A program made the position numbers and the translations under genes. A stretch of 64,000 bases of DNA, from contig NZ_JACHGY010000001.1 of the NCBI RefSeq assembly GCF_014207595.1, forward strand, positions 248,001 through 312,000, read 5' to 3'. A model generated the notes under the pieces. That model searched no databases. It worked only from the letters and a program-made list of their open reading frames with translations, and had not been told where the DNA came from. How positions within the stretch are numbered: the first letter of the stretch is position 1; every line of letters starts with the position of its first letter. The DNA comes from Algisphaera agarilytica. GTDB taxonomy: Bacteria > Planctomycetota > Phycisphaerae > Phycisphaerales > Phycisphaeraceae. Below are positions 1 through 64,000 of the stretch, piece by piece.

Positions 1-3000
1 AGCGTCGCCAAACGCAACACCCCGGCGCGGTGCATCGCCTCGGCTCGCTCGGGCGTCTCCACCGTACTCAGCCCGATCGTGCTTCCCTCGTCGATCAGCG
101 TGGGATACGCCAGCAGCGTGTAGCCCGCGGGGTTGATCTCGACCTGCACCGGCAACTCGTCGATGTCCGGCCACTCGCGCAACCCCTCGCGTTGCCACGC
201 CGGGTCGCTGAGGTTCGCCGCGGCCTGCCCCGCTTCTGCGCCGAGGTCGTCTTGCAGCTTGCCAACGTCGCGCCCCTGCTCGAGCACCTTACCGGACTCG
301 TCGACCACCGCGATGTTCATCTGGTGATGCGCTTCGATCTTCGAGAGATCGAACAACGCCGGGTCCAGCCGTTCCCCGGCGATATCACTGAGCGCCTCCG
401 CCACCGCCTCGAGAAACTCGCCCTCACCAAACGCGATACGTTCCACCGCCTCGGCGGCCGAGGTCGGCGCGGGGACCAGAGGCTTGCGGTACTGCTTGGG
501 CAGGCTGCGGATCAGCGCCGCGATGCGTTCGGCCAGCAGACCGGGCACACACCAATCCACCACCGTCGGCTGCAGCCGCCCCAGCGCGTGCAGGGGAACC
601 TGAAGCGTCACGCCGTCGTCCGCTGCACCCGAGTCGTACTTGTAATCCAGCGAAAGTTTCATCCCCGCCGCCGCCAGGTGATCCGGCCGGCCGTCGTCTT
701 CCGGCGCGTCACCCGCAAGCAGGTCCGACTCCTGCATGAACAACACCTGCGGGTCGTCGCGCTCGGCCTGCTTGCGGAAGCGGTTGAGCTCGGCCACGCC
801 GAACACGTCCGCGGGCAAACGTTTGTCGTAGAACTCGAAACGCGCCTCGGCGTCGGCGATCAGATCGAACCGCCGCTGCTTGGCCTGCATCTTCTCAATG
901 CGTTCGCGGAGCTGGCGGTTGTGATCGAAGAACGGGGCGCGGATGTCGGCGTCCTGCTCAACCAACGCCTCCTGAATGAACATCTGCCGGGCGAGCGCGG
1001 GCTCAACCTTGGCAAAACGGATACGGCGTTTGGGCACCAGCACCAGCCCAAACAGCGACGCCTTCTCGAACGCCGCCACGAAACCGCCCCGCCTCACCCA
1101 GTGCGGCTCGCGGTGCGTCAGCTTCACCAGCGAACCCGCGATCGGCTCGACCCAGTCCGGGTTGATCTGGGCACACGTCCTCGCAAACTGCTGCGAGGTC
1201 ACCACGATCTCGGCGCACACGATCCAACGCGGCTTGTTCTTGTTCTTCGCCAGTGCCGAGCCCGGCCAGAGCTTGAGCTTGGTGTTGTGAGCCCCGGTGT
1301 ATTCATACACATCGGTCTTGAGCGCGACGTTCGACAACAAACCCGCGAGCAACGCTCGGTGCACCGCGTCGCTCATCTTGTCGATGCCGTCTTCACCCGT
1401 GACCCGCCGGGACGATTTAAGCCCGGCCTGCTTGGAGAGGTCCACGAGCTGCCGGTGTAGGTCGAACCACTCGCGCAGCCGTGGGTAGCTGATGAAGTGT
1501 TTCTGGCAGCTCTTGCGGAACTGGTTGTTGGACAGCCGGGCCTTCTCTTCGTGGACGAAGTCCCAGAGCTTGAGCAGCGACAGGAAATCGCTGGCCGGAT
1601 GAATAAACGCGGCGTGAGCCTGATCGGCGGCCTGGGCGTGTTCGTTCGGACGCAGCCTCGGGTCCTGGCCCTCTAGGGCCGAGGCGATGATGAGTACCTC
1701 CGCGAGGCTGCCTTCGTCCGCTGCGGCGAGCACCATCCGCCCCACCCGCGGGTCGATCGGCAGCTTGGCGAGTTGCTTGCCGATGGGTGTGAGCCGTCCG
1801 TCCGGATGGATCGCCCCGAGCTCACGCAGGGTCTGCGTGCCTTCACGGATCGCCGCGGCCTTGGGGGGTTCGAGGAAGGGGAACGTCTCGATGTCGCCCA
1901 GGCGCAGCGCCGCCATGCGCAGGATGACCGCGGCCAAACTGGTGCGCAAAATCTCGGGGGTGGTAAACGCATCGCGCTCGGCAAACTGCTCTTCGCTGCA
2001 CAACCGGATGCACACACCCGGCGCGACGCGTCCGCAACGCCCCGCCCGCTGATTGGCCGAGGCCTGCGACACCGCTTCGATGGGCAGGCGCTGCATGCGT
2101 GTGCGCGGCGAGTAGCGGCTGATGCGAGCGGTGCCGGGGTCGATCACCGCGGTGATGTTGGGCACCGTGACCGACGACTCGGCCACGTTGGTTGCGATCA
2201 CCACGCGGCGGGTGTTGCCCTTGGGGTTGAACACCTTCTGCTGCTCGGCATTCGACAGGCGGGCGTAGAGCGGCAGGATTTCGATGGGCTTGCCGCGCGA
2301 GAGATGCGGGCTGTGCTGCACGTGGCTGCGCAGGGCTTTGGCGGCCTGGCTGATCGCACGTTCGGTGGGCATGAACACCAGCACGTCGCCGTCGGTGGCG
2401 CTGGTGACTTCGTCGAGTGATTCGCAGAGTGCGCGGTCGAGCGCGGGGCCGTCGAGCGCCGCGTCGGCGTCTTCCGCGTCGATGGTGTGGTACCGCATCT
2501 CCACCGGGTAGGTTCGGCCGGAGACCTCGATGATCGGCGCGGGCTTGAATTCGCCCTCCACCTTCTGGCCGAAGTAGTCGGCGAAACGCTGCGGGTCGAT
2601 CGTGGCGGAGGTGATGACGAGCTTCAGGTCGGGTCGTCGCGGCAGCAGGCGTTTGAGGTAGCCCAACAGGAAGTCGATGTTCAGCGACCGTTCGTGCGCT
2701 TCGTCGATGATGATCGCGTCGTACGCCAACAAGTCCGGGTCGCGCCCGAGCTCGGCGAGCAGCAGGCCGTCGGTGAGGTAACGGATGTGCGTGAGCGGGC
2801 TGGACTGATCGTTGAACCGTACGGCATAACCCACCGAATCGCCGAGCCTCACGCCGAGCTCCTCCGCCACTCGGCTGGCCAGCGTGCGGGCGGCGATCCG
2901 GCGGGGCTGGGTGTGGGCGATCATGCCGCCGACGCCGTGCCCGAGGTCGAGCAGGATCTTGGGGAGCTGCGTGCTCTTGCCCGACCCCGTCTCGCCGCAA

Positions 3001-3302
3001 ACAACCGTGACCTGATGGTTGCGGATCAGCTCGGCGATGTCGTCACGCTTCTGCGAGATCGGCAGCTCATCGGGATACGACACCGTGGGCTTCGCGGCTT
3101 CACGCTGACCGCGCCGTTCGACCGAGGCGTCGAGCTGTTCGTGCAGACGCTTGAGGTTGCGGTCGTGGGGCTTGTTGGCCTTGCGGGCGTCGCGGATCTT
3201 CTTCGCCAAACGCTTGAGCGCCGCCTGGTCCGACACCATCGCCTGAGCGTAGCGCTTACGGCCGGGCAGGTCAGCGGATTGGTGGTCGTTCTCGCGGTTC
3301 AC
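1..3302 (-). CDS. hrpA: HrpA-type DEAH-box ATP-dependent RNA helicase (3' end cut by window)
   Basis: The reading frame is open from the GTG at 3302 to the window edge, about 1,100 codons. Seen in the protein: Walker A GETGSGKS (residues ~103-110), TQPRR (motif Ia), DEAH box at ~200-203, a following ERSLNIDFLLGYLK stretch and the SAT motif. These match E. coli HrpA, including its N-terminal extension. The last visible residues (PERAEAMHRAGVLRL) resemble the C-terminal DUF3418 region, so perhaps 200 residues are missing. HrpA proteins are 3'-5' RNA helicases that act on stalled or colliding ribosomes and on mRNA processing. An alternative start is the ATG at 3239; GTG is preferred only because it gives the longer helicase N-terminus. 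It lies last in a minus-strand run after the transketolase and methyltransferase genes. Confidence 0.93.
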   Translation of the reverse strand, partial: MNRENDHQSADLPGRKRYAQAMVSDQAALKRLAKKIRDARKANKPHDRNLKRLHEQLDASVERRGQREAAKPTVSYPDELPISQKRDDIAELIRNHQVTVVCGETGSGKSTQLPKILLDLGHGVGGMIAHTQPRRIAARTLASRVAEELGVRLGDSVGYAVRFNDQSSPLTHIRYLTDGLLLAELGRDPDLLAYDAIIIDEAHERSLNIDFLLGYLKRLLPRRPDLKLVITSATIDPQRFADYFGQKVEGEFKPAPIIEVSGRTYPVEMRYHTIDAEDADAALDGPALDRALCESLDEVTSATDGDVLVFMPTERAISQAAKALRSHVQHSPHLSRGKPIEILPLYARLSNAEQQKVFNPKGNTRRVVIATNVAESSVTVPNITAVIDPGTARISRYSPRTRMQRLPIEAVSQASANQRAGRCGRVAPGVCIRLCSEEQFAERDAFTTPEILRTSLAAVILRMAALRLGDIETFPFLEPPKAAAIREGTQTLRELGAIHPDGRLTPIGKQLAKLPIDPRVGRMVLAAADEGSLAEVLIIASALEGQDPRLRPNEHAQAADQAHAAFIHPASDFLSLLKLWDFVHEEKARLSNNQFRKSCQKHFISYPRLREWFDLHRQLVDLSKQAGLKSSRRVTGEDGIDKMSDAVHRALLAGLLSNVALKTDVYEYTGAHNTKLKLWPGSALAKNKNKPRWIVCAEIVVTSQQFARTCAQINPDWVEPIAGSLVKLTHREPHWVRRGGFVAAFEKASLFGLVLVPKRRIRFAKVEPALARQMFIQEALVEQDADIRAPFFDHNRQLRERIEKMQAKQRRFDLIADAEARFEFYDKRLPADVFGVAELNRFRKQAERDDPQVLFMQESDLLAGDAPEDDGRPDHLAAAGMKLSLDYKYDSGAADDGVTLQVPLHALGRLQPTVVDWCVPGLLAERIAALIRSLPKQYRKPLVPAPTSAAEAVERIAFGEGEFLEAVAEALSDIAGERLDPALFDLSKIEAHHQMNIAVVDESGKVLEQGRDVGKLQDDLGAEAGQAAANLSDPAWQREGLREWPDIDELPVQVEINPAGYTLLAYPTLIDEGSTIGLSTVETPERAEAMHRAGVLRLAT

Positions 3303-3381
3303 GGGGCGATATGTTAGCTGGTGAAAAAACCCGGGTGACGGATCGGGGTTAGGCAAAGACCTTCAGCATGCAGCGGAACGC

Positions 3382-4305
3382 TCAGCTCTTGTGCTTGCGG
3401 TGCCCGCGGTGATTGAGCAGCGAGAAACGCGGGGGTTCGTAGTGACGTTCCGCGGTGAACGGCTCGAGGAAGTGATCGCCCAAGTCTTCCTGCCTCACGA
3501 AGAACGCGTTCGCCCCCAGGTACTCACAGCCCACCAGCGACATGCCCGCTTCTCGGCTGATGCGCTCCAACGTTTTCAGCCCCGCACCGAAGTAGTTGCT
3601 GCCATCGGTCCACTGCCCCGCCGGGTCGTACGGCACCTGCCAATCCACGCTCGGCGGGACCGACGCGTTGTATTCCACACACGCCACCCGCGGCTGGTAA
3701 CCCGCCTGCAACAACGCCTCCCAGACGTGCCCGGTATTCATGTCGATGTCCAGCGAAACAAAGTCGAACGCCTCGGGCACCTCAGCACCGCGTAGCACGT
3801 CCGCCACGTTCTCCCGGGTCACGGCGGTCGATACGATCTTCAGCCGGCCATCCGCGAGCTCTTCGGAAAAGTGTTGCCGGGCCTGAGCCACCGCGGATTC
3901 ATCCGCCTCGATCCAGACGCCACGCCAGCCGATTTGCAGGAGCAACCTTGTGTTATTTTCCAGGCCGTCGCCCACGCCGATTTCGACGAAGAAGCGATCG
4001 CTCGTGCCGACGCGTCGAAAGACCTCGGCGATGATGCCGTCTTCGCCGTTCTGGCTGAACATCTGGGTCTGGTGCGGCACCAGACACTTCGGGTCGGCGT
4101 AACGCGGCGCGGTCATGATCGCCACGTCCTGCGCCTGGATGATGCCCGCTTCTTTATCGATCCACGTGTGCACACGGATCGATTCGACCTTTTCATTCAA
4201 CCGCGAGACTTCTTCCCGCAAGCCGTTGATCGCCTGTTCGAGATCGCGCCCCGAGTGGGCCGGGGTGTTTGGATCTCGCAGCTTGCTCAACCAGCGTCGA
4301 AGCAC
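3382..4305 (-). CDS. FkbM-like SAM-dependent methyltransferase
   Basis: A 307-residue protein. Residues ~1-50 are charged and predicted helical or coiled-coil (GRDLEQAINGLREEVSRL). The body carries a SAM-binding motif I (FVEIGVGDGLENNT), an acidic residue at the end of strand beta-2 (WIEAD) and a post-motif FDFVSLDIDMNTGHVW, the arrangement seen in FkbM and related class I methyltransferases. The substrate cannot be told; such proteins often O-methylate glycans or small molecules. It is cytoplasmic (no signal peptide or membrane segment). It sits 34 bp downstream of the transketolase gene and 79 bp upstream of hrpA, all on the minus strand, so co-transcription is possible but no functional link is evident. 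Confidence 0.6.
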   Translation of the reverse strand: MLRRWLSKLRDPNTPAHSGRDLEQAINGLREEVSRLNEKVESIRVHTWIDKEAGIIQAQDVAIMTAPRYADPKCLVPHQTQMFSQNGEDGIIAEVFRRVGTSDRFFVEIGVGDGLENNTRLLLQIGWRGVWIEADESAVAQARQHFSEELADGRLKIVSTAVTRENVADVLRGAEVPEAFDFVSLDIDMNTGHVWEALLQAGYQPRVACVEYNASVPPSVDWQVPYDPAGQWTDGSNYFGAGLKTLERISREAGMSLVGCEYLGANAFFVRQEDLGDHFLEPFTAERHYEPPRFSLLNHRGHRKHKS

Positions 4306-4339
4306 GGCGGGCCTTTCGGGATGGGACGCAGACGCCGGG

Positions 4340-6310
4340 TCAGGTGGCCGACAGCTCGAGCATGCTCATCGCTTGCTGCACGATGTGCTCGGAGCTGAGG
4401 TTGCAGTAACGCAGCAGCTCGTCGGGCGACTGCCCGGACTTGGGCAGGTGCTTCACGTGCATCTGGTTGATGGTGAAGCCGTCGCCCGTGGCGGACAGGG
4501 CGTCGGCGACGGCCGAGCCCATGGCGTTGCCGTAGTTGTCTTCGAGCGTGAGGACCATGCCGTTGTTCTCGTTGGCGAGGTCGGCGATGGCTTCTTCGTC
4601 GAACGGCAGGCTGTACATGTCGACAAGCGTGGCGTCGATGCCCGCTTCGTCGAGCTGCTCCAAGGCGCGGTTGGCTTCGTGCACCATGTAGCCGCTGGCG
4701 AGGATTAAGAGGTCACGGCCTTCGATCAGCAGCTCGTGTCCGCCGAGGACAAACTCGTCTTCGGGGCCGTAGAGGAACTCGGTGTCGGGACGCAGCGTGC
4801 GGAGGTAGGCGAAGCCTTCGTACTCGGCCATCTGCTGCACCAAGGCGTAGCACTGATACGCATCGGACGGCGTCAGCACGACCATGCCGGGATGTCCGGT
4901 CTGGGTCCGCATCGTGGCGAAGCTGCGAGCGAAAGCGACGTCACACAACGCCATCTGCGAGGGGCCATCCGCGCCGAGCGTCGCCCCGGCGTGGCTGCCC
5001 ACGAGCTTGATCGGCTTGCCCGAGAGGATCGCCATCTCGATCTGGTCGTAGGCCCGCACCATGAATTTGCCGAACGTCGAAACGAACGGCACCTTGCCCG
5101 CGGCGGACATCCCCAGCGCGGCGCTGAGCATGTTCTGCTCGGCGATCTTGCATTCCACGAAGCGCGAGGCCAAGGCGTCGTCTTTCTTGAACGCATCGGC
5201 GCCGGTCGAGTTGCTGACCTCGGCGTCGAGGGCGACGACGTTGGAGTGGGCGTGGCCCGCGGCGCGGAGGGCGATGCCGTAGGCCTTGCGGGTGGCGAGC
5301 TTGCCTTTTTCCAGCACGCTTTCCATGCCGAAGGCTTTGAGGGCGTCGTCGAAGGACTTCACGGCGTGGTGCGTGGCGGCTTCGGGCTTGTCGGCCGGGA
5401 GCATCGGGATCTTCAGGGGCGTGTCGGCCGCGGCGCCGATCTGACGCTCGGTGGCGGAGAGTTCTTCGAGCACGGCATCCAGGGCTTCGCCCGTCGGCGC
5501 GGTGCCGTGGTGGCCGTTGCCTTGCTGCGAGGCGCTGCCCCAGCCCTTGACGGTGCGGGCGACGATCGCGACGGGTGCGGCTTCGGGGTCGTGTTGTTTC
5601 TGGGCGTGGGTCGACAGGGCTTCGACGATGGCCGAGGGCTGGTGGCCGTCGATGTCGAGGACTTCGTAGCCCGCGGCTTCGAGCTTCTTGACCAAGGTGT
5701 CGGCCGACTGCTGCGGCGAGACTTCAGAGGTTTGGCCAAACGCGTTGGCGTTGAAGATCGGGCACACGGCCTTGAGGTCGTGGTCACGGATGAAGTCGAC
5801 CGCTTCCCAAATCTGACCTTCGCGCGACTCGCCGTCACCCATAATGCAGAAGATGCGTTTGTCCAGGCCGTCGAGCTTGGCGGCGACCGCGAGGCCTGCG
5901 GCGACCGAGAGGCCCTGGCCCAGCGAGCCGGTGGCGGCGTCGAAGAACGGCATGCCGAGCGCGGGGTTGGGGTGGCCGTCGATCGGCGAATCGAGCTGAC
6001 GCAGGGTCATCGCCAAGTCACGGGTCACCGGCTTGAGGTCGTTGTTCGCGTCGCGGTAGTGGATGCCCAGGTCCGCCATCGCGGCGTAGACGACGGGCAC
6101 GGCGTGTCCTTCGGAGAGCACCAAACGGTCGGCCGAGGGGTGCCCGGGGTTGGCCGGCTCGTGCCGCATGTGGGTGTAGAGCAAAGCCGAGATGAGGTGC
6201 ACCAGCGAGGCCCCGGTCGAGGGGTGGCCCGAGCCCGCCGACCCGGTGATCTGATAGGTCAGCTTGGCGAGGTCCACGGATTTTTGGTGCAGGGTCGAAT
6301 CGAGGGACAT
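4340..6310 (-). CDS. tkt: transketolase, animal-type
   Basis: A 656-residue thiamine-diphosphate enzyme that moves two-carbon ketol units between sugar phosphates in the non-oxidative pentose phosphate pathway. The start ATG at 6310 is chosen because AAGGAA lies just upstream and the protein then begins with a normal transketolase N-terminus; upstream in-frame codons look non-coding. Seen: SGSGHP-like AGSGHPS (residue ~26-32), SEGHA, GSLGQGLS, the ThDP/Mg motif GDGES at 158-162 with N187 and N189, and in the Pyr domain ECKIAEQNM with the catalytic Glu, then GSHAGATLGADGPSQMA. The latter stretches resemble vertebrate transketolase more than E. coli TktA. First gene of a minus-strand group with the methyltransferase and hrpA; divergent from the pullulanase gene. 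Confidence 0.93.
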   Translation of the reverse strand: MSLDSTLHQKSVDLAKLTYQITGSAGSGHPSTGASLVHLISALLYTHMRHEPANPGHPSADRLVLSEGHAVPVVYAAMADLGIHYRDANNDLKPVTRDLAMTLRQLDSPIDGHPNPALGMPFFDAATGSLGQGLSVAAGLAVAAKLDGLDKRIFCIMGDGESREGQIWEAVDFIRDHDLKAVCPIFNANAFGQTSEVSPQQSADTLVKKLEAAGYEVLDIDGHQPSAIVEALSTHAQKQHDPEAAPVAIVARTVKGWGSASQQGNGHHGTAPTGEALDAVLEELSATERQIGAAADTPLKIPMLPADKPEAATHHAVKSFDDALKAFGMESVLEKGKLATRKAYGIALRAAGHAHSNVVALDAEVSNSTGADAFKKDDALASRFVECKIAEQNMLSAALGMSAAGKVPFVSTFGKFMVRAYDQIEMAILSGKPIKLVGSHAGATLGADGPSQMALCDVAFARSFATMRTQTGHPGMVVLTPSDAYQCYALVQQMAEYEGFAYLRTLRPDTEFLYGPEDEFVLGGHELLIEGRDLLILASGYMVHEANRALEQLDEAGIDATLVDMYSLPFDEEAIADLANENNGMVLTLEDNYGNAMGSAVADALSATGDGFTINQMHVKHLPKSGQSPDELLRYCNLSSEHIVQQAMSMLELSAT

Positions 6311-6459
6311 CGCGGCGGGTTCCTTCCGGGAAAATGGCAAAAATCGGGTCGGGGCTCGGCATCCAGCCTCAAGCCCACACAGCTCCAAAATCGAGCAAGC
6401 GGGGATTATACGGGCGATCCACAACCCGCGCGGGCTAGAAAATCATGGGTGGATTAATG

Positions 6460-6487
6460 TTGAAATCGCCTCGGACCGCGGTATGAT
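6460..6487 (+). promoter_or_regulatory. sigma70-like promoter of the pullulanase gene
   Basis: TTGAAA at 6460-6465 and TATGAT at 6482-6487 match the -35 and -10 consensus at 5/6 each, with a 16-bp spacer. This lies in the divergent tkt/pulA region, about 110 bp upstream of the pullulanase start, and stands out from the GC-rich surroundings. Transcription would begin near 6494. Prediction by eye only. Confidence 0.6.
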
Positions 6488-6497
6488 ACACGTCAGT

Positions 6498-6509
6498 TTA
6501 ACCGGTTAA
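6498..6509. promoter_or_regulatory. perfect 12-bp palindrome, candidate LacI-family operator
   Basis: TTAACCGGTTAA reads identically on both strands. It has the central CpG and AACCGGTT core typical of LacI/GalR-family operators and begins 10 bp after the -10 box, so it would cover about +4 to +15 of the pullulanase transcript. A bound repressor there would block initiation. No regulator gene is in the window, so the binding protein is unknown. Confidence 0.45.
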
Positions 6510-6597
6510 CCTCGGCGTTTTCACTTCTAACTGCCACATTTTCCGCCGTTTCCAGCCTCTCGCCCCACCCCACTCACACGCCTGCCCCGGAGTCCCC

Positions 6598-9180
6598 ATG
6601 CCTGCCACTCCAAAACGTCTTTCCCACCTCCCCCGATTGCTTGCCCTCCTGGGCACCGTGGTGACCGCCACCCTGAGCCAAGCCGCTCCCCCCGCTGAAC
6701 GCCTCGCCGAGCGGATCAAACCCGCCGATCTCGACGCCCAATCCGTCCTGATCCTGCACTACCACCGGCCCGACGGAGACTACGACCGCTGGAACGCCTG
6801 GGTCTGGACCGACTCGGGCGAAGGCAAGTCCTACGCCTTCGAGCAGGAGACCGACTTCGGCCGAGTCGCCATCATCCCCGTGGATCACCACCCCGACCGC
6901 TACGGCTTCATCGTCCGCCGGGGCAACTGGGTACTCAAAGACATCGACCGCGACCGCTTTGTCTCCCCCGACAAGACCAATACCAAACGCCGTGTCACCG
7001 AAGTCTGGGTCAACTCCGGCGACCCCGAGGTCTACGTGGATGGACAGGCCATCGACCTCTCGCCCAAACTCATCGCTGCGTTCCTCGATTCACCTAAGCA
7101 GCTCGCCTTGGCCAGCACCACGCCGCTCAAATCCCGTGATCTGATCGAAGCAGTTTTACAAACCGAAGCCGGCGACATCGCCCTGGGTTCGATCCAGCGA
7201 TCTAAAACGCCGTCGCCCGGTTCGGTCGCCTACACCGTCCGGCTCAAATCGGAAGTCGACGCCGCAAGCCTCAACGCCCCGCTCACCCTCGCCATCCCCG
7301 ACTACGACCCGATGACCGTCTACGCCCGGGCCGTGCTCGACGATCCTTCGCTTGCGCCGCTCGATGTTGAACTCGGGCCCGTGACCAACGCCGAGCAAAC
7401 CACGTTCACGACGTGGTCGCCCGTCGCCTCGTCGGTTGACCTCCTGATTTACGAAGACGGCATCGACAGCAAACCTTCGCAAACCCTTGCGCTGGAACGA
7501 AAATCGGACCACGGCGTCTGGCAAGCGACCGTGGCCGGCGATCTGCACAACGTGCCTTACCAGTTCCGCTTCACGTCCTACGGCCAGCAGCGCACCGTGG
7601 CCGACATCCACTGCAAAGCCGCTCTGCCCGGCAGCGACTTCTCGGTCGCCGTCGATCTCGACCGCACCAACCCCGAGGGCTGGGACACGCATCAACCGCC
7701 CCGCCTCGCCCAGCCCACCGATGAAGTCATCTACGAAATCCACGTCCGAGATTTCAGCATGACCGATCCCAATACCCCGGAACATCATAAAGGTAAGTAT
7801 CTGGGACTAATCACGCCCGGCGTCACGGAACCCGGCGAAGAAAGCGTCACCACCGGCATCGCCCACCTCAAAGAACTCGGCGTCACCGCGGTGCACCTCC
7901 TGCCGATCCACGACTTCGGCAACGACCGCCACAACTACAACTGGGGCTACTGGACCAGCCTGTTCAACGTCCCCGAGTCCGACTATTCCACCACCCCCGA
8001 CGACCCGGCCAACACCATCCGCGAACTCAAGACCGCGATCAAAGTCCTTCAGGACAGCGATATCCGCGTGATCCTCGACGTCGTGTACAACCACACCTCG
8101 AGCAGCTTCGAGTACTCGCCGTTCGACCAAACCATCCCCAACTACTTCTTCCGCACCAACCCGGACGGCAGCCTCCGCAACGACGCGGGTGTGGGCAATT
8201 CAGTGGCGGATGAACGGCTGATGGTCCGCAAATACATCGTGGACTCGCTGAAGTACTGGGTCACGGAATATAAAATCGATGGCGTGCGTTTCGACCTTCT
8301 GGGCACGCACCACCCCGAAACCGTACAAAACATTTCGGACGAGCTGTATGCCCTGCGTCCGGACCTGACGATCTACGGCGAGCCGTGGACCGGCGGCGGC
8401 CCGATCTACTTCGGCAAGGGCGCTCAGCGCGGTATGGGTGTGGCGGTGTTCAACGACCACCTGCGCAACGCGGTCCGCGGCGACCTCGACGGCACCGCCA
8501 CGGGGTTCGCCACCGGGCCCAACGGCGACACCCACGCGATCCGCAACGGCGTCGCCGGGGCGATCGACGACTTCTCCGATTCGCCGACCGAGAGCATCAA
8601 CTACGTCTCTGCCCACGACAACCGCACGCTCTGGGACAAGATCGAGTACACCCACCCCAACGCCAGCGAAGAAGAAAAACGCGCGATGCACAAGCTGAGC
8701 CTCGGCATCGTGCTCACCAGCCAGGGCATCCCGTTCCTGCACGGCGGCGTCGACATGGCCCGCACCAAAGGCGGTCACCACAACTCCTACAACCAGGGCG
8801 ATGAAGTCAACGCGTTCGGCTGGGACCGCAAGGAGCAATACCGCGACGTCCACGAGTACGTGGCCGGCCTGATCGAGTTGCGTCGCGAGCACCCTGCGCT
8901 GCGTTTGACCACGCGGGCCCAAGTCCGCAACAACCTGAAGTTCCTGAAAAACACGCCGGAAGGTGTCGTGGCCTACACGCTCAACGGCCAGAACGTCGGC
9001 GACGATTGGGACAAAATCCTGATCATCTACAACGGCCAACCCACCGCCGAAAGCGTCAAGCTCCCGCCCGCCGCTTGGCGGGTTGTGGTCGATGCCCATA
9101 CCGCGGGCACCGAAACACTGGCCGAAGCCCGTGGCAATCAGGAACTGCCGCCCTACTCGATGATGGTGCTGCACCAGTAA
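6598..9180 (+). CDS. pulA: secreted type I pullulanase (GH13) with CBM41-like domain
   Basis: An 860-residue glycogen/pullulan-debranching enzyme hydrolysing alpha-1,6 branches. Residues 1-29 form a signal peptide (basic start, LLALLGTVVTATLSQA), so it is exported. Next comes a pullulanase-associated carbohydrate-binding domain (LILHYHRPDGDYDRWNAW), a CBM48-like region (~265-340) and the GH13 barrel. The family-specific YNWGY motif is present. Predicted catalytic residues are D566 (GVRFDLLG), E595 (YGEPW) and D674 (SAHDN). GGAG lies just upstream of the ATG. The promoter and palindrome at 6460-6509 suggest sugar-responsive control. It probably works with the alpha-glucan phosphorylase at 58532. 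Confidence 0.93.
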   Translation: MPATPKRLSHLPRLLALLGTVVTATLSQAAPPAERLAERIKPADLDAQSVLILHYHRPDGDYDRWNAWVWTDSGEGKSYAFEQETDFGRVAIIPVDHHPDRYGFIVRRGNWVLKDIDRDRFVSPDKTNTKRRVTEVWVNSGDPEVYVDGQAIDLSPKLIAAFLDSPKQLALASTTPLKSRDLIEAVLQTEAGDIALGSIQRSKTPSPGSVAYTVRLKSEVDAASLNAPLTLAIPDYDPMTVYARAVLDDPSLAPLDVELGPVTNAEQTTFTTWSPVASSVDLLIYEDGIDSKPSQTLALERKSDHGVWQATVAGDLHNVPYQFRFTSYGQQRTVADIHCKAALPGSDFSVAVDLDRTNPEGWDTHQPPRLAQPTDEVIYEIHVRDFSMTDPNTPEHHKGKYLGLITPGVTEPGEESVTTGIAHLKELGVTAVHLLPIHDFGNDRHNYNWGYWTSLFNVPESDYSTTPDDPANTIRELKTAIKVLQDSDIRVILDVVYNHTSSSFEYSPFDQTIPNYFFRTNPDGSLRNDAGVGNSVADERLMVRKYIVDSLKYWVTEYKIDGVRFDLLGTHHPETVQNISDELYALRPDLTIYGEPWTGGGPIYFGKGAQRGMGVAVFNDHLRNAVRGDLDGTATGFATGPNGDTHAIRNGVAGAIDDFSDSPTESINYVSAHDNRTLWDKIEYTHPNASEEEKRAMHKLSLGIVLTSQGIPFLHGGVDMARTKGGHHNSYNQGDEVNAFGWDRKEQYRDVHEYVAGLIELRREHPALRLTTRAQVRNNLKFLKNTPEGVVAYTLNGQNVGDDWDKILIIYNGQPTAESVKLPPAAWRVVVDAHTAGTETLAEARGNQELPPYSMMVLHQ

Positions 9181-10057
9181 CACGGGTCGGCTGAATCATT
9201 CGGTTTTCAAAGAGGGAGTTTCAGACTCCCCGCCGCACCTCGATCCCCGTCCGTCTCCGGATGCGGGGCACGCTGTGGCATACGTGGTGCGGCGGGTGGG
9301 AGCTTGTTCGCCACAGATTTCACAGATTTCGCGGATTCAAGACAAGCAGCATCCACAGATAAGCACGATAAACATGATGAAAGCCAATTTATCAATCATG
9401 CTTATCGTGCCTATCTGTGGATTCATCGCTTTAATCAATCTGCTTCATCTGCGAAATCTGCGGCAAAACAAAACATCCCGAATCCAAACCCACGACCGCC
9501 TTCCCGTCACGGCTCCGACCCATGGGGTTCCCGGCAAGGTGGTACCCATGGCATCGCCACGTCCGCTCGGGCCATCAGCCCGGAGTCCTCGGGTATGGGC
9601 GTGCTTGGCGCCTTGCCTGTGCAACCTTCACACCTGGAATGCCACCGAGGTCCGACACTAGGGGACGAGGCGAATATTCGGTGCGCACGCACACGTCGTT
9701 ATTACCCATGGCGTCGATGTAAGCGAGGCATTGACACCGCGATAAATTTTTTGGTGCTGTCCTGTTTTATGTTGGCGACGAGTGTCACCTTGTGCGCATA
9801 TACGTGCCGTAGTACCGTTCGGCCGTGTAATTAAACGGACTGGAACGCCGCCTGCAGCTTGATTCAATCGTGATCCCAACACGACGCTTTCCAAGCATTC
9901 GGCGGCCCCGTGCCAGACGACCGTGGGCTTATCGCACGCAAGTTTGTCGCTCTTATGAAACATGCCGAGGGTAAAGGAAATTCCCGAGGCTTAACCCGAC
10001 ATATTCAACTGCAGGATGCTACGATTTGGTGTTCCAGGCCATCCTATGGTCAGCGCT
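9181..10057. other. gene-poor gap of 877 bp
   Basis: The longest non-coding stretch in the window. It holds a weak hairpin just after pulA (GGGAGT/ACTCCC near 9213-9229), the long inverted repeat at 9305-9469, and a 14-bp near-direct repeat TACCCATGGCRTCG at 9543-9556 and 9713-9726. No reading frame has convincing codon use or protein features, and I see no tRNA, tmRNA, RNase P or SRP RNA signature. The acyltransferase promoter should lie at the right end. Confidence 0.5.
9305..9469. repeat. large imperfect inverted repeat, 'CCACAGAT' family, copy 1
   Basis: Inner arms 9351-9378 and 9395-9422 are complementary at 26 of 28 positions around a 16-nt loop; both mismatches become G-U pairs in a minus-strand transcript. 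Pairing continues outward less perfectly (CCACAGATTTCACAGATT-type sequence against its complement) to about 9305 and 9469. It has no coding capacity. A second, shorter copy with the same ATCCACAGA end lies at 22430-22527, so this is a dispersed element and not a simple terminator. Confidence 0.8.
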
Positions 10058-10816
10058 ATGCCTTCCAGTATCACGAATCAGTTTTTCGCCTTTAACGCCA
10101 AGCTTCGCAAGTGGACGCGGACGCCCCGTAACTGGACCAAAAAGCCAGTCATCGGCACGCTGGCTTTTACCTTGGGGTGGGTCTACCACGGCTGGATGAC
10201 TCTGGTGTGGTGGACCAGCCGGGTTGACGTCACGGGGTTGGACGAAATCGAGCGGTCGCTGGACGAGGAGCGCGGGGTGGTTGCCGCGTTGTATCACGAG
10301 AGCATCCTGATCGGGCCGTACACCGTCCGGCACCTCAATTCGATCACCATCGTGAACCGCTCGGAGTCGGGCAACCTGATCGCGGGCATCCTCCGCCGTA
10401 TGAATTTCACCGTGATCCGGGGCGGTTCGTCGCGCGGCAAGTCGCGCCACAAGGAAGTCATGGGCGACCTGGCCGCCCGTCTCAAGCAGGAACGCCGCGA
10501 ACCGGTGTTCATCGCGGTCGATGGTTCGCACGGCCCGGCCCGCGTCGTGAAGCCCGGCATCGTCGCGCTGGCCAAACGGGTCGATGCGCCGCTGTTTATT
10601 TTTCACGGCGCGTCGAGTCTCGCGGTCCGGCTGCCGTCGTGGGACCGCACACTGATCCCCCTGCCCTTCTCTCGGATCATCGTGAGATTCCACGGCCCCA
10701 TCGAACCCCGTGAAGCGGGTCGACGCATCCCCACGGAAGTGCTTCATCAACGGATGCAGCATGAGATCGACCAACTGGTCCAGCAGACCTCCGAGGACCT
10801 GAAGGCCAAGCGATAG
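10058..10816 (+). CDS. DUF374 lysophospholipid acyltransferase-like protein
   Basis: About 252 residues from the ATG at 10058; ATGs at 10046 and 10016 are alternative starts and no ribosome-binding site decides between them. The body matches the DUF374 branch of the glycerophospholipid/lipid A acyltransferase superfamily: a hydrophobic N-terminal anchor (LAFTLGWVYHGWMTLVWW), YHESILIGP in place of the HxxxxD motif, then IVNRSESGNLIAGIL, VIRGGSSRGK and FIAVDGSHGPARVVKPG. It probably transfers an acyl chain to a lipid or lipid A-like precursor at the inner membrane. It stands alone after the gene-poor gap and converges on the diguanylate cyclase gene. Confidence 0.75.
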   Translation: MPSSITNQFFAFNAKLRKWTRTPRNWTKKPVIGTLAFTLGWVYHGWMTLVWWTSRVDVTGLDEIERSLDEERGVVAALYHESILIGPYTVRHLNSITIVNRSESGNLIAGILRRMNFTVIRGGSSRGKSRHKEVMGDLAARLKQERREPVFIAVDGSHGPARVVKPGIVALAKRVDAPLFIFHGASSLAVRLPSWDRTLIPLPFSRIIVRFHGPIEPREAGRRIPTEVLHQRMQHEIDQLVQQTSEDLKAKR

Positions 10817-10854
10817 ATTGATCTTGCAGACCAGCAATTAAGGTTTGGTTGAGA

Positions 10855-12489
10855 TCAGCCGTTCTTGTCGGGATCGACTTGTGCGCCGGGGCCAAACGTG
10901 ATGGCGTTTTTGCCTTGCTGTTTGGATTGCATGGCCATGGTGTCGGCGGCTTCGAGCAGGTCTTCGGGGGTGCGGCCGTCCCAGGGGAAGCCGGCGAGGC
11001 CGCCGGAGATGGTGAGGGTGCCGTGGGCCTTATCCAGGAGCTTGGGGAAGCGGTGGTCGCAGACGGCTTTCTGGAAACGCTTGGCGGCGTTGAGCACGTC
11101 GTCGGGGTGCTTGGAGTGGGCTTTGCGCGGCTCTTCGCCGGCGTCCCAGAAGATGACGGCGAACTCGTCGCCGCCGATGCGGGCGACCACGTCGTGTTCG
11201 CGGACAGAAGACTTCATGAGGTTGGCGACGCCGACGAGGATTTCGTCGCCCGCGGCGTGGCCGTAGGCGTCGTTGTAGAGCTTGAAGTCGTCGATGTCGA
11301 AGAGCAGCAGCGTGACCTGTTGTCGGCCGGCGGCGGCGCGGTCGAGGATCTTCTTGAGGAAGTGGTTGAAGTAGCGCCGGTTCCACACGCCGGTGAGCTC
11401 GTCCTTCATCGCCAGATCGCGGAGGCGGTTGAACTGCGCTTCGAGGCGGAGCCAGTGGACGAGCCAGTCGGCCCAGACGGTGAGCTGCGGGCCGGCGTCG
11501 GGATCGGAGCTGGTGAGGCAGCCGAAGGTCTGGTCGCACTGGGCGACGGGTGCGGAGCTGTTGGCGAAGCCTTCGGGGACCTGGTTGGCGGGGTAGAAGT
11601 TGACGTCGGACAGGCCGGACTGGGCGCGGATCATGGCCAGGGCTGTGGACTTCATGCCGCCCTCGCCGCGGAGGATGAGGTTGACCAGGTCGGTGTCGCC
11701 GAGGCTGGCGTCGCCGGACTGATCGGAGGGCTGCGAGGTGATCGGCGTGACCGGCGGCGGGTCCTGCATGTCGGGCGGCAGCGCGGCATCGAGGGTGGCC
11801 TGGTAGGACGGCGGGTTGATCGCTTCCTGCAGCGCCGCGGTGCCGGGCCGCTGGTTGGATCGGTCGGCAGTGGGCGTGGCGGGGCCGAGGTCGAGGGTGG
11901 ACAGGTCGTGGGGGTCGGCGCGGCGGAGCGCGGGTTCACGCGTCTCGCTGGCCGGGACCGGCAGGTCGAGCGCCTGGGCGAGGACCGAGAGCTCGGGGTC
12001 GCTGGGCAGGGCGTAATCGAAGCCGGCCTCGAGGGCGAGGCGGGCGTCTTCGTCCTCGGCACGGGCGTGGGGGTGGCCCGAGGCGGCGGGTTGGATCAGG
12101 ATCAGCCGGGCGTGGGGCGCGAGCTTGCGGAGCGACTCGGCGGTGGAGGCGGCCATGCCCGAGAGGGCGCGGACCGGGCCGAGCACGGCGGCGAGGTCGG
12201 TACGGGCGGCTTCGCCCAGGGCGCTGAGGAAGCTGGGCACGCGTAGGACTTTTTCGGGCAGCGGCTTGGGCGATTGGGGATCGCTAGCCAGCGCGGCGTC
12301 CACGAGCGTCTGGATCTGGTCGGCCAGTTCGGGGTTGCCGACCACGACGATCGGGTTCGGGGCCGCGAGGGGGTCCAGAAACACAGGTTCGAGCCCATCG
12401 CCGGGGGCGGCAGGGGACGGGTGACCGGCGGAGGTCCGCGGGGGATTCCGGGGGTCGGAACGGGATGTGCGCTGGCCCGGGGTGGGCAC
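10855..12489 (-). CDS. diguanylate cyclase (GGDEF domain) with N-terminal sensory region
   Basis: A 544-residue protein predicted to make cyclic di-GMP. The C-terminal third is a complete GGDEF domain: DELTGVWNRRYF start, FDIDDFKLYND, and the active-site GGDEF at residues 439-443, with an RxxD inhibitory site (REHD, 430-433) five residues before it. The N-terminus (~20-180) looks like a degenerate response-regulator fold (PIVVVGNPELADQIQTLV) and the middle (~290-400) resembles a GAF-type domain. I chose the GTG at 12489, four bases after the stop of the upstream gene and preceded by GGAGAAAGAGAG; reading further upstream gives Arg/Pro-rich out-of-frame sequence. It is translated just after the 250-residue gene at 12494. 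The PilZ genes in the window are possible c-di-GMP receivers. Confidence 0.85.
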   Translation of the reverse strand: MPTPGQRTSRSDPRNPPRTSAGHPSPAAPGDGLEPVFLDPLAAPNPIVVVGNPELADQIQTLVDAALASDPQSPKPLPEKVLRVPSFLSALGEAARTDLAAVLGPVRALSGMAASTAESLRKLAPHARLILIQPAASGHPHARAEDEDARLALEAGFDYALPSDPELSVLAQALDLPVPASETREPALRRADPHDLSTLDLGPATPTADRSNQRPGTAALQEAINPPSYQATLDAALPPDMQDPPPVTPITSQPSDQSGDASLGDTDLVNLILRGEGGMKSTALAMIRAQSGLSDVNFYPANQVPEGFANSSAPVAQCDQTFGCLTSSDPDAGPQLTVWADWLVHWLRLEAQFNRLRDLAMKDELTGVWNRRYFNHFLKKILDRAAAGRQQVTLLLFDIDDFKLYNDAYGHAAGDEILVGVANLMKSSVREHDVVARIGGDEFAVIFWDAGEEPRKAHSKHPDDVLNAAKRFQKAVCDHRFPKLLDKAHGTLTISGGLAGFPWDGRTPEDLLEAADTMAMQSKQQGKNAITFGPGAQVDPDKNG

Positions 12490-12493
12490 GGGG

Positions 12494-13246
12494 CTACTCT
12501 CTTTCTCCGTCGGGATGGCGCGAATCGGGGCTGATCCCCAGCTTGGCCTTGTTTTGGGCGTCTGCTGACGGGTCCCCCGCCGGGTCGTTTCCGGGGGCAG
12601 GGGCGGGATCGGGGCCGAGCAGCATCGCCAACTCTTCCTCGCTGACCAACGGCCCCTGGTCCTGGGGCTGCGGGTCGTCAACTTGTACCACCAGCGACCT
12701 CAGCCGTTGGCGTGCTCCTTTTACGCGGCCGGGCTCGGCCGAGATCGAGGAATCGTGTTCTGAATTATGGTTTGTATTGGCACCCGAGTCCACAAAATCT
12801 TGCGTGGAGATCGTGACCGTGCGGTCGAACGATGGGATCGCCGGGTCTGGGGCTTCGGCGGGTTTTTCGAGGGGTGGGTCCAGGGCATCCAGGAGCGGTC
12901 GGCCCTCGGGGCCGTGGGCCTGGTAACGCCAGCAACGCACCGCGGGGTAGTACGCGGCGATGGCGGCCCGCAGCTCGTCGACCCGGGGCTGCTGCTGCGG
13001 CTCGACCACCACGACCGACAGGTCGGGCGTCGGGGGCGTGGGCTGGTCGCGGGGCGCGTCTTGTGGCTCGGGTTTCACGGCGAGCTCGAGCATCACCCGC
13101 GGCGGTTGGCGGACGATCACGATGTCCAGCCCGCGGCGGTCGAGCGCCCCGACCAGGCTCGACGGGACCGCGCTCGACTCCCCAACGAGGAGCACGCAAC
13201 GCGGAACAGCTTGTGCATTGGCGGGCGACCCCGACGGTTGTTGCAT
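12494..13246 (-). CDS. hypothetical protein paired with the diguanylate cyclase
   Basis: A 250-residue protein not recognised as a named family. Residues ~16-60 (CVLLVGESSAVPSSLVGAL, then RRGLDIVIVRQPPRVML) and ~75-125 (LSVVVVEPQQQPRVDEL, IAAYYPAVRCWRY) have the alternating strand/helix look of a receiver or Rossmann-like domain, but no clear phospho-acceptor Asp pattern. The C-terminal 100 residues are acidic, Pro- and Gln-rich and probably disordered. The stop lies four bases before the cyclase start, so the two are almost certainly co-transcribed and may act together. A non-catalytic signalling partner is a guess. Confidence 0.65.
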   Translation of the reverse strand: MQQPSGSPANAQAVPRCVLLVGESSAVPSSLVGALDRRGLDIVIVRQPPRVMLELAVKPEPQDAPRDQPTPPTPDLSVVVVEPQQQPRVDELRAAIAAYYPAVRCWRYQAHGPEGRPLLDALDPPLEKPAEAPDPAIPSFDRTVTISTQDFVDSGANTNHNSEHDSSISAEPGRVKGARQRLRSLVVQVDDPQPQDQGPLVSEEELAMLLGPDPAPAPGNDPAGDPSADAQNKAKLGISPDSRHPDGERE

Positions 13247-13439
13247 CGCTGTAGTTTAGCTTATGGGACGCGGCGCGAGGGGTGGATGTTGGGGGCTTGG
13301 GGGAAACTCTCAGCGTGGGAGAGGGGCTCGGTGTCTTAGAAGTGGATCGGGCGTAGGGGGAAAACCCGGGAATGAAATGGAGCAAACCGAAAAGCTCCGC
13401 TACAGTGACCCAAGTCAAAGTGCGATTGGGATTTGTTTC

Positions 13440-15392
13440 ATGATGCTACCGCTCCCCACCCTTGCTGCCGGCGCTCTCTCTTACGAGCAGATCACGGTGT
13501 TCCTGCTCGCTTTCGGCGTGCTGCTGGGCACAGCCCGGCTGTTCGGGGAGATCGCGCGGAAGTTCGGCCAGCCGACCGTGCTGGGCGAGATCCTGGCGGG
13601 TGTCGTGCTGGGCGCGACCGTCCTGGGCAACCCCGCGATCCTCGGCGAGGACGGGGTGAACGTTCAGTTTTATGAGTGGTTGTTTCCGACGTATGAGTTG
13701 GAAGCGGATGGGGACCCGGTTGAGTACATCACGTTAGATCAGGCCGATGTTGAGTCGGACAACATCCGTTCGAGCGCTATCGAAACAGATCCGCCGACCT
13801 ACACGCTGGATGAACGCGATGTCGCGGGTGCAAAACAAAAATACGACGGCGGCTTCCTCTCGATGTCCATGTTCCTCAACCTCGCAGCGGTGTTCCTGCT
13901 GCTGGTCGCGGGGCTCGAGGTCGATTTGTCGATCGTGTGGAAGCAGGGCAAGGCGGCGCTGTGGGTCAGTTTGATGGGGATGGTCGTGCCGTTCGCGTTT
14001 GGCTTCGGGCTGGCGTACGCGATCCCCGAAGTCATCGGCTACGACCCCGCGTCCGATCTGCAGTTCCCGTTTGCGCTATTCCTGGGCATCGCGATGTCGA
14101 TCACCGCCCTGCCCGTGATCGCGAAGATCCTGATGGACCTGAACATGTTCCGCTCAGACATGGGCATGCTCATCATGAGCTCGGCGATGGTCAACGACCT
14201 GCTCGGCTGGGTGGGCTTTGCGATGGTGTTGGCGCTTGTCGCGGGAGCCGCCACCGTTGGGGCGGACGCGGCCGGTGCGGCGGCCGGTGGCAGCGCGACG
14301 ACCGACCTCTTGGTCACCGTCGGCTGGACGCTGCTGTTTGTCGGCGGCATGCTCACGGTGGGGCGTTGGCTGATCCACAAGGTGCTGCCGACGATCCAGG
14401 CCAACACGTCCTGGCCGGGCGGGGTGCTGGGCTTCGTGCTCACGGTGGCGTTGATCAGCGCCGCGGCGACCGAGGCGATCGGCATCCACTCGATCTTCGG
14501 GGCGTTTATCGCCGGCGTCGCCATCGGCGACTCGAAGCACCTGCGGGCCAAGACGCGCGAGACGATCGAGCAGTTCATCAACAACATCTTCGCCCCTCTG
14601 TTCTTCGCGGGCATCGGCCTGCGGGTGAACTTCATCGAGGGCTTTGACTTCGCGGCGGTCGCCATCGTGCTGGTCATCGCGATCCTGGGCAAGGTCATCG
14701 GCTGCTACTTCGGGGCGCTCTGGGCTGGCCTGTCCAAACGGGAGTCGGCGGCGATCGGCATGGGCATGTCCGCCCGCGGCGCGATGGAGATCATCCTCGG
14801 CCAGCTCGCGTTGAACCACGGCCTGATCACCGAAAAACTCTTCGTCGCCATCGTCGTCATGGCGATCGCGACCTCGCTCATCGCCGGGCCCGCGATGCAG
14901 GTCATCCTGCGTCAGAAACAGAAGCGCCGCCTCGAAGCGTTCCTCAGCGACAAGAACTTCGCCGGCCAGCTCAAGAGCTCGACCCGCAAGGCCGCGATCC
15001 GGGAACTCTCGGAAATCGCGGCGGCCTCCAGCGGGCTGGGCGTTGAACAGATCAACCACGAGGTCTGGCAGCGCGAGCTGATGATGTCCACGGGCCTGCC
15101 CCACGGCGTCGCGGTCCCGCACGCCCGGATGGCGGGGCTGGACAAGCCCATCGTGGTGATCGGCCAGTCCAATGCCGGGGTCGACTTCGACTCGTCCGAC
15201 GGCCAACTCGCGGAGATCATCTGCCTGATCCTCACCCCCGAGGAAGACGGCGAGGTCCAGCTCGAACTCCTCTCGGCCGTCGCGGAAGCGTTCTCCACCG
15301 AGGGGGCCCGGCGGGAATGCCTCGAAGCGGTTAACTTCACGGAGTTCAAAGCCGCTTTGATCACCAACACCGACCACCACGCCGCGCACTGA
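13440..15392 (+). CDS. CPA2 cation:proton antiporter fused to a PTS EIIA domain
   Basis: A 650-residue membrane protein. Residues ~15-490 form a Na+/H+ exchanger domain of the CPA2 type with about 12 membrane segments (GQPTVLGEILAGVVLGATVL, LLVAGLEVDLS, GIHSIFGAFIAGVAIGDS, ARGAMEIILGQLAL). Residues ~505-645 are a PTS EIIA type-2 domain with the phospho-histidine motif GVAVPHAR (H561). Ion exchange is therefore predicted to respond to phosphotransferase state. The start MMLP aligns with the paralogue at 17759; a weak GGGA precedes it. The 193-bp leader contains small hairpins (CTCTC/GAGAG; GGAGC/GCTCC) but no riboswitch I recognise. First gene of a three-transporter cluster; the next starts 32 bp on. 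Confidence 0.9.
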   Translation: MMLPLPTLAAGALSYEQITVFLLAFGVLLGTARLFGEIARKFGQPTVLGEILAGVVLGATVLGNPAILGEDGVNVQFYEWLFPTYELEADGDPVEYITLDQADVESDNIRSSAIETDPPTYTLDERDVAGAKQKYDGGFLSMSMFLNLAAVFLLLVAGLEVDLSIVWKQGKAALWVSLMGMVVPFAFGFGLAYAIPEVIGYDPASDLQFPFALFLGIAMSITALPVIAKILMDLNMFRSDMGMLIMSSAMVNDLLGWVGFAMVLALVAGAATVGADAAGAAAGGSATTDLLVTVGWTLLFVGGMLTVGRWLIHKVLPTIQANTSWPGGVLGFVLTVALISAAATEAIGIHSIFGAFIAGVAIGDSKHLRAKTRETIEQFINNIFAPLFFAGIGLRVNFIEGFDFAAVAIVLVIAILGKVIGCYFGALWAGLSKRESAAIGMGMSARGAMEIILGQLALNHGLITEKLFVAIVVMAIATSLIAGPAMQVILRQKQKRRLEAFLSDKNFAGQLKSSTRKAAIRELSEIAAASSGLGVEQINHEVWQRELMMSTGLPHGVAVPHARMAGLDKPIVVIGQSNAGVDFDSSDGQLAEIICLILTPEEDGEVQLELLSAVAEAFSTEGARRECLEAVNFTEFKAALITNTDHHAAH

Positions 15393-15424
15393 TTCGATCC
15401 CGCCCGGCGTCCCGCGACTACTCC

Positions 15425-17710
15425 ATGACCCCATCCCCCACCGCCTCGAAAAAGCTCAAGAAGGACCTGGGCCTTTGGGACGTCTACGCGATCAGCACCG
15501 GCGCGATGTTCAGCTCGGGCTTCTTCCTGCTGCCCGGGTTGGCCACGGCGTACGCGGGGCCCAGCACGGTGCTGGCCTATCTCGTCGCGGGGTTCCTGAT
15601 GATCCCGGCGATGCTGAGCATGAGCGAGCTCTCCACCGCCCTGCCCCGTGCGGGCGGAACCTACTACTTCCTGGACCGCAGCCTCGGCCCGGGCGCGGGC
15701 ACCATCGGCGGGCTGGGCACCTGGCTCGCGCTCGTCCTCAAGTCGGCCTTCGCGCTGCTGGGCATGGGGGCGTATCTCGCGATCGCGCCCGGCGTCGCAT
15801 CGTTCCTGCCGGGCGATCCGGCGCTGCAGCTGTGGGTGATCAAGGGCCTGGCCGTGGCGCTCACGGTGGGCTTCGCGGCGCTCAACATCTTCGGCGCAAA
15901 AGAAACGACACGGCTGCAGGGCTTCCTCGTCATCGCGCTGCTCAGCGTGCTGTCGTTCTTCGTCGTGATCGGCCTGGGACACGTGCTGTTCAATGTCTCG
16001 GGCGATGAGATCAAGCAGCAGTACACGCCATTCATGTCGCAGGAAAAAGGCCTGAGCGGGTTCTTCGCGACCGTGGGTTTGGTCTTCGTCTCCTACGCGG
16101 GCCTGACGAAGGTCGCCAGCGTGAGCGAAGAAGTGAAACGCCCCGAGCGCAACCTGCCGCTGGGCATGATCCTGTCGCTGACCACCGCCACGACGATCTA
16201 CGTCATCGGCGTGTTCATCATCATCGCCACGGTCGACAACGAACCGCTCAAGACCGACTACACCCCCGTCGCCACCTCGGCGGCGCAGTTTTTCGACTGG
16301 CTGCCCGGGCAGACGGGGCTGATCATGATCGTCATCGCGGCGCTCGCGGCGTTTGCCTCCACGGGCAACGCGGGCATCCTCTCGGCCAGCCGATACCCGC
16401 TGGCCATGGGGCGCGACCGCTTGCTCCCCGCGAAGTTCAACGAGCTCGGCCGGTTCGGCACGCCGACACTCGGCATCGTGGTCACCGCGGGGCTCATGAT
16501 CTTCTTCATCCTCGCGCTCTCGGCCGAGGGCGTGGCTAAGGTCGCCAGCGCGTTCAACCTGTTCGTGTTCGGGCTGATGAACGTCTCGGTCATCGTGATG
16601 CGCGAGAGCAAGATCGAGAGCTACGACCCCGGCTTCCGCAGCCCGTTCTACCCGTGGACGCAATTGCTGGGCGTGGCCATCGCCGCAGGGCTGATCATGG
16701 AGATGGGCCCGGTGGCGGTGATCGCCTCGTTCATCCTCGGCAGCCTCGGCGCGGCGTGGTACTGGTACTACGCCCGCAACAAGGTCGTCCGCGACGGCGC
16801 GATCTACCATGTGTTCTCGCGCCTGGGCCAACGACGATTCGAAGAGCTCGACCGCGAGTTCCGGCAGATCATCAAGGAGAAGGGCCTGCGGGAGAACGAC
16901 CCGTTCAACGACCTGGTCGCCCGGGCGGGCCTGATCGACGCGGCCCCGGGGTCGACCTACGACCAGATCGCCGACGAGGCCGCCAACTACCTCGCCCGGC
17001 AGGACGGGGCGCTGAGCTACGAGGAGACCCGCCAGCGCATCGCCGACCCATACCACGACCCCAACACCGTGCTCAGCCACCAGGCCATGCTCCCGCACTT
17101 CCGGCTCAAGGGGCTGCAGGAGCCCGAGCTCGTCCTGGTGCGGTGCAGCACGGGCCTGGCGATTCCCGTCAACCCCAAGCCCTTGCCCGAGAAAGCGGAC
17201 GCCGACGCCGCCACCCGGCGGGTCCAACGCCGTGAAGAGGAACAACGCGAACGCCAGAGCGAGGCCCCCGATGAGGTCACCGTCCGCGCGATCTTCTTCC
17301 TCATCAGCCCTGGCGATGCGCCGGGCCTGCACCTGCGTGTCCTCGCGCAGATCGCCACCCGCCTGGAGTCCGAGGGGTTCATGGAATCCTGGTGCACCGC
17401 CCCCAACGAGCAGAAGCTCAAGGAAACGCTGCTGCACCACGAGCGCTACGTCGCGATCCGCATCCAGTCCAACGCCCCCAGCGGCGCGTTGCTAGGCACC
17501 GTGCTGGCCGACTTCGATCTGCCCGACGACACGCTGGTCGCGATGATCCACCGCGACGGCCGCACCGTCGCGCCCCACGGCCGGATGATCCTCCAGGAGC
17601 AGGACCGCTTGACCATCATCGGGGACACCGAAGGCATCGCCAAACTCCGCGACCGCTTCGGCGGCGATGGGGAAAGTCTGGACTACCTGCTGCCGGACGC
17701 GACGGGCTAA
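15425..17710 (+). CDS. APC-family amino acid permease fused to EIIA-like and TrkA-C domains
   Basis: A 761-residue protein. Residues ~10-450 are an amino acid-polyamine-organocation permease with about 12 membrane helices (SSGFFLLPGLATAYAGPS, LPRAGGTYYFLDRSLGPG). Residues ~545-675 resemble a PTS EIIA domain, with PHFR (H558) at the expected histidine, interrupted by a charged stretch (ATRRVQRREEEQRERQ) of about 40 residues. Residues ~680-750 resemble a TrkA-C/RCK ligand-binding domain (FDLPDDTLVAMIHRDG, LQEQDRLTIIGD). This suggests control by both phosphorylation and a small ligand. The substrate is unknown. The gene lies between two antiporter-EIIA genes with short gaps (32 and 48 bp) and is very probably co-transcribed. 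Confidence 0.88.
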   Translation: MTPSPTASKKLKKDLGLWDVYAISTGAMFSSGFFLLPGLATAYAGPSTVLAYLVAGFLMIPAMLSMSELSTALPRAGGTYYFLDRSLGPGAGTIGGLGTWLALVLKSAFALLGMGAYLAIAPGVASFLPGDPALQLWVIKGLAVALTVGFAALNIFGAKETTRLQGFLVIALLSVLSFFVVIGLGHVLFNVSGDEIKQQYTPFMSQEKGLSGFFATVGLVFVSYAGLTKVASVSEEVKRPERNLPLGMILSLTTATTIYVIGVFIIIATVDNEPLKTDYTPVATSAAQFFDWLPGQTGLIMIVIAALAAFASTGNAGILSASRYPLAMGRDRLLPAKFNELGRFGTPTLGIVVTAGLMIFFILALSAEGVAKVASAFNLFVFGLMNVSVIVMRESKIESYDPGFRSPFYPWTQLLGVAIAAGLIMEMGPVAVIASFILGSLGAAWYWYYARNKVVRDGAIYHVFSRLGQRRFEELDREFRQIIKEKGLRENDPFNDLVARAGLIDAAPGSTYDQIADEAANYLARQDGALSYEETRQRIADPYHDPNTVLSHQAMLPHFRLKGLQEPELVLVRCSTGLAIPVNPKPLPEKADADAATRRVQRREEEQRERQSEAPDEVTVRAIFFLISPGDAPGLHLRVLAQIATRLESEGFMESWCTAPNEQKLKETLLHHERYVAIRIQSNAPSGALLGTVLADFDLPDDTLVAMIHRDGRTVAPHGRMILQEQDRLTIIGDTEGIAKLRDRFGGDGESLDYLLPDATG

Positions 17711-17758
17711 GAGTCGGTTACACTGGCACCCGTCTGCTCCCCGACTCACGCCCGGAAC

Positions 17759-19588
17759 ATGTTGCCTATGTCACTGCTTGCGGCCGGACCGCTCGAAGTA
17801 TCGGAAATCACCCGCCTGCTTCTGGCGATGGCGGTGCTGCTGGGGCTCGCTCGGTTCATGGGCGAACTCGCCCGGCAGTTCGGACAACCCACCGTGCTCG
17901 GCGAGATCCTCGCGGGCATCCTCCTCGGGCAGACCGTCTTCGGCGCGATCATGCCGGGCAGCTACGAGTGGCTTTTCCCGAGCAACCCCGAGAGCGCGAT
18001 CGCGGTGGCCGAGGAAGGCTTTATCGTGATGTCCGCCACGCTGCTGCTGCTCGTGGTCGGGCTCGAGGTCGACCTTTCGACCGTGTGGCGGCAGGGCAAG
18101 GCGATGGTGCTGGTCTCGGCCTTCGGCATCGTGATCCCGATGGGGATCGGCTCGTCGCTGGGGTGGTTTGCGCCCGACATACTGGGCGGTGTTGAAGACA
18201 ACATGAAGGTGCCGTTCGCGATCTTCGTGGGGATCGCGCTATCGATTACCGCCCTGCCCGTGATCGCGAAAATCCTGATGGACCTGAACCTGGCCAAGTC
18301 GGACATGGGCATGCTGGTGATCAGCTCGGCGATGCTCAACGACCTGGTCGGCTGGATCGGGTTTGCGGTGGTGCTGGCGCTCCTTCCCGCGGCCGCCCCT
18401 GAGGTCGTCGAGGGCGTGGTCCATGCTGCGGAGCACGCGGTCGAGGCCACCGGCGGGGGCGACGTGGCCATCACCATCGTGCTGACGCTGCTATTCCTGG
18501 CGTTCATGCTGACCGTGGGACGTTTCCTCGCCCACAAAGCGATGCCCTACATCCAGTCGCGGTGGAGCTACCCCGGCGGCGTGTTGGGCTTCGTGTTTGT
18601 GATCGCCCTGCTGTGTGCGGCGTTGACCGAGCACCTGGGCATCCACTCGATCTTCGGGGCGTTCATCGCCGGCGTCGCCATCGGCGACTCGCACCACCTG
18701 CGCGAACGCACCCGCGACACGATCCACCAATTTGTGACCAACATCTTCGCCCCGATCTTCTTTGCGTCCATCGGACTGCGGATCAACTTCGTGCAGGCCT
18801 TCGACCCCGCCGCGGTGTTCCTGGTGTTCACCGTGGCGATGATCGGCAAGGTCGGCGGCTGCTACTTCGGGGCCAAGATCGCGGGCCTCTCGAAACGCGA
18901 GTCGTGGGGCGTGGGCTTCGGCATGGCGGCGCAGGGCGCAGTCGGCATCATCCTCGGCACCCTCGCTCAGCAGGCCGGGCTGATCTCCGAAGAACTGCTG
19001 GTCGCCATCGTCATCATGGCGCTCGGCACCTCGCTCATCGCCGGGCCCGCGATGCAGAAGGTCCTGCAACTCAAAACTCAGAAGCAGCTCCACACCGTAC
19101 TCAGCGACAAGCACATCATCATCGACAGCCCCGCCAAGACGATCCACGCGGTGCTGGGCGAACTGTCCAAACGAGCGGCGGAGGTCACGGCGATCACCGA
19201 CGACAAGCTCATCTTCCGCGAGGTCTGGTCACGCGAGCAGGTCATGCATACCGCCCTGCCCAACGGCCTTGCGGTGCCGCACGCCCGCCTGCCCGAGCTG
19301 GGCAAGCCCCACGTGTTCATCGCCCGCAGCCGGGACGGCATCGACTTCGACGCGGCCGACGGCCAACTCTCCCGACTGATCTGCCTGATCCTCACCCCCA
19401 CCGAGCAGCCCGACACGCAGATCGAGATGCTGGCGTTGATCGCCAAGGCGTTCGAGTCGGCGGACGTCCGCGCCCGGTGCATGGCCGCGAAGAGCCCCGC
19501 AGAGTTCCGTGCGGTGTTGAACCAAGCGGCGAGCGACGCCGGGGCCGACCTCACGCCGCACGACTCGGCGACGTTGGGGATGGAGTGA
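17759..19588 (+). CDS. CPA2 cation:proton antiporter fused to a PTS EIIA domain (second paralogue)
   Basis: A 609-residue paralogue of the protein at 13440. The antiporter domain spans ~10-430 (GQPTVLGEILAGILLGQTVF, LLVVGLEVDLSTVW, GIHSIFGAFIAGVAIGDSHH) and the EIIA domain ~455-590, with the phospho-histidine motif GLAVPHAR (H508). It lacks the ~50-residue extracytoplasmic insertion after the first helices found in the other copy. Where the first copy has SARGAMEIILGQ this one has MAAQGAVGIILGT, so ion selectivity may differ. An ATG nine bases further in (17768) is an alternative start. Last gene of the cluster; a palindromic repeat follows within 3 bp of its stop. Confidence 0.9.
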   Translation: MLPMSLLAAGPLEVSEITRLLLAMAVLLGLARFMGELARQFGQPTVLGEILAGILLGQTVFGAIMPGSYEWLFPSNPESAIAVAEEGFIVMSATLLLLVVGLEVDLSTVWRQGKAMVLVSAFGIVIPMGIGSSLGWFAPDILGGVEDNMKVPFAIFVGIALSITALPVIAKILMDLNLAKSDMGMLVISSAMLNDLVGWIGFAVVLALLPAAAPEVVEGVVHAAEHAVEATGGGDVAITIVLTLLFLAFMLTVGRFLAHKAMPYIQSRWSYPGGVLGFVFVIALLCAALTEHLGIHSIFGAFIAGVAIGDSHHLRERTRDTIHQFVTNIFAPIFFASIGLRINFVQAFDPAAVFLVFTVAMIGKVGGCYFGAKIAGLSKRESWGVGFGMAAQGAVGIILGTLAQQAGLISEELLVAIVIMALGTSLIAGPAMQKVLQLKTQKQLHTVLSDKHIIIDSPAKTIHAVLGELSKRAAEVTAITDDKLIFREVWSREQVMHTALPNGLAVPHARLPELGKPHVFIARSRDGIDFDAADGQLSRLICLILTPTEQPDTQIEMLALIAKAFESADVRARCMAAKSPAEFRAVLNQAASDAGADLTPHDSATLGME

Positions 19589-19590
19589 GG

Positions 19591-19691
19591 TTTAGGCGCT
19601 AGGCGCTCGGGATTAGGCGCTAGGAAATGATGGCGAGCGAAGAACGCTACCCGCGATTTCCTAGCGCCTAACGCCTAATCCCTAGCGCCTA
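19591..19691. repeat. palindromic element built from TTAGGCGCTAGG units
   Basis: ATTAGGCGCTAGGAAAT at 19612-19628 is complementary at 16 of 17 positions to 19656-19672, and TAGGCGCTAGG at 19593-19603 pairs exactly with 19681-19691. The element is thus both internally repetitive and inverted. It fills the space between two convergent genes and may end transcription of both, but lacks a T-tract. Confidence 0.75.
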
Positions 19692-19694
19692 CCC

Positions 19695-19949
19695 TCACCC
19701 CGCCTCGAAGAACCGGTTGTTGGTGCCGCCCGGGCCGATCATCGCCTTGACCGGGGACCCGCACTTGGGGCAGCGGCCTTCGTAGGCGTCGCCCCGGCGG
19801 TTGCGGTACACCCGGCTATAGACCGAGCAGCAGCGCCACTTCACCGACAGCCACGGCCGGTTCTGGAATGAGGGCGGCGTCGAGCTGGCCTGGGGCTCGG
19901 TTTTGAGCCCGTCGATCTCCACGATGAAATCCGGCGAATCGCGATTCAT
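19695..19949 (-). CDS. small zinc-ribbon protein
   Basis: An 84-residue protein with a Cys-Cys pair (KWRCCSVYSRVYRNR) followed 17 residues later by a CPKC knuckle and a Gly-rich end (GPGGTNNRFFEAG), consistent with one zinc ribbon. I recall similar short proteins in planctomycetes, but the function is unknown. The N-terminal ~35 residues are low-complexity. It is a single minus-strand gene, convergent with the antiporter cluster and divergent from the PilZ gene. Confidence 0.6.
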   Translation of the reverse strand: MNRDSPDFIVEIDGLKTEPQASSTPPSFQNRPWLSVKWRCCSVYSRVYRNRRGDAYEGRCPKCGSPVKAMIGPGGTNNRFFEAG

Positions 19950-20116
19950 ACCTCACTTTTTCGGCGAACCACCCGGCCGAGCGCAAGTTAATCCAGAAAA
20001 AATATCTCCGAAATCCCGCCTTTGCCCTTCACTCCCCCGATCGTCCTGCCGATGGGGCCAAAACAGGGCAATAACCTCGCCTCCGTGGGCAGATTTATTT
20101 GAAAGGCAGGCATCCG

Positions 20117-20572
20117 GTGGGATTACCCAAGACCTCAATCAGCACCCCCAAAGAGTCCATCCGCTTGTCGGATGCCGCTTGGAACAGCATCGTCGAAAAG
20201 CTCAACGAGCACGGCTCCCGTGCCCTGTCTCAAGTCGATCCCAACCAGGGCATCCACGACCGCAGACGCTTCACCATCGTGAGCCGCTGCGTGATCCGAC
20301 TCAAACGAGACGGCAACCCCGCCTCGATCTTGCAGGTGCGTACCCGCAACCTCTCGCAAGGCGGGTTGGCCTTCTTCGGCGGCAACTACGTCTTCCCCGA
20401 AACGCCCTGCCACCTAGCGCTCATGGACCGCGAAGGCAACGGCCAACTGATCTCCGGCAGGGTGCGTTGGTGCCGACACATCGACGGCAACCTCCACGAG
20501 TGCGGCGTGGAGTTCGATGAACGGATCGACGTCGAGCAGTTCCTCGATCCCGAAGTTACACCCTGCGATTAA
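20117..20572 (+). CDS. PilZ-domain protein
   Basis: About 151 residues. Residues ~50-145 match a PilZ c-di-GMP-binding domain: the Arg-rich entry DRRRFTIVSR (RxxxR-like) and NLSQGGLAFF in place of the usual D/NxSxxG, followed by beta-barrel-like strands and GRVRWCRHIDGNLHECGVEF. The GTG at 20117 is preferred because AAAGGCAGG lies six bases before it; a TTG at 20099 would add six residues. The N-terminal 50 residues (LSDAAWNSIVEKLNEHG) are helical and may be a partner-binding segment. Its stop overlaps the nadD stop on the other strand by four bases. It may read the c-di-GMP made by the cyclase at 10855. Confidence 0.75.
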   Translation: MGLPKTSISTPKESIRLSDAAWNSIVEKLNEHGSRALSQVDPNQGIHDRRRFTIVSRCVIRLKRDGNPASILQVRTRNLSQGGLAFFGGNYVFPETPCHLALMDREGNGQLISGRVRWCRHIDGNLHECGVEFDERIDVEQFLDPEVTPCD

Positions 20573-21192
20573 TCTTGATACAGCCCGTGTTCCTGGATGT
20601 AGTCGGCAACGCCGGGATGCACCCAGCCGTCTAAAGACTGTCCCGCCGCGACGCGTTCGCGCACCGCAGTCGAGCTGACGTCGGTGATGGGCACCTCGAC
20701 GACACGCTGCCGCCAATCCTCGGGCAGGTCGCGCGGCGTCTCGGGCGGCCGCATCATCACCACGGGCTCGGCCAACTCGATCACCCGCTCCCACTGGTAC
20801 CACTTCTCGAAGATCGCCACCTGGTCCGTCCCGATGAGCAGCCGCATCTCGGCGTCGGGGTGGAGGCGTTGCTTGAGCGCTTCGAGGGTGTCCACGGTGT
20901 AGCTCGGCCGACCGTCCGCGACACGGTCCAGCTCGTCGGTCAGCACTAAGATATGGGGTTCTTCCGCCAACGCTAGCCGCAGCATCGCCAAGCGGTGGGC
21001 GGGGTCGGTCTGTTGCTTGTCGAGCTTGTGCGGGGCTTTGCCCGCGGGGATGTAGGCCACCACGTCCGCACCGATCGCTGAGGCCACCCGTCGCGGCAGG
21101 TCCACGTGGGCCACGTGCGGCGGGTCGAAGCTGCCACCGAAGATCAGCAGGCGGCGATAGGGCGTGAGATCGGGAGACGCGGATTCGGGCAT
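20569..21192 (-). CDS. nadD: nicotinate-nucleotide adenylyltransferase
   Basis: A 207-residue enzyme that joins nicotinate mononucleotide and ATP to form deamido-NAD in NAD biosynthesis. Seen: GGSFDPPHVAH (nucleotidyltransferase HxxH-type motif near residue 18), PAGKAPHK, RLAMLRLAL, GTDQVAIFEKWYQW and the closing SSTAVRERV motif. The length fits the family. The ATG at 21192 is chosen by the NadD N-terminus; sequence upstream in frame is antisense to the next gene. It stands alone on the minus strand, divergent by 42 bp from the gene at 21235. Confidence 0.92.
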   Translation of the reverse strand: MPESASPDLTPYRRLLIFGGSFDPPHVAHVDLPRRVASAIGADVVAYIPAGKAPHKLDKQQTDPAHRLAMLRLALAEEPHILVLTDELDRVADGRPSYTVDTLEALKQRLHPDAEMRLLIGTDQVAIFEKWYQWERVIELAEPVVMMRPPETPRDLPEDWRQRVVEVPITDVSSTAVRERVAAGQSLDGWVHPGVADYIQEHGLYQD

Positions 21193-21234
21193 CACGAAAT
21201 GGTAACGGCTGCGAGCCCACCGTATCATGCACCG

Positions 21235-21837
21235 ATGCAAGTCATCCTCGATGAACAGACGGTCGAACTCGACGGGCCCAGCCTGGGCGAGCTGCTGCAC
21301 GCGGCCCGCAAGCGGCTGGCTGACGGCGGCCGGGTCGTGGTCGAGATCGCGGTGGACGGCCACAAACTCGACGACAAGCAGATCACTGATCGCCAGGGCG
21401 AAGACGTGAGTGCGATGTCGGTCGCCTTCACCTCGGCCGACCCCAAGGCTCTGGCGGTCGAAACGCTGGAACAGGTGCGCAGCCGACTCACCGACGCCGA
21501 GGAAGACCAGAAGGAAGCCGCCGACCTGCTCCAACGCGATCAGAAGCAGAACGCGTTGCAAAAAGTCGGCTCGTCGATCGAGGCCTGGCTCCAGGTCCAA
21601 CAAGCCGTCCTACAGTCCACTGTGTTGCTGGGCATCAACCTGGACGACCTCTCGGTCGACGGCGAGCCCGCCCACGCCCTGACGACCCAGGCCGTCGAAC
21701 GGCTCAACGACGTCAAGGAATTCATCCAGGCCGACGACACCGTCGCCCTGGCCGACTCGCTCGAATACGAGTGGCCCGAAACCACCGCCAAGTGGCACAC
21801 GCTGATTGATGAACTGATCAAAGCCATCACCGCCTGA
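21235..21837 (+). CDS. hypothetical protein upstream of nuoC
   Basis: A 200-residue, acidic, probably all-helical cytoplasmic protein that I do not recognise. Residues 1-65 look like a small alpha/beta domain (MQVILDEQTVELDGPSLGEL); residues ~70-195 are rich in Gln, Glu and Ala with heptad-like spacing (LTDAEEDQKEAADLLQRDQ), suggesting a helical bundle. Its stop is 12 bp before nuoC, so the pair is probably one transcript. Confidence 0.6.
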   Translation: MQVILDEQTVELDGPSLGELLHAARKRLADGGRVVVEIAVDGHKLDDKQITDRQGEDVSAMSVAFTSADPKALAVETLEQVRSRLTDAEEDQKEAADLLQRDQKQNALQKVGSSIEAWLQVQQAVLQSTVLLGINLDDLSVDGEPAHALTTQAVERLNDVKEFIQADDTVALADSLEYEWPETTAKWHTLIDELIKAITA

Positions 21838-21849
21838 ACCCGCACAACC

Positions 21850-22422
21850 ATGCCTACCCTCGACCACCCCACCCTCGAATTCATCAAGGCCGACTTCACC
21901 CAGGACGGCAAGCGCCAACTCTTCGCCACCGAGTTCCGCGGCCTGACCACGATCGTCGTTGGCAAGGACGACCTGCACGACCTGCTGGCGTTCCTCAAGA
22001 CCGACGAGCGTTGCCAGTACGACTTCCTCAGCGACATCGCGGGCATCGACTACCTCAACTACCCCCGCAACAAGGACGACCAGGCCCCCGCCGGACGTTT
22101 CGCGGTGGTGTACAACCTCGAGTCGACCACGAACAACACCCGGCTGATCATCAAGGTGTTGCTCGATCCGACGCTCGACACCAAGGGCATCGAAGACGAC
22201 CCCGCGCTGCACCTGCCGACCTGCACCGACCTCTGGGCCGGGGCCGAGTGGCTTGAGCGTGAGGTGTTCGACATGCTGGGCATCCGTTTCGACGGCCACC
22301 CCGACCTCCGCCGCATCCTCACCTGGGAAAGCTACCCCGCCCACCCCCACCGCAAGGACTACCCCGTGCGTGGACGCGGCGAGCGCGAGGACTACCGCGT
22401 GGTGGAGCGCGACGACGCATGA
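21850..22422 (+). CDS. nuoC: NADH-quinone oxidoreductase subunit C (isolated)
   Basis: A 190-residue homologue of the complex I 30-kDa subunit, which sits in the hydrophilic arm near the quinone site. Seen: YDFLSDIAGIDYLNYP near residue 57, then the family signature WLEREVFDMLGIRFDGHPDLRRIL and the C-terminal HPHRKDYPVRG. Usually nuoC is next to nuoB and nuoD; here it follows a hypothetical gene and is followed by a palindromic repeat and a convergent exbB-like gene. It is a full-length gene, so probably functional with partners encoded elsewhere. Confidence 0.9.
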   Translation: MPTLDHPTLEFIKADFTQDGKRQLFATEFRGLTTIVVGKDDLHDLLAFLKTDERCQYDFLSDIAGIDYLNYPRNKDDQAPAGRFAVVYNLESTTNNTRLIIKVLLDPTLDTKGIEDDPALHLPTCTDLWAGAEWLEREVFDMLGIRFDGHPDLRRILTWESYPAHPHRKDYPVRGRGEREDYRVVERDDA

Positions 22423-22429
22423 TGTTTTT

Positions 22430-22527
22430 ATCCACAGATTTGCAGGATTAATATGATGACAAGGCAAGAAGTAGCCACTTGCTACTCTCGTCTTTATCCA
22501 TCATCTTCATCGTGTAATTCTGTGGAT
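22430..22527. repeat. inverted repeat, 'CCACAGAT' family, copy 2
   Basis: Arms 22430-22459 and 22498-22527 are complementary at 24 of 30 positions, and a small AGTAGC/GCTACT hairpin lies between them. The ATCCACAGA end and GATGATG-like inner end resemble the element at 9305-9469. It begins 8 bp after the nuoC stop, between convergent genes. Confidence 0.7.
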
Positions 22528-22552
22528 CAACACTGCCTTGTCGGCTTCTTAC

Positions 22553-23179
22553 TCACACAGATTCTTTCGTTAGCGCCGATGCCACCAACGACTCGAGCCG
22601 CGACAGCGTCCGATCGACCTGGGCCCGGATCAGGTTGTAAGGCAACAGCGTGATCAACGCGACCACCAACCCCGCGGCCGTTGTGATCAGCGCCTCGGCA
22701 ATCCCGCGGCCCACGAGCGAAGGGTCGCGGGTGGTGGACTGTTCGCCCAGGACTTCGAAGCTGTCAATGATGCCCAGCACCGTGCCGAGGATGCCCAGCA
22801 TCGGGGCGGCGGTGATGATCGTCGAAAGGATCGGCAGGAAACGTTCGAGTCGGCGGCGCTGGGCCTCGAGCGCATCGGTCGCGGCGGCCTCGGTGACTTT
22901 CTCATCGAGCAAGCGTCGCACGGTGTCGCCGTAGACGCTGGCGTCGGTGTCGGCGAGTTGCTTGGCGCCGTCTTGGTCGCCGGCCCGGAGGCGTTTGCCC
23001 ATCGTCTGCACCCGGTCCAGCCGGCCCGGGGCGTTGGTCCGCAGGAAGAACGCCCCGCGTTCGAGCAGCAACGCCACCGCCAGCACGCTCAGCGCCAGGA
23101 TCGGCCACATTACCACGCCGCCCCGATCGATCAGGTCGGCCGCTCCGGCCCAGATTGCGATGGTCTGCACTTCAAACAT
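22553..23179 (-). CDS. MotA/TolQ/ExbB proton-channel family protein
   Basis: A 208-residue inner-membrane protein. It has one membrane helix at ~22-42 (VVMWPILALSVLAVALLLE) and two more at ~118-140 and ~165-188 (TIITAAPMLGILGTVLGIID; GIAEALITTAAGLVVALITL), the latter pair carrying the family's conserved small and Thr residues. ExbB/TolQ proteins form a proton channel that powers TonB- or Tol-type work across the envelope. The usual ExbD/TolR partner is not adjacent: the divergent neighbour at 23302 has a single C-terminal helix and is not ExbD-like. Confidence 0.82.
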   Translation of the reverse strand: MFEVQTIAIWAGAADLIDRGGVVMWPILALSVLAVALLLERGAFFLRTNAPGRLDRVQTMGKRLRAGDQDGAKQLADTDASVYGDTVRRLLDEKVTEAAATDALEAQRRRLERFLPILSTIITAAPMLGILGTVLGIIDSFEVLGEQSTTRDPSLVGRGIAEALITTAAGLVVALITLLPYNLIRAQVDRTLSRLESLVASALTKESV

Positions 23180-23301
23180 CCGCTCAGGATAACAGAGTCG
23201 GCCCGTCGATTAATCCCGCCGATCACTCGGCTTGCGTTAGAATGCAGCTATTCATGATCCGTTCTCCGTTCCGCACCGCCTGATACCCGCGAGACCCACC
23301 C

Positions 23302-23706
23302 ATGGCCGAAGAACCCGACACCTACGAACTGGTTGACCCCGACGACGACCCGCAGCCGTCAGCCGAGGAGGCGGCCCCGGCCAAGCCGCCCAAGCCCATC
23401 ACCCCCGAGCCCGAAACGTTCGACCTGGAAGAGCCGGAATTCAACGACCCGCGGGCCAAGAACACCGCGTCGCGTCCGCCCAAGCCGCCGGTGAACCCCA
23501 CGCCGGACGTCGAGGACGATCAGCCCGAAGAACCGGTTGCCGTCAGCCCCGCCCGCGCCCAGGCCAACCGTGAAGAGCAGCGCATCCGCGCTGCCCAGGA
23601 GCAGGCCGAAACGGATGCCCGCAAAAAGAAAATGATCTTCCTTGTCGTCGGCTCGATCGTCGGTTTGGTGATCGCCGGATTGATCGTCATGAAGATTCTG
23701 GGCTGA
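23302..23706 (+). CDS. small tail-anchored acidic protein, function unknown
   Basis: A 134-residue protein. Residues 1-85 are acidic and proline-rich (YELVDPDDDPQPSAEEAAP) and likely disordered. Residues ~85-108 form a charged helix (ANREEQRIRAAQEQAETDA), followed by KKK and a single membrane helix at ~112-132 (IFLVVGSIVGLVIAGLIVM) that ends the protein. The bulk would face the cytoplasm. Divergent from the ExbB-like gene by 122 bp and followed by a strong bidirectional terminator. No family recognised. Confidence 0.6.
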   Translation: MAEEPDTYELVDPDDDPQPSAEEAAPAKPPKPITPEPETFDLEEPEFNDPRAKNTASRPPKPPVNPTPDVEDDQPEEPVAVSPARAQANREEQRIRAAQEQAETDARKKKMIFLVVGSIVGLVIAGLIVMKILG

Positions 23707-23738
23707 GCCTGTTTCGGCTCCGACAACTCCGCAAAGTA

Positions 23739-23769
23739 AAAACGGCCCGACGCAAAGTCGGGCCGTTTT
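23739..23769. terminator. bidirectional intrinsic terminator
   Basis: A perfect 13-bp stem, AAAACGGCCCGAC-type arm at 23739-23751 paired with 23757-23769, around the loop GCAAA. The T-run at the 3' side and the A-run at the 5' side let it work on both strands. It sits between the convergent genes at 23302 and 23803. Confidence 0.88.
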
Positions 23770-23802
23770 ACATGGTGTTCAGCTCTATGCGGTCGGGACT
23801 AC

Positions 23803-24441
23803 TCAGTCCGTCTCGAGGTCGTCGGCATTGACCACACGCACCGTGGTCATCTGGTCGCCCTTGCGGATCGCGTCGACAACGTTCTGGCCCTGAATCACCC
23901 GGCCGAACACGGCGTGTTTGCCGTTGAGGTGGGGCGTGGCGCGGTGGGTGATGAAGAACTGGCTGCCGTTGGTGTTTTTGCCGGCGTTGGCCATGCTCAG
24001 GATGCCCGGGCCGTCGTGCTTGAGGTCGAGGGCGGATTGTTCGTCGTCCCATTTGTAGCCCGGGCCGCCGCGGCCGGTGCCCGTGGGGTCGCCGCCCTGG
24101 ATCATGAAGTCGGGGATGACGCGGTGGAAGGTGATGCCGTCGTAGAACTCGGCATCGGCGAGGTTCTTGAAGTTGGCGACGGTCAACGGCGCGTCGTCGG
24201 TGTAGAGCTCGAGGATGATCCGGCCCTTGGTGGTTTCGAACACGGCGTAGAGGGCCTGGCCCTTGACCGCCTCGGCGTCTTCCTGGGTGGGCGGGCCGGC
24301 CTTGAACGCCTCGGCCGAGGGCCGCTCGCGATCGGCGGCCGCTTCGCCGGCGAGGCCGGGGTGGGCGAGCGTGCTCTGCATCGAGATGAACAGCAGCAGG
24401 CTCAGGACCGCGAGGGTGAGTAACAAACGTGGCAACATCAA
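23803..24441 (-). CDS. secreted cyclophilin-type peptidyl-prolyl isomerase
   Basis: A 212-residue protein. Residues 1-26 form a signal peptide ([22 protein letters not shown]), so it acts outside the cytoplasm, assisting folding of exported proteins by proline isomerisation. The cyclophilin fold spans ~65-208 and shows the catalytic-site stretches [19 protein letters not shown] (active-site Arg in HRV), GSQFFIT and [12 protein letters not shown]; His replaces the Trp of human CypA, as is common in bacteria. A second Met at residue 2 is an equally possible start. Divergent from polA. Confidence 0.9.
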
Positions 24442-24491
24442 ACAACTCCGTGTAGTGATACCGAGAAACGAATCGCGTTCACCAGAACGCT

Positions 24492-24513
24492 CGGGCGGCC
24501 TCCATGCCGCCCG
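24492..24513. promoter_or_regulatory. perfect 8-bp GC-rich hairpin upstream of polA
   Basis: CGGGCGGC at 24492-24499 pairs exactly with GCCGCCCG at 24506-24513, loop CTCCAT. It lies 20 bp before the polA ATG in the divergent ppi/polA spacer and could form in the polA leader. The role is unknown; it may be a short member of the palindrome collection seen throughout the window. Confidence 0.35.
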
Positions 24514-24533
24514 CGATGGTTACAATCGGCCCG

Positions 24534-27434
24534 ATGCCATCCGACTCTCCAAACTCCGCCCCCAATCCGTCCGCCGACCACGACCAGACGCTGTACCTCA
24601 TCGACGGCCACGCCCAGATGTTCCGCGCCTACCACGCCATCCGCGGCGGCATGACCAGCCCTATCACCGGCGAACCCACCAACGCCACCTTCGCCTTCGC
24701 CGGGCTGCTGCTTAAATTGTTCACGCAGTACAAGCCCCGCTACGTCGCCATGGCGATCGACAGCAAGGGCGACACGTTCCGCCACTCGATCTACCCCGAG
24801 TACAAGGCCAACCGCGGCGACCCGCCGGAGGACTTCGCGCCGCAGATCCCGCGCATGATCGAGGTCGCCGAGCTGATGGGCATCCCCGTCCTGGCGGTGC
24901 CCGGCGACGAGGCGGACGACATCATGGCCACCCTCGCCGTCCGCCTAACGTCCGAAGACGACCAGACCAAAGTCCGCCTCGTCGCCAAGGACAAAGACCT
25001 CGAACAGGTCATGTCCGACCGCGTCACACTCTTCGATGCCCACACCGATGTCGAGTTCGACATCCCCGCCCTCCAGGAAAAGCGCGGCATCACCCCCGAG
25101 CAGGTCATCGACTACCAGACCCTCCTGGGCGACAGCACCGACAACATCCCCGGCGTCAAAGGCATCGGCCCGAAGACCGCCAGCAAACTCCTCGACCAGT
25201 TCGGTAGTGTCGTGAACTTGCTGGACAACCTCGACCAGCTCAAGGGCAAGCAGAAAGAGAACCTCGAAAACGCCAAGGCCGACGGCAGCATCGACGTGAC
25301 CCGCCAACTCGTCACGCTCAAACGCGACACCGAGATCGACTTCGAGATGGATCACGCCAAGGTGGACCTGTCGAAGATCGATGCGGCGAAGCTCGACGAG
25401 TTGTTCCAGCAACTCGGGTTCAACCGTCACCGGGCCGACCTGAAGAAACTTGTGGCGGTGCCCGAACCGAAGAAGGCCAAACCCGCGAAGAAGGAATCGA
25501 CCGCGGGCATGGGCGGGTTGTTCGATCAGCCCGCCGACGACGAGGGCGAAGACGACACCGCCGCGACGACGCGCCTGCTCGACGAGATCGACGGCGACTA
25601 CTCCGCCATCACGACCAAGAAACAGCTCGCCGACCTCGTGAAGACACTGAAGAAGCAGCCCATCATCGCCGTGGACACCGAAACCGTCGGCCTGGGTCAC
25701 ACCGCCGAGCTGTGCGGGATTTGCCTCGCGTGGGAGACCGGCAAGGCGGTGTACGTGCCGACCAAATCGCCCGAGCCGAAGGATCACCTCGATCAGGACA
25801 CCGTGATCGAAGCGTTGCGTCCGGTGTTCGAAGACGCGTCGCTGCCCAAGGTCGGCCACAACATCAAGTACGACTGGCTCGTCCTAAAGCACGCCGGGGT
25901 CGAGCTCAAGGGTGTTACGTTTGACACGATGATCGCGGCGTTTCTGTGCGGGGCGCCAGGTCTGGGGATGGATCACCTGGCGTTGTCCGAGTTCGGCCGA
26001 ACAATGGTGCCGATCAGCCGACTCATCGGCGAGAAGCCGCGCCGCAAAGCCGACCCGCCGCAGAAGACCATGGATCAGGTCCCGCTGGACCTCTGCACCG
26101 CGTACTCCGCGGAGGACGCGGATGTGACCTTGCAGTTGTACGAACTCTTCCGGGGTCGGCTGGACGAGTTCGAGATGACCGACCTCGCGGCCGAGGTCGA
26201 GATGCCGCTGGTCGAAGTGCTTTCCACCATGGAAGCGAACGGCATCCGCGTCGATCCCAACGAGCTCGACCGGCAGAAGGCCGAGCTCGAGGTGCGCATC
26301 GAAGAGCTGCGGGCCCAGGTACTCGACGCCGCGCGAGTCGACTTCAACCCCGACAGCCCCAAACAGCTCGGCGATGTGCTGTTCAACCAGCTCGGCTTCC
26401 CCGTGCAGAAGAAGACCAAAACCGGCTACTCCACCGACGCCGAGGTGTTGGAGAAGCTCGCCGACCTGCCCGCGGATGAGCTCGAAAAAGTCGCCGAGCA
26501 CGCCCGGCCGATCCCCAAGCTCATCGTCGAATACCGCATGCTCACCAAGTTGGTCGGCACGTACTTCGGCAACCTCGTCGAAGCGATCTCGTCCAAAGAC
26601 GACCGTATCCACGCCAGCTTCCACCAGACCGGCGCCGCGACGGGCCGACTGAGTTCATCCAACCCCAACCTGCAGAACATCCCCATCCGCACCGAGGTCG
26701 GCAGGCGCATCCGCAAGGCGTTCGTCGCCGAGCAAGACCACATCCTCATCGCGGCCGACTACTCGCAGATCGAGCTGCGCATGCTCGCCCACCTCTCGGA
26801 AGACCCCGCGCTCATCGAAGCGTTCCGGGAAGACCGCGACATCCACACCGCCGTCGCCGCGCAGGTCTACGGCGTCGGCCTCGACGATGTCACCAGCGAG
26901 CAACGCGGCCACGCCAAGACGATCAACTTCGGCATCATCTACGGCGTCACGCCCTTCGGCCTGGCCCGCCGCATCGAAGGCCTCGACATGGCCGGGGCGA
27001 CCAAGCTCATCGACGACTACAAGACCACATACGCCGGGATCAACCGCTTCCTCGACGACTGCGTCGAGCAGGCCGTGGCCCAAGGGTACGTCACCACCAT
27101 CCTCGGCCGACGCCGCTGGATCGACCAGGTCAACTCGTCGAACCCCAACCAGCGTGCCCTAGGCGAACGCCTCGCGATCAACTCCGTCGTTCAAGGCAGC
27201 GCCGCCGACCTCATCAAGGTCGCCATGGTTAATCTCCACCGCACGCTGCTCGACGACAGCGTGCCCGCCAAAATGCTGCTGCAGATCCACGACGAACTCG
27301 TCATCGAATGCCCCGCCTCCGAACAAGACGCGGTGTCGAAGGTCGTCGTCGACGCGATGGAGTCGGCGATGCAGCTCAAAGTTCCTCTCAAAGTCGAACC
27401 CGGCATCGGCACGGATTGGTTTGAGGCGAAATGA
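24534..27434 (+). CDS. polA: DNA polymerase I
   Basis: A 966-residue enzyme for Okazaki-fragment maturation and repair synthesis. N-terminal 5'-3' exonuclease domain at ~15-300 (LIDGHAQMFRAYHAIRGG, GDEADDIMATLA, GDSTDNIPGVKGIGPKTA). The 3'-5' exonuclease domain at ~365-560 keeps its acidic residues (D381 in VDTET, HNIKYDW, YSAEDAD), so proofreading is probably active. Polymerase motifs: A (ADYSQIELR, D742), B (KTINFGIIYG) and C (HDE, D920). The Phe in the O-helix is the normal dNTP-selective residue. About 40 residues longer than E. coli PolA, mainly a charged linker at ~310-350. The ATG at 24534 is chosen; one at 24504 would add ten atypical residues. Confidence 0.95.
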   Translation: MPSDSPNSAPNPSADHDQTLYLIDGHAQMFRAYHAIRGGMTSPITGEPTNATFAFAGLLLKLFTQYKPRYVAMAIDSKGDTFRHSIYPEYKANRGDPPEDFAPQIPRMIEVAELMGIPVLAVPGDEADDIMATLAVRLTSEDDQTKVRLVAKDKDLEQVMSDRVTLFDAHTDVEFDIPALQEKRGITPEQVIDYQTLLGDSTDNIPGVKGIGPKTASKLLDQFGSVVNLLDNLDQLKGKQKENLENAKADGSIDVTRQLVTLKRDTEIDFEMDHAKVDLSKIDAAKLDELFQQLGFNRHRADLKKLVAVPEPKKAKPAKKESTAGMGGLFDQPADDEGEDDTAATTRLLDEIDGDYSAITTKKQLADLVKTLKKQPIIAVDTETVGLGHTAELCGICLAWETGKAVYVPTKSPEPKDHLDQDTVIEALRPVFEDASLPKVGHNIKYDWLVLKHAGVELKGVTFDTMIAAFLCGAPGLGMDHLALSEFGRTMVPISRLIGEKPRRKADPPQKTMDQVPLDLCTAYSAEDADVTLQLYELFRGRLDEFEMTDLAAEVEMPLVEVLSTMEANGIRVDPNELDRQKAELEVRIEELRAQVLDAARVDFNPDSPKQLGDVLFNQLGFPVQKKTKTGYSTDAEVLEKLADLPADELEKVAEHARPIPKLIVEYRMLTKLVGTYFGNLVEAISSKDDRIHASFHQTGAATGRLSSSNPNLQNIPIRTEVGRRIRKAFVAEQDHILIAADYSQIELRMLAHLSEDPALIEAFREDRDIHTAVAAQVYGVGLDDVTSEQRGHAKTINFGIIYGVTPFGLARRIEGLDMAGATKLIDDYKTTYAGINRFLDDCVEQAVAQGYVTTILGRRRWIDQVNSSNPNQRALGERLAINSVVQGSAADLIKVAMVNLHRTLLDDSVPAKMLLQIHDELVIECPASEQDAVSKVVVDAMESAMQLKVPLKVEPGIGTDWFEAK

Positions 27435-27437
27435 GTA

Positions 27438-27451
27438 ATTAGGCTATAAGT
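27438..27451. repeat. left imperfect direct repeat flanking a low-GC insert
   Basis: ATTAGGCTATAAGT, four bases after the polA stop. The sequence ATTAGGCGATATAAGT at 27950-27965 is the same apart from two extra bases. The pair brackets the AT-rich HAD-like gene. Confidence 0.5.
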
Positions 27452-27910
27452 TCAATCCAGAATTTTTTTGGCCCGACCAATATTTTCTGGCAAAACCCCG
27501 AGGCTCGAATCACATCGCACAAAACTCGATTAATGACCTTTGAATTGTGCTTCCGAAAGGTCATCTAAGATCGCATACCTTTCGATATCTGAGTGCACAA
27601 AGAGCCATGTCGTTATCTCTGCTCCACGCGGCACTTCTGTGCGTATCTTCCGAGTGCGAACGGATAGCAGAGGAGTCATCCAGTCATGATTAAAGTCACT
27701 GATCTGAAACGCGTGATTCATTTCTGCAATCATGCGTTCAAGCCCGTACAGTTCGCGCCAAGTCGATGTAACTACCAGTTTGGCTTGAGCAAACTGGACC
27801 AACTCTTTGACAAGTTCAATCTTCTCAGAATTGAAACGAAATGATTTTGGACTGGGCGGCCCATCGGACAGGCGAATCACTCCATCAAAATCTAAAAAGA
27901 CAATCTTCAA
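27452..27910 (-). pseudogene. HAD-like phosphatase gene interrupted by an in-frame TAA
   Basis: The frame starts at a TTG (27910; AGG eight bases upstream) and gives an N-terminal HAD motif (KIVFLDFDGVI), VTSTWRE (motif II-like) and YAILDDL (motif IV-like). A TAA at 27530-27532 stops translation after 126 residues. The same frame then continues for 25 codons (SSFVRCDSSLGVLPENIGRA, then KKILD) to a TGA at 27452. That tail looks like the normal end of this small HAD family (Asp-rich loop, then a 'cD..lGl....i.rA..iL' pattern). The gene is clearly richer in A+T than its neighbours, suggesting transfer. A nonsense mutation is likeliest; readthrough or a sequencing error remain possible. Confidence 0.65.
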
Positions 27911-27949
27911 GCTCGTTACCTGCCAGCAACCAAGGAAGTGTTCATCCCC

Positions 27950-27965
27950 ATTAGGCGATATAAGT
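27950..27965. repeat. right imperfect direct repeat flanking a low-GC insert
   Basis: ATTAGGCGATATAAGT, nine bases before the end of the GH67-like gene at 27975. Matches the left repeat at 27438-27451 in all 14 shared positions, with a 2-bp insertion (GA). Confidence 0.5.
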
Positions 27966-27974
27966 GATTTTGGC

Positions 27975-29624
27975 TTACCCCAACTGTGCCAGGATGTCCT
28001 GCGTCAGTTCCCAGAACCTTGTCTCGCGGAAGGGGGTGGCGGTGCCGGGGGCGCTGCCGTGGCGTTGGGTGTGGTGGTTCCAGTGGGACTGGGCGTCGAA
28101 AAGCTTGTGGCGGGTGGCCTCGGCGTCGGCGGGGTTTTTGCTCGACTGGTAGCGGCGGAAGGCCACGAGGCCCGCGAGCAGATCACGCAGCGCTTCGAAG
28201 AGCGACTCGGTGTAGAGCAGGCCGTTGACGAGCTTTTCGAGTTGCCGGTTCGGGTTTTCGGAGAGCAGGACCTGCAGGTCGTGCCGGGCGTTGGCGATGC
28301 TGCGGACCGCGGATTCTTTCTCGGCCACGACGTCGTCGAGTTGGTCTTCCTTGAGGCGCTGCACCATGCGCCAGGCCGAGGCGGCGTCGAGGACGTCGTC
28401 CTGGATCCAGTCGGCGGCGGGGTGCCAGGGGCTGGCCTTGTCCTTGGCGAAGGGGCCGATGTAGAACGCCTGGCGGACCATCTCCGGGGAGTCTTCGAGG
28501 ATGCGGACCAACACGTCCGCCGTCTCGGGGTTCTCGACGCCCAGGCGTTCGGTCACCCAGTCCCGCGCGAGCTGGGTCGGATCGAGGTCGAAGTCATCCG
28601 CCAGGCGGGACACGGCGTAGGCGTTGGCGTCGATCCAGGCCTCGTCTTTCACGAACGGCCCGCCCCACCCGCCGCCGCGCACCCAAGCGAACACGCCCAC
28701 GACGTTCGCTTCGCGTGACGCATCGGCCAGGCCACGCACCAACGAACGATCGGCGGTCTCGGGGTAGCCGTCACGCCAGAGCGGCACCTGCCAATTGGGG
28801 ACGCCGCCCTTGCCTTCGAACTCGCGCTGGCATTGCAGCTCGTAGATGATCGGCCGACCCCCACAGGCGAGGCTCGCGTCGTTCCACGGCTGATAGCGCC
28901 AGAAGTCGGTCTGCGTGAACTTGAAGGACAGGACAAAGCGGTCGTCCTCGGGCTCGCCGGGCAGGCGGTCGACGATGCGTCCGACCAGCTCGGCCGAGTC
29001 GTGCATGCCGTTGGGCCGAACGTTCCACGCGCGGGCGATGAGGCGTTTGTTGTGTTTCTCTACGACGGTCTGGTGGGCCTGCTTGAGGACGTGGACCACG
29101 CGGTCGGCCCGGCCGAACTGGCTGCAGCGTGGGCAGTGCGGGCTGTAGATGTCGTTGCCCATGAGGTGGGGCAGACGCTGGGCGTCGGTATCGCCGAAGC
29201 GCAGCACGATGCCCGCGATGTCGGGCCACCGGCGGATCATCGCGTCGAGCCCGTCGAACGAGAGCTTGAACGCGGCATCGGATGCCGGGCAGAGGCTGTC
29301 GGGTCGGTTCTTGCAGGTCAGGCCGGAGATGTTGCGTTGGACCTGGTCACGGGCCAGGACCATGACGTCGTAGAAGAGGTAGACATCCAGTCCCGCGGCA
29401 CGGCTTTCCTCGATCGTGCGGGTGACGCCGTCGATGGTCTGCTGCACGAACCGGCGGAGTTCGCCGTCGAGGATGGCATCGGGGTTGGGCACGCCGGACA
29501 AGCCTGTCGTTTCGAACAGGACACGGGAGTCGAACCCCAAGGCCTTGAGCTCAACCGGATCGAGGTAGCGCGATTCGACGTCGGGCTCGCCGGGGTTTTT
29601 AATCGTCGTAGCGAGTTTGAACAT
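27975..29624 (-). CDS. putative glycoside hydrolase, GH67 (alpha-glucuronidase)-like
   Basis: A 549-residue protein without an obvious signal peptide. The fold looks like a TIM barrel with a helical C-terminal domain. Stretches recall GH67 alpha-glucuronidases: GIVLRFGDTDAQRL, then RLIARAWNV, FVLSFKFTQTDFWRY and especially IIYELQCQREFEGKG followed by a WRDG segment, which resembles the 'E.Q.TQEY.G' region. I cannot assign the catalytic carboxylates with confidence, so activity on glucuronoxylan-type substrates is inference. The internal GNDIYSPHCPRCSQFG has two close Cys that could bind a metal. It is a single minus-strand gene whose end abuts the low-GC HAD insert. Confidence 0.45.
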   Translation of the reverse strand: MFKLATTIKNPGEPDVESRYLDPVELKALGFDSRVLFETTGLSGVPNPDAILDGELRRFVQQTIDGVTRTIEESRAAGLDVYLFYDVMVLARDQVQRNISGLTCKNRPDSLCPASDAAFKLSFDGLDAMIRRWPDIAGIVLRFGDTDAQRLPHLMGNDIYSPHCPRCSQFGRADRVVHVLKQAHQTVVEKHNKRLIARAWNVRPNGMHDSAELVGRIVDRLPGEPEDDRFVLSFKFTQTDFWRYQPWNDASLACGGRPIIYELQCQREFEGKGGVPNWQVPLWRDGYPETADRSLVRGLADASREANVVGVFAWVRGGGWGGPFVKDEAWIDANAYAVSRLADDFDLDPTQLARDWVTERLGVENPETADVLVRILEDSPEMVRQAFYIGPFAKDKASPWHPAADWIQDDVLDAASAWRMVQRLKEDQLDDVVAEKESAVRSIANARHDLQVLLSENPNRQLEKLVNGLLYTESLFEALRDLLAGLVAFRRYQSSKNPADAEATRHKLFDAQSHWNHHTQRHGSAPGTATPFRETRFWELTQDILAQLG

Positions 29625-29727
29625 AGATTGTCTTGATTCGTGAGTCGAGGCCGGAGTACTGCAGGCAGGTCAATGCATGATAGTAGATTGGCTACGACAG
29701 GTGGTATCTCATTCCACTGAAGCTTTT

Positions 29728-30135
29728 TTATCCGTATCCCAGACGGTCCAGGTCGTCTTCATCCAGACCGAAATGGTGCCCGATCTCGTGCAGCAGCGTG
29801 ATGTGGATCTGCCGCTGGAGTTCGGCGTCGTAGGACGCCCCCTGCTCACTCGCGATCTCTTGGGCCAACCGCTGGATCGGGCCGCGAAACAGCATGATCT
29901 GCCCGGGCATGTCGAACCCCTGCTCGACGCTCTGCTCGGTGTAGGGGGTCGCGTCGTGGAGACCGCAGAGCTCGTCGTCGGGCTGCATGCCCAGGCTCTT
30001 GAGCAGGTCGGCCGTGGGCTCGTCGTCCACGATCAACGGCACCTCCTCGAGCAGCTCCAGCAGGTGTTCGGGCAGCGACTCCACCTGGGTGTCGAGTAGC
30101 CGATCGAATTCGTCGCGTTGCTGCCGGGAGACCAT
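29728..30135 (-). CDS. zincin-like metallopeptidase (PF06262/DUF1025 type)
   Basis: A 135-residue protein ending in the zinc-binding motif HEIGHHFGLDEDDLDRLGY (HExxHxxGxxE), with a preceding IHITLLHEIG helix and the family stretch PGQIMLFRGPIQRLA. The length suits this small bacterial family, which has the peptidase motif but no proven substrate. The ATG at 30135 is chosen because the N-terminus (SRQQRDEFDRLLD) fits the family; upstream in-frame sequence overlaps the rlmN leader. Divergent from rlmN by 61 bp. Confidence 0.82.
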   Translation of the reverse strand: MVSRQQRDEFDRLLDTQVESLPEHLLELLEEVPLIVDDEPTADLLKSLGMQPDDELCGLHDATPYTEQSVEQGFDMPGQIMLFRGPIQRLAQEIASEQGASYDAELQRQIHITLLHEIGHHFGLDEDDLDRLGYG

Positions 30136-30196
30136 GACGACCAGTGTAGCCGCCCCGCCCTCAAGCTCCCGCAGCCAGCACGTACAATGCTTCCGC

Positions 30197-31372
30197 ATGC
30201 CCGACGACCGCCCCCATTTTTTCGACCACACGCCCGACACCCTCGGCGAGCTGTTTCAGACCTGGGGCCTGGCCCGCTTCCGCGCGAAGCAGGTGATGGA
30301 CTGGGTTTACGCCAAGGGCGTCGCCGACCCGCAGCAGATGACCAACCTCGCGGCCAAGGACCGGGACCTCTTGGCCGAGAAGATGCGTTTCCTCGACGGC
30401 GCGGTCATCCAGCACCAGCGGGCCACCGACGGCACGCAGAAACTCTTGGTCGACTGGTCGCTCGACGCCCGGGCGTCCCACACTGGCACCTCGCTCACCG
30501 TGCTCGGCTCAAGCGAAACCCAGACCGAGTGCGTCATGATCCCATCGACCAGCCAGAAGTCGGGCCGGACCCGCCGGACCGCGTGCATCTCCAGCCAGGT
30601 CGGCTGTCCGGTGGGTTGCAAGTTCTGCGCCTCGGGCCTCGGCGGGCTCGACGGCAACCTCACCACCGGCCAGATCGTCCAGCAGGCGTGGCAACTCAGC
30701 TGGGAGTTGGGAGATGGGGATTGGGAAGTGGGGAACAACAAGGCGGTCGTCCCTAAATCCAAAACCCCAAATCCTAAATCCCAAAACATCTCCAACATCG
30801 TCTTCATGGGTATGGGTGAACCGATGGCGAACCTGCGCAACGTGCTGCCAGCTGTGCGCACCCTTGCCGCCGACTGGGGCATGGGTTTGTCTGCCCGCAA
30901 GATCACCGTCAGCACGGTCGGCGTCCCCGCAGGCATCCGCAAACTCGCCGACCTCGAGCTGCCCGTCACCCTCGCGATCAGCCTGCACGCCCCCAACGAT
31001 GAGATCCGCAAACGCATCATCCCCTGGGCCGAGTTCGTCAGCATCGAGCAGCTCACCGACGCCGGCCGCGACTACTTCAACAAGACCGGCCGGGAGATCA
31101 CCCTCGAGTACATCCTCCTGGGCGGCCTCAACGACCAGCCCGAACACGCCCACGAACTCGTCGGCGTCACCCGCAAGCTCCGCAGCAACGTCAACCTCAT
31201 CCGCTACAACGAAGTCGCCGGCCTGCCCTTCCTCCGCCCTTCCGACGGCGACGTCCACACCTTCCAAAACATCCTGCAGCAGGCGGGCGTCAACACGCAC
31301 ATTCGAGCCAGCCGCGGCCGCGATATCGCCGCGGCGTGTGGCCAGTTGCGGCACGAAGCGACCAACGTGTAA
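30197..31372 (+). CDS. rlmN: 23S rRNA (adenine2503-C2)-methyltransferase RlmN
   Basis: A 391-residue radical-SAM enzyme that methylates A2503 of 23S rRNA and A37 of some tRNAs. Seen: N-terminal HhH-like domain (ELFQTWGLARFRAKQVMDWV), the 4Fe-4S motif CPVGCKFC, FMGMGEP, TVSTVGVP, AISLHAPND and the C-terminal ACGQL containing the catalytic Cys. Between AWQL and NIVFMGMGEP it carries about 34 residues where E. coli RlmN has about 19. This stretch, rich in Trp/Gly then Lys/Pro/Ser, is encoded by repeat-like DNA at 30701-30787. The frame is intact, so the protein is probably active. The tRNA-Arg gene follows 14 bp after the stop. Confidence 0.94.
   Translation: MPDDRPHFFDHTPDTLGELFQTWGLARFRAKQVMDWVYAKGVADPQQMTNLAAKDRDLLAEKMRFLDGAVIQHQRATDGTQKLLVDWSLDARASHTGTSLTVLGSSETQTECVMIPSTSQKSGRTRRTACISSQVGCPVGCKFCASGLGGLDGNLTTGQIVQQAWQLSWELGDGDWEVGNNKAVVPKSKTPNPKSQNISNIVFMGMGEPMANLRNVLPAVRTLAADWGMGLSARKITVSTVGVPAGIRKLADLELPVTLAISLHAPNDEIRKRIIPWAEFVSIEQLTDAGRDYFNKTGREITLEYILLGGLNDQPEHAHELVGVTRKLRSNVNLIRYNEVAGLPFLRPSDGDVHTFQNILQQAGVNTHIRASRGRDIAAACGQLRHEATNV
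30701..30787. repeat. repeat-like insertion inside rlmN
   Basis: A G-rich half (TGGGAGTTGGGAGATGGGGA and more, 30701-30735) faces a C/A-rich half (CCTAAATCCAAAACCCC onwards, 30751-30787), giving an imperfect inverted repeat that pairs best on the minus strand with G-U pairs. The composition is unlike the rest of rlmN and resembles intergenic palindromes such as 61671-61760. It keeps the reading frame open. The exact borders are uncertain. Confidence 0.55.
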
Positions 31373-31386
31373 AATGCCCCGTCCCT

Positions 31387-31460
31387 GGTCGCGTAGCTCA
31401 GTTGGATAGAGCGGCTGTTTCCGGAGCAGCAGGTCGCAGGTTCGAGCCCTGCCGCGATCA
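31387..31460 (+). tRNA. tRNA-Arg (anticodon CCG)
   Basis: 74 nt folding as a full cloverleaf: acceptor GGTCGCG/CGCGATC (one G-U), D-stem GCTC/GAGC, anticodon stem GCTGT/GCAGC with loop TTCCGGA (anticodon CCG, decoding CGG), and T-stem GCAGG/CCTGC with loop TTCGAGC. The discriminator is A and the CCA end is not encoded. It lies 14 bp after rlmN and is probably transcribed with or just after it. Confidence 0.96.
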
Positions 31461-31480
31461 TTCCTCATTCATCGAAAACG

Positions 31481-31585
31481 TGAACCGCGAAGGCGCGAAG
31501 GACGCGAAGGGATTCCCTTTCGTGTTTTATTTTGGTTCCAGGATTTGTCGGATTGCCTTCGTATCCTTCGCGCCTTCGCGGTTCA
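31481..31585. repeat. palindromic element, 'CGCGAAGG' family
   Basis: Arms 31481-31510 and 31556-31585 are complementary at 28 of 30 positions around a 45-nt AT-richer loop. Each arm is a run of near-tandem CGCGAAGGM units (AACCGCGAAGGCGCGAAGGA). It lies between the tRNA-Arg gene and the helicase gene, within a 173-bp gap that otherwise holds nothing I can name. Confidence 0.8.
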
Positions 31586-31633
31586 TACTCTGCCTCTCAT
31601 CCACGCCTCACCACAAAGCGTTACCCTGCACCG

Positions 31634-34063
31634 ATGTCCGAGACTTCTCGTGAAGACATCCTGCTGAATTACCTCGACCAACTTCCATTCGAGCCGTACC
31701 CGGTGCAGGAAGAAGCGTTGATGCGTTACTTCGAGCGAGACGAACCCGGCGGCGGTGTGCTGGCGTGCGCCCCTACCGGCACGGGCAAGACGGTCATCGG
31801 GGAAGCGGCGCTGTACGAAGCCCTGGTCACCGGCAGCACCGCGTACTACACCACGCCGCTCATCGCGCTCACCGAGCAGAAGTTCACTGAGTTGCAGGAC
31901 GCCGCGGAACGCTGGGGGTTCAGCCGTGACCAGATCGGGCTGGTTACGGGCAACCGGTCGGTGAACTCCAAGGCGAACGTGTTGGTCGTCGTGGCGGAGA
32001 TCCTGCTCAACCGCCTGCTACATCCCGAGGCGTTCGACTTCACGGGCGTGTCGGCCGTGGTGATGGACGAGTTCCACAGCTTCGCCGAGCCGGAGCGGGG
32101 CATCGTGTGGGAACTCTCGTTGTCGCTGCTGCCCGAACACGTCCGACTGATGCTGCTCTCGGCGACGGTCGGCAACGCGAGCCTGTTCCTGTCGTGGCTC
32201 CGCCAGCAGCACGGCCGAGACCTCACACTTGTGCAAGGCAACGAACGCCGGGTGCCGCTCGAGTACCACTGGATCGGCGAAGAACTGCTGCCCGACCAGC
32301 TCGCCGAGATGGTACGGGGTGATGAAGACTCGCGGAAGACACCTGCCCTCGTGTTCTGCTTCGACCGGGCCAAGTGCTGGGCGACGGCGGACCTCTTGCG
32401 CGGCCGGGACATGCTGGTCGAAGGGCAACAAGCCACGCTCGCCGAGAAGATCGATGCCTTGGCCTCCGATGGGTTCTTCGATCACGGCGCGGGGCCGAAG
32501 CTCAAACGCATCCTGCTGCGCGGCGTCGGCGTACACCACGCGGGACTGCTGCCCAAGTACCGGCGACTCGTCGAGGAGTTGTTCCAAGAGAAGCTGCTGA
32601 GCTTCTGCGTCTGCACCGAGACCCTGGCGGCAGGCATGAACCTGCCCGCGCGGTCGGTGGTGCTGACCGAACTGCTCAAAGGCCCCAAAGGCAAGAAGAA
32701 GCTGATCGCCGCGAGCAACGCCCACCAGATGTTCGGCCGGGCGGGGCGTCCGCAGTTCGACACGCAGGGCCACGTCTTCGCCATCGCCCACGAAGACGAT
32801 GTGAAGATCCACCGCCACAAGCTGAAGATCGAGCAGATCCCCGAGGACACCAAAGACCCCAAGCTCATGACCGCCCGGAAGAAGCTGGTCAAGAAAACGC
32901 CCAAGCGACGCGAGGGCGTGCAGTATTGGTCCGAGCCGCAGTTCGAGAGCCTGCAGACCGCCGAGCCGGGCAAGCTGGTGAGCAAAGGCCATCTGCCGTG
33001 GCGGCTGCTCGCGTTTCTGCTGGACAACGACAGCGACGTGTCGCTGCTACGCGACGCGGCGAGTAAACGGCTGATGCCCGAACCCGACATCGCCGCCGCT
33101 CAGCGTCACCTGACCAAGCAGCTTGTCACGCTGCACGAAGAGGGTTACGTCGCCCTCGATCCCGCCCCGCCGAGCAAAGCCAAGCCCGGTGATGCGGGTG
33201 ATGATGCGCAAGAGCAACCCAAGGACGACGAACCGGCCGCGGTCGCCGAGGACAACCCGCTCGCGGGCCTCACGCTGGGCGGCGGGTTGAACCTTGGCGG
33301 TGCCCCCACGGGCAAGCCCAAGCCGGCGCCCGAGAAGAGCCCCAAGAAGAAAAAAACATCCGAGGACGAAACCGAGACCAAGGAAACCTACGCCCCGCTT
33401 ACCGCCACCAAGACCGACAAGCTCGACCTGCTCCTGAAGTTCCGCGCCGTCCCGCCGTTGTACGGCGTGTTCCTGCTGGACTACCTCGGTCAGGCCGAGC
33501 ACCACGAACGACTGCAGATCTTCGAGTCGCTCCTGGAGATGCCCGGCTCGGTCGCCCGCAGCGTCCGCGTGCCCTGGCCCCAAGACCTGCCCCCCGGCGC
33601 GATGACACTCGAGGCGGTCGACCCCGCGTTGATCCAGGCGGGCCTGTTCACGCAGGACGACATGTACCCGCCCCCGCCGCACGAGCAGGACCGCCCCTTC
33701 GGCGAGCCGCCCCGCTTCCCCATCACGCTCGGCGAAAAACTCCATCTGCTCTTCCAACACCGCGTCTCCAACGCGGGCAGCTTCCGCATCACGCCCGTCT
33801 GGGTCGCGGGGGACCTGCTGGACTTTGGCGGCGACTTCAACAAGTACATCACCGGCCGCGAGTTGCAGACGCAAGAAGGCATGATCTTCCGCCACCTGCT
33901 GCGGCTGATCCTCTTGTGTAATGAGTTCGCCGCGGTGACGCCGCTGGGCGTGGTGGAGTCGACCTGGCAGCAGGAGTTGAAGAATCTGGCTGAATCGTTA
34001 ACCGCGTCCTGCCGGGCCATCGACCCGCAGTCCACCGATCAGGTGCTGACCACCGGGGCGTAG
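31634..34063 (+). CDS. Ski2-like DExH-box superfamily II helicase
   Basis: An 809-residue helicase. Seen: Walker A APTGTGKT (~residue 46), YYTTPLIALTEQK (motif Ia), the Walker B box as MDEFH (DExH type), LLSATVGN (motif III), GVGVHHAGLLPKYRR, TLAAGMNLPARSVV (motif V-like) and QMFGRAGRPQFD (motif VI). The GVxxHHAGL and QxxGRAGR motifs are diagnostic of the Ski2-like family, which includes archaeal Hel308 and eukaryotic Ski2/Mtr4. A Lys/Glu-rich low-complexity linker (~515-590, KPAPEKSPKKKKTSEDETE) precedes a C-terminal domain not recognised. An RNA or DNA unwinding role is likely; the substrate is unknown. Single gene. Confidence 0.8.
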   Translation: MSETSREDILLNYLDQLPFEPYPVQEEALMRYFERDEPGGGVLACAPTGTGKTVIGEAALYEALVTGSTAYYTTPLIALTEQKFTELQDAAERWGFSRDQIGLVTGNRSVNSKANVLVVVAEILLNRLLHPEAFDFTGVSAVVMDEFHSFAEPERGIVWELSLSLLPEHVRLMLLSATVGNASLFLSWLRQQHGRDLTLVQGNERRVPLEYHWIGEELLPDQLAEMVRGDEDSRKTPALVFCFDRAKCWATADLLRGRDMLVEGQQATLAEKIDALASDGFFDHGAGPKLKRILLRGVGVHHAGLLPKYRRLVEELFQEKLLSFCVCTETLAAGMNLPARSVVLTELLKGPKGKKKLIAASNAHQMFGRAGRPQFDTQGHVFAIAHEDDVKIHRHKLKIEQIPEDTKDPKLMTARKKLVKKTPKRREGVQYWSEPQFESLQTAEPGKLVSKGHLPWRLLAFLLDNDSDVSLLRDAASKRLMPEPDIAAAQRHLTKQLVTLHEEGYVALDPAPPSKAKPGDAGDDAQEQPKDDEPAAVAEDNPLAGLTLGGGLNLGGAPTGKPKPAPEKSPKKKKTSEDETETKETYAPLTATKTDKLDLLLKFRAVPPLYGVFLLDYLGQAEHHERLQIFESLLEMPGSVARSVRVPWPQDLPPGAMTLEAVDPALIQAGLFTQDDMYPPPPHEQDRPFGEPPRFPITLGEKLHLLFQHRVSNAGSFRITPVWVAGDLLDFGGDFNKYITGRELQTQEGMIFRHLLRLILLCNEFAAVTPLGVVESTWQQELKNLAESLTASCRAIDPQSTDQVLTTGA

Positions 34064-34174
34064 GGCCAGCGCATCCGGCCAGGCATTCGACAGCCCCACG
34101 GCCGAGAGTTTATTGTTTACATACGTTTCATCCCCCCGCTGGGCATGTTGTTGTACGCCCATTGAGAAAGCCCC

Positions 34175-37036
34175 ATGAACACCCGAATGTCATCGTTGAT
34201 CCGCTTTGCAGCGGTGCTGCTGCTTGGCCACCTCTTGTGGGTGAGCACCAGTGAAGCCCAGAACGCGTTCTTCAAACGCCTGGAAAAAGAGCGGGTCGAG
34301 TCGGCGGGTTTTATCGAGTGGGAGCAGGTCGGCCCCGGCAACGCGGGCTTCGCCAACCTCATGCGCTACCACCCCACCATCCCGGGCAAGGTGATGCAGT
34401 GCCCGGACATGTGGAACGCCTATCAGTCCGACGACAACGGCAAGCGCTGGTACGCCATCACCGACTCCGACGGCGACGCCTCTCTCTACCACATCCACGA
34501 CCTCTACTACTCCATGAGCGACCCCGACTTCGGGCTGGCGATCAACATGTCCGAGTTGTGGATGTCCAAGGACGGGGGAAAGAACTGGCGGGTCGTGAAG
34601 AACTGCCCGTGGTACAAGATCGACGAAGAGGGGCGAGACAAAGAAGGCTGGCGGAAGAAGGTCGCGTCGCTGGCGATCCACCCCACGCAGAAGAACATGT
34701 GGTTTGTCGGAGGCGGCGGCAACGTGCGCGGCCAGATGTGGAAGTCGTGCTACAACGGCGTCACCGCCAAGAACCACCGCGGAAAGGAAGCGCTCAACGA
34801 GGGCAAGCTCTGGCGCACCACCAACGGCGGACGCAAGTGGGAACTGGTCAACGAAGGCCTGCACCCCAAGGCGCAGGTCGGCCGGATCATCGTCAACCCC
34901 AGCAAACCCAAGCAGGTGTTCGCCTCCTCGAACTACGGCGTCTACCGCTCCAACGACGCGGGCAAGACCTGGAACCACGTCTCCAAGGGCAAGCTCGACA
35001 ACGACACCATCATGGACATGGACTACTACCACGACCCCGAGTCGGGTAAGTTCATCCTCTACGTCCTCGATCAGGTCCACTACCTCCCGGCCGGCAAAAC
35101 CACCAAGTGCACCGGCGGCGTCTTCCGCTCGGACGACGGCGGCCAGACCTGGACCAACCTCAGCGCGGGGCTCACACTCGACCTCAACCGCCTCACCGGG
35201 GGCGTGCCGAAGAACTACTACAAGTACATCGCCAAGTGGCTGGACATCTCGGAAGGCGATGCGCGTAAGACCTACCCGCAGCTGCCCAAACAGGCGTTGC
35301 AATACTTCAACATGATCAGCGCCGATCCTTCACGCGAGGGCACGGTCTACGCGGGTTTCGCCGACCCGCAGGTGCAGGACTCGATCATGCCCGGCCGGTT
35401 GTGGGCGACCCACAACGACGGCAAGAAATGGATCAGCACCGCCCGGCTCTACGCCGACGCCTGGAAGAAAGACCGCGCCTACTGGTCGTCCCGAGGCAAC
35501 CCGACCAGCCAGAACATGCGCGTCGGCCACTCCTCGCCCCACATGCGTTTCGGCAATGACTACGCCCTGCGTTCGATGCGCGGGATCGATGTCGGCGCCG
35601 ACGGCAGCGTGATGATCATCTCCGACCACAGCACCATGCTCAGCACCAACCGCGGCAAGACCTGGACCCAGGTCGATGAAGACCGCACGCCTTCGGGCGC
35701 ACTCGTCGGCCGCGGCAACAGCAACCTACCCGCGCTCACCACCGCCCAGGACCGCCGGGAGAACACCACCCTGCTGGGCTCGGGCGAGCACAACCTCTGG
35801 ATCCCCACCGACGACAGCCCGAACCAGTACCAGGCGCTTAAGTTCATCGACAGCACCCAGGAAACCGTGCGGTGCATCGCTTACGACCCCTACGACGTCA
35901 ACATTGTCTACGCCACGTCCAGCCGGCAGGCCCACAAACAGAACATCTTCCGCTCCACCGACCGTGGGCGGAAGTGGTCTAACTACGGCGTCGCCACCCC
36001 GGCGACCAACAAATGGCTGGACGACTTCTACACCAACAGCCTGATGATCGACCCGATCAACAACCAGTACATGTACCACGGGATCACGCGGGTCATCGAC
36101 CCCAATAAGAGCACCCAGGGCGGCTTCTTCGTCTCCAAGGACAAGGGCAAGACCTTCCAGCAGAGCAACAAGGGCCTGCCGTCCCCGGCCCGAATCATGG
36201 ACCTGGAGTTAGACCCGCGGGACAACAGCCGCAAGTCGCTCTTCGCCGCCGCTCAGTTCAACGAGCACAACTATAAGTCGGCCTTGCCCATCGCCAAGGT
36301 GGGTGGGCTCTACCATTCGTCCGACCGCGGGGCGTCGTGGAAGAAAATCAAAATCCCTGCGTCGATCAAGGGGATCAACCAGATCACCTTCGACCACCTC
36401 AACCGCATATACATCACCACCGGCTACCGAGGCGGCGGTTCGGGCGTGTGGCACAGCGACGACTACGGCAAGACCTGGAACCAGACGTTCAAATACCCCG
36501 GCGCGTTTGCCTTCGACGTCTCGCCCTACGACAGCGACCTGATCGCCGTGAGCGTGAAATTCATGTCGCGTAACCCCGGCATCTACTTCAGCCGCAACCG
36601 CGGCAAGACCTGGGCCAAAGGCAACACCGGCATCGCCAACCCCCACCGCCTCGAAGAGATCAAGTTCGACCTCTTCGACCCCGGCAAGGTCTGGATCGCC
36701 ACGCTCGGCTGCGGGTTCTACATCGGACGGCTCGACACCGAGATCTACGCCCAGGTCGTCGAGGCCAAACCCGACGTTGTCGAGCACAAGAAGAGCGGCC
36801 CGATCCAGATGGAGGCGACCATCGTCAACGACAAGTACGCAGACGCGAAGATTGTCTGGAAATCCGACAACCCCGGCGTGGCCACGGTGGACGCCAACGG
36901 CAAGGTCACGCCCGTCGGCCGAGGCCAGGTCAAGATCTGGGCGACCACCGAGGACGGACGCTTCACCGACTTCTCGGTGGTGACGATCCACAAAGCCCCG
37001 AAAGGCAAGAAACCCGAAACGGCCGAGCCTTCCTAA
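34175..37036 (+). CDS. secreted Asp-box (BNR) beta-propeller protein with Big2 domain
   Basis: A 953-residue exported protein. The signal peptide covers ~1-28 (FAAVLLLGHLLWVSTSEA). About twelve Asp-box motifs of the S-x-D-x-G-x-x-W type are visible (SKDGGKNW, TTNGGRKW, SNDAGKTW, SDDGGQTW, STNRGKTW, STDRGRKW, SKDKGKTF, SSDRGASW, SDDYGKTW, SRNRGKTW and others), indicating one or two beta-propellers like those of sialidases, sortilins or GH74 xyloglucanases. A bacterial Ig-like group 2 domain ends the protein (~855-945, IVWKSDNPGVATVDANGKV). The Asp-boxes are structural, so enzymatic activity cannot be claimed; glycan binding or hydrolysis at the cell surface is plausible. Stands alone. Confidence 0.82.
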   Translation: MNTRMSSLIRFAAVLLLGHLLWVSTSEAQNAFFKRLEKERVESAGFIEWEQVGPGNAGFANLMRYHPTIPGKVMQCPDMWNAYQSDDNGKRWYAITDSDGDASLYHIHDLYYSMSDPDFGLAINMSELWMSKDGGKNWRVVKNCPWYKIDEEGRDKEGWRKKVASLAIHPTQKNMWFVGGGGNVRGQMWKSCYNGVTAKNHRGKEALNEGKLWRTTNGGRKWELVNEGLHPKAQVGRIIVNPSKPKQVFASSNYGVYRSNDAGKTWNHVSKGKLDNDTIMDMDYYHDPESGKFILYVLDQVHYLPAGKTTKCTGGVFRSDDGGQTWTNLSAGLTLDLNRLTGGVPKNYYKYIAKWLDISEGDARKTYPQLPKQALQYFNMISADPSREGTVYAGFADPQVQDSIMPGRLWATHNDGKKWISTARLYADAWKKDRAYWSSRGNPTSQNMRVGHSSPHMRFGNDYALRSMRGIDVGADGSVMIISDHSTMLSTNRGKTWTQVDEDRTPSGALVGRGNSNLPALTTAQDRRENTTLLGSGEHNLWIPTDDSPNQYQALKFIDSTQETVRCIAYDPYDVNIVYATSSRQAHKQNIFRSTDRGRKWSNYGVATPATNKWLDDFYTNSLMIDPINNQYMYHGITRVIDPNKSTQGGFFVSKDKGKTFQQSNKGLPSPARIMDLELDPRDNSRKSLFAAAQFNEHNYKSALPIAKVGGLYHSSDRGASWKKIKIPASIKGINQITFDHLNRIYITTGYRGGGSGVWHSDDYGKTWNQTFKYPGAFAFDVSPYDSDLIAVSVKFMSRNPGIYFSRNRGKTWAKGNTGIANPHRLEEIKFDLFDPGKVWIATLGCGFYIGRLDTEIYAQVVEAKPDVVEHKKSGPIQMEATIVNDKYADAKIVWKSDNPGVATVDANGKVTPVGRGQVKIWATTEDGRFTDFSVVTIHKAPKGKKPETAEPS

Positions 37037-37103
37037 CGCAACTTTGCCTCACCGCCTTGCGTCGTTCCACCGACTGCGACTGTCCGGACGGTAAAATCTC
37101 GGC

Positions 37104-38531
37104 ATGCGATGGGCACGCCGAATCTGGGAGGACTTCAACGGGCTGGTGACCCCCGCCGACCTCATGGGCGTCGTCGGACTGTGGCTGTACAAGGGCACCG
37201 CACGACGCACGATGGCGGTCGCGCTCACCTTCGCCGGCCTCCTGGTGCTGCGTAAGAAAGTCGACACCGGGGTCTCGCTCGGCTCGGCCGTCTCGGGCAC
37301 GGGGCTGATCCTCCTGGTCAGCTTCCTCGGCGGGATCGCGCTCATGGTGCTCAGCGGATCGGTCGCCCGGCGTGACCTGAAGCTCGCCGAGGCCAAGGGC
37401 TCGAACCTGCTGGAAAACATGAAGAAGTCCCGGGCGTCGATCCACGCCGACGTCCTGTGGGACCACGTGTTCAAGTACGAGCAGGACCTCGCGGGCCCCG
37501 AAGACATCGCGGCCGAGAAGCAGGCCCTGGCCCTCCACCGCGACGCGATCGAGGAGATGATGGCGGACGTCTTCCGCTGCGGCACCCACCCGCCGAGGGT
37601 CTTCCAGGGGCTGGGGCTCACTGAAGAAGGGTTCCACCTGGCGTTCGACTTCGGCGTCCGCGCCCCGCTGTCCCGCAGCGTGCTCCGCCGGCAGTTGCGT
37701 TACGACTTCTCCAAGGTCTCGCACTGGTACGACGGAGCCCCCTTCCACCACACCGACACCAAGCTCGAAGAGCAGTTTCAGGCGGGCGACGAGCTGGGCG
37801 ACGCTCAGCGGATGGCGGGCATGAACTGGTTCGACTCGCTCCGGCAGACCCGGCTGCGTTCGACCCAGATGATGTGGATGCGATTCATCTCGCGGGCGAT
37901 CCAGATCCGGGTTGCGCAGGCCTGCCGGAGCCTGGACGAGGACTACCCCGGCTTCGACTTCCTGCCGGACCACTTCCTCTGGCCGAACGCCATGGCGGAA
38001 CAAACCGTTAAATCGACGCTGGGCGAAGAAGCCCTGGTGGCGTTGATCGACACGCGCCGCCGGGTGTTTCAGCGGGTCTTCAACCGCGAGCCGGAGCTGG
38101 CGAAGAACCTGATGAAAAAAGCGGTATACCCGAACTTCGAACTGGCGACCGAGCTGCGCCGGCGGTTCGACCCGGAGTATGTCGTAGGTGCGTTGGACCA
38201 GTCCTGGCAAGACGGGCTGTGTCGATTTGGACGCGCGATCCCGGCGGAGTCGCGGAGGATGCGGAAGGTCCAGGCGTTCATCGAATCCACACGCCGCGGA
38301 CTCGAAGAGCTCGACCAACGCCCCGAGGGCGAAGCGGTGCGGGGGCTGACGCCGTTGGAGCAAAGGGCTGTGCGGATCGCCCACCATTGCGGACAGGACG
38401 CCGCGATTTCGGCGGTGTTGCCCAAGGCCCGGCGGATCAATCGTCTGCTGCTGGCGGTTCGCGTCCATCACACGCTCGCCCAGCTGGAGATGATGGACTA
38501 TGAGTTCTATCTGGATGAGATTTTGAATTAA
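37104..38531 (+). CDS. membrane-anchored protein of unknown function
   Basis: A 475-residue protein with two hydrophobic helices near the N-terminus (~38-50 and ~62-82, GTGLILLVSFLGGIALMVLS), then a long soluble, Arg-rich, mostly helical region (~90-475). No motif is recognised; repeated Arg/Glu helices (TLGEEALVALIDTRRRVFQR) suggest a helical scaffold on the cytoplasmic side. It starts 67 bp after the Asp-box protein, perhaps co-transcribed. Codon use is typical of the neighbourhood, so it is a real gene. Confidence 0.6.
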   Translation: MRWARRIWEDFNGLVTPADLMGVVGLWLYKGTARRTMAVALTFAGLLVLRKKVDTGVSLGSAVSGTGLILLVSFLGGIALMVLSGSVARRDLKLAEAKGSNLLENMKKSRASIHADVLWDHVFKYEQDLAGPEDIAAEKQALALHRDAIEEMMADVFRCGTHPPRVFQGLGLTEEGFHLAFDFGVRAPLSRSVLRRQLRYDFSKVSHWYDGAPFHHTDTKLEEQFQAGDELGDAQRMAGMNWFDSLRQTRLRSTQMMWMRFISRAIQIRVAQACRSLDEDYPGFDFLPDHFLWPNAMAEQTVKSTLGEEALVALIDTRRRVFQRVFNREPELAKNLMKKAVYPNFELATELRRRFDPEYVVGALDQSWQDGLCRFGRAIPAESRRMRKVQAFIESTRRGLEELDQRPEGEAVRGLTPLEQRAVRIAHHCGQDAAISAVLPKARRINRLLLAVRVHHTLAQLEMMDYEFYLDEILN

Positions 38532-38540
38532 CGGAACTAA

Positions 38541-38566
38541 GGCATGTGGACTGAAGTCCGCACGCC
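38541..38566. other. short hairpin after the gene ending at 38531
   Basis: GGCATGTGGACT and AGTCCGCACGCC pair imperfectly around a GA dinucleotide. It may help end transcription of the plus-strand gene or be a trace of a small repeat; no T-tract follows on the plus strand. Confidence 0.35.
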
Positions 38567-38602
38567 AAAAAAAAATAAGCGACGCGAGGGATCGCGTCGC
38601 TT
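38567..38602 (-). terminator. intrinsic terminator of the oxidoreductase gene
   Basis: On the minus strand, AAGCGACGCGA pairs exactly with TCGCGTCGCTT (38577-38587 with 38592-38602, 11 bp, 4-nt loop) and is followed by nine T residues interrupted once by A (from 38567-38576). It lies 26 bp after the stop of the gene at 38628 and is the clearest rho-independent terminator in the window. Confidence 0.9.
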
Positions 38603-38627
38603 CGTGAAGAAATCGTGGGTTTGTCGA

Positions 38628-39674
38628 TCAGTAGCGGATCTTCTTGGTCGCGCCTTCTTTGGCCGCCTCGACGGCGGTAAGGATCACCTGCAAGGCACGG
38701 TAGCCTTCGTCGCCATCGATGGCGGGCTTGCGGCGGTTGATGATGCACTCGGTAAACGCGTCCGAGACGCCGGAGCTGACCTGCTTGTCGTTGGTCGCCA
38801 CTTCGCCGACGGCGTAGCGGTCTTTGGACCCGTCGGCGTAGTCGACCATGACGCCGTACTCGGGGTCCATGCCGATGCGCATCACGCCGTTGGTGCAGTG
38901 CAGGACGGTGCCGTTGTCTTCGATGCCGGCGTAGTTCGTCCAGGAGATGTGGATCGAGCCGATGGTGCCGGCATCGGTCTTGAGGGTGAGGTAAGCGTTG
39001 TCGTCCACGGCGATGAGCTTGCCGTTGGGGTACTTCTTGTCGAGGGTGGCGATGAAGCCGCCGACGTGGGTGAACTCTTCGCCGAGCAGGAAGCGCATCA
39101 GGTCGGCCTTGTGGATGCCCAGGTCGCCGTTGACGCCGAGGACCGCGAGGTTCTTCTTGAAGAACCAGGACGCCGCGCCATCGACGGACCAGTGGTCGGC
39201 GCCGCTGTGCTTGAAGTTGGTTTCGAACGCCAGGATCTTGCCGAGCTTGCCCTGATCCAAGACTTCACGGGCCTTGACGTGCGGGGGCATGAGGCGTTGG
39301 TTCATGCCGATCATGAGGTACTTCTTCGCCTTCTTGGAGGCGGCGATCATGGCCTTGGCTTCCTGCTTGGTGGTGGCCATGGGCTTTTCGACCAGCACAT
39401 GCAGGCCGGCCTTGAAGGCGTCGATGGACTGCGGGGCGTGCAGCGCGTTGGGGCCGGCGACCACCACGGCGTCGAGGTCGGCCTGCTCCAGCATCTTCTT
39501 GTGGCTGGTGAAGGCCTGAGCGCCGTAGCACTCGGCCACGCTGTGGGCTCGATCCTTCACGGGGTCGACCACGGCGGCGACGACCGATTGCTCGTTGGCG
39601 TGGATTTCAGGGATGTGGCGGCGTTGGCTAATCGCACCGGCGCCGATGATTCCGTACTTGACGATCTTGGGCAT
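38628..39674 (-). CDS. Gfo/Idh/MocA-family oxidoreductase
   Basis: A 348-residue NAD(P)-dependent dehydrogenase. The N-terminal Rossmann domain has the dinucleotide motif GIIGAGAISQRRHIP and the family's EKPMATT (Lys in the active site). The C-terminal beta-sheet domain carries DLGIHKADLMRFLLG, which supplies the catalytic His/Asp region. The substrate is unknown; relatives oxidise or reduce sugars and inositols or act on their derivatives. No Tat signal is present, so it is cytoplasmic. It is the second of two such genes in tandem and is followed by a strong terminator. Confidence 0.88.
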   Translation of the reverse strand: MPKIVKYGIIGAGAISQRRHIPEIHANEQSVVAAVVDPVKDRAHSVAECYGAQAFTSHKKMLEQADLDAVVVAGPNALHAPQSIDAFKAGLHVLVEKPMATTKQEAKAMIAASKKAKKYLMIGMNQRLMPPHVKAREVLDQGKLGKILAFETNFKHSGADHWSVDGAASWFFKKNLAVLGVNGDLGIHKADLMRFLLGEEFTHVGGFIATLDKKYPNGKLIAVDDNAYLTLKTDAGTIGSIHISWTNYAGIEDNGTVLHCTNGVMRIGMDPEYGVMVDYADGSKDRYAVGEVATNDKQVSSGVSDAFTECIINRRKPAIDGDEGYRALQVILTAVEAAKEGATKKIRY

Positions 39675-39705
39675 TGTGAGTCCTTGAGAGATGGACAGAA
39701 TACAT

Positions 39706-39739
39706 CCGAGGCTTTGTCGCTTTGCTCCGCAGCCCTCGG
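39706..39739. repeat. hairpin between the two oxidoreductase genes
   Basis: CCGAGG(C)T at 39706-39713 pairs with AGCCCTCGG at 39731-39739 with one bulged base. The 81-bp gap holds nothing else. It may be a transcript-processing or attenuation hairpin, or a small palindromic repeat. Confidence 0.4.
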
Positions 39740-39755
39740 CTTGGAGATGAATGGG

Positions 39756-40952
39756 TTACTTGATCTCGGAGAGCTTCACCGGGGTGCGGTGCTTGGCGGA
39801 TTGGACCACGGCTTCGAGCACACGCTGGGTCTCGTACGCATCGGCGAAGTCGGGGATGGGAACCAGCGGCTTGCGGTTGCTCACGGCCTTGACCATGTCG
39901 GCGGCCTGGTTGATGAAGCCGTGCTCGTACCCGATGGAGTGGGCGGTGGGCCACCACGCCTCGGCGTAGGGGTGGCCGGCGTCGCCGTTGCTGACGTTGA
40001 TGGTGGACCAGCCCTGCTCGCGTTCGGGCAGCGTGGCGTCGTACCACTCGAGCTCGCACATGCGTTCGAAGTTGAACTTGATCGCGCCCTTCTCGCCGTG
40101 GACTTCGAGCTTGTTGCCGTTCTTGTCGCCGGTGGACAGGCGGGTCGCTTCGAAGGTGGCGACGGCGCCGCCCTTGAACTCGGCGGTGAACAGCGCGGCG
40201 TCGTCCACGGTGGACTTGGCCTTCTTGGCTTTCTTGGTCTTCGCGCCGCGGCCGGAGATCTCACCACCCGCGCCGCCTTCGAGCACGGTGCGTTCTTTGA
40301 TGAAGGTCTTGAGGATCGCGCCGTTGACGTTGGCGAACTCGTCGCCGGTGACGAAGCGGGCCGCGTCGATCGAGTGGGCACACAGGTCACCGAGCGAACC
40401 GCTGCCGGCTTCCTTGCCGCTGAAGCGCCAGAGCATCGGCGTGTCGGGGCCGGCCCAGTCCTGGAGGTAGAAGCCGCGGACGTGGTAGATGCGGCCGAGC
40501 TTGCCGTCTTTCACGAGCTGGTGAGCCAGCGCCAGCGCGGGGCAACGACGGTAGTTGTACCAGACGAAGGTCTTCTGCTTCTTGGCCTTCTTGGCGGCCT
40601 GCACCATCTCGCGGGCGGCGTCGAGCGTGTTGGCCAGCGGCTTTTCGCAGGCGACGTGCTTGCCGGCCTCGAGCGCGGCGAGCGCTTGGTCGTGGTGGAC
40701 GTGGTTGGGCGTGCCGATATCGATCAGGTCGATCTCGGGGTTGTTGACCATCGCCTTCCAGTCGTCGCTGGCGTTGTGCCAGCCCCAGCGGTCGGCGAAG
40801 GCCTGGGTTTCTTCGAGGTTGCGCGCGGCGATCGTGTGCATGATCGGCAGGCGGGGTAGGTCAAAGAACTTCGCGGCCTTAAGGTAGGCGTTGGAGTGGG
40901 TACGGCCCATGAATTTGGAGCCGATCAGACCGATGTTGAGGGGACGGGGCAT
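39756..40952 (-). CDS. Gfo/Idh/MocA-family oxidoreductase (second)
   Basis: A 399-residue paralogue: GLIGSKFMGRTHSNAY dinucleotide motif, NHVHHDQALAALEAGKHV, the CEKPLA motif and DLCAHSIDAARFVTGDEF in the catalytic domain. A Lys-rich insertion (GRGAKTKKAKKAKSTVDD, near residue 235) probably forms an exposed loop. The ATG at 40952 is chosen because GGAGG stands seven bases upstream. It is upstream of, and in line with, the oxidoreductase at 38628, separated by 81 bp; the pair probably acts on related sugars. Confidence 0.88.
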   Translation of the reverse strand: MPRPLNIGLIGSKFMGRTHSNAYLKAAKFFDLPRLPIMHTIAARNLEETQAFADRWGWHNASDDWKAMVNNPEIDLIDIGTPNHVHHDQALAALEAGKHVACEKPLANTLDAAREMVQAAKKAKKQKTFVWYNYRRCPALALAHQLVKDGKLGRIYHVRGFYLQDWAGPDTPMLWRFSGKEAGSGSLGDLCAHSIDAARFVTGDEFANVNGAILKTFIKERTVLEGGAGGEISGRGAKTKKAKKAKSTVDDAALFTAEFKGGAVATFEATRLSTGDKNGNKLEVHGEKGAIKFNFERMCELEWYDATLPEREQGWSTINVSNGDAGHPYAEAWWPTAHSIGYEHGFINQAADMVKAVSNRKPLVPIPDFADAYETQRVLEAVVQSAKHRTPVKLSEIK

Positions 40953-40977
40953 CGCAGACCTCCGGGGGTGATCGTGG

Positions 40978-41041
40978 TGTAGGGCGGGCACCGCCCACCT
41001 CGGTGAAAAAATACTCAGTAGTGGTCGTCGACCACCCTACA
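40978..41041. repeat. palindromic element with two nested hairpins
   Basis: Outer ends TGTAGGG and CCCTACA (40978 and ~41035-41041) pair exactly. Inside lie two separate hairpins: GGGCGG/CCGCCC with loop GCA, and GTGGTCG/CGACCAC almost without a loop. The structure would be three-way or cloverleaf-like. It lies between the oxidoreductase and the fabZ-like gene. Confidence 0.65.
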
Positions 41042-41058
41042 TTCCGTGGCCCCGAACG

Positions 41059-41532
41059 TCACATGGGCATGCCTTTGATCGTCGCTTCGAAGACCAGGTT
41101 GCCATCGACCAGCCCCTGCGCGAGGCAGGTGCAACGGCGGCGGCGGTGTTCGGTTTCATGGATCAGGATGACCAGCCGGTCGCCGGGCTTGACCTGGCCG
41201 CGGAACTTGACGGCGTCGACGCCGGCAAATCCCATGAAGGATTCGCCGGTCATCTTCTGCAGGGTGATGAAGCTGGACAGCTGGGCTGCGGCCTCGATCA
41301 TCAGCACGCCGGGGAAGATCGGACGGCCGGGGATGTGGCCCTCGACCCAGAATTCATCCTCCCCGATGTCGTAGTAGGCGACGTAATCGACCTTGTCGTC
41401 AGACTCGTAGACGATGCCATCGAGCAGCCGCATGGCCCCGCGGTGGGGGTTGACGGCTTCGATGGCGGCGGTGTCGTAGAGGTCCTTGGACCAGTCGATG
41501 CCGCTGATGTCGAACAAGAGGGTGGGTGCCAT
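41059..41532 (-). CDS. FabZ-like 3-hydroxyacyl-ACP dehydratase
   Basis: A 157-residue hotdog-fold protein. The catalytic signature GHIPGRPIFPGVLMIEAAAQ contains the His and, on the helix, the Glu used by FabZ to dehydrate 3-hydroxyacyl-ACP in fatty acid synthesis. IEAVNPHRGAMRLLDGI near the N-terminus is the FabZ entry motif, with Arg in place of the usual Pro-Phe. Because these positions differ slightly, a thioesterase or lipid-specific dehydratase cannot be excluded. The ATG at 41532 is chosen by the family N-terminus. Minus strand, upstream of the oxidoreductases and 80 bp downstream of the histone-like gene. Confidence 0.75.
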   Translation of the reverse strand: MAPTLLFDISGIDWSKDLYDTAAIEAVNPHRGAMRLLDGIVYESDDKVDYVAYYDIGEDEFWVEGHIPGRPIFPGVLMIEAAAQLSSFITLQKMTGESFMGFAGVDAVKFRGQVKPGDRLVILIHETEHRRRRCTCLAQGLVDGNLVFEATIKGMPM

Positions 41533-41612
41533 ACGGGTCTTTCGGCTAGGCAAAGGCCGCCGCAAGCCTCGGGGCATGCGGCGGCTAAGTTTATTTCTCA
41601 AAACGATTTAAA

Positions 41613-41795
41613 TCAGGACGATTCGCCTTCGCGGGCCTCGAGAATCTTCTTCCGCAGGTCCTGAGCGATGTTTTTGACCTCTTGCATCTCTTTGCGGACG
41701 CGGGTCCCGGCGGCACGGTTGCCACCAGCGGCCTTCTTGATGTCGTCTTCGATGGACACAATCAGGGCCTTGAGCGATTCGTAGGTTTCGAGCAT
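41613..41795 (-). CDS. Hc1-like histone H1-type protein
   Basis: A 60-residue protein whose whole length resembles the conserved N-terminal domain of chlamydial Hc1 and its relatives: SIEDDIKKAAGGNRAAGTR, then VRKEMQEVKNIAQDLRKKI. In Chlamydia, Hc1 condenses the nucleoid. This copy lacks the Lys/Ala-rich tail, so it may bind DNA weakly or act in another way. The start is secured by a strong AAGGAG seven bases upstream of the ATG. Single minus-strand gene with its own leader. Confidence 0.8.
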   Translation of the reverse strand: MLETYESLKALIVSIEDDIKKAAGGNRAAGTRVRKEMQEVKNIAQDLRKKILEAREGESS

Positions 41796-41935
41796 ATCGA
41801 TCTCCTTGATGATGATCTATGGAAAGGCCGCACGCGGCGGGGCTAGCAAAATAGCCTACACAACCCCGTAAAACCCGGCAAACGCTGAATTCCGGAAGGC
41901 CCCCGGCGCCCGAAACCACAACCCCGGGCTCGCGC

Positions 41936-42496
41936 TCAATCACGCGACTGGATGATCCCCCGCAATTCTCGAAACAGCGGCGAGTTGGCGTCGCCCAACA
42001 GCTCAAACAACACCGACTCCACCGTCGTCGGCAACACGCCGGCCTGGATCATGCGGTCCACCGCGGCCTTCTTGTCGATCGGCCGACGCGAGCTGACCGC
42101 ATCCTCACACAACGCCACCGTGTAGCCCCGCTCCAACAGGTCCAGGCAGGTCTGCAGCACGCACACGTGCGTCTCGATGCCCGCGACCACCACGTCCTTG
42201 ATGTCGAACTTCTCCAACAGTCGTATGACCGACTCCGAACACGCCGAGAATCGCGTCTTCTCGTCGATGCACACCGCGCCGTCGAGTTGCTTGGCGATCG
42301 AGCTCACCGTGCGTCCCAGGCCCTTGGGGTACTGCTCGGTCAGCAGCACCGGCACCTTCATCAGGTTGGCCCCCTGGATCAACCGCCCCGCCCGTCGCTC
42401 GACGGTCGTCTTTTCGTGCATCACCGGCAGGAGTTTGTCCTGAAGGTCCACGAGCAGTACGGCAGAGCGTTTGGGGTCAAGTCGGGAAACGGTCAT
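41936..42496 (-). CDS. isochorismatase-like cysteine hydrolase
   Basis: A 186-residue member of the isochorismatase/nicotinamidase superfamily. The catalytic triad is visible: Asp in LLVDLQDKL, Lys in DEKTRFSA and Cys in VVVAGIETHVCVLQT; RGYTVALCEDAVSSR follows as in YcaC-type hydrolases. Since the VDLQDKL/MHEKTTV pattern matches the YcaC subgroup and not isochorismatase EntB, the substrate is unknown. The ATG at 42496 is preferred over one at 42514. The gene starts 28 bp after the end of the cobA-hemD fusion gene, same strand. Confidence 0.82.
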   Translation of the reverse strand: MTVSRLDPKRSAVLLVDLQDKLLPVMHEKTTVERRAGRLIQGANLMKVPVLLTEQYPKGLGRTVSSIAKQLDGAVCIDEKTRFSACSESVIRLLEKFDIKDVVVAGIETHVCVLQTCLDLLERGYTVALCEDAVSSRRPIDKKAAVDRMIQAGVLPTTVESVLFELLGDANSPLFRELRGIIQSRD

Positions 42497-42524
42497 CGGG
42501 AAGCTCCGGAACAAACAAATGAAA

Positions 42525-44081
42525 TCAAGATACGGATTCGGCGGACGCCACCGCCTCGACTAGCGACGCGACGCTGGCGGTCTCCGATTCGACGGTCACC
42601 TCAAGGCCCAGCTCCCGCATCGTCTGCGTGGTGATCGGGCCGATGGACGCGGTCTTCACGCCGTGCAACAGAGCACGCTCTTCGCCCAGAAGCTCGAGCA
42701 GATTCCGCACGGTGGACGAACTGGTAAACGTCGCCCAGTCCACGCCCTCGCGCAGCGCGTCCAGCACGCCCTCGGGGAGCGATTCGGGCACACGGGTCTG
42801 GTAAGCCACGACCTCGTTCACGATGGCCCCGGCCTCCACCAAAAGCTTCGGCAACGCCGGCCGGGCGATGTCGGCCCGCAGCAGCAGGCAACGCCGACCC
42901 TCGACCGCTTGTTCCTCGATGAACTGCTTGGCCATCGCCTCGCCGGAGAAGCTGTCGGGTACGAAATCGCTGCGCAGCCGCAGCCGATCCCACAGCGCCG
43001 CGGTGGTCGCGTCGCCGACCGCGGCGATCTGCACCCGGCCGAGCTGGCGAACGTCCCGCCCCGCCGCTTCCAGCCGCTGGGCCAACACGTTGGCCGCATT
43101 CGCGCTGGTGAGCAGCACCCAGTCGTTTTCGTCGATCCGATCGATCGCGTCGTTCAGCCGTGCTTCGTCGTCGGCCGAGGGGGCAACGAGTTCGATCGTG
43201 GGGGCTTCGATGACCTCCGCGCCGAGTTCCGCAAGCTCACGCCGAAGGTCCGAGGCCTGCTGGCGGGTGCGGGTGACGAGGATGCGCTGTCCAAACAGCG
43301 GACGATCGGTGAAGTAGTCGAGCCCGGGTTCGTCGATCGCTGCGACCTCGCCGACGACGATGATCGCGGGAGACGAAACACCCAGCCGATCGACCTCGGC
43401 CTTGATGGTGTCGAGCGTGCCCTTGGCCGTGCGCTGGCGCGGAAGGGTGCCCCACTGCACCACGGCGGCGGGGGTGCTGAGCCCTAAGCCGCAAGCGGCG
43501 AGCGAGTCGGCGATCTGTTGGAGCCGGCCGACGCCCATGTAGAAGCAGGCCGTCCCACCGCGGTCGATGAGCTTGGCCAGGCCGTCGTAATCGACCGAGG
43601 TTTCTCCCTTGGTCGGGTCTTCGTGGCCGGTGACGATGGTGATGGTGGAAGCGACCTTGCGGTGGGTCACGGGGATGCCCGCGGTGGCGGGCGCGGCGAT
43701 GCCGGAGGTAACCCCGGGGACGACCTCGCAATAGACGCCGTGTTTGGTCAGGAACGCGCACTCTTCCGCCCCCCGGCCGAACAGATACGGGTCGCCGCCC
43801 TTCAGCCGGACGACGTCTTTGCCCTCACGGGCCAGATCGACCAGCAGCTGGTTGGTCTGGTCTTGGGTGAGTTTGTGGTTCTTCGCACGTTTGCCCACGT
43901 CGATGCGTTGCGCGTTATCGGGCGCTTCGGCGAGCAGGGCCGGGTTCGCCAGGGCGTCAAAGACCACCACATCGCATCCGCGCAGCCGATTGAGTCCGGT
44001 AACCGTGATCAGGCCGGGGTCTCCGGGGCCCGCGCCGACGAGGCAAACTTTTCCGATTGAGTTTTTTGCTTTGTCGTTCAC
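42525..44081 (-). CDS. CobA-HemD fusion: uroporphyrinogen-III methyltransferase / uroporphyrinogen-III synthase
   Basis: A 518-residue bifunctional tetrapyrrole enzyme. Residues ~10-250 are SUMT (VCLVGAGPGDPGLITVTG, RLKGGDPYLFGRGAEE, VPGVTSGIAAPATAGIPVTH), which methylates uroporphyrinogen III to precorrin-2 for sirohaem or B12. Residues ~262-510 are uroporphyrinogen-III synthase (QRILVTRTRQQASDL, WVLLTSANAANVL, VDWATFTSSSTVRNLL, SIGPITTQTMRELGL), which closes the macrocycle. Fusion in the order CobA-HemD is known in several phyla. No other tetrapyrrole genes are nearby, and no cobalamin riboswitch is seen. Divergent from the PilZ gene at 44158. Confidence 0.92.
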   Translation of the reverse strand: MNDKAKNSIGKVCLVGAGPGDPGLITVTGLNRLRGCDVVVFDALANPALLAEAPDNAQRIDVGKRAKNHKLTQDQTNQLLVDLAREGKDVVRLKGGDPYLFGRGAEECAFLTKHGVYCEVVPGVTSGIAAPATAGIPVTHRKVASTITIVTGHEDPTKGETSVDYDGLAKLIDRGGTACFYMGVGRLQQIADSLAACGLGLSTPAAVVQWGTLPRQRTAKGTLDTIKAEVDRLGVSSPAIIVVGEVAAIDEPGLDYFTDRPLFGQRILVTRTRQQASDLRRELAELGAEVIEAPTIELVAPSADDEARLNDAIDRIDENDWVLLTSANAANVLAQRLEAAGRDVRQLGRVQIAAVGDATTAALWDRLRLRSDFVPDSFSGEAMAKQFIEEQAVEGRRCLLLRADIARPALPKLLVEAGAIVNEVVAYQTRVPESLPEGVLDALREGVDWATFTSSSTVRNLLELLGEERALLHGVKTASIGPITTQTMRELGLEVTVESETASVASLVEAVASAESVS

Positions 44082-44157
44082 AGATCATAAACCTTAACGA
44101 TTATCCGGCCGATGGTCTCGGTAGGTCGCCCCGAACGACCGATCCAGGAGCCCCATC

Positions 44158-44529
44158 ATGTCGAATTCAGAACTCCGCCTCGTGACCGAAACCGACCGCG
44201 TGCCCGACTCGTTCAAGTTTGAACAACGCCGGGAGCCCCGCCACAAACTGTACGCACGGGTCACCGCCCTGGCCGAGAACCCCGTTGACGACCGCGACGA
44301 CCGCAGCCCCGGGCAGATCTGCTCGCTGGAGCTCACGGACCAGTCGGCCTCGGGCCTGGGGGCCTGGTCGATCGAGCCGGTCGCCATCGGCGCCCGCGTA
44401 ACGGTGTTCTTCCCCGCCCACGGCAGTGAGCCGGGCTTCAACAGCGTCGGCCGGGTCGTGCGTTGCAACCAGCGCGAAGGCGGCTACAGCATCGGCCTGC
44501 TGCTCGAATCGCAGATGGTCGCGGCGTAA
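44158..44529 (+). CDS. PilZ-domain protein (second)
   Basis: A 123-residue protein that is essentially one PilZ domain: the c-di-GMP-binding RxxxR-like RREPRHKLYARV at residues ~23-34, the DxSxxG motif as DQSASGLG at ~61-68, and VGRVVRCNQREGGYSIGL near the end. Both arginine and Asp/Ser/Gly motifs are intact, so ligand binding is likely. A second PilZ gene and a diguanylate cyclase are also in the window. Single gene; a perfect palindrome separates it from the convergent HIT gene. Confidence 0.8.
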   Translation: MSNSELRLVTETDRVPDSFKFEQRREPRHKLYARVTALAENPVDDRDDRSPGQICSLELTDQSASGLGAWSIEPVAIGARVTVFFPAHGSEPGFNSVGRVVRCNQREGGYSIGLLLESQMVAA

Positions 44530-44546
44530 GCAGCAAGATGATTCAC

Positions 44547-44622
44547 GTTTAGCGGGTGACGCGAAGCGTCCCGCTCGATCATGATCCATTTTCCGCGGGA
44601 CGCTTCGCGTCACCCGCTAAAC
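44547..44622. repeat. perfect 28-bp inverted repeat, 'GACGCGAAGCGTCCCGC' family
   Basis: Arms 44547-44574 and 44595-44622 are complementary at all 28 positions, around a 20-nt loop. Each arm also contains the smaller palindrome GACGCGAAGCGTC. It fills the space between two convergent genes, but has no T-tract, so it is more likely a repeat element than an ordinary terminator. Confidence 0.88.
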
Positions 44623-44630
44623 ACAGACAA

Positions 44631-45164
44631 TCACACCAACTCCCCCACCGCATCCTTCAGCATGCGGTAGCTCGCGTCGAGCGCTTGCGGGATCACGCGC
44701 ACGCCGCCGACGACATCCACAAAGTTTGTATCGCCGGTCCAGCGTGGCACGAGGTGCCAGTGCAGGTGGCCGGGCACGCCCGCGCCCGCGGCGCGTCCGA
44801 GGTTCAGCCCGACATTGATGCCTTGGGGATTGACGACCTGCTTGAGCAAGCGTGTTCCGAGTTCACACAACTCCATCAGCCCCCCGCGGTCTTCTTTAGA
44901 CAAGTCCGACAGCTCCGGCACATGCTGTAGCGGCGCAACCAGCAGATGGCCGTTGGTGTAGGGGTATCGGTTGAGCAGCAGCACACCGTGGTCGTCGCGG
45001 TGCAGGACCAGGCGTTCTTTTTGGGTTGCCTCATCGAGCCCGGCTTCGCCCGCCGCACAGAGGAAACAATCCTTGGCCCCCGGGGCGTGTCCGGGCGGCT
45101 GGCTGCTGCCGAGGTCTTGCAAGTAGTCGATTCGCCACGGGGCCCAGAGGTTCGGCTTACTCAT
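44631..45164 (-). CDS. HIT-family nucleotide hydrolase/transferase
   Basis: A 177-residue histidine-triad protein. The active-site motif HLHWHLVPRW (HxHxHxx) is clear, preceded by VGLNLGRAAGAGVPG. The N-terminal MSKPNLWAPWRIDYLQ and CFLC (a likely zinc site) match the Ap4A-hydrolase-like branch. Such proteins cleave or transfer nucleoside phosphates. The ATG at 45164 is chosen because it overlaps (ATGA) the stop of a small upstream reading frame; an ATG two codons earlier (45170) is the alternative. Confidence 0.85.
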   Translation of the reverse strand: MSKPNLWAPWRIDYLQDLGSSQPPGHAPGAKDCFLCAAGEAGLDEATQKERLVLHRDDHGVLLLNRYPYTNGHLLVAPLQHVPELSDLSKEDRGGLMELCELGTRLLKQVVNPQGINVGLNLGRAAGAGVPGHLHWHLVPRWTGDTNFVDVVGGVRVIPQALDASYRMLKDAVGELV

Positions 45165-45328
45165 GGCCATAGGGTAACTGGACGCCGAGACGGGGGGCGG
45201 CCGATAAGTCCTTCGAACAGGAACGCTTGTCGTTCTCGGCGGTTGCCGCGCCATTCGAGTGCCCCCCAAGCGGCGGCCGATAGCAGAAACACCACCCCCA
45301 GATTCAGGTGGTGATCGAGAGAGTGCAT
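45161..45328 (-). CDS. possible 55-residue single-helix membrane protein
   Basis: A short frame from an ATG at 45328, with sequence MHSLDHHLNLGVVFLLSAAA (one membrane helix to ~residue 24), then a basic tail (EWRGNRRERQ) and a TGA overlapping the HIT start as ATGA. Against it, its ATG directly abuts the mrpA ATG on the other strand (CATATG), no ribosome-binding site is evident, and the third-position GC is lower than in neighbours. It may be a real small gene with a later start, or chance. Confidence 0.3.
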   Translation of the reverse strand: MHSLDHHLNLGVVFLLSAAAWGALEWRGNRRERQAFLFEGLIGRPPSRRPVTLWP

Positions 45329-47956
45329 ATGGATTCGTCTTGGCTTTTGTTGTTAGCGGTACTGGCTCCGGGAGTGGCTGGTCTGTTGACGCTGTGGCTG
45401 CCCAAGGCGTGGCTCGCCCCGCGGGTGTTGCTCGCGGTCAGCGGACCCGCGCTGGCGTTTGTGCTGGTGCTGTCGCACCTGGGTGCCCACGGCATCGAGG
45501 GTGGGCTGACCCACATTGAGGGCGGGCACCACGACGAACACGTCGAACACGCCGACGAGAAGCACCACGACGAAACGGCTGACCACGGCGAGAAAACCGA
45601 CGCCGAGTACGACAAGGCCAAAGACAAGTCTCACGATGCGCCCGCGCTGACCCACGAAGCGCCCCAGGGCACCGCCGCGATCTCCTGGATCCCGTCGATG
45701 AACCTGAACCTCGCCTTCCTCGCCGACGGGCTCGGCGGGTTCTTCGCGCTGCTCGTCTCGGGCATCGGCGTGCTCATCGTGCTCTACGCCCGCGGCTACT
45801 TCGGCAACACCGAAGAAGCCCAGCGCGACCTCTACCGGTTCTACCCCACGCTCGGCTTCTTCGCCACGGCGATGATGGGGGTGGTCCTGGCCGACTACAC
45901 CCTGCTCACGCTGGTCTTCTGGGAACTCACCTCGATCAGCAGCTTCCTGCTCATCGGCTGGGACCGCTACGACAAACACGCGATCAAGCTCGCCAAGCAA
46001 GCCTTCTTCACCACCGGCCTCGGCGGGATGGGCCTGCTCGGTGGCATCGCCCTGTTCGGTTACGAGACCGGCATCTGGCGTTGGAGCGACATGATCGCCC
46101 AGGCCGGGGAGATCGACTTCGGCTCGGCGGGCGTGCTGTGGAGTTTTGTGCTCATGTTCATCGGCGCGGGCAGCAAGAGCGCCCAGTGGCCGCTGCACTA
46201 CTGGCTGCCCGGCGCGATGGCGGCCCCTACGCCGGTCTCGGCGTACCTGCACTCGGCGACGATGGTCAAGGCGGGCGTGTTCCTAGTGGGACGCCTTCTG
46301 CCGGTCTTCGCGCCGGGTGTGTACGCCGGGCAAGCGGCGGACACGGGCCTGGACATCTGGCCCTACGTCATCACCTGGTTCGGCGCGGTCACGATGCTCT
46401 ACGGCGGCATCACCGCGGTCAACCAACACGACCTCAAACGCATCTTCGCCTACACCACCGTGTCGCAGCTCGGCCTGCTCATGGCGATGTACGGCCTGGC
46501 GGGTTTCAGCTACCACGACCTGCCCACGATCGACTTCGACATCACCCAGATCGCAAACCACGCGTTCTACAAAGCCCCGCTGTTCATCACCGCCGGGGCC
46601 ATCGGCCACGTCGCCTCGCGGTCGCTGCCCGAGCTCTTCGGCGCGTTCCACAAACACAAAGCGATCTGCCTCACGATGCTGCTGGCCGGCTACGCCCTCG
46701 CGGCGGGCCCCGGCACGATCAGCTTCGCCGCGAAAGAACTGTTCCTCTACGCGATCGTCCACGCCGCAAAGTACGAGCCCTGGCTCTGGCTGATCCTGGT
46801 GATGACCATCGTCACCGCGGCGTGCAACGTGGCGATCTTCGTCCGCCTGCTCACCACGCTGATGGGCTGGAAGTTCGGCCTCCAAGGCGACGACGGCAAA
46901 GAAGACGACCACGCCCACCACGACCATCACCCCCACGAACACGGCTTCTGGGGCGCCCTGATCTGGCTGCCCGCGGTGCCCCTGGTGGCGCTGCAATACC
47001 TCGGCGGGATCATCACGCCGCTGTGGAACGCGATCTTCCTGCCGTTCGAGAAATACGCGTTCTACGAAGGCTTCCACGGGCACGTGCCCTCGCTGCTGCA
47101 CGCCCTGCTTCACCCGGGCCTGCCGCTGATGTTCTCGCTGCTGGCGATCATCCTGGGAGTGGGCCTGGGCCTGAGCAAACTGCTGCGTGGCCAACACACC
47201 GACATCAACGACTCAATCTACCCCGCGGTCGAATCGCTCTGCGTCCGCTGCGGCCGCTCTCTGTTTGCTTTGCTGCAGAACGGGAACCTGCGTTACTACA
47301 TCCTGCTGGTGCTGGTCACGCTGAGCGCGACATTTGTACTCACCGTGAATCACGACCGGGCGATGATCGACGTGGTCGGCACCGAAGCGGCCAAGGCATT
47401 CGAGTTCGCGCCCGGGGTCATCCTGGGTGTCCTGATCTGCGCCAGCGCCCTGCTGCTGCCCGTGTTGAGCCAGCGGGTGATCCGCGTGCTGCTGCTGGGT
47501 TCGTGCGGCTTCACCGTGGTGGCGATGTACATCATCTATCAAGCCCCCGACCTCGCGCTGACGCAGTTGATGGTCGAGATTATCTCGGTCTTGCTGTTTG
47601 TGTTGGTGCTGCGTCTGCTGCCGGACGATCCTGAGCACAAGCGGCGCGTCGGGCGTTCCTGGCGTGCGGCGGTGGCGATCGTGGCCGGTTTGATCTTCGG
47701 CTGGATGACGCTGGTCGCGGCGACGGGCGACCCCGCCCAACAGCTCGGCGAGTGGTTCGTTCAGAACTCGTACCACGGCGAGAAGCTTGCCGACGGGACC
47801 TACGGCCGGGGCGGCGGCGGCTTCAATGTGGTCAACGTGATCCTCGTGGACTTCCGCGGGTTCGACACGCTGGGTGAGGTCACCGTGCTGGCGCTCGCGG
47901 CGCTGGGCGTCTGGTCGATGCTGCCCGGACGGCGGAAGGAGTTGGAAAACCTATGA
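45329..47956 (+). CDS. mrpA: Mrp Na+/H+ antiporter subunit A (operon 1)
   Basis: An 875-residue membrane protein, the large subunit of the Mrp multisubunit antiporter and homologous to NuoL. Seen: the antiporter core with the conserved Glu of LVFWELTSISSFLL, KSAQWPLHYWLPGAM, PTPVSAYLHSATMVKAGVFL and, at the C-terminus, the MrpA/B-fusion stretch VVNVILVDFRGFDTLGE. Unusual are two His/acid-rich insertions, ~50-110 (GGHHDEHVEHADEKHHDE) and ~526-540 (DDHAHHDHHPHEHG), absent from the second copy. GAGAGAG precedes the ATG. It starts a seven-gene operon whose genes overlap by a few bases. Confidence 0.93.
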   Translation: MDSSWLLLLAVLAPGVAGLLTLWLPKAWLAPRVLLAVSGPALAFVLVLSHLGAHGIEGGLTHIEGGHHDEHVEHADEKHHDETADHGEKTDAEYDKAKDKSHDAPALTHEAPQGTAAISWIPSMNLNLAFLADGLGGFFALLVSGIGVLIVLYARGYFGNTEEAQRDLYRFYPTLGFFATAMMGVVLADYTLLTLVFWELTSISSFLLIGWDRYDKHAIKLAKQAFFTTGLGGMGLLGGIALFGYETGIWRWSDMIAQAGEIDFGSAGVLWSFVLMFIGAGSKSAQWPLHYWLPGAMAAPTPVSAYLHSATMVKAGVFLVGRLLPVFAPGVYAGQAADTGLDIWPYVITWFGAVTMLYGGITAVNQHDLKRIFAYTTVSQLGLLMAMYGLAGFSYHDLPTIDFDITQIANHAFYKAPLFITAGAIGHVASRSLPELFGAFHKHKAICLTMLLAGYALAAGPGTISFAAKELFLYAIVHAAKYEPWLWLILVMTIVTAACNVAIFVRLLTTLMGWKFGLQGDDGKEDDHAHHDHHPHEHGFWGALIWLPAVPLVALQYLGGIITPLWNAIFLPFEKYAFYEGFHGHVPSLLHALLHPGLPLMFSLLAIILGVGLGLSKLLRGQHTDINDSIYPAVESLCVRCGRSLFALLQNGNLRYYILLVLVTLSATFVLTVNHDRAMIDVVGTEAAKAFEFAPGVILGVLICASALLLPVLSQRVIRVLLLGSCGFTVVAMYIIYQAPDLALTQLMVEIISVLLFVLVLRLLPDDPEHKRRVGRSWRAAVAIVAGLIFGWMTLVAATGDPAQQLGEWFVQNSYHGEKLADGTYGRGGGGFNVVNVILVDFRGFDTLGEVTVLALAALGVWSMLPGRRKELENL

Positions 47957-48429
47957 GCTCGGTCCTGCTGCGTACCGCAGTCAAACTCATCTTCCCCCTC
48001 GTGATCATGTTCGCGGCCTACACCGCGCTCAAGGGCCACAACGCGCCCGGCGGCGGGTTCATCGGCGGCCTCATGGCGGCGGTCGCGTTCCTGCTTTACC
48101 GCATGGCCAACGGTCGAAAGGCCCTGGTCAAACTCATGCCGTTCCACCCCCGCCTGCTGGTGTCCGCCGGCCTGGGGATCGCGCTGGCCACGGCGATCGC
48201 GCCGCTCTTCTTCGGCCGGCCCATGCTGACTTCACTCGTGATCGACGAGCTGCCGATCGGGTTCGGCCAATCTATCCACTTTGCCTCGGCGGTGTTTTTC
48301 GACGCCGGGGTGCTGATGGTGGTGGTCGGCGTGTCGGTGGGCATGATCCAGCGGCTCAATGAAGAAATCGATGTGCGTGAGCTTCGTGCCGAGGCGGAGC
48401 GCGAAGCGAAACAGGAGGCTGCGACATGA
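47953..48429 (+). CDS. mrpB: Mrp antiporter subunit B (operon 1)
   Basis: A 158-residue protein with four membrane helices and the MrpB signature GHNAPGGGFIGGLMAAVAF. Its start overlaps the mrpA stop by four bases (ATGA), indicating coupled translation. A charged cytoplasmic tail (VRELRAEAEREAKQEAA) extends beyond the usual MrpB length. Confidence 0.92.
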   Translation: MSSVLLRTAVKLIFPLVIMFAAYTALKGHNAPGGGFIGGLMAAVAFLLYRMANGRKALVKLMPFHPRLLVSAGLGIALATAIAPLFFGRPMLTSLVIDELPIGFGQSIHFASAVFFDAGVLMVVVGVSVGMIQRLNEEIDVRELRAEAEREAKQEAAT

Positions 48430-48869
48430 CTTTCGTCCTCGCGGCATGCGTCGCGGTATGTTTTGGTGTGAGCGTTTACCTGCTCCTGGGGCGAGACCTC
48501 AAGGGCGTCGCGATGGGTGTGTTCCTCATCGGCCACGCGGCGAACATGAGCATCCTCGCGATGAGCGGATCTCCCGTCCCCACCGAACAGGAAATCACCA
48601 GCGGTGTCGCCATCGCCGAACTTAAAGAAGCGCCGCTGTCGGCCTACGACACGCCTTCGCCCGCGCTGGGCGGCATGGTCGACCCCCTGCCCCAGGCGCT
48701 GATCCTGACCGCGATCGTCATCGGCTTCGCGGTCATGGGCTTCCTGCTCACGCTGCTGGTCATCACCGCCCGCTCGGCGGGCACGCTGGAGCTGGGTGAG
48801 CTCGCCAAGGACGACGACGCGGAAGAGCCAACCGCCGACGCGACCGCAGCCCCGGGAGGTGCGGCGTGA
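48426..48869 (+). CDS. mrpC: Mrp antiporter subunit C, NuoK-like (operon 1)
   Basis: A 147-residue NuoK homologue with three membrane helices: VCFGVSVYLLLGRDLKG, VFLIGHAANMSILAMSG, and the family-typical DPLPQALILTAIVIGFAVMGF. A ~20-residue loop between helices 2 and 3 (EQEITSGVAIAELKEAPLS) and an Ala/Asp-rich tail are longer than usual. Starts with ATGA overlap on mrpB. Confidence 0.92.
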   Translation: MTFVLAACVAVCFGVSVYLLLGRDLKGVAMGVFLIGHAANMSILAMSGSPVPTEQEITSGVAIAELKEAPLSAYDTPSPALGGMVDPLPQALILTAIVIGFAVMGFLLTLLVITARSAGTLELGELAKDDDAEEPTADATAAPGGAA

Positions 48870-50527
48870 GCGACCCAACCAACAACCTGCTGATCCTGAC
48901 GGTGGCGGTGCCCGTGGTCATGGGCCTGCTGTGCGTGCCGCTGGTCAACCTGCCCAAGCTCTGCCGCGGCATCAGCCTGCTGAGCTTCGCGGCGACGTTC
49001 ATCATCTCGGTGGTGCTGCTGGGGCAGCTCGGCTCGTGGGGCGATCCCGAGACCGGCGGGATCATGGTCTCGCAGATGGGCGACTGGGCGGCGCCGTACG
49101 GCATCACGCTCGTCTTCGATTCGATGTCGGGGCTGATGCTCGCCGGGGCGTCGCTCGTCGCGCTGTGCACGACGCTGTTCGCCATCGGCTCGCTGCCCGC
49201 CCGCACCGAACGCCGCTACTTCCACCCGCTGGTCAACTTCCTCATGCTGGGGGTCAACCTCAGCTTCCTCACCGGCGACCTGTTCAACCTCTTCGTCGCG
49301 TTCGAGATCATGCTCATGGCCAGCTACGGCCTGCTGGTCATCGGCGGCGGCAAAGACCAGCTGCGCCAGGCGTACAAATACGTCGTGATGAACCTGCTCG
49401 CCTCGAGCGTCTTCGTGATCGCGGCGGGCATGACCTACGGCATGTTCGGCACACTGAATATGGCCGACCTCGGCCGACTGACCACGGAGCTCTCGGCCCG
49501 CGGCGAGCTGCCCACCGGGTTCACCGCCCTGGGCGTGTTGTTCCTGTTTGTGTTCACCCTCAAGGCGGGCGTGTTCCCGCTGTGGTTCTGGCTGCCCGAT
49601 ACGTACCCGACCCTGCCGATCTCGATCGCGGGGTTGTTTGGCGGGGTGCTGACCAAGGTCGGGCTGTACGCGATCGCCCGGACGTTCTCGCTGGTTTTCC
49701 TGGCGGGCGAAGCCGGTGCGGTGATCATTCCGATCCTCGCGGTGGGTGCCGCCCTGACGATGTTCGTGGGCGTGCTCGGGGCGTTGGCCTACACCAGCAT
49801 GCGACGCGTGCTGAGCATGATGCTGATCGTCGGCGTGGGCTACTCGCTCTTTGGCATCGTGATCATGACCGAAGGCTCGCTCCAGGGCGCCGCGTTCTAC
49901 ATGGTCCAATCCATGGTGGTCATGGCGGCGGTCTTCCTCTGCTGCGGCCTGATCGAACGGGCCACCGGCACCGACGACATCGGACGCATGGGGGCGCTGT
50001 TGCAACAGCCCAAGCTCATCGGGCTGGGTGTGATGGTCTTCATCGGCCTGCTGAGCATCGTCGGCCTACCGCCGACCTCCGGCTTCCACGGCAAACTCAT
50101 CATCATCCGCGAAGGCCTGACCGACATGTTCTGGGTCGTCGGCGTCACCGCCCTGCTGGTCGGCGGGCTGAGCCTGCTCGCGGCGCTTCGGGTTTGGGGT
50201 TCGTCTTTCTGGGGCCCCGCCCCCAACACGGCCGACACGCCCGAGGGCGACGACCACGCACAAATCCAAAGCTTCCCCCGCAGCGAGCGCGTCGGAGCCT
50301 GGGGCCTGATCGTGGCTTCGCTGCTGATCGGCTTTGCCGCCGAGCCATTGCTGAACACCGCGGGCCGGGCCGGCCAACAACTCGCCGAGCCGCAGGCGTA
50401 CGTCGATGCGGTGCTCAACAACCCGCGTTACGCCGCGGACGCCGTGGCCAAAGCCAAGCCCGGCGATGAGAAATCGGAATACGACACCTACGCGAAGCCG
50501 AGCAAGGCCGAGGAGGAACACCATTGA
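48866..50527 (+). CDS. mrpD: Mrp antiporter subunit D (operon 1)
   Basis: A 553-residue NuoM/N-like antiporter subunit with about 14 membrane helices. The essential Glu is in NLFVAFEIMLMASYGLL; TLKAGVFPLWFWLPDTYPT and GLPPTSGFHGKLIIIREG are MrpD hallmarks. GTG start with GGAGG ten bases upstream, overlapping mrpC by four bases. The C-terminal 80 residues are polar, with a repeated Asp/Lys-rich tail. Confidence 0.93.
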   Translation: MSDPTNNLLILTVAVPVVMGLLCVPLVNLPKLCRGISLLSFAATFIISVVLLGQLGSWGDPETGGIMVSQMGDWAAPYGITLVFDSMSGLMLAGASLVALCTTLFAIGSLPARTERRYFHPLVNFLMLGVNLSFLTGDLFNLFVAFEIMLMASYGLLVIGGGKDQLRQAYKYVVMNLLASSVFVIAAGMTYGMFGTLNMADLGRLTTELSARGELPTGFTALGVLFLFVFTLKAGVFPLWFWLPDTYPTLPISIAGLFGGVLTKVGLYAIARTFSLVFLAGEAGAVIIPILAVGAALTMFVGVLGALAYTSMRRVLSMMLIVGVGYSLFGIVIMTEGSLQGAAFYMVQSMVVMAAVFLCCGLIERATGTDDIGRMGALLQQPKLIGLGVMVFIGLLSIVGLPPTSGFHGKLIIIREGLTDMFWVVGVTALLVGGLSLLAALRVWGSSFWGPAPNTADTPEGDDHAQIQSFPRSERVGAWGLIVASLLIGFAAEPLLNTAGRAGQQLAEPQAYVDAVLNNPRYAADAVAKAKPGDEKSEYDTYAKPSKAEEEHH

Positions 50528-51009
50528 TTAACAAGTTCCTGCTCAACCTGTTCCTGATGGTCGTGTACATCGCGCTCTCGGGCGACGTCTCGTTCCTCAG
50601 CGCCCTGGCGGGCTTCATCATCGGTCTGTTGATCGTCACGGTGATCGGCCAAGACACGGGCAAGGGCGGCTACATCCGCCGGGTCTGGGGCGCATTCCGC
50701 TTCGGCATCTACTTCATCTACATCCTGCTTAAAGCCAACGTCGGGGTGGCCAAGGAAGTGCTGACCCCGGGCTTCAGCATGACGCCCCGCATCATCCGCT
50801 ACCCGGTCGACGGGCTGTCGGAAGTCGAGGTCACCACGCTGGCCAACGCCATCACCCTGACCCCCGGCACGCTGTCGGCCGACATCACCGAAGACGGCAA
50901 GACGCTGTACATCCACGCCATGTACGCCGAGAGCCGCGAGGAAGCGATCGCGGAGCTGGACGAGCTGAAGGTCTGGTTGCTGCGGGAGGTGTTTGATCAT
51001 GAGCTTTGA
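50524..51009 (+). CDS. mrpE: Mrp antiporter subunit E (operon 1)
   Basis: A 161-residue protein with three N-terminal membrane helices and the soluble MrpE domain ([20 protein letters not shown], then [12 protein letters not shown]). It starts at a TTG that overlaps the mrpD stop by four bases (TTGA). Confidence 0.9.
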   Translation: MINKFLLNLFLMVVYIALSGDVSFLSALAGFIIGLLIVTVIGQDTGKGGYIRRVWGAFRFGIYFIYILLKANVGVAKEVLTPGFSMTPRIIRYPVDGLSEVEVTTLANAITLTPGTLSADITEDGKTLYIHAMYAESREEAIAELDELKVWLLREVFDHEL

Positions 51010-51451
51010 ACTGCTGACCGACCTCTTCAACTCGTATTGGCCCGCGGTGCTCGCGGCCGGCCAGGACGCGGCCCAGGCGGCCGAGGACGACCTGCCCGAG
51101 CGGGGTGAGATGATCCCGTTCCTCGAGTTCGCCGTGATCACCGGGGTGTACGTGCTGTGCGCGGGCATGGCCCTGTGCCTGTGCCGATTGGTCAAAGGCC
51201 CCGAGCTGGCCGACCGCGTCCTGGCGGCGGACCTGCTCTCGCTGCACGTGGTGGGGCTGGTTGTGCTGCTGACGATCTACGTCGGCAACCTGGTGTTCTT
51301 CGACGCGGCCCTGGTCGTGGCGATCATCGGGTTTGTCAGCACGCTGGGCTTTGCCCAATACATCTTCGCCACCGCCCCGCGGACCATCGACCCCGATGCG
51401 CCGCGTGTGCCCCAGGCTTCGGACAACCCGCCGGTTGGAGACCCCTCGTGA
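50999..51451 (+). CDS. mrpF: Mrp antiporter subunit F (operon 1), N-terminally extended
   Basis: A 150-residue protein. The MrpF core, three membrane helices with RLVKGPELADRVLAADLLS, covers ~50-130; MrpF is usually about 90 residues. The extra ~45 residues at the N-terminus (SFELLTDLFNSYWPAVLAAG, then an acidic stretch) are absent from the second copy. GGGAGG lies nine bases before the ATG at 50999, which supports the long form, and the gene overlaps mrpE by 11 bases. Confidence 0.88.
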   Translation: MSFELLTDLFNSYWPAVLAAGQDAAQAAEDDLPERGEMIPFLEFAVITGVYVLCAGMALCLCRLVKGPELADRVLAADLLSLHVVGLVVLLTIYVGNLVFFDAALVVAIIGFVSTLGFAQYIFATAPRTIDPDAPRVPQASDNPPVGDPS

Positions 51452-51786
51452 ACACCATGACCGACATCATCGCCGGCTGCTTCGTGCTGATCGGCCTGTT
51501 CTTCTTCCTGGTCGGCGCGGTGGGCATCATCCGCATGCCCGACACCTACCACCGTCTGCACGCCGCGACCAAGTCGTCCACGCTGGGCCTGATCGGCCTG
51601 CTCGTGGGCGTGATCTTCCACATCGGCACCGGGGCGGTCGACGCCAAGGTCATCACCGTGATCATCTTCGCCTTCGTCGCCGGCCCCGTCGGATCGCACA
51701 TGCTCGCCAAGGCCGCGCTCCGCGTCGGCGACCGGCAATGGGAAGGCACGCTCTCGGACGAACACGCCGAAGACGGCCTGAGCTGA
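51448..51786 (+). CDS. mrpG: Mrp antiporter subunit G (operon 1)
   Basis: A 112-residue protein with three membrane helices and the MrpG signature VGIIRMPDTYHRLHAATKSSTLG. GTG start with GGAG eight bases upstream, overlapping the mrpF stop by four bases. It ends the first operon; the next mrpA begins 78 bp later. Confidence 0.92.
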   Translation: MNTMTDIIAGCFVLIGLFFFLVGAVGIIRMPDTYHRLHAATKSSTLGLIGLLVGVIFHIGTGAVDAKVITVIIFAFVAGPVGSHMLAKAALRVGDRQWEGTLSDEHAEDGLS

Positions 51787-51864
51787 CCTCTTTCCGACAC
51801 GCCGACAACCCGCACGAAATTCACGCTTGGTCCGATGGCAGAGCGCCCTAAATCGGCCTAGGCT

Positions 51865-54273
51865 ATGCCGATGTTGTGGACGGTGTTGGGTATTTTTGCG
51901 CTGGCGGGGATTTCTCCCCTGATGATCAAGCGCCTGGGCGACCGGGCGGGTTGGTTGTTGGCGCTGGGCCCTTTGGCCGTGCTGGCCTACTGGATCTTCC
52001 ACTGGCCGGACGTGACCGGCGGGCAGATGGTCCAGACCCTGCCTTGGGCCGAGTCGCTGGGCGTCGAGCTCGCCCTCGTCGGCGACGGGCTGGCCGGGGC
52101 GATGTCCATGCTGATCAGCGGGATCGGGGCGCTCATCGTCATCTACGCCTCGGGCTACCTCCACGGCGACCCACGGCTCGGCAAGTTCTACAGCTACCTC
52201 TTCATCTTCATGGGCGCGATGCTCGGGATGGTGATCAGCGACAACCTGATCACGCTGTTTGTGTTCTGGGAGATGACGAGCGTCAGCTCGTACCTGCTCA
52301 TCGGGTTCAACCACAAGAAGCTCGACAACCGCGACGCGGCCCTCAAGGCCCTGCTGGTCACCGGCGGCGGCGGGCTGGCGTTGCTGGCGGGCATCATCAT
52401 GCTCGGGTTCATCGGCACGTCGCTGGGCTTGTCGTTCGGTGAGGCGCTGCGGGTCTCGACACTGATCGATCACGCCGAGGGTATCCAGGGGCATTCGCTG
52501 TTTGCCCCGATGCTGATCCTGGTGCTGCTGGGGTGTTTCACGAAGAGCGCCCAGTTCCCCTTCCACTTCTGGCTGCCCACCGCGATGGCGGGGCCCACGC
52601 CGGTGTCGGCGTATCTGCACTCGGCGACTATGGTCAAGGCCGGGGTGTTCCTGCTAGGGCGGATGCACCCGGTGCTCGGCAACAACACGCTCTGGATCGC
52701 CGTGGTCACGACCGTGGGCGCGATGACGATGCTCGTGGGTGCGGTCCTGGCGGTGGGCCAGCGCGACATGAAGGGCATCCTCGCCTACACCACCATCAGC
52801 GTGCTGGGCACGCTCGTGATGCTGCTGGGCGTCGGGACCGACCGGGCGATCGAAGCGGCGGTCGCCTTCCTCTTTGCCCACGGCCTGTACAAAGCCGCCC
52901 TGTTCATGGCGGCGGGCAACGTCGACCACGCCACCGGCACCCGCGACGTCACGCAGCTCAGCGGCCTCCGCCGCCTCATGCCCTGGACCGCCGCTGCGGC
53001 GCTCATCGCGGCGCTGAGCAAGGCGGGTGCTCCGCCGATGTTCGGCTACCTCGGCAAGAAACTGCTGCTGGAAGCCAAGCTCAACATCGAGATGCTCAGC
53101 CTCTACCTCACCGCGGCGGCGGTGATCGCCAACATCTGCATGGTCGCGGTCGCGCTGCTGCTGGTGCTCAAGCCGTTCTGGGGCGAGCTGCGGGAGACGC
53201 CACGCAAGGCCCACGAGTTGCCGCTTTCGATGAACCTGGGGCCGATGCTCCTGGCGGGGCTGGGGCTGTTCGTCGGCCTGATCCCCAAGGCATTCGACGA
53301 AACGCTGGGCGAGGCGATGGCGTCGTCGATCCGCGGCGAGCCGCTGGAGATGAAACTCAAGCTGCTGTTTGGCCTGAGCATCGAATCGTTGATCGTGGTC
53401 GGACTGAGCTTCGGGGCGCTGGGGCTCGGGTATCTGTTGTACCGTTTCCTCCGGCCGGGGCCGACGTTCTGGGCGCCGCTGCGACAGATGGGCCAGCTCG
53501 GGCCCAACCGCGGGTACCAGGTGTTGATGGCGGGCCTGCTCAAGTTTGCGGCGGGCCATACCCGGCTGGTGCAGTCGGGCTTCCTGCGGCGTTACCTGAT
53601 GGTGGTGGTCTCCGTGTTCGCCCTGGCGGCGGGCCCGTTGGCGTACGTGGCATTCGGAAACGGACGCGACGTCTCGACGTTTGGCGTGGTCAAGATGCAC
53701 GAGCTGCTGCTGGTGTTGCTCGTGATTTCCGGGGCGGTCTACGGCGTGCTCTCGCGCTCTCGACTCGCGGCCGTCGCGGCGATCGGCGGGTCGGGCATCG
53801 GGCTGGCGGTGTTGTTTGCGGTGTACGGCTCGGTCGACCTGGCGATCACCCAGCTCATGGTCGAAACGCTGATGGTGGTCATCCTGGTGATGGTCCTGCT
53901 GCGGCTGCCCCAACTCACCAAGACCTCGAAGCTGGCCCACCGCGGGCGCGACCTGCTCATCGCCGCGGCGGGCGGGACGACCGTGACGCTCATGGTGCTG
54001 GCCACCGCCACGGTCGAGATGCCCGCGAGCGTGTCGGCGTATTACCTGAACAACGCCGCGCCCGAAGCGTTTGGGCGCAACGTGGTCAACGTGATCCTGG
54101 TGGACTTCCGGGCCCTGGACACGCTGGGCGAAATCGTCGTCGTCGCGGTGGCGGGTATCGGCGTGGCGTCGCTGATCTGGCTCAGCCACGGCCGACGCAC
54201 CGCGGCGCCGCCCCGCCGCAAGCGCAAGCCATCCGCAGCGCCGCCCCAAACGCAAACGGGAGGTGACGCATGA
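51865..54273 (+). CDS. mrpA: Mrp Na+/H+ antiporter subunit A (operon 2)
   Basis: An 802-residue second MrpA. Core motifs are conserved: LFVFWEMTSVSSYLLIGF with the essential Glu, KSAQFPFHFWLPTAMAGPTP, SAYLHSATMVKAGVFLLG and C-terminal NVVNVILVDFRALDTLGE. It lacks the His-rich loops of the first copy and has a basic tail (RRTAAPPRRKRKPSAAPP). No good ribosome-binding site precedes either ATG (51865, 51871). Weak promoter-like sequence (TTGGTC, 16 bp, TAAATC) ends only 10 bp before the ATG, so the operon may be read through from operon 1. Confidence 0.93.
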   Translation: MPMLWTVLGIFALAGISPLMIKRLGDRAGWLLALGPLAVLAYWIFHWPDVTGGQMVQTLPWAESLGVELALVGDGLAGAMSMLISGIGALIVIYASGYLHGDPRLGKFYSYLFIFMGAMLGMVISDNLITLFVFWEMTSVSSYLLIGFNHKKLDNRDAALKALLVTGGGGLALLAGIIMLGFIGTSLGLSFGEALRVSTLIDHAEGIQGHSLFAPMLILVLLGCFTKSAQFPFHFWLPTAMAGPTPVSAYLHSATMVKAGVFLLGRMHPVLGNNTLWIAVVTTVGAMTMLVGAVLAVGQRDMKGILAYTTISVLGTLVMLLGVGTDRAIEAAVAFLFAHGLYKAALFMAAGNVDHATGTRDVTQLSGLRRLMPWTAAAALIAALSKAGAPPMFGYLGKKLLLEAKLNIEMLSLYLTAAAVIANICMVAVALLLVLKPFWGELRETPRKAHELPLSMNLGPMLLAGLGLFVGLIPKAFDETLGEAMASSIRGEPLEMKLKLLFGLSIESLIVVGLSFGALGLGYLLYRFLRPGPTFWAPLRQMGQLGPNRGYQVLMAGLLKFAAGHTRLVQSGFLRRYLMVVVSVFALAAGPLAYVAFGNGRDVSTFGVVKMHELLLVLLVISGAVYGVLSRSRLAAVAAIGGSGIGLAVLFAVYGSVDLAITQLMVETLMVVILVMVLLRLPQLTKTSKLAHRGRDLLIAAAGGTTVTLMVLATATVEMPASVSAYYLNNAAPEAFGRNVVNVILVDFRALDTLGEIVVVAVAGIGVASLIWLSHGRRTAAPPRRKRKPSAAPPQTQTGGDA

Positions 54274-54680
54274 ACGCCCCCGTGCTCCAAACCACCGCCA
54301 AGCTGCTGGTCTTGCTGCTGGCCGTCTTCTCGATCCTCGTGCTGATCCGCGGCCACAACGAGCCCGGCGGCGGGTTCATCGGCGGCCTGCTGTGTGCCCT
54401 CGCGTTCGCGACCCACGCCCTGTCGTTCGGCATCCGCAGCACGCGACGGCTGCTCCGCGTGGATCCGCACCGCTTGCTGGGCATCGGCTTAATCCTTGCG
54501 CTGGGCAGCGGCGTGGCCTCCATGGTGCTGGGCCAACCCTTCATGACCGGTCAATGGCTCGGCGAGGTGCCGGGCATCGGCAAGGTGGGGTCGGTCCTCG
54601 TGTTCGACGTCGGCGTCTACCTCGTCGTGCTGGGCACGGCCACGATGATCCTGGTCGGCTTGATGGGAGAACGCGACTGA
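54270..54680 (+). CDS. mrpB: Mrp antiporter subunit B (operon 2)
   Basis: A 136-residue MrpB with four membrane helices and the signature GHNEPGGGFIGGLLCALAF. Starts by ATGA overlap with mrpA; GGAGG is seven bases upstream. Shorter than the first copy because it lacks the charged tail. Confidence 0.92.
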   Translation: MNAPVLQTTAKLLVLLLAVFSILVLIRGHNEPGGGFIGGLLCALAFATHALSFGIRSTRRLLRVDPHRLLGIGLILALGSGVASMVLGQPFMTGQWLGEVPGIGKVGSVLVFDVGVYLVVLGTATMILVGLMGERD

Positions 54681-55027
54681 TGTTTCTGTTCCTCGCGATC
54701 ACGGTCGGCGTGCTGTTCACTTGCGGGTTGTATCTCATGATGCGGCGCAGCCTATGGAAGCTGATCCTCGGCCTGATTCTGCTCAGCCACGGCGCGAACC
54801 TCGCGGTCTTTGTCAGCGCGGGGCTCACACGCTCGCCCGCTCCGCTGGTCGCCCTCGGCGATAAAGCTCCCCCGGACGGCGCCGCCGACCCGCTGCCCCA
54901 AGCGCTGGTGCTCACGGCGATCGTGATCGGATTCGCGGTGGTCTCGTTCACCGCGGTCCTGGTCCGCCGGGCGACCCACGCCGTGTCGAGCGACGACCCC
55001 GACCGCATGCGGAGCACCGACACATGA
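54680..55027 (+). CDS. mrpC: Mrp antiporter subunit C, NuoK-like (operon 2)
   Basis: A 115-residue NuoK homologue: VLFTCGLYLMMRRSLWKLIL, LLSHGANLAVFVSAGL and DPLPQALVLTAIVIGFAVVSF. The ATG overlaps the mrpB stop by one base (TGATG), and GGGAG lies nine bases upstream. Close to the normal family length, unlike the 147-residue first copy. Confidence 0.92.
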   Translation: MFLFLAITVGVLFTCGLYLMMRRSLWKLILGLILLSHGANLAVFVSAGLTRSPAPLVALGDKAPPDGAADPLPQALVLTAIVIGFAVVSFTAVLVRRATHAVSSDDPDRMRSTDT

Positions 55028-56631
55028 CGATGCTCCCGGTCCTGCCCATCCTGATCCCCCTGCTCGCGGCGGCGGCGTGTCTGTTGTCGTGGCGCTCGGT
55101 GCTGTGGCAACGCGTGGCCTCGACCATCGGCGCGGTGGGCTTACTGGGCAGCGCGATCGCCCTGCTCATCACGGCCGACCGCCACGACATCGTGACCGTT
55201 CAGATCGGCAGCTGGTCTGCACCGTTCGGGATCACACTCGTGGCCGACCGGTTCAGCGCGATCATGGTCCTACTCGCAGGCACGATGGGCCTACTGGTCT
55301 GTTTGTTCAGCCTGTTCGAAGCGACACGGCGGGACGTCCACCGCGGGTTCTTCCCGCTGCTGCTCATCCTGCTGGCCGGGGTGTGCGGGGCGTTCCTGAC
55401 CGGCGACTTGTTCAACCTGTACGTGTGGTTCGAGGTGCTGCTCATCGCCAGCTTCGTCTTGCTGGGTTTGGTCGGCGGGCGGGCCAACATCGAAGGCGCG
55501 GTGAAATACGTCGCGCTCAATCTCGTGGGCTCAATGCTGTTCCTCACCGCCACAGGGGTGCTGTACGGCGTCACCAAGACCCTGAACATGGCCGACCTCC
55601 ACGGCGCACTGCGAGAGGTACAGGCTCAGAACCCGACGCTGGTGCTGACGCTGGCCGCGACCTTTGCGGTGGCGTTTGGGCTCAAGGCCGCGCTGTTCCC
55701 GCTGTTCTTCTGGCTGCCGGCGAGCTACCACGTCCCGCCCGCTGCGGTCTGTGCGGTGTTTGCGGCGCTGCTGACGAAGGTCGGGGTGTACGCGTTGGTG
55801 CGTGTGTTCACGCTGGTGTTCCCGGACGCCGAGCCGGTGCTCTGGGTGATCCTGATCCTCGCGGCGATCACGATGGTCAGCGGCGTACTGGGCGCGGTCA
55901 CGCAATACGAATTCAAGCGCATCCTCGCGTGGCACAGCATCAGCCAGGTCGGCTACATCGTGGCAGGCGTCGGGCTGCTGGCCGTGCCGGACCCCGAAGT
56001 CCAAGCCTTGGGCTTGGCCGCCGCCGTGGTGTTCCTGGTGCATCACGGCACGATCAAGCCGGCGCTCTTCCTGGTCGCGGGCTTGGTGAAATGGCGAGAA
56101 GGCACCACCGAGCTGAGGCAGCTCGGCGGCTTGGCCGGCGCGACGCCGTGGCTGGCGGCGCTGTTCCTACTGGCGGCCCTGAGCCTGGCCGGGCTTCCGC
56201 CCTCTTCGGGTTTCTGGGCGAAGCTGGCGGTGCTGCGGGCGTTGGTGGTTGCGCAGGAGTGGTGGGTCCTCGCCGCGGCGTTGGCGGCGGGCCTGCTGAC
56301 GCTGATGAGCATGATGAAGATCTGGAACGAAGCGTTCTGGAAAGACCGCCCCCTGGCTGAAAAAGTTCAGGGCCTGGAGGGCGACCCGGCACTGCCCAAG
56401 CCCCACGCGATCCCCAAAGCATTCGCCGCCCCGGTGGTGGCCCTGATCGTCCTGGTGACCGCGATCGGTCTGTGGCCCCAGCCGCTGTTGGGCTACGCCG
56501 ACCGCGCCGCGGCTCAGCTCCTGACGCCGTCGGCCTACGTCGAGGCGGTGGGCGTGCCTCCGCGTGAGATCAACACGACGCCCGACGACGTATCGTCGGT
56601 CATTCTCGATGTCGAGGAGCCACAGCCATGA
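55024..56631 (+). CDS. mrpD: Mrp antiporter subunit D (operon 2)
   Basis: A 535-residue NuoM/N-like subunit with about 14 membrane helices. The essential Glu is in LYVWFEVLLIASFVLLG; LKAALFPLFFWLPASYHVPP and GLPPSSGFWAKLAVLRAL are present. Overlaps mrpC by four bases (ATGA). Confidence 0.93.
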   Translation: MTMLPVLPILIPLLAAAACLLSWRSVLWQRVASTIGAVGLLGSAIALLITADRHDIVTVQIGSWSAPFGITLVADRFSAIMVLLAGTMGLLVCLFSLFEATRRDVHRGFFPLLLILLAGVCGAFLTGDLFNLYVWFEVLLIASFVLLGLVGGRANIEGAVKYVALNLVGSMLFLTATGVLYGVTKTLNMADLHGALREVQAQNPTLVLTLAATFAVAFGLKAALFPLFFWLPASYHVPPAAVCAVFAALLTKVGVYALVRVFTLVFPDAEPVLWVILILAAITMVSGVLGAVTQYEFKRILAWHSISQVGYIVAGVGLLAVPDPEVQALGLAAAVVFLVHHGTIKPALFLVAGLVKWREGTTELRQLGGLAGATPWLAALFLLAALSLAGLPPSSGFWAKLAVLRALVVAQEWWVLAAALAAGLLTLMSMMKIWNEAFWKDRPLAEKVQGLEGDPALPKPHAIPKAFAAPVVALIVLVTAIGLWPQPLLGYADRAAAQLLTPSAYVEAVGVPPREINTTPDDVSSVILDVEEPQP

Positions 56632-57101
56632 TCCTCTTCCTCACCAACCTGCTGCTCGCCCTGGCGTGGATGGCGATGGCCGGCTCTGCCGGTTGGGCGT
56701 CGTTCCTGATGGGCTTTGCGGTGTCTTACGCCGTGATCGCCTGGCTGGGCTCACTGATCGGACAGACCGGCTACACCCGCAAACTCCCGCAGGCGATCGG
56801 CTTCGTGTTTTTCATCCTCTGGCAGCTGATCCTCTCGAACCTGCGCGTGGCTTACGACGTGATCACCCCCGCAGCCAATCGTAGCCCCGCCGTGATCGGT
56901 GTGCCGTTGGATGTCACCACCGACGCCCAGATCACGCTGCTGGCCAACCTCATCACGCTGACCCCGGGCACGCTGAGCCTGGATTTATCCGAGGACCGCA
57001 AGACGCTCTACATCCACGCGATGTTCGCCGAGGATCGCGAGGCGTTTTGCCGGGAGATCAAAGACGGTTTTGAACGGCGGGTGTTGGAGCTCTTGCGATG
57101 A
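56628..57101 (+). CDS. mrpE: Mrp antiporter subunit E (operon 2)
   Basis: A 157-residue MrpE: N-terminal membrane helices, then [20 protein letters not shown] and [18 protein letters not shown] overlap with mrpD. Confidence 0.9.
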
Positions 57102-57391
57102 GTGGGATCGATCTAGCCGACTATCCCTGGGCCGTGGGCGTGGTGCATGTCTTGCTGAGCGTGCTGGGACTGAGCATGGTGTGTGCCGCGATCCGGCTGC
57201 TGCGTGGACCGAGCCTGCCGGACCGTGTCGTGGCGTTAGACCTGCTGGTCGTGGCGGCCGTCGCGGTCGTGGCGTTGCTGGCGTGGGTCTATCGCCAGCC
57301 GTCCCTGATCGACCTGGCGGTGCTGCTGGCGCTGACGGCGTTTATCAGCACGGTCGCTTTGGCGTGGTACGTCGAAAGGAGCAAGCGGTGA
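57098..57391 (+). CDS. mrpF: Mrp antiporter subunit F (operon 2)
   Basis: A 97-residue MrpF of normal length with three membrane helices and AIRLLRGPSLPDRVVALDLL. ATGA overlap with mrpE. Confidence 0.92.
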   Translation: MSGIDLADYPWAVGVVHVLLSVLGLSMVCAAIRLLRGPSLPDRVVALDLLVVAAVAVVALLAWVYRQPSLIDLAVLLALTAFISTVALAWYVERSKR

Positions 57392-57726
57392 TGGCGGAGC
57401 TTTGGCTGGTTCTGGCGTTGATCGTGGCGGCTTTGGGGTGCCTGCTGATCCTTCTGGCTTCGGTGGGTCTGCTGCGCATGCCGGACGTGTACATGCGGAT
57501 GCAGGTCGCCAGCAAGGCCTCGACGCTGGGCGCAGCGCTGGTGCTGGGCGGCGGCGCGATGGGTCTGGGCGATCCGCCGTCGGTAGTGCGGACGGTGGTG
57601 GCGATCGTGTTCCTGGCGATCACGATGCCGGTGGCGGCCCACCTGCTCGGCCGAGCCGCGGCGCGGACCGGCGTGCGGTTCAGCAGCGAGACCCGCTCGA
57701 TCGAGCTGCCCCGCGACGAGTCCTGA
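57391..57726 (+). CDS. mrpG: Mrp antiporter subunit G (operon 2)
   Basis: A 111-residue MrpG with three membrane helices and VGLLRMPDVYMRMQVASKAS. The ATG overlaps the mrpF stop by one base (TGATG), with AAAGGAG ten bases upstream. Last gene of the second operon. Confidence 0.92.
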   Translation: MAELWLVLALIVAALGCLLILLASVGLLRMPDVYMRMQVASKASTLGAALVLGGGAMGLGDPPSVVRTVVAIVFLAITMPVAAHLLGRAAARTGVRFSSETRSIELPRDES

Positions 57727-57749
57727 CCGGCGTGGTATAACGACGCGCT

Positions 57750-58424
57750 ATGAGCGACTCCACCAAGAAGCAGGCCCTGATCGTCTTCGGCGGTTGGGAC
57801 GGACACACCCCCCAAGCCTCGGCCGAGGTCTTCGCGCCCCTGCTCGACGAAGCGGGCTACGACGTGCACATGAAGGACACGCTCGACGCCTACGCCGACG
57901 CCGAGCTCATGAGCGACCTCGACCTGATCGTGCCCATCTGGACGATGGACAAGATCAGCAACGAGCAGTGGGCCGGCCTCAACAACGCGGTGCAGTCCGG
58001 AACCGGACTCGCGGGCTTCCACGGCGGCATGATCGACGCCTTCCGCGAGAACACCGAGTACCAGTGGATGACCGGGGCCCAGTGGGTCGCCCACCCCGGC
58101 AACCTCATGGAACGCTACACCGTCTACATCGAAGACGATTCGCACCCCATCACCTCGGGCATAGGCGACTTCGAACTCAAGAACACCGAGCAGTACTACT
58201 GCCACCACGACCCGGGCAACAACGTCCTGGCCACCACCGTGTTCGACCAGGCTCAGGGTGATCCCTCGCTTTACACGCAGAACGCCGTGCTGCCCTACGC
58301 CTGGACCAAGACCTGGGGCCGGGGCCGCGTCTTCGGTGCCGCCTGGGGCCACACCGACAAGGACTTCGATGTCCCCGAGGCCAAGGAAATCGTCCGCCGC
58401 GGGATGCTTTGGGCCAGCCGCTGA
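57750..58424 (+). CDS. ThuA-like domain protein
   Basis: A 224-residue protein matching the ThuA-like (trehalose-utilisation, class I glutamine amidotransferase-like) fold: ALIVFGGWDGHTPQASAEVF, SDLDLIVPIWTMDKIS, GTGLAGFHGGMIDAFRE, WVAHPGN and LPYAWTKTWGRGRVFGAAWGH. ThuA-like proteins are abundant in planctomycetes and linked to sugar metabolism; the reaction here is unknown. No signal peptide. It starts 23 bp after the second mrp operon, possibly in its transcript, and precedes the alpha-glucan phosphorylase gene. Confidence 0.85.
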   Translation: MSDSTKKQALIVFGGWDGHTPQASAEVFAPLLDEAGYDVHMKDTLDAYADAELMSDLDLIVPIWTMDKISNEQWAGLNNAVQSGTGLAGFHGGMIDAFRENTEYQWMTGAQWVAHPGNLMERYTVYIEDDSHPITSGIGDFELKNTEQYYCHHDPGNNVLATTVFDQAQGDPSLYTQNAVLPYAWTKTWGRGRVFGAAWGHTDKDFDVPEAKEIVRRGMLWASR

Positions 58425-58531
58425 GCCCACGAGGCGAAGTAAAAAATCCATAAATCTTTCCCGCCTCGGCACCCCCGCCCGTGCCCGAGTGGATATAACT
58501 GCGTCTTAGCCTTCCCATTCCAAAGTCACTG

Positions 58532-61168
58532 GTGACACCTATGCTCAGCCCGGAACACGCCCGCATCCGCTCGTTCGAAGTCGTCCCCGCGCTCCCCGAC
58601 GCGCTGGCCCCCCTGATCGACATCGCCAACAACATCTGGTGGTCGTGGCAGCCCCAGGCGGTCGACCTGTTCAAGCGCCTCGACTCCGAGCTCTGGGAGT
58701 CCACCGGGCACAACCCCGTCAAGCTGCTGGGCACGGTGCAGCAGACCAAGCTCGACGCCGCGGTGAACGACCCGGAATTCCTCCACGCGATCAACACGGT
58801 CAAGCAGGACCTCGAACGCGACAACGCCCGCACCCCCTGGCACATCCAATCCGGCCATGAGCTGCCCGAGGGCTCGACCGTCGCCTACTTCTGTGCCGAG
58901 TTCGGCATGGCCGAGTGCTTCAACATCTACTCCGGCGGCCTGGGCTGCCTCGCGGGGGACCACCTCAAGTCCGCCAGCGAACTGGGCATCCCGCTCATTG
59001 CCCTGGGCCTGCTCTACCGCCACGGCTACTTCCAGCAGTACCTCTCGGCCGACGGCTGGCAGCAGGAAACCACACCCGACCTCGACTTCGCCAACCTCCC
59101 CGTGGAACAAGTCAAGACCGCCGACGGCCAGCAGGTCACCGTCCACGTCGACCTGCCCGGGCGCTCGGTCGCCGTGGGCCTGTGGAAGTCGACCGTCGGC
59201 CGCATCCCGCTGTACCTGCTCGACACCAACCTCGAAGCCAACCGCCCCGACGACCGAGCCATCACCGGCCAGCTTTACGGCGGCGACATGGAGACCCGCA
59301 TCAAGCAGGAGATCGTCCTGGGCATCGGCGGCGTCCGCGCCCTCGAAGCGATCGGGATCCGCCCGGACGTTTGCCACATGAACGAAGGCCACTCCGCCTT
59401 CCTCGCCCTCGAGCGCATCCGCCGGCTGATCGAAGACCACGACCTGACCTTCGACGAAGCCCGCGCTCAGGCCGCCGCGTCCCACGTCTTCACGACCCAC
59501 ACGCCCGTGCCCGCCGGCATCGACCGCTTCCCCTCGGACATGGTCAAGACCTACCTCCAGTCGTTCGCGCCGTCGCTGCGGCTCGACATGGAAGGCGTCC
59601 TCGCGCTGGGCCGTGACGATGTGTCGAACAAGAACGAGCCGTTCTCCATGGCCACCCTGGCGATCCGCACGTCCGACGCCTGCAACGGCGTGTCGAAGCT
59701 CCACGGCGTGGTCTCCCGCGACATGTGGCAGGCCGTCTGGCCCCACGTCCCCCACGAAGAAGTGCCGATCACCCACGTGACCAACGGCGTCCACGCCCGC
59801 ACCTGGCTCTGCGATGAACTCCTGGGCCTGCTCAACACGCAGCTCGGCGACCACTGGCGCGACCACCCCGCCGACCACGGCATCTGGGACGCCATCCACC
59901 GCGTGTCCGACGAAGACCTCTGGAAGATGCACCAGAACCAACGCCGGTCGCTCATGGCCTGGGTCCGCACCACGCTGACCCGGCAGCTCGCCGACCGTGG
60001 CGTGTCGCTGCCCAAGATCAAAGAGTGCGTCGACGGCCTGTCCGACGACGCGCTGACCATCGGCTTCGCCCGCCGCTTCGCCACGTACAAGCGCGGCAAC
60101 CTGATCCTGCGCGACGCCGAGCGTCTGAAGCGCATCCTCATGCACGCCGACCGCCCGGTGCAGATCCTCATCGCCGGCAAGGCCCACCCCGCCGACGGCG
60201 GCGGCAAAGACCTGATCCGTCAGCTCGTGCACTTCGGCCTCGAGTCCGAAGCCGGGCACAAGGTCGTCTTCATCGAGAACTACGACATGCACGTCGCCCG
60301 CCACCTCGTGCAGGGCTGCGACATCTGGCTCAACACGCCCAAGCGCGGCATGGAAGCGTCCGGCACGTCCGGCATGAAGGCCGCCATCAACGGCGTACTC
60401 AACTGCTCCATCCTCGACGGCTGGTGGGACGAGGCCTTCGAATCCGAGGTCGGCTGGGCCATCGGCCGACGCGAGAACTACCCCAGCCAGGACATCGCCG
60501 ACGACATCGAGTCCAACTCGCTCTACGAATTGCTCGAGCACCAGATCGGCCCGCTGTTCTACGAGCGCGACGAGCAAGGCCTGCCCCGCGAGTGGATCGC
60601 ACGCATGAAGCAGTGCATCGCCAAGCTCGCCCCGTTCTTCAACACCAACCGCATGGTCCAGCAGTACGCCGAGGAGCTCTACTTCCCCGCGCTGGTCCGG
60701 GCCCACACGCTCAAGCAGGACGACCTGTCCCCCGCCCGCGACCTGGCCCACCAGACCACCCGTCTGCGGCACGCCTGGAGCAAGCTGGCCGTCACCGACG
60801 TGTCCGCCGAGACCGACTCGCCGCTGGGCGTCAGCGAGCCCCGGCCGCTCTCGGTCGAGGTCGACCTCGCGGGCCTGTCCCCCGAAGAAGTCCGCGTCCA
60901 GGTCTACATCGGCGAGCTCGACAACGACGGCCGTGTCGCCCAGGGCCACGCCACCAACCTCGGCCACCACGAATCGCTCGGCGACGGCAAGCACCGCTAC
61001 ACCGGCCAACTCACCGCCCAGGGCAGCGGCCGCCACGGCTTCGCCATCCGCATCCTCCCCGGCGGCGAACTGTTCGAGCCGCTGACCATCCCCGGCCTGA
61101 TCCACTGGGAAACCTACGCCCCCAAGCCCAAGGCCGAACCCGCCAAGGCTGTGGCCGCGGCGAAGTAA
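58532..61168 (+). CDS. glgP: alpha-glucan phosphorylase
   Basis: An 878-residue GT35 enzyme that releases glucose-1-phosphate from glycogen or maltodextrin. It has the N-terminal DUF3417 domain of the short alpha-glucan phosphorylase group (residues ~15-125, IANNIWWSWQPQAVDLFKRL), then GLGCLAGDHLKSASELGIPL and HMNEGHSAF. The pyridoxal-phosphate lysine is K616 in ASGTSGMKAAING. A C-terminal beta domain (~750-860) follows. This group is usually unregulated by AMP. An ATG at 58541 is an alternative start; TATAAC at 58495-58500 is a possible -10 box. Works logically with the debranching pullulanase at 6598. Confidence 0.93.
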   Translation: MTPMLSPEHARIRSFEVVPALPDALAPLIDIANNIWWSWQPQAVDLFKRLDSELWESTGHNPVKLLGTVQQTKLDAAVNDPEFLHAINTVKQDLERDNARTPWHIQSGHELPEGSTVAYFCAEFGMAECFNIYSGGLGCLAGDHLKSASELGIPLIALGLLYRHGYFQQYLSADGWQQETTPDLDFANLPVEQVKTADGQQVTVHVDLPGRSVAVGLWKSTVGRIPLYLLDTNLEANRPDDRAITGQLYGGDMETRIKQEIVLGIGGVRALEAIGIRPDVCHMNEGHSAFLALERIRRLIEDHDLTFDEARAQAAASHVFTTHTPVPAGIDRFPSDMVKTYLQSFAPSLRLDMEGVLALGRDDVSNKNEPFSMATLAIRTSDACNGVSKLHGVVSRDMWQAVWPHVPHEEVPITHVTNGVHARTWLCDELLGLLNTQLGDHWRDHPADHGIWDAIHRVSDEDLWKMHQNQRRSLMAWVRTTLTRQLADRGVSLPKIKECVDGLSDDALTIGFARRFATYKRGNLILRDAERLKRILMHADRPVQILIAGKAHPADGGGKDLIRQLVHFGLESEAGHKVVFIENYDMHVARHLVQGCDIWLNTPKRGMEASGTSGMKAAINGVLNCSILDGWWDEAFESEVGWAIGRRENYPSQDIADDIESNSLYELLEHQIGPLFYERDEQGLPREWIARMKQCIAKLAPFFNTNRMVQQYAEELYFPALVRAHTLKQDDLSPARDLAHQTTRLRHAWSKLAVTDVSAETDSPLGVSEPRPLSVEVDLAGLSPEEVRVQVYIGELDNDGRVAQGHATNLGHHESLGDGKHRYTGQLTAQGSGRHGFAIRILPGGELFEPLTIPGLIHWETYAPKPKAEPAKAVAAAK

Positions 61169-61175
61169 CCCGCCG

Positions 61176-61616
61176 ATGACCGACGCGCTGTTCCCGATCA
61201 ACGACGACGAGCTGCTCATCAACGTGTACCAGAAGCAGGGCCGCACCCTCGACGACCTGCCCTACACCGATGAGTTCGAGACGCTCTACGCCGCGATGTA
61301 CGGCCCCGACGGCCGCGACGCCCCCAACCCCACCGAGCAAACCCGGGCCAAGGTGTTCCACCGCCTGCACAACCTCCGCAAGGCCGGCAAACTCCCCAAG
61401 CTCGGCCGAGCCAAGTCGTCGCCCCCGCGCATCGAACCCGAGCAGGAACAACAACTCGTCGCCATCGTCGAAGAGCACATCGGCCAGATCTCCAAGCGTG
61501 ACCAACTGCTCTACCAACCAACGTTTGATCAGATCGTTGACACCTTCAACGCCGATACCGGCCTGTCACTCTCGCCTCACGACCTTTGGCGGATCATCGC
61601 CAAGCTCGCTAAGTAG
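61176..61616 (+). CDS. hypothetical protein downstream of glucan phosphorylase
   Basis: A 146-residue, soluble, charged protein not recognised. A helical N-terminal half (NDDELLINVYQKQGRTLDD) is joined by a basic Pro-rich linker to a second helical half (PEQEQQLVAIVEEHIGQISK). RVFHRLHNLRKAGKLPKLGR-like sequence could bind nucleic acid, by inference. It begins eight bases after the glucan phosphorylase stop, so is co-transcribed, and ends at a terminator hairpin. Confidence 0.6.
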   Translation: MTDALFPINDDELLINVYQKQGRTLDDLPYTDEFETLYAAMYGPDGRDAPNPTEQTRAKVFHRLHNLRKAGKLPKLGRAKSSPPRIEPEQEQQLVAIVEEHIGQISKRDQLLYQPTFDQIVDTFNADTGLSLSPHDLWRIIAKLAK

Positions 61617-61627
61617 CCTCATACAAA

Positions 61628-61648
61628 GCCGCCGATGCCATCGGCGGT
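61628..61648 (+). terminator. probable intrinsic terminator
   Basis: CCGCCGAT and ATCGGCGG form a perfect 8-bp stem with a GCC loop, extended by a G-U pair, followed by TCTTGTTGCTGTT. The T-rich tail is interrupted, so efficiency may be moderate. It sits 12 bp after the hypothetical gene. Confidence 0.65.
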
Positions 61649-61670
61649 CTTGTTGCTGTTCGGGGCAATA

Positions 61671-61760
61671 GGCAGTGGGGTGTGGGCAATGGGGTATACA
61701 TCCCACGCAACCCCCCGCCACCGCTTGCGCCCCACTCCCCAACCCCCACTGCCCACTGCC
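61671..61760. repeat. G-rich/C-rich palindromic element abutting a start codon
   Basis: Outer arms GGCAGTGGG (61671-61679) and CCCACTGCC (61752-61760) pair exactly. The inner parts are G-rich on the left (GGGGTGTGGGCAATGGGG) and C-rich on the right (GCCCCACTCCCCAACCCC). It ends one base before the ATG of the DinB-like gene and leaves that gene without a ribosome-binding site. Composition recalls the insertion in rlmN. Confidence 0.65.
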
Positions 61761-61761
61761 C

Positions 61762-62286
61762 ATGCAATTCCAAACCGACTACCCCGGTGCCGTTGCCGCC
61801 TTCAAGGGCGAGGCCTGTTTCACCCTTGACTACTCTCGTGACCGCCTGCTGCACTGTCTCAAGCAGCTCGACGCCGAACAAATCTGGCAGCGCCCCCACC
61901 CCGCCATGAACGCCGTCGGCAACATCGTCCTGCACGTTTCTGGCAACCTCCGCCAATGGATCACCGTCGGCTGCGACCCGATGGAATCCATGCCCGACGA
62001 TCGCGACCGCCCCGCCGAGTTCGCCGCCGCCCGCGACAACCCTGTGGCGAGTACGCCCACCGAACTCGCCGACCATCTCCGCGTTGCGGTCGATGACGCC
62101 AAAGACATCATCGAATCCCTCAACAAAGACAACCTGCTCGAACCCCGCAACATCCAGGGCTTCGACGTCACCGGCATGGGCGCGGTCTGGCACAGCGTCA
62201 GCCACCTGGAAGGCCACGCCCAGGAAACCATCTTCGCCACCCGCCTCCTGCTCGGCGACGCCTATCGGTTCAAAGACCAGTATTGA
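61762..62286 (+). CDS. DinB-family protein
   Basis: A 174-residue four-helix-bundle protein of the DinB/DUF1572 type. His residues that could bind a metal are in GNIVLHVSGNLRQWI and WHSVSHLEGHAQETIF. DinB-like proteins include thiol-dependent transferases, but the role here is unknown. The ATG at 61762 follows directly after a palindromic repeat and has no visible Shine-Dalgarno, so translation may be weak or leaderless. Confidence 0.8.
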   Translation: MQFQTDYPGAVAAFKGEACFTLDYSRDRLLHCLKQLDAEQIWQRPHPAMNAVGNIVLHVSGNLRQWITVGCDPMESMPDDRDRPAEFAAARDNPVASTPTELADHLRVAVDDAKDIIESLNKDNLLEPRNIQGFDVTGMGAVWHSVSHLEGHAQETIFATRLLLGDAYRFKDQY

Positions 62287-62361
62287 TTCCCTCCTACGAA
62301 AGCCCGCCACTGCGAAGCTGTGGCGCGGCTCTCCCCCGCACGCATCCCCTACAATCGCATC

Positions 62362-63312
62362 ATGCGAGAAAACGATCTCCTCCAACACGTCTACGCCGGG
62401 AACACGGCGTTGCCCGATGCGGTGACAATCCCGCCGGGGGACGACATGGGGGCGATCACCTTCGGCGACCGCTCGCTGCTGGTCGCGGTGGATCAGGTCG
62501 CCGACGGCGTGCACTTCGACCTCGCCAACACGCCCTTGGCCAAGGTCGGCCGGAAGGCCATCACCCGTAACCTCTCGGACATCGCCGCGATGGCGGCCAA
62601 GCCCACCGCCGCCGTGGTCGCGGCCTGCCTGCCGCGTGACTTCGGCGAGGCCAACGCCACCGCCCTGTTCAACGCCATGCGCGACACCGCCCAGACCTAC
62701 AGCTGCCCGCTCATCGGCGGCGACACCGCGATCTGGGACGGCAAGCTGCTGCTCAGCGTCACCGTCTTCGCCGAGCCTTGGCGCGATGCGGAAGATCAGC
62801 CCATCGCCCCCGTCGAACGCACGGGTGCCCAACCGGGCGACGCGATCTACGTCACCGGCGAGCTCGGCCACTCCTTCCCCACCGGCCACCACCTCGACTT
62901 CGAACCCCGCATCGAGCTTGCCCGCGAACTCGTACTCGCTTCCGGGGGCGCGACCCGCCCCACCGCGATGATCGATCTGTCTGATGGCATCGCCCAGGAC
63001 CTGCCCCGCCTCGTCGAACACGCCGAGCTGCAGATGCGCATCCTGCCGCTGCGTCAGGGAGAATCCGTCGACGGCCGTGAGCCCTGGCAACACGCTCTCG
63101 GCGACGGCGAAGACTACGAACTGCTCTTCACCGCCCCCGCCGACGCCGTCATCCCCCACGCCTTCGGCCACGACGAAGACGAATCGAAACACGTCCTCAT
63201 CACCCGCATCGGCACCGTCACCGACGCCGGCGGTATCGTCGTCGTCACCCCCGAAGGCGAATCGCTCGCGCTCGATCAAGCCGACGCGAAAGGCTGGGAG
63301 CACACCGCGTGA
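62362..63312 (+). CDS. thiL: thiamine-monophosphate kinase
   Basis: A 316-residue ATP-dependent kinase making thiamine diphosphate, the cofactor used by transketolase. Seen: PPGDDMGAITFGDRSLLVAV, VDQVADGVHFDLANTPLAKV, NLSDIAAMAAKP, GGDTAIWDGKLLLSVTVFAE and MIDLSDGIAQDLPRL with GDGEDYELLF: the full ThiL motif set with the metal-binding aspartates. The ATG at 62362 is set by the family start. Overlaps tsaE by four bases, so the two are translated together. No TPP riboswitch is seen. Confidence 0.92.
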   Translation: MRENDLLQHVYAGNTALPDAVTIPPGDDMGAITFGDRSLLVAVDQVADGVHFDLANTPLAKVGRKAITRNLSDIAAMAAKPTAAVVAACLPRDFGEANATALFNAMRDTAQTYSCPLIGGDTAIWDGKLLLSVTVFAEPWRDAEDQPIAPVERTGAQPGDAIYVTGELGHSFPTGHHLDFEPRIELARELVLASGGATRPTAMIDLSDGIAQDLPRLVEHAELQMRILPLRQGESVDGREPWQHALGDGEDYELLFTAPADAVIPHAFGHDEDESKHVLITRIGTVTDAGGIVVVTPEGESLALDQADAKGWEHTA

Positions 63313-63842
63313 TCGAACTGCTCTCGACCAACCTCGACGACACCGTCGCCCTCGGCAGGCGCCTCGGCGAACTCGCCCAGCCCGGCGACGTCCTCGCACT
63401 TGATGGCGAACTCGGGGCCGGCAAAACCCAGCTCGTCCGCGGCCTCGCCCAGGGCATGGGCCTCGACCCCACTCACGTCAGCAGCCCGACCTTCGTCTTC
63501 ATGCACGAATACACCCCCGAAGACGAGCACGGCCACCCCATCGACGACGACCCCACACGCCCCGTCCTGGTCCACATCGACGCCTACCGCGTCACCAGCG
63601 CCAGCGACCTCGCCACCCTAGGCTACGACGACGAGACGCGCGACACATCCGTCACCGCTGTCGAATGGGCGAAGCTGATCGCCGCCGCCCCCGGCAACCC
63701 GCTGGGTGATGACCGCCTGCACCTCGACATCCAACACGTCGGCGACGACCGCCGCCAGATCATCCTCGTCCCCCACGGCCGATGGGTGCCGCGACTATCG
63801 ACATTCTCGATGCCCGCTGATTCAAACACCCCTTTGCCATAG
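63309..63842 (+). CDS. tsaE: tRNA threonylcarbamoyladenosine biosynthesis ATPase TsaE
   Basis: A 177-residue P-loop ATPase needed with TsaB and TsaD to make t6A37 in ANN-decoding tRNAs. Walker A is GELGAGKT near residue 33; SSPTFVFMHEYTP and VLVHIDAYRV follow, then TAVEWAKLI. An acidic insertion (EDEHGHPIDDDPTR) and a ~30-residue C-terminal extension make it longer than the usual ~150. GTG start overlapping the thiL stop. Its TAG stop codon lies within the first bases of a palindromic element (63840-63908), so that element may have changed the original C-terminus. Confidence 0.9.
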   Translation: MIELLSTNLDDTVALGRRLGELAQPGDVLALDGELGAGKTQLVRGLAQGMGLDPTHVSSPTFVFMHEYTPEDEHGHPIDDDPTRPVLVHIDAYRVTSASDLATLGYDDETRDTSVTAVEWAKLIAAAPGNPLGDDRLHLDIQHVGDDRRQIILVPHGRWVPRLSTFSMPADSNTPLP

Positions 63843-63908
63843 CTGCGACGCCATGCGTCGCTGCACCTTGTCAACCATCACAACCAGCGACGCGTGGCGT
63901 CGCAGCTA
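63840..63908. repeat. palindromic element that includes the tsaE stop codon
   Basis: Arms 63840-63862 and 63886-63908 are complementary at 22 of 23 positions, the single mismatch being a G-U pair on one strand, around a 23-nt loop. The ends read TAGCTGCGACGCC, and the TAG is the stop codon of tsaE. Confidence 0.82.
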
Positions 63909-63933
63909 AATCCAACCCTCAACCTCAAACGCC

Positions 63934-64000
63934 ATGACCGACCGCAATCTCTCCCCAAAAACCTCGCCCTGCCCCACGTGCAAAACCCCGGTCACCGAAA
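63934..64000 (+). CDS. YacG-like zinc-ribbon protein (3' end cut by window)
   Basis: Only the first 22 codons are visible, from ATG at 63934: a polar start, then CPTCKTPVTE, the first CxxC knuckle of a zinc ribbon. The position of the knuckle and following Pro-Val-Thr fit YacG, the small DNA gyrase inhibitor, but many zinc ribbons start this way. No ribosome-binding site is evident. Confidence 0.45.
   Translation, partial: MTDRNLSPKTSPCPTCKTPVTE

Follow-up and report, generated by a model that had tools for sequence, protein, structure and literature searches.

In Escherichia coli a free EIIA protein acts on a cation antiporter: according to the available portion of PMC11808508, unphosphorylated PtsN (EIIA-Ntr) binds and inhibits the K+/H+ antiporter YcgO, a CPA1 protein inhibited through a CorC-like domain, and KefC bears a C-terminal regulatory domain. 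The PtsN partners named in the available portion of PMC13104625 include TrkA and KdpD, and PTS-Ntr control of potassium is described there as debated in proteobacteria, with several trans targets of PtsN and discrepant mechanistic models. For EI of the regulatory group R, the accessible text of PMC2405797 lists Planctomycetes, apart from some Proteobacteria, with EI and without PTS transporters, which resembles the situation described below; EIIA fused to transporters is not mentioned in that text.

Here we analysed a 64,000-nucleotide stretch of the Algisphaera agarilytica genome (the window) that encodes three consecutive transporters, P1, P2 and P3, each carrying its own EIIA domain. This locus shares with the PtsN-YcgO system an EIIA of the Fru/Ntr family that would govern monovalent-cation transport, a regulatory phosphorelay and the involvement of RCK/TrkA_C domains. 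It differs in that the E. coli system consists of a free EIIA acting in trans on a CPA1 antiporter, whereas here EIIA is covalently attached to CPA2 and APC transporters. By analogy, P1-P3 may best be read as a cis version of free PtsN acting on YcgO. The transporter-borne EIIA trio is real and under-described: no report of EIIA fused to a CPA or APC transporter was found among the open-access matches listed, and older surveys of PTS fusions may include such proteins.

LacS, the GPH lactose symporter of streptococci and lactobacilli, carries its EIIA-like domain C-terminally. This EIIA-Glc-like domain is acted on by HPr, and its phosphorylation inhibits transport (available portion of PMC10710835, review table). 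LacS is thus a secondary transporter under the control of an EIIA domain within its own polypeptide, as we propose for P1-P3, but its domain is of the Glc type rather than Fru/Ntr (PF00359), and transporter families and cargo are different. Inhibition by phosphorylation is also the opposite of the sign favoured below, so that the LacS precedent points the other way.

Domain architecture of the three transporters

The three ORFs lie head to tail on the forward strand, separated by 32 and 48 bp, and their coding status is supported by a third-position GC of 0.89-0.92. P1 (13440..15392, 650 aa; frame open from 13263, start counted at 13440) and P3 (17759..19588, 609 aa) are NapA-like CPA2 antiporters, P1 a cation/proton antiporter, with the Pfam architecture Na_H_Exchanger and PTS_EIIA_2. 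P2 (15425..17710, 761 aa) is an ApcT/CAT-like amino-acid permease in which AA_permease_2 is combined with PTS_EIIA_2 and TrkA_C.

PTS_EIIA_2 (PF00359) scored above the Pfam cut-off of 27 bits in all three proteins. The domain was located at 14943..15359 in P1 (74.3 bits; 78.2 bits at the same place in the genome search), at 19097..19525 in P3 (82.0 bits; 85.7 in the genome search) and, in divergent form, at 16922..17449 in P2 (outer limits approximate), where the match of 31.9 bits spans 17264-17434 and covers profile positions 87-142 only. In P2 it is followed by TrkA_C (RCK_C) at 17480..17662 (PF02080, 39.1 bits). The predicted active-site histidines are His561 of P1 (codon 15120-15122, motif PHAR, numbered from 13440), His558 of P2 (17096-17098, PHFR) and His508 of P3 (19280-19282, PHAR). 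The preliminary description of this DNA, made from the letters alone, had given the same gene order, gaps and histidine positions, with which the ORF coordinates agree, and the profile searches bore out its reading of EIIA in all three C-termini and TrkA_C in the middle protein.

The EIIA of P2 is about 32 residues longer than free EIIA, the extra part lying after the His segment in the alignment, and this accounts for its weak score when searched alone. A chance motif is ruled out, since PTS_EIIA_2 was matched by 21 of 21 aligned P2-type proteins (the one in the window counted) with E <=0.001 (best E 5e-18) and since the profile-profile alignment (hhalign) of the P2 family with free EIIA gave 98.7% probability with the histidines in register. 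The nearest solved transporters of P2 were 6f34/5oqt (E 5.6e-29), which together with the AA_permease_2 profile places it in the ApcT/CAT branch of the APC proteins. An AlphaFold2 model of the P2 C-terminus was unusable (mean pLDDT 38, 2 sequences). TrkA_C domains have been linked to c-di-AMP; we considered this ligand for P2 and set it aside: a DAC cyclase is encoded in the genome, but nothing connects it to P2.

The assignment of P1 and P3 to CPA2 is based on the Na_H_Exchanger fold, kinship to NapA and Kef, the position of the acid pair and the lysine. P1 matched NapA with E 2.4e-28 to 2.6e-28, P3 likewise matched it by sequence, and the AlphaFold2 model of P3 (mean pLDDT 82.9) matched NapA 5bz2 in Foldseek. 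Both proteins have an ND pair and the GKV lysine at the NapA positions, whereas NapA of Thermus has DD. The arginine of the RG(E) motif is missing in P3, which reads AQGAVG (Q392, G396) against ARGAME in P1, and this change to AQGA[V/M]G is conserved. With NCBIfam TIGR00932, P1 and P3 scored 128.8 and 135.3, under the cut-off of 238.3. Like KefC they bear a C-terminal regulatory domain, which is RCK in KefC and EIIA here. Pfam showed no CorC-like domain in P1 or P3; YcgO is inhibited via such a domain, and in this respect the E. coli system does not match the model favoured below. An obligate P1-P3 heterodimer is unlikely, with P3-type genes lacking an adjoining P1 at seven loci (L140-L143, L145-L147), and is also disfavoured by a lone P1-type gene (L148).

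Distribution and origin of the fusions

The preliminary description had regarded the three genes as a unit whose order might recur in relatives. This did not hold: none of the 110 related loci compared (L038-L077 and L108-L177, some of them with flanks truncated at the end of a contig) carried the trio. Two genomes, G131 and G395, have the P1-P3 pair adjacent with no permease between, the permease being located on a separate contig in G131 and more than 1 Mb distant in G395. Since these two relatives retain the antiporter pair alone, the P2 gene probably entered between pre-existing antiporter genes. Phycisphaera sp. (G397) has an orthologue of both P2 (74%) and P3 (73%), but these are located on different contigs and are not adjacent. 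All of this would fit a chance landing of P2 inside a tandem antiporter pair, the three genes being mere neighbours with no joint function, and we consider this a serious possibility at somewhat less than even odds. It is opposed by the operon-like spacing in the window and by the two intergenic gaps, within which a simple and in itself uninformative scan found no terminator-like site (7 matches against 4.2 expected); a scan for promoter-like sites returned none and was equally uninformative. Two other loci also argue for a connection between such genes. In a member of the Ignavibacteriae (L113), an APC-EIIA-TrkA_C permease and a CPA2-EIIA antiporter are encoded 1.6 kb apart on one strand with two genes between them, one of which encodes Usp, although this was the only one of 11 genomes (L109-L119) in which the permease was matched over most of its length. 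The second, L068, has a head-to-head APC/CPA pair, albeit with a CPA-borne EIIA at 25.2, below the cut-off of 27.

Close CPA2 relatives without EIIA made up 18 of 30 named loci (L120-L137), mostly from Bacteroidota. In the EIIA tree, the 43 APC-borne domains grouped together (support 99) and branched with the free EIIA of L195 (support 96) ahead of all CPA2-borne domains, while the CPA2-borne domains did not form a single supported clade (2 changes, one of them the long branch of L068). Because the APC-borne domains group apart from the CPA2-borne ones in this tree, EIIA-transporter fusions probably arose more than once.

Active site, phosphorelay and proposed regulation

Alignments placed the phospho-acceptor histidine of the fused domains in register with that of free EIIA. 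It was kept in 54/56 CPA2-type, 23/23 APC and 20/20 APC-TrkA_C EIIA domains (the three from the window counted), and the letters after it vary by group (mostly PHAR/PHAK, PHI/PHV-xV and PHFR/PHLR). The active-site arginine of ordinary EIIAs, 16 residues before the histidine, is present in P1 and P3, as in 52/56 CPA2 and 23/23 APC domains, and in none of the 20 APC-TrkA_C domains, P2 among them. We take these residues to be R57 and H73 in PtsN numbering. The EIIA model of P3 superimposed on E. coli EIIA-Ntr (1a6j_A) with a TM score of 0.91 (target length) and an rmsd of 1.7 (Foldseek).

The statement that EI, HPr and a sugar permease are lacking was correct for the window; for EI and HPr it does not extend to the genome. 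The genome encodes an EI of 590 aa (TIGR01417, 595 bits), an HPr of 90 aa and, in the PF00359 search, two free EIIAs beside the three fused ones, which gives no support to the supposition that the fused domains stand in place of a free regulator. Neither observation named beforehand as fatal to a phosphorylation model, a middle protein without EIIA or a genome without EI and HPr, was made. The search for EIIB and EIIC covered the two families PF02302 and PF02378: PTS_EIIC (PF02378) had no match in the genome, the same search being positive in 7/14 control genomes, and neither had PTS_IIB (PF02302), positive in 6/14. PtsP is an EI with an N-terminal GAF domain, the mark of PTS-Ntr in the strict sense. 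The EI found here aligned to NF008283 (748 positions), which we take to be the PtsP model, only from position 172; by this alignment it is probably not a GAF-bearing EI and the system would differ from PTS-Ntr sensu stricto, while the presence of both EI and HPr is that of a regulatory PTS. The C-terminal domain of HprK, the HPr-Ser kinase, gave no match in a weak search that was positive in 3/14 controls (2 over the cut-off) and missed Bacillus subtilis, which possesses this kinase.

Real fusions, an EI and HPr, and no EIIB or EIIC match in the searched families make a regulatory PTS wired into transporters the natural reading, and we consider it the best explanation, with a probability of roughly 0.6. 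The earlier proposal that phosphotransferase state sets transport flux is partly supported by the same three findings, while control of flux itself is something we infer. Phosphate would pass from PEP via EI and HPr to the EIIA histidines of the antiporters P1 and P3 and of the permease P2. As no EIIC or EIIB of the searched families was found, the charge of the fused domains is expected to reflect how much PEP is available (PEP/pyruvate) rather than PTS-sugar uptake. By analogy with PtsN-YcgO, the unphosphorylated tethered EIIA would most likely restrain its transporter and phosphorylation would free it. The antiporters might carry K+ or Na+ and P2 amino acids, TrkA_C of P2 might serve as a second input of the RCK type, and the three genes may be under joint control. 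Phosphorylation of P2 is the least sure of the three, because the arginine is missing in P2, as in all 20 examined members of its subfamily.

That missing arginine would also suit fused domains acting mainly as modules for docking or assembly, binding free EIIA, HPr, Usp or RCK subunits, or as dimerisation modules, with phosphorylation incidental or lost. The replacement of the histidine by Q (L153) or R (L165) in 2/56 CPA2-type domains that are otherwise still present, and the 18 EIIA-less loci among close CPA2 relatives, are in line with such a role. We regard it as unlikely, since a pure scaffold would hardly retain the histidine, which shows no exception in either of the two APC subfamilies analysed, and since of the 12 columns with >=90% conservation in CPA2-borne EIIAs 7 fall within the active-site segment. 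That the fused domains serve as sinks or relays for phosphate and so set the free EIIA/HPr pool, with the signal running from transporter to PTS, would agree with two free and three fused EIIAs in one genome and with the need for some acceptor to set the charge where no PTS permease of the searched families drains phosphate, but is quite improbable given that transporters are targets of PtsN in E. coli and not its regulators (available portions of PMC11808508 and PMC13104625).

The fused EIIA domains, in a genome with EI and HPr, suggest that the energy state of the cell directly tunes ion and amino-acid transport, and a possible job for the PTS in bacteria where a classical PTS sugar permease was not found. 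We put forward only tentatively, and as rather less probable than not, that in such a lineage the relay terminates at the transporters themselves. Phosphate originating from PEP would be transferred directly to antiporters for cations, to permeases for amino acids and, in a single genome, to a P-type ATPase, so that the balance of cations, pH and amino acids would follow carbon status in a single step. Here the three end points would be joined in one operon, with P3 maybe acting as a partner of P1 that is coupled differently or is of a leak type. A natural fusion names the partner of EIIA outright, here a cation/proton antiporter and an amino-acid permease. It also puts the PTS-Ntr question into one polypeptide, with natural controls in the His-less L153 and L165 and the EIIA-less L120-L137.

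Other EIIA-bearing frames and the divergent neighbour

The fusion of EIIA to a P-type ATPase was considered as a common type and rejected: the query matched 8/397 genomes, with the ATPase part only in G190, and the match in G244 ended at position 177, just past EIIA, and contained a stop. Three long EIIA ORFs (L187, L193, L194) were likewise rejected as further fusions, as no hydrophobic segments were predicted in any; Pfam found EIIA alone on L187 and L193, and all three resemble free EIIAs encoded within long open frames.

Outside the transporter set, the divergent neighbour on the reverse strand (10855..12681) encodes a GGDEF diguanylate cyclase by Pfam. A relative of this ORF was found beside the antiporter, adjacent or one ORF off, at 11 of 13 P1/P3-type loci, the call being made by Pfam for the window, L138 and L142 and by BLAST clustering for the remaining loci.

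EIIA domains on three adjacent transporters

Three open reading frames were found head to tail on the forward strand with intergenic gaps of 32 and 48 bp, and they may be co-transcribed: P1 (13440-15392, frame open from 13263), P2 (15425-17710) and P3 (17759-19588). The Pfam matches, all over the curated cut-offs, agreed with the preliminary description, which had placed EIIA-like domains at the three C-termini and a TrkA-C-like domain in P2. They gave Na_H_Exchanger + PTS_EIIA_2 for the CPA2 antiporters P1 and P3 and AA_permease_2 + PTS_EIIA_2 + TrkA_C for the APC permease P2, and the active-site histidines proposed there (H561, H558 and H508 in P1, P2 and P3, respectively) were present in the translated proteins. 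The EIIA match of P2 was thin (31.9 bits, profile positions 87-142 only), and in the alignment this domain was about 32 residues longer than free EIIA, with the extra length after the His-bearing part. EIIA was matched in all 21 aligned P2-type proteins, the window's included (best E 5e-18), and a profile of P2-type C-termini matched seven free EIIAs with 98.7% probability, placing H558 on the active-site His.

P1 and P3 showed similarity to NapA (E 2.4e-28 and 8.3e-25, respectively). An AlphaFold2 model of P3 from 14 sequences (mean pLDDT 82.9) gave a predicted structure resembling NapA 5bz2, and its C-terminus superposed on the E. coli EIIA-Ntr structure 1a6j_A with rmsd 1.7 and a target-length TM of 0.91. 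Where NapA has DD, both antiporters carry ND, and the lysine of GKV is retained in each. A strict difference between them was ARGAME in P1 (R446, E450) versus AQGAVG in P3 (Q392, G396; window 18932-18946). AQGA[V/M]G occurred in 11 of 12 rows of the P3 clade in the EIIA tree (window, L108, L138-L143, L145-L147; exception L109), and the Ignavibacteria locus L112 carried SSGAMG, likewise without the Arg and Glu. Among solved structures, P2 was closest to 6f34/5oqt, a bacterial transporter of amino acids, and to cationic amino-acid transporter 4. P2 would carry amino acids, and P1 and P3 presumably ions.

Full-text literature searches gave no paper on EIIA-transporter fusions among the matches listed. 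Domain databases probably hold fusions of PF00359 with transporters as architectures, and we regard the fusions as a variation on an already known theme.

The phosphorelay and possible control of transport

The host genome (4.17 Mb, estimated completeness 99.75%) was searched for the EI and HPr on which the proposed phosphorylation of these domains depends, and both were found outside the window in one copy each: an EI of 590 aa (TIGR01417, 595 bits) and an HPr of 90 aa. One free EIIA adjoins HPr and a second lies elsewhere. PTS_EIIC (PF02378) and PTS_IIB (PF02302), the two families covered by the permease search, had no match in this genome (control matches in 7/14 and 6/14 genomes, respectively); neither had HPr kinase, for which the control was weak (3/14). 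Five EIIAs alongside one EI and one HPr, with no classical sugar permease found that would drain phosphate from them, make up a gene set as expected for a regulatory PTS. The EI matched NF008283 (748 positions), which we take to be PtsP, only from position 172 and therefore seems to be without the PtsP sensory N-terminus. Input to the relay would be PEP/pyruvate.

Most simply, HPr would charge the fused EIIA, which would serve as a built-in brake on the antiporters P1 and P3 and, less surely, on the permease P2. The E. coli K+/H+ antiporter YcgO is inhibited by unphosphorylated PtsN, which attaches to its C-terminal region, and phosphorylation of PtsN weakens this interaction (PMC11808508); a 2026 review names TrkA, YcgO and KdpD as PtsN partners (PMC13104625). 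The lactose symporter LacS also bears a regulatory, EIIA-Glc-like domain, which is acted on by HPr, but with a sign opposite to YcgO, since phosphorylation is inhibiting according to a review table (PMC10710835). Going by these precedents, control of the fused transporters may have either sign.

The active-site His was retained in 54/56 CPA2-type, 23/23 APC and 20/20 APC-TrkA_C domains (the window's three included), and the upstream Arg in 52/56, 23/23 and 0/20, respectively. In the CPA2 group the active-site segment held 7/12 columns conserved at at least 90%. The replacement of His by Q or R in two CPA2-type domains (L153, L165) and the missing Arg of the P2 group count against the model.

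Relatives, origins and gene order

Among 397 genomes of the class, evenly drawn from a larger group, 139 matched P2 at 1e-20 or better and 87 matched P3 at 1e-40, both counts including an uncounted share of transporters whose match ends before EIIA. We fetched 40 P2-type and 40 P3-type neighbourhoods (best matches and a hand-picked genus spread) and 30 named loci for P3. The nearest named relatives were Phycisphaera sp. and Phycisphaeraceae MAGs. All 40 P2-type loci encoded APC-EIIA, 17 with and 23 without TrkA_C. Named loci L108-L119, from Phycisphaerae and Bacteroidota/Ignavibacteria MAGs, encoded CPA2-EIIA, and L120-L137 CPA2 without EIIA. PTS_EIIA_2 was present in 119/119 sampled genomes of the class.

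In an EIIA tree made by a quick method (112 rows), the 43 APC-borne EIIAs formed one group (support 99) that joined a free EIIA (L195, support 96) before any CPA2-borne EIIA, and the APC and CPA2 fusions therefore look independent. CPA2-borne rows needed two changes, one being the long branch L068, whose EIIA is under the Pfam cut-off; the tree would be compatible with a single CPA2 origin as well as with more than one. P1-type and P3-type rows were neighbouring groups inside one group of 18 (support 98), which points to duplication within the family.

A divergent GGDEF-type gene was adjacent to the antiporter or one ORF off in 11 of 13 P1/P3-type loci (L108, L109, L138-L148; assigned by Pfam for the window, L138 and L142, otherwise by BLAST clustering). 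The order is GGDEF - P1 - P3 in two genomes (G131 and G395; L138, L139) and GGDEF - P1 - P2 - P3 in the window, and hence P2 was most likely inserted between the two antiporter genes. The three-gene order recurred in 0/110 other loci, several with flanks ending at contig edges. A Phycisphaera sp. genome had P2 (74%) and P3 (73%) orthologues non-adjacent on separate contigs. The Ignavibacteriae locus L113 encoded, on one strand within 5.4 kb, APC-EIIA-TrkA_C, a putative nitroreductase-like gene (assigned by eye), tandem Usp and CPA2-EIIA. Among the 11 genomes behind L109-L119 it was the sole one matching the APC-EIIA-TrkA_C permease over most of its length; two others gave partial matches (30% identity). 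Two or three such meetings of permease and antiporter types are suggestive, not proof, of a joint function.

Other arrangements were a P-type cation ATPase with N-terminal EIIA (PHAR and upstream Arg) in one open frame (L191:830-4072, minus strand, G190; 1/397 genomes), two tandem EIIA domains on one cation/proton antiporter (L192:2921-5770, minus strand, G020), a tandem pair of APC-EIIA-TrkA_C genes (L040:7530-11991, plus strand, G078) and multiphosphoryl transfer proteins of HPr-EI-EIIA composition, encoded in five of the class's genomes (L185, L186, L188, L189, L190).

Neighbouring genes and a downstream palindrome

Genes related to c-di-GMP flank the transporters. On one side is a GGDEF cyclase ORF, overlapped upstream by another ORF in a different frame (10855-13246, reverse strand), and on the other a PilZ protein (20099-20572, forward strand); GGDEF and PilZ were identified by Pfam. 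A Usp-type gene lay immediately upstream of CPA2-EIIA in eight of the ten loci L110-L119 (L111-L116, L118, L119), 5 kb away in L117 and was not found in L110; it was also immediately upstream in four loci of the window's class (L155, L159, L165, L167), the assignment being by Pfam for L113, L155 and L159 and by clustering elsewhere.

Directly 3' of the P3 stop is a long imperfect palindrome (19593-19691; DNA fold -39.9 kcal/mol, z -8.3) made of CCTAGCGCCTA units, with four copies of this 11-mer in the window versus 0.00 expected. Among all fetched loci it occurred only in L003 and L078, which are the window's own place. The palindrome is possibly a REP/MITE-like element or a terminator.
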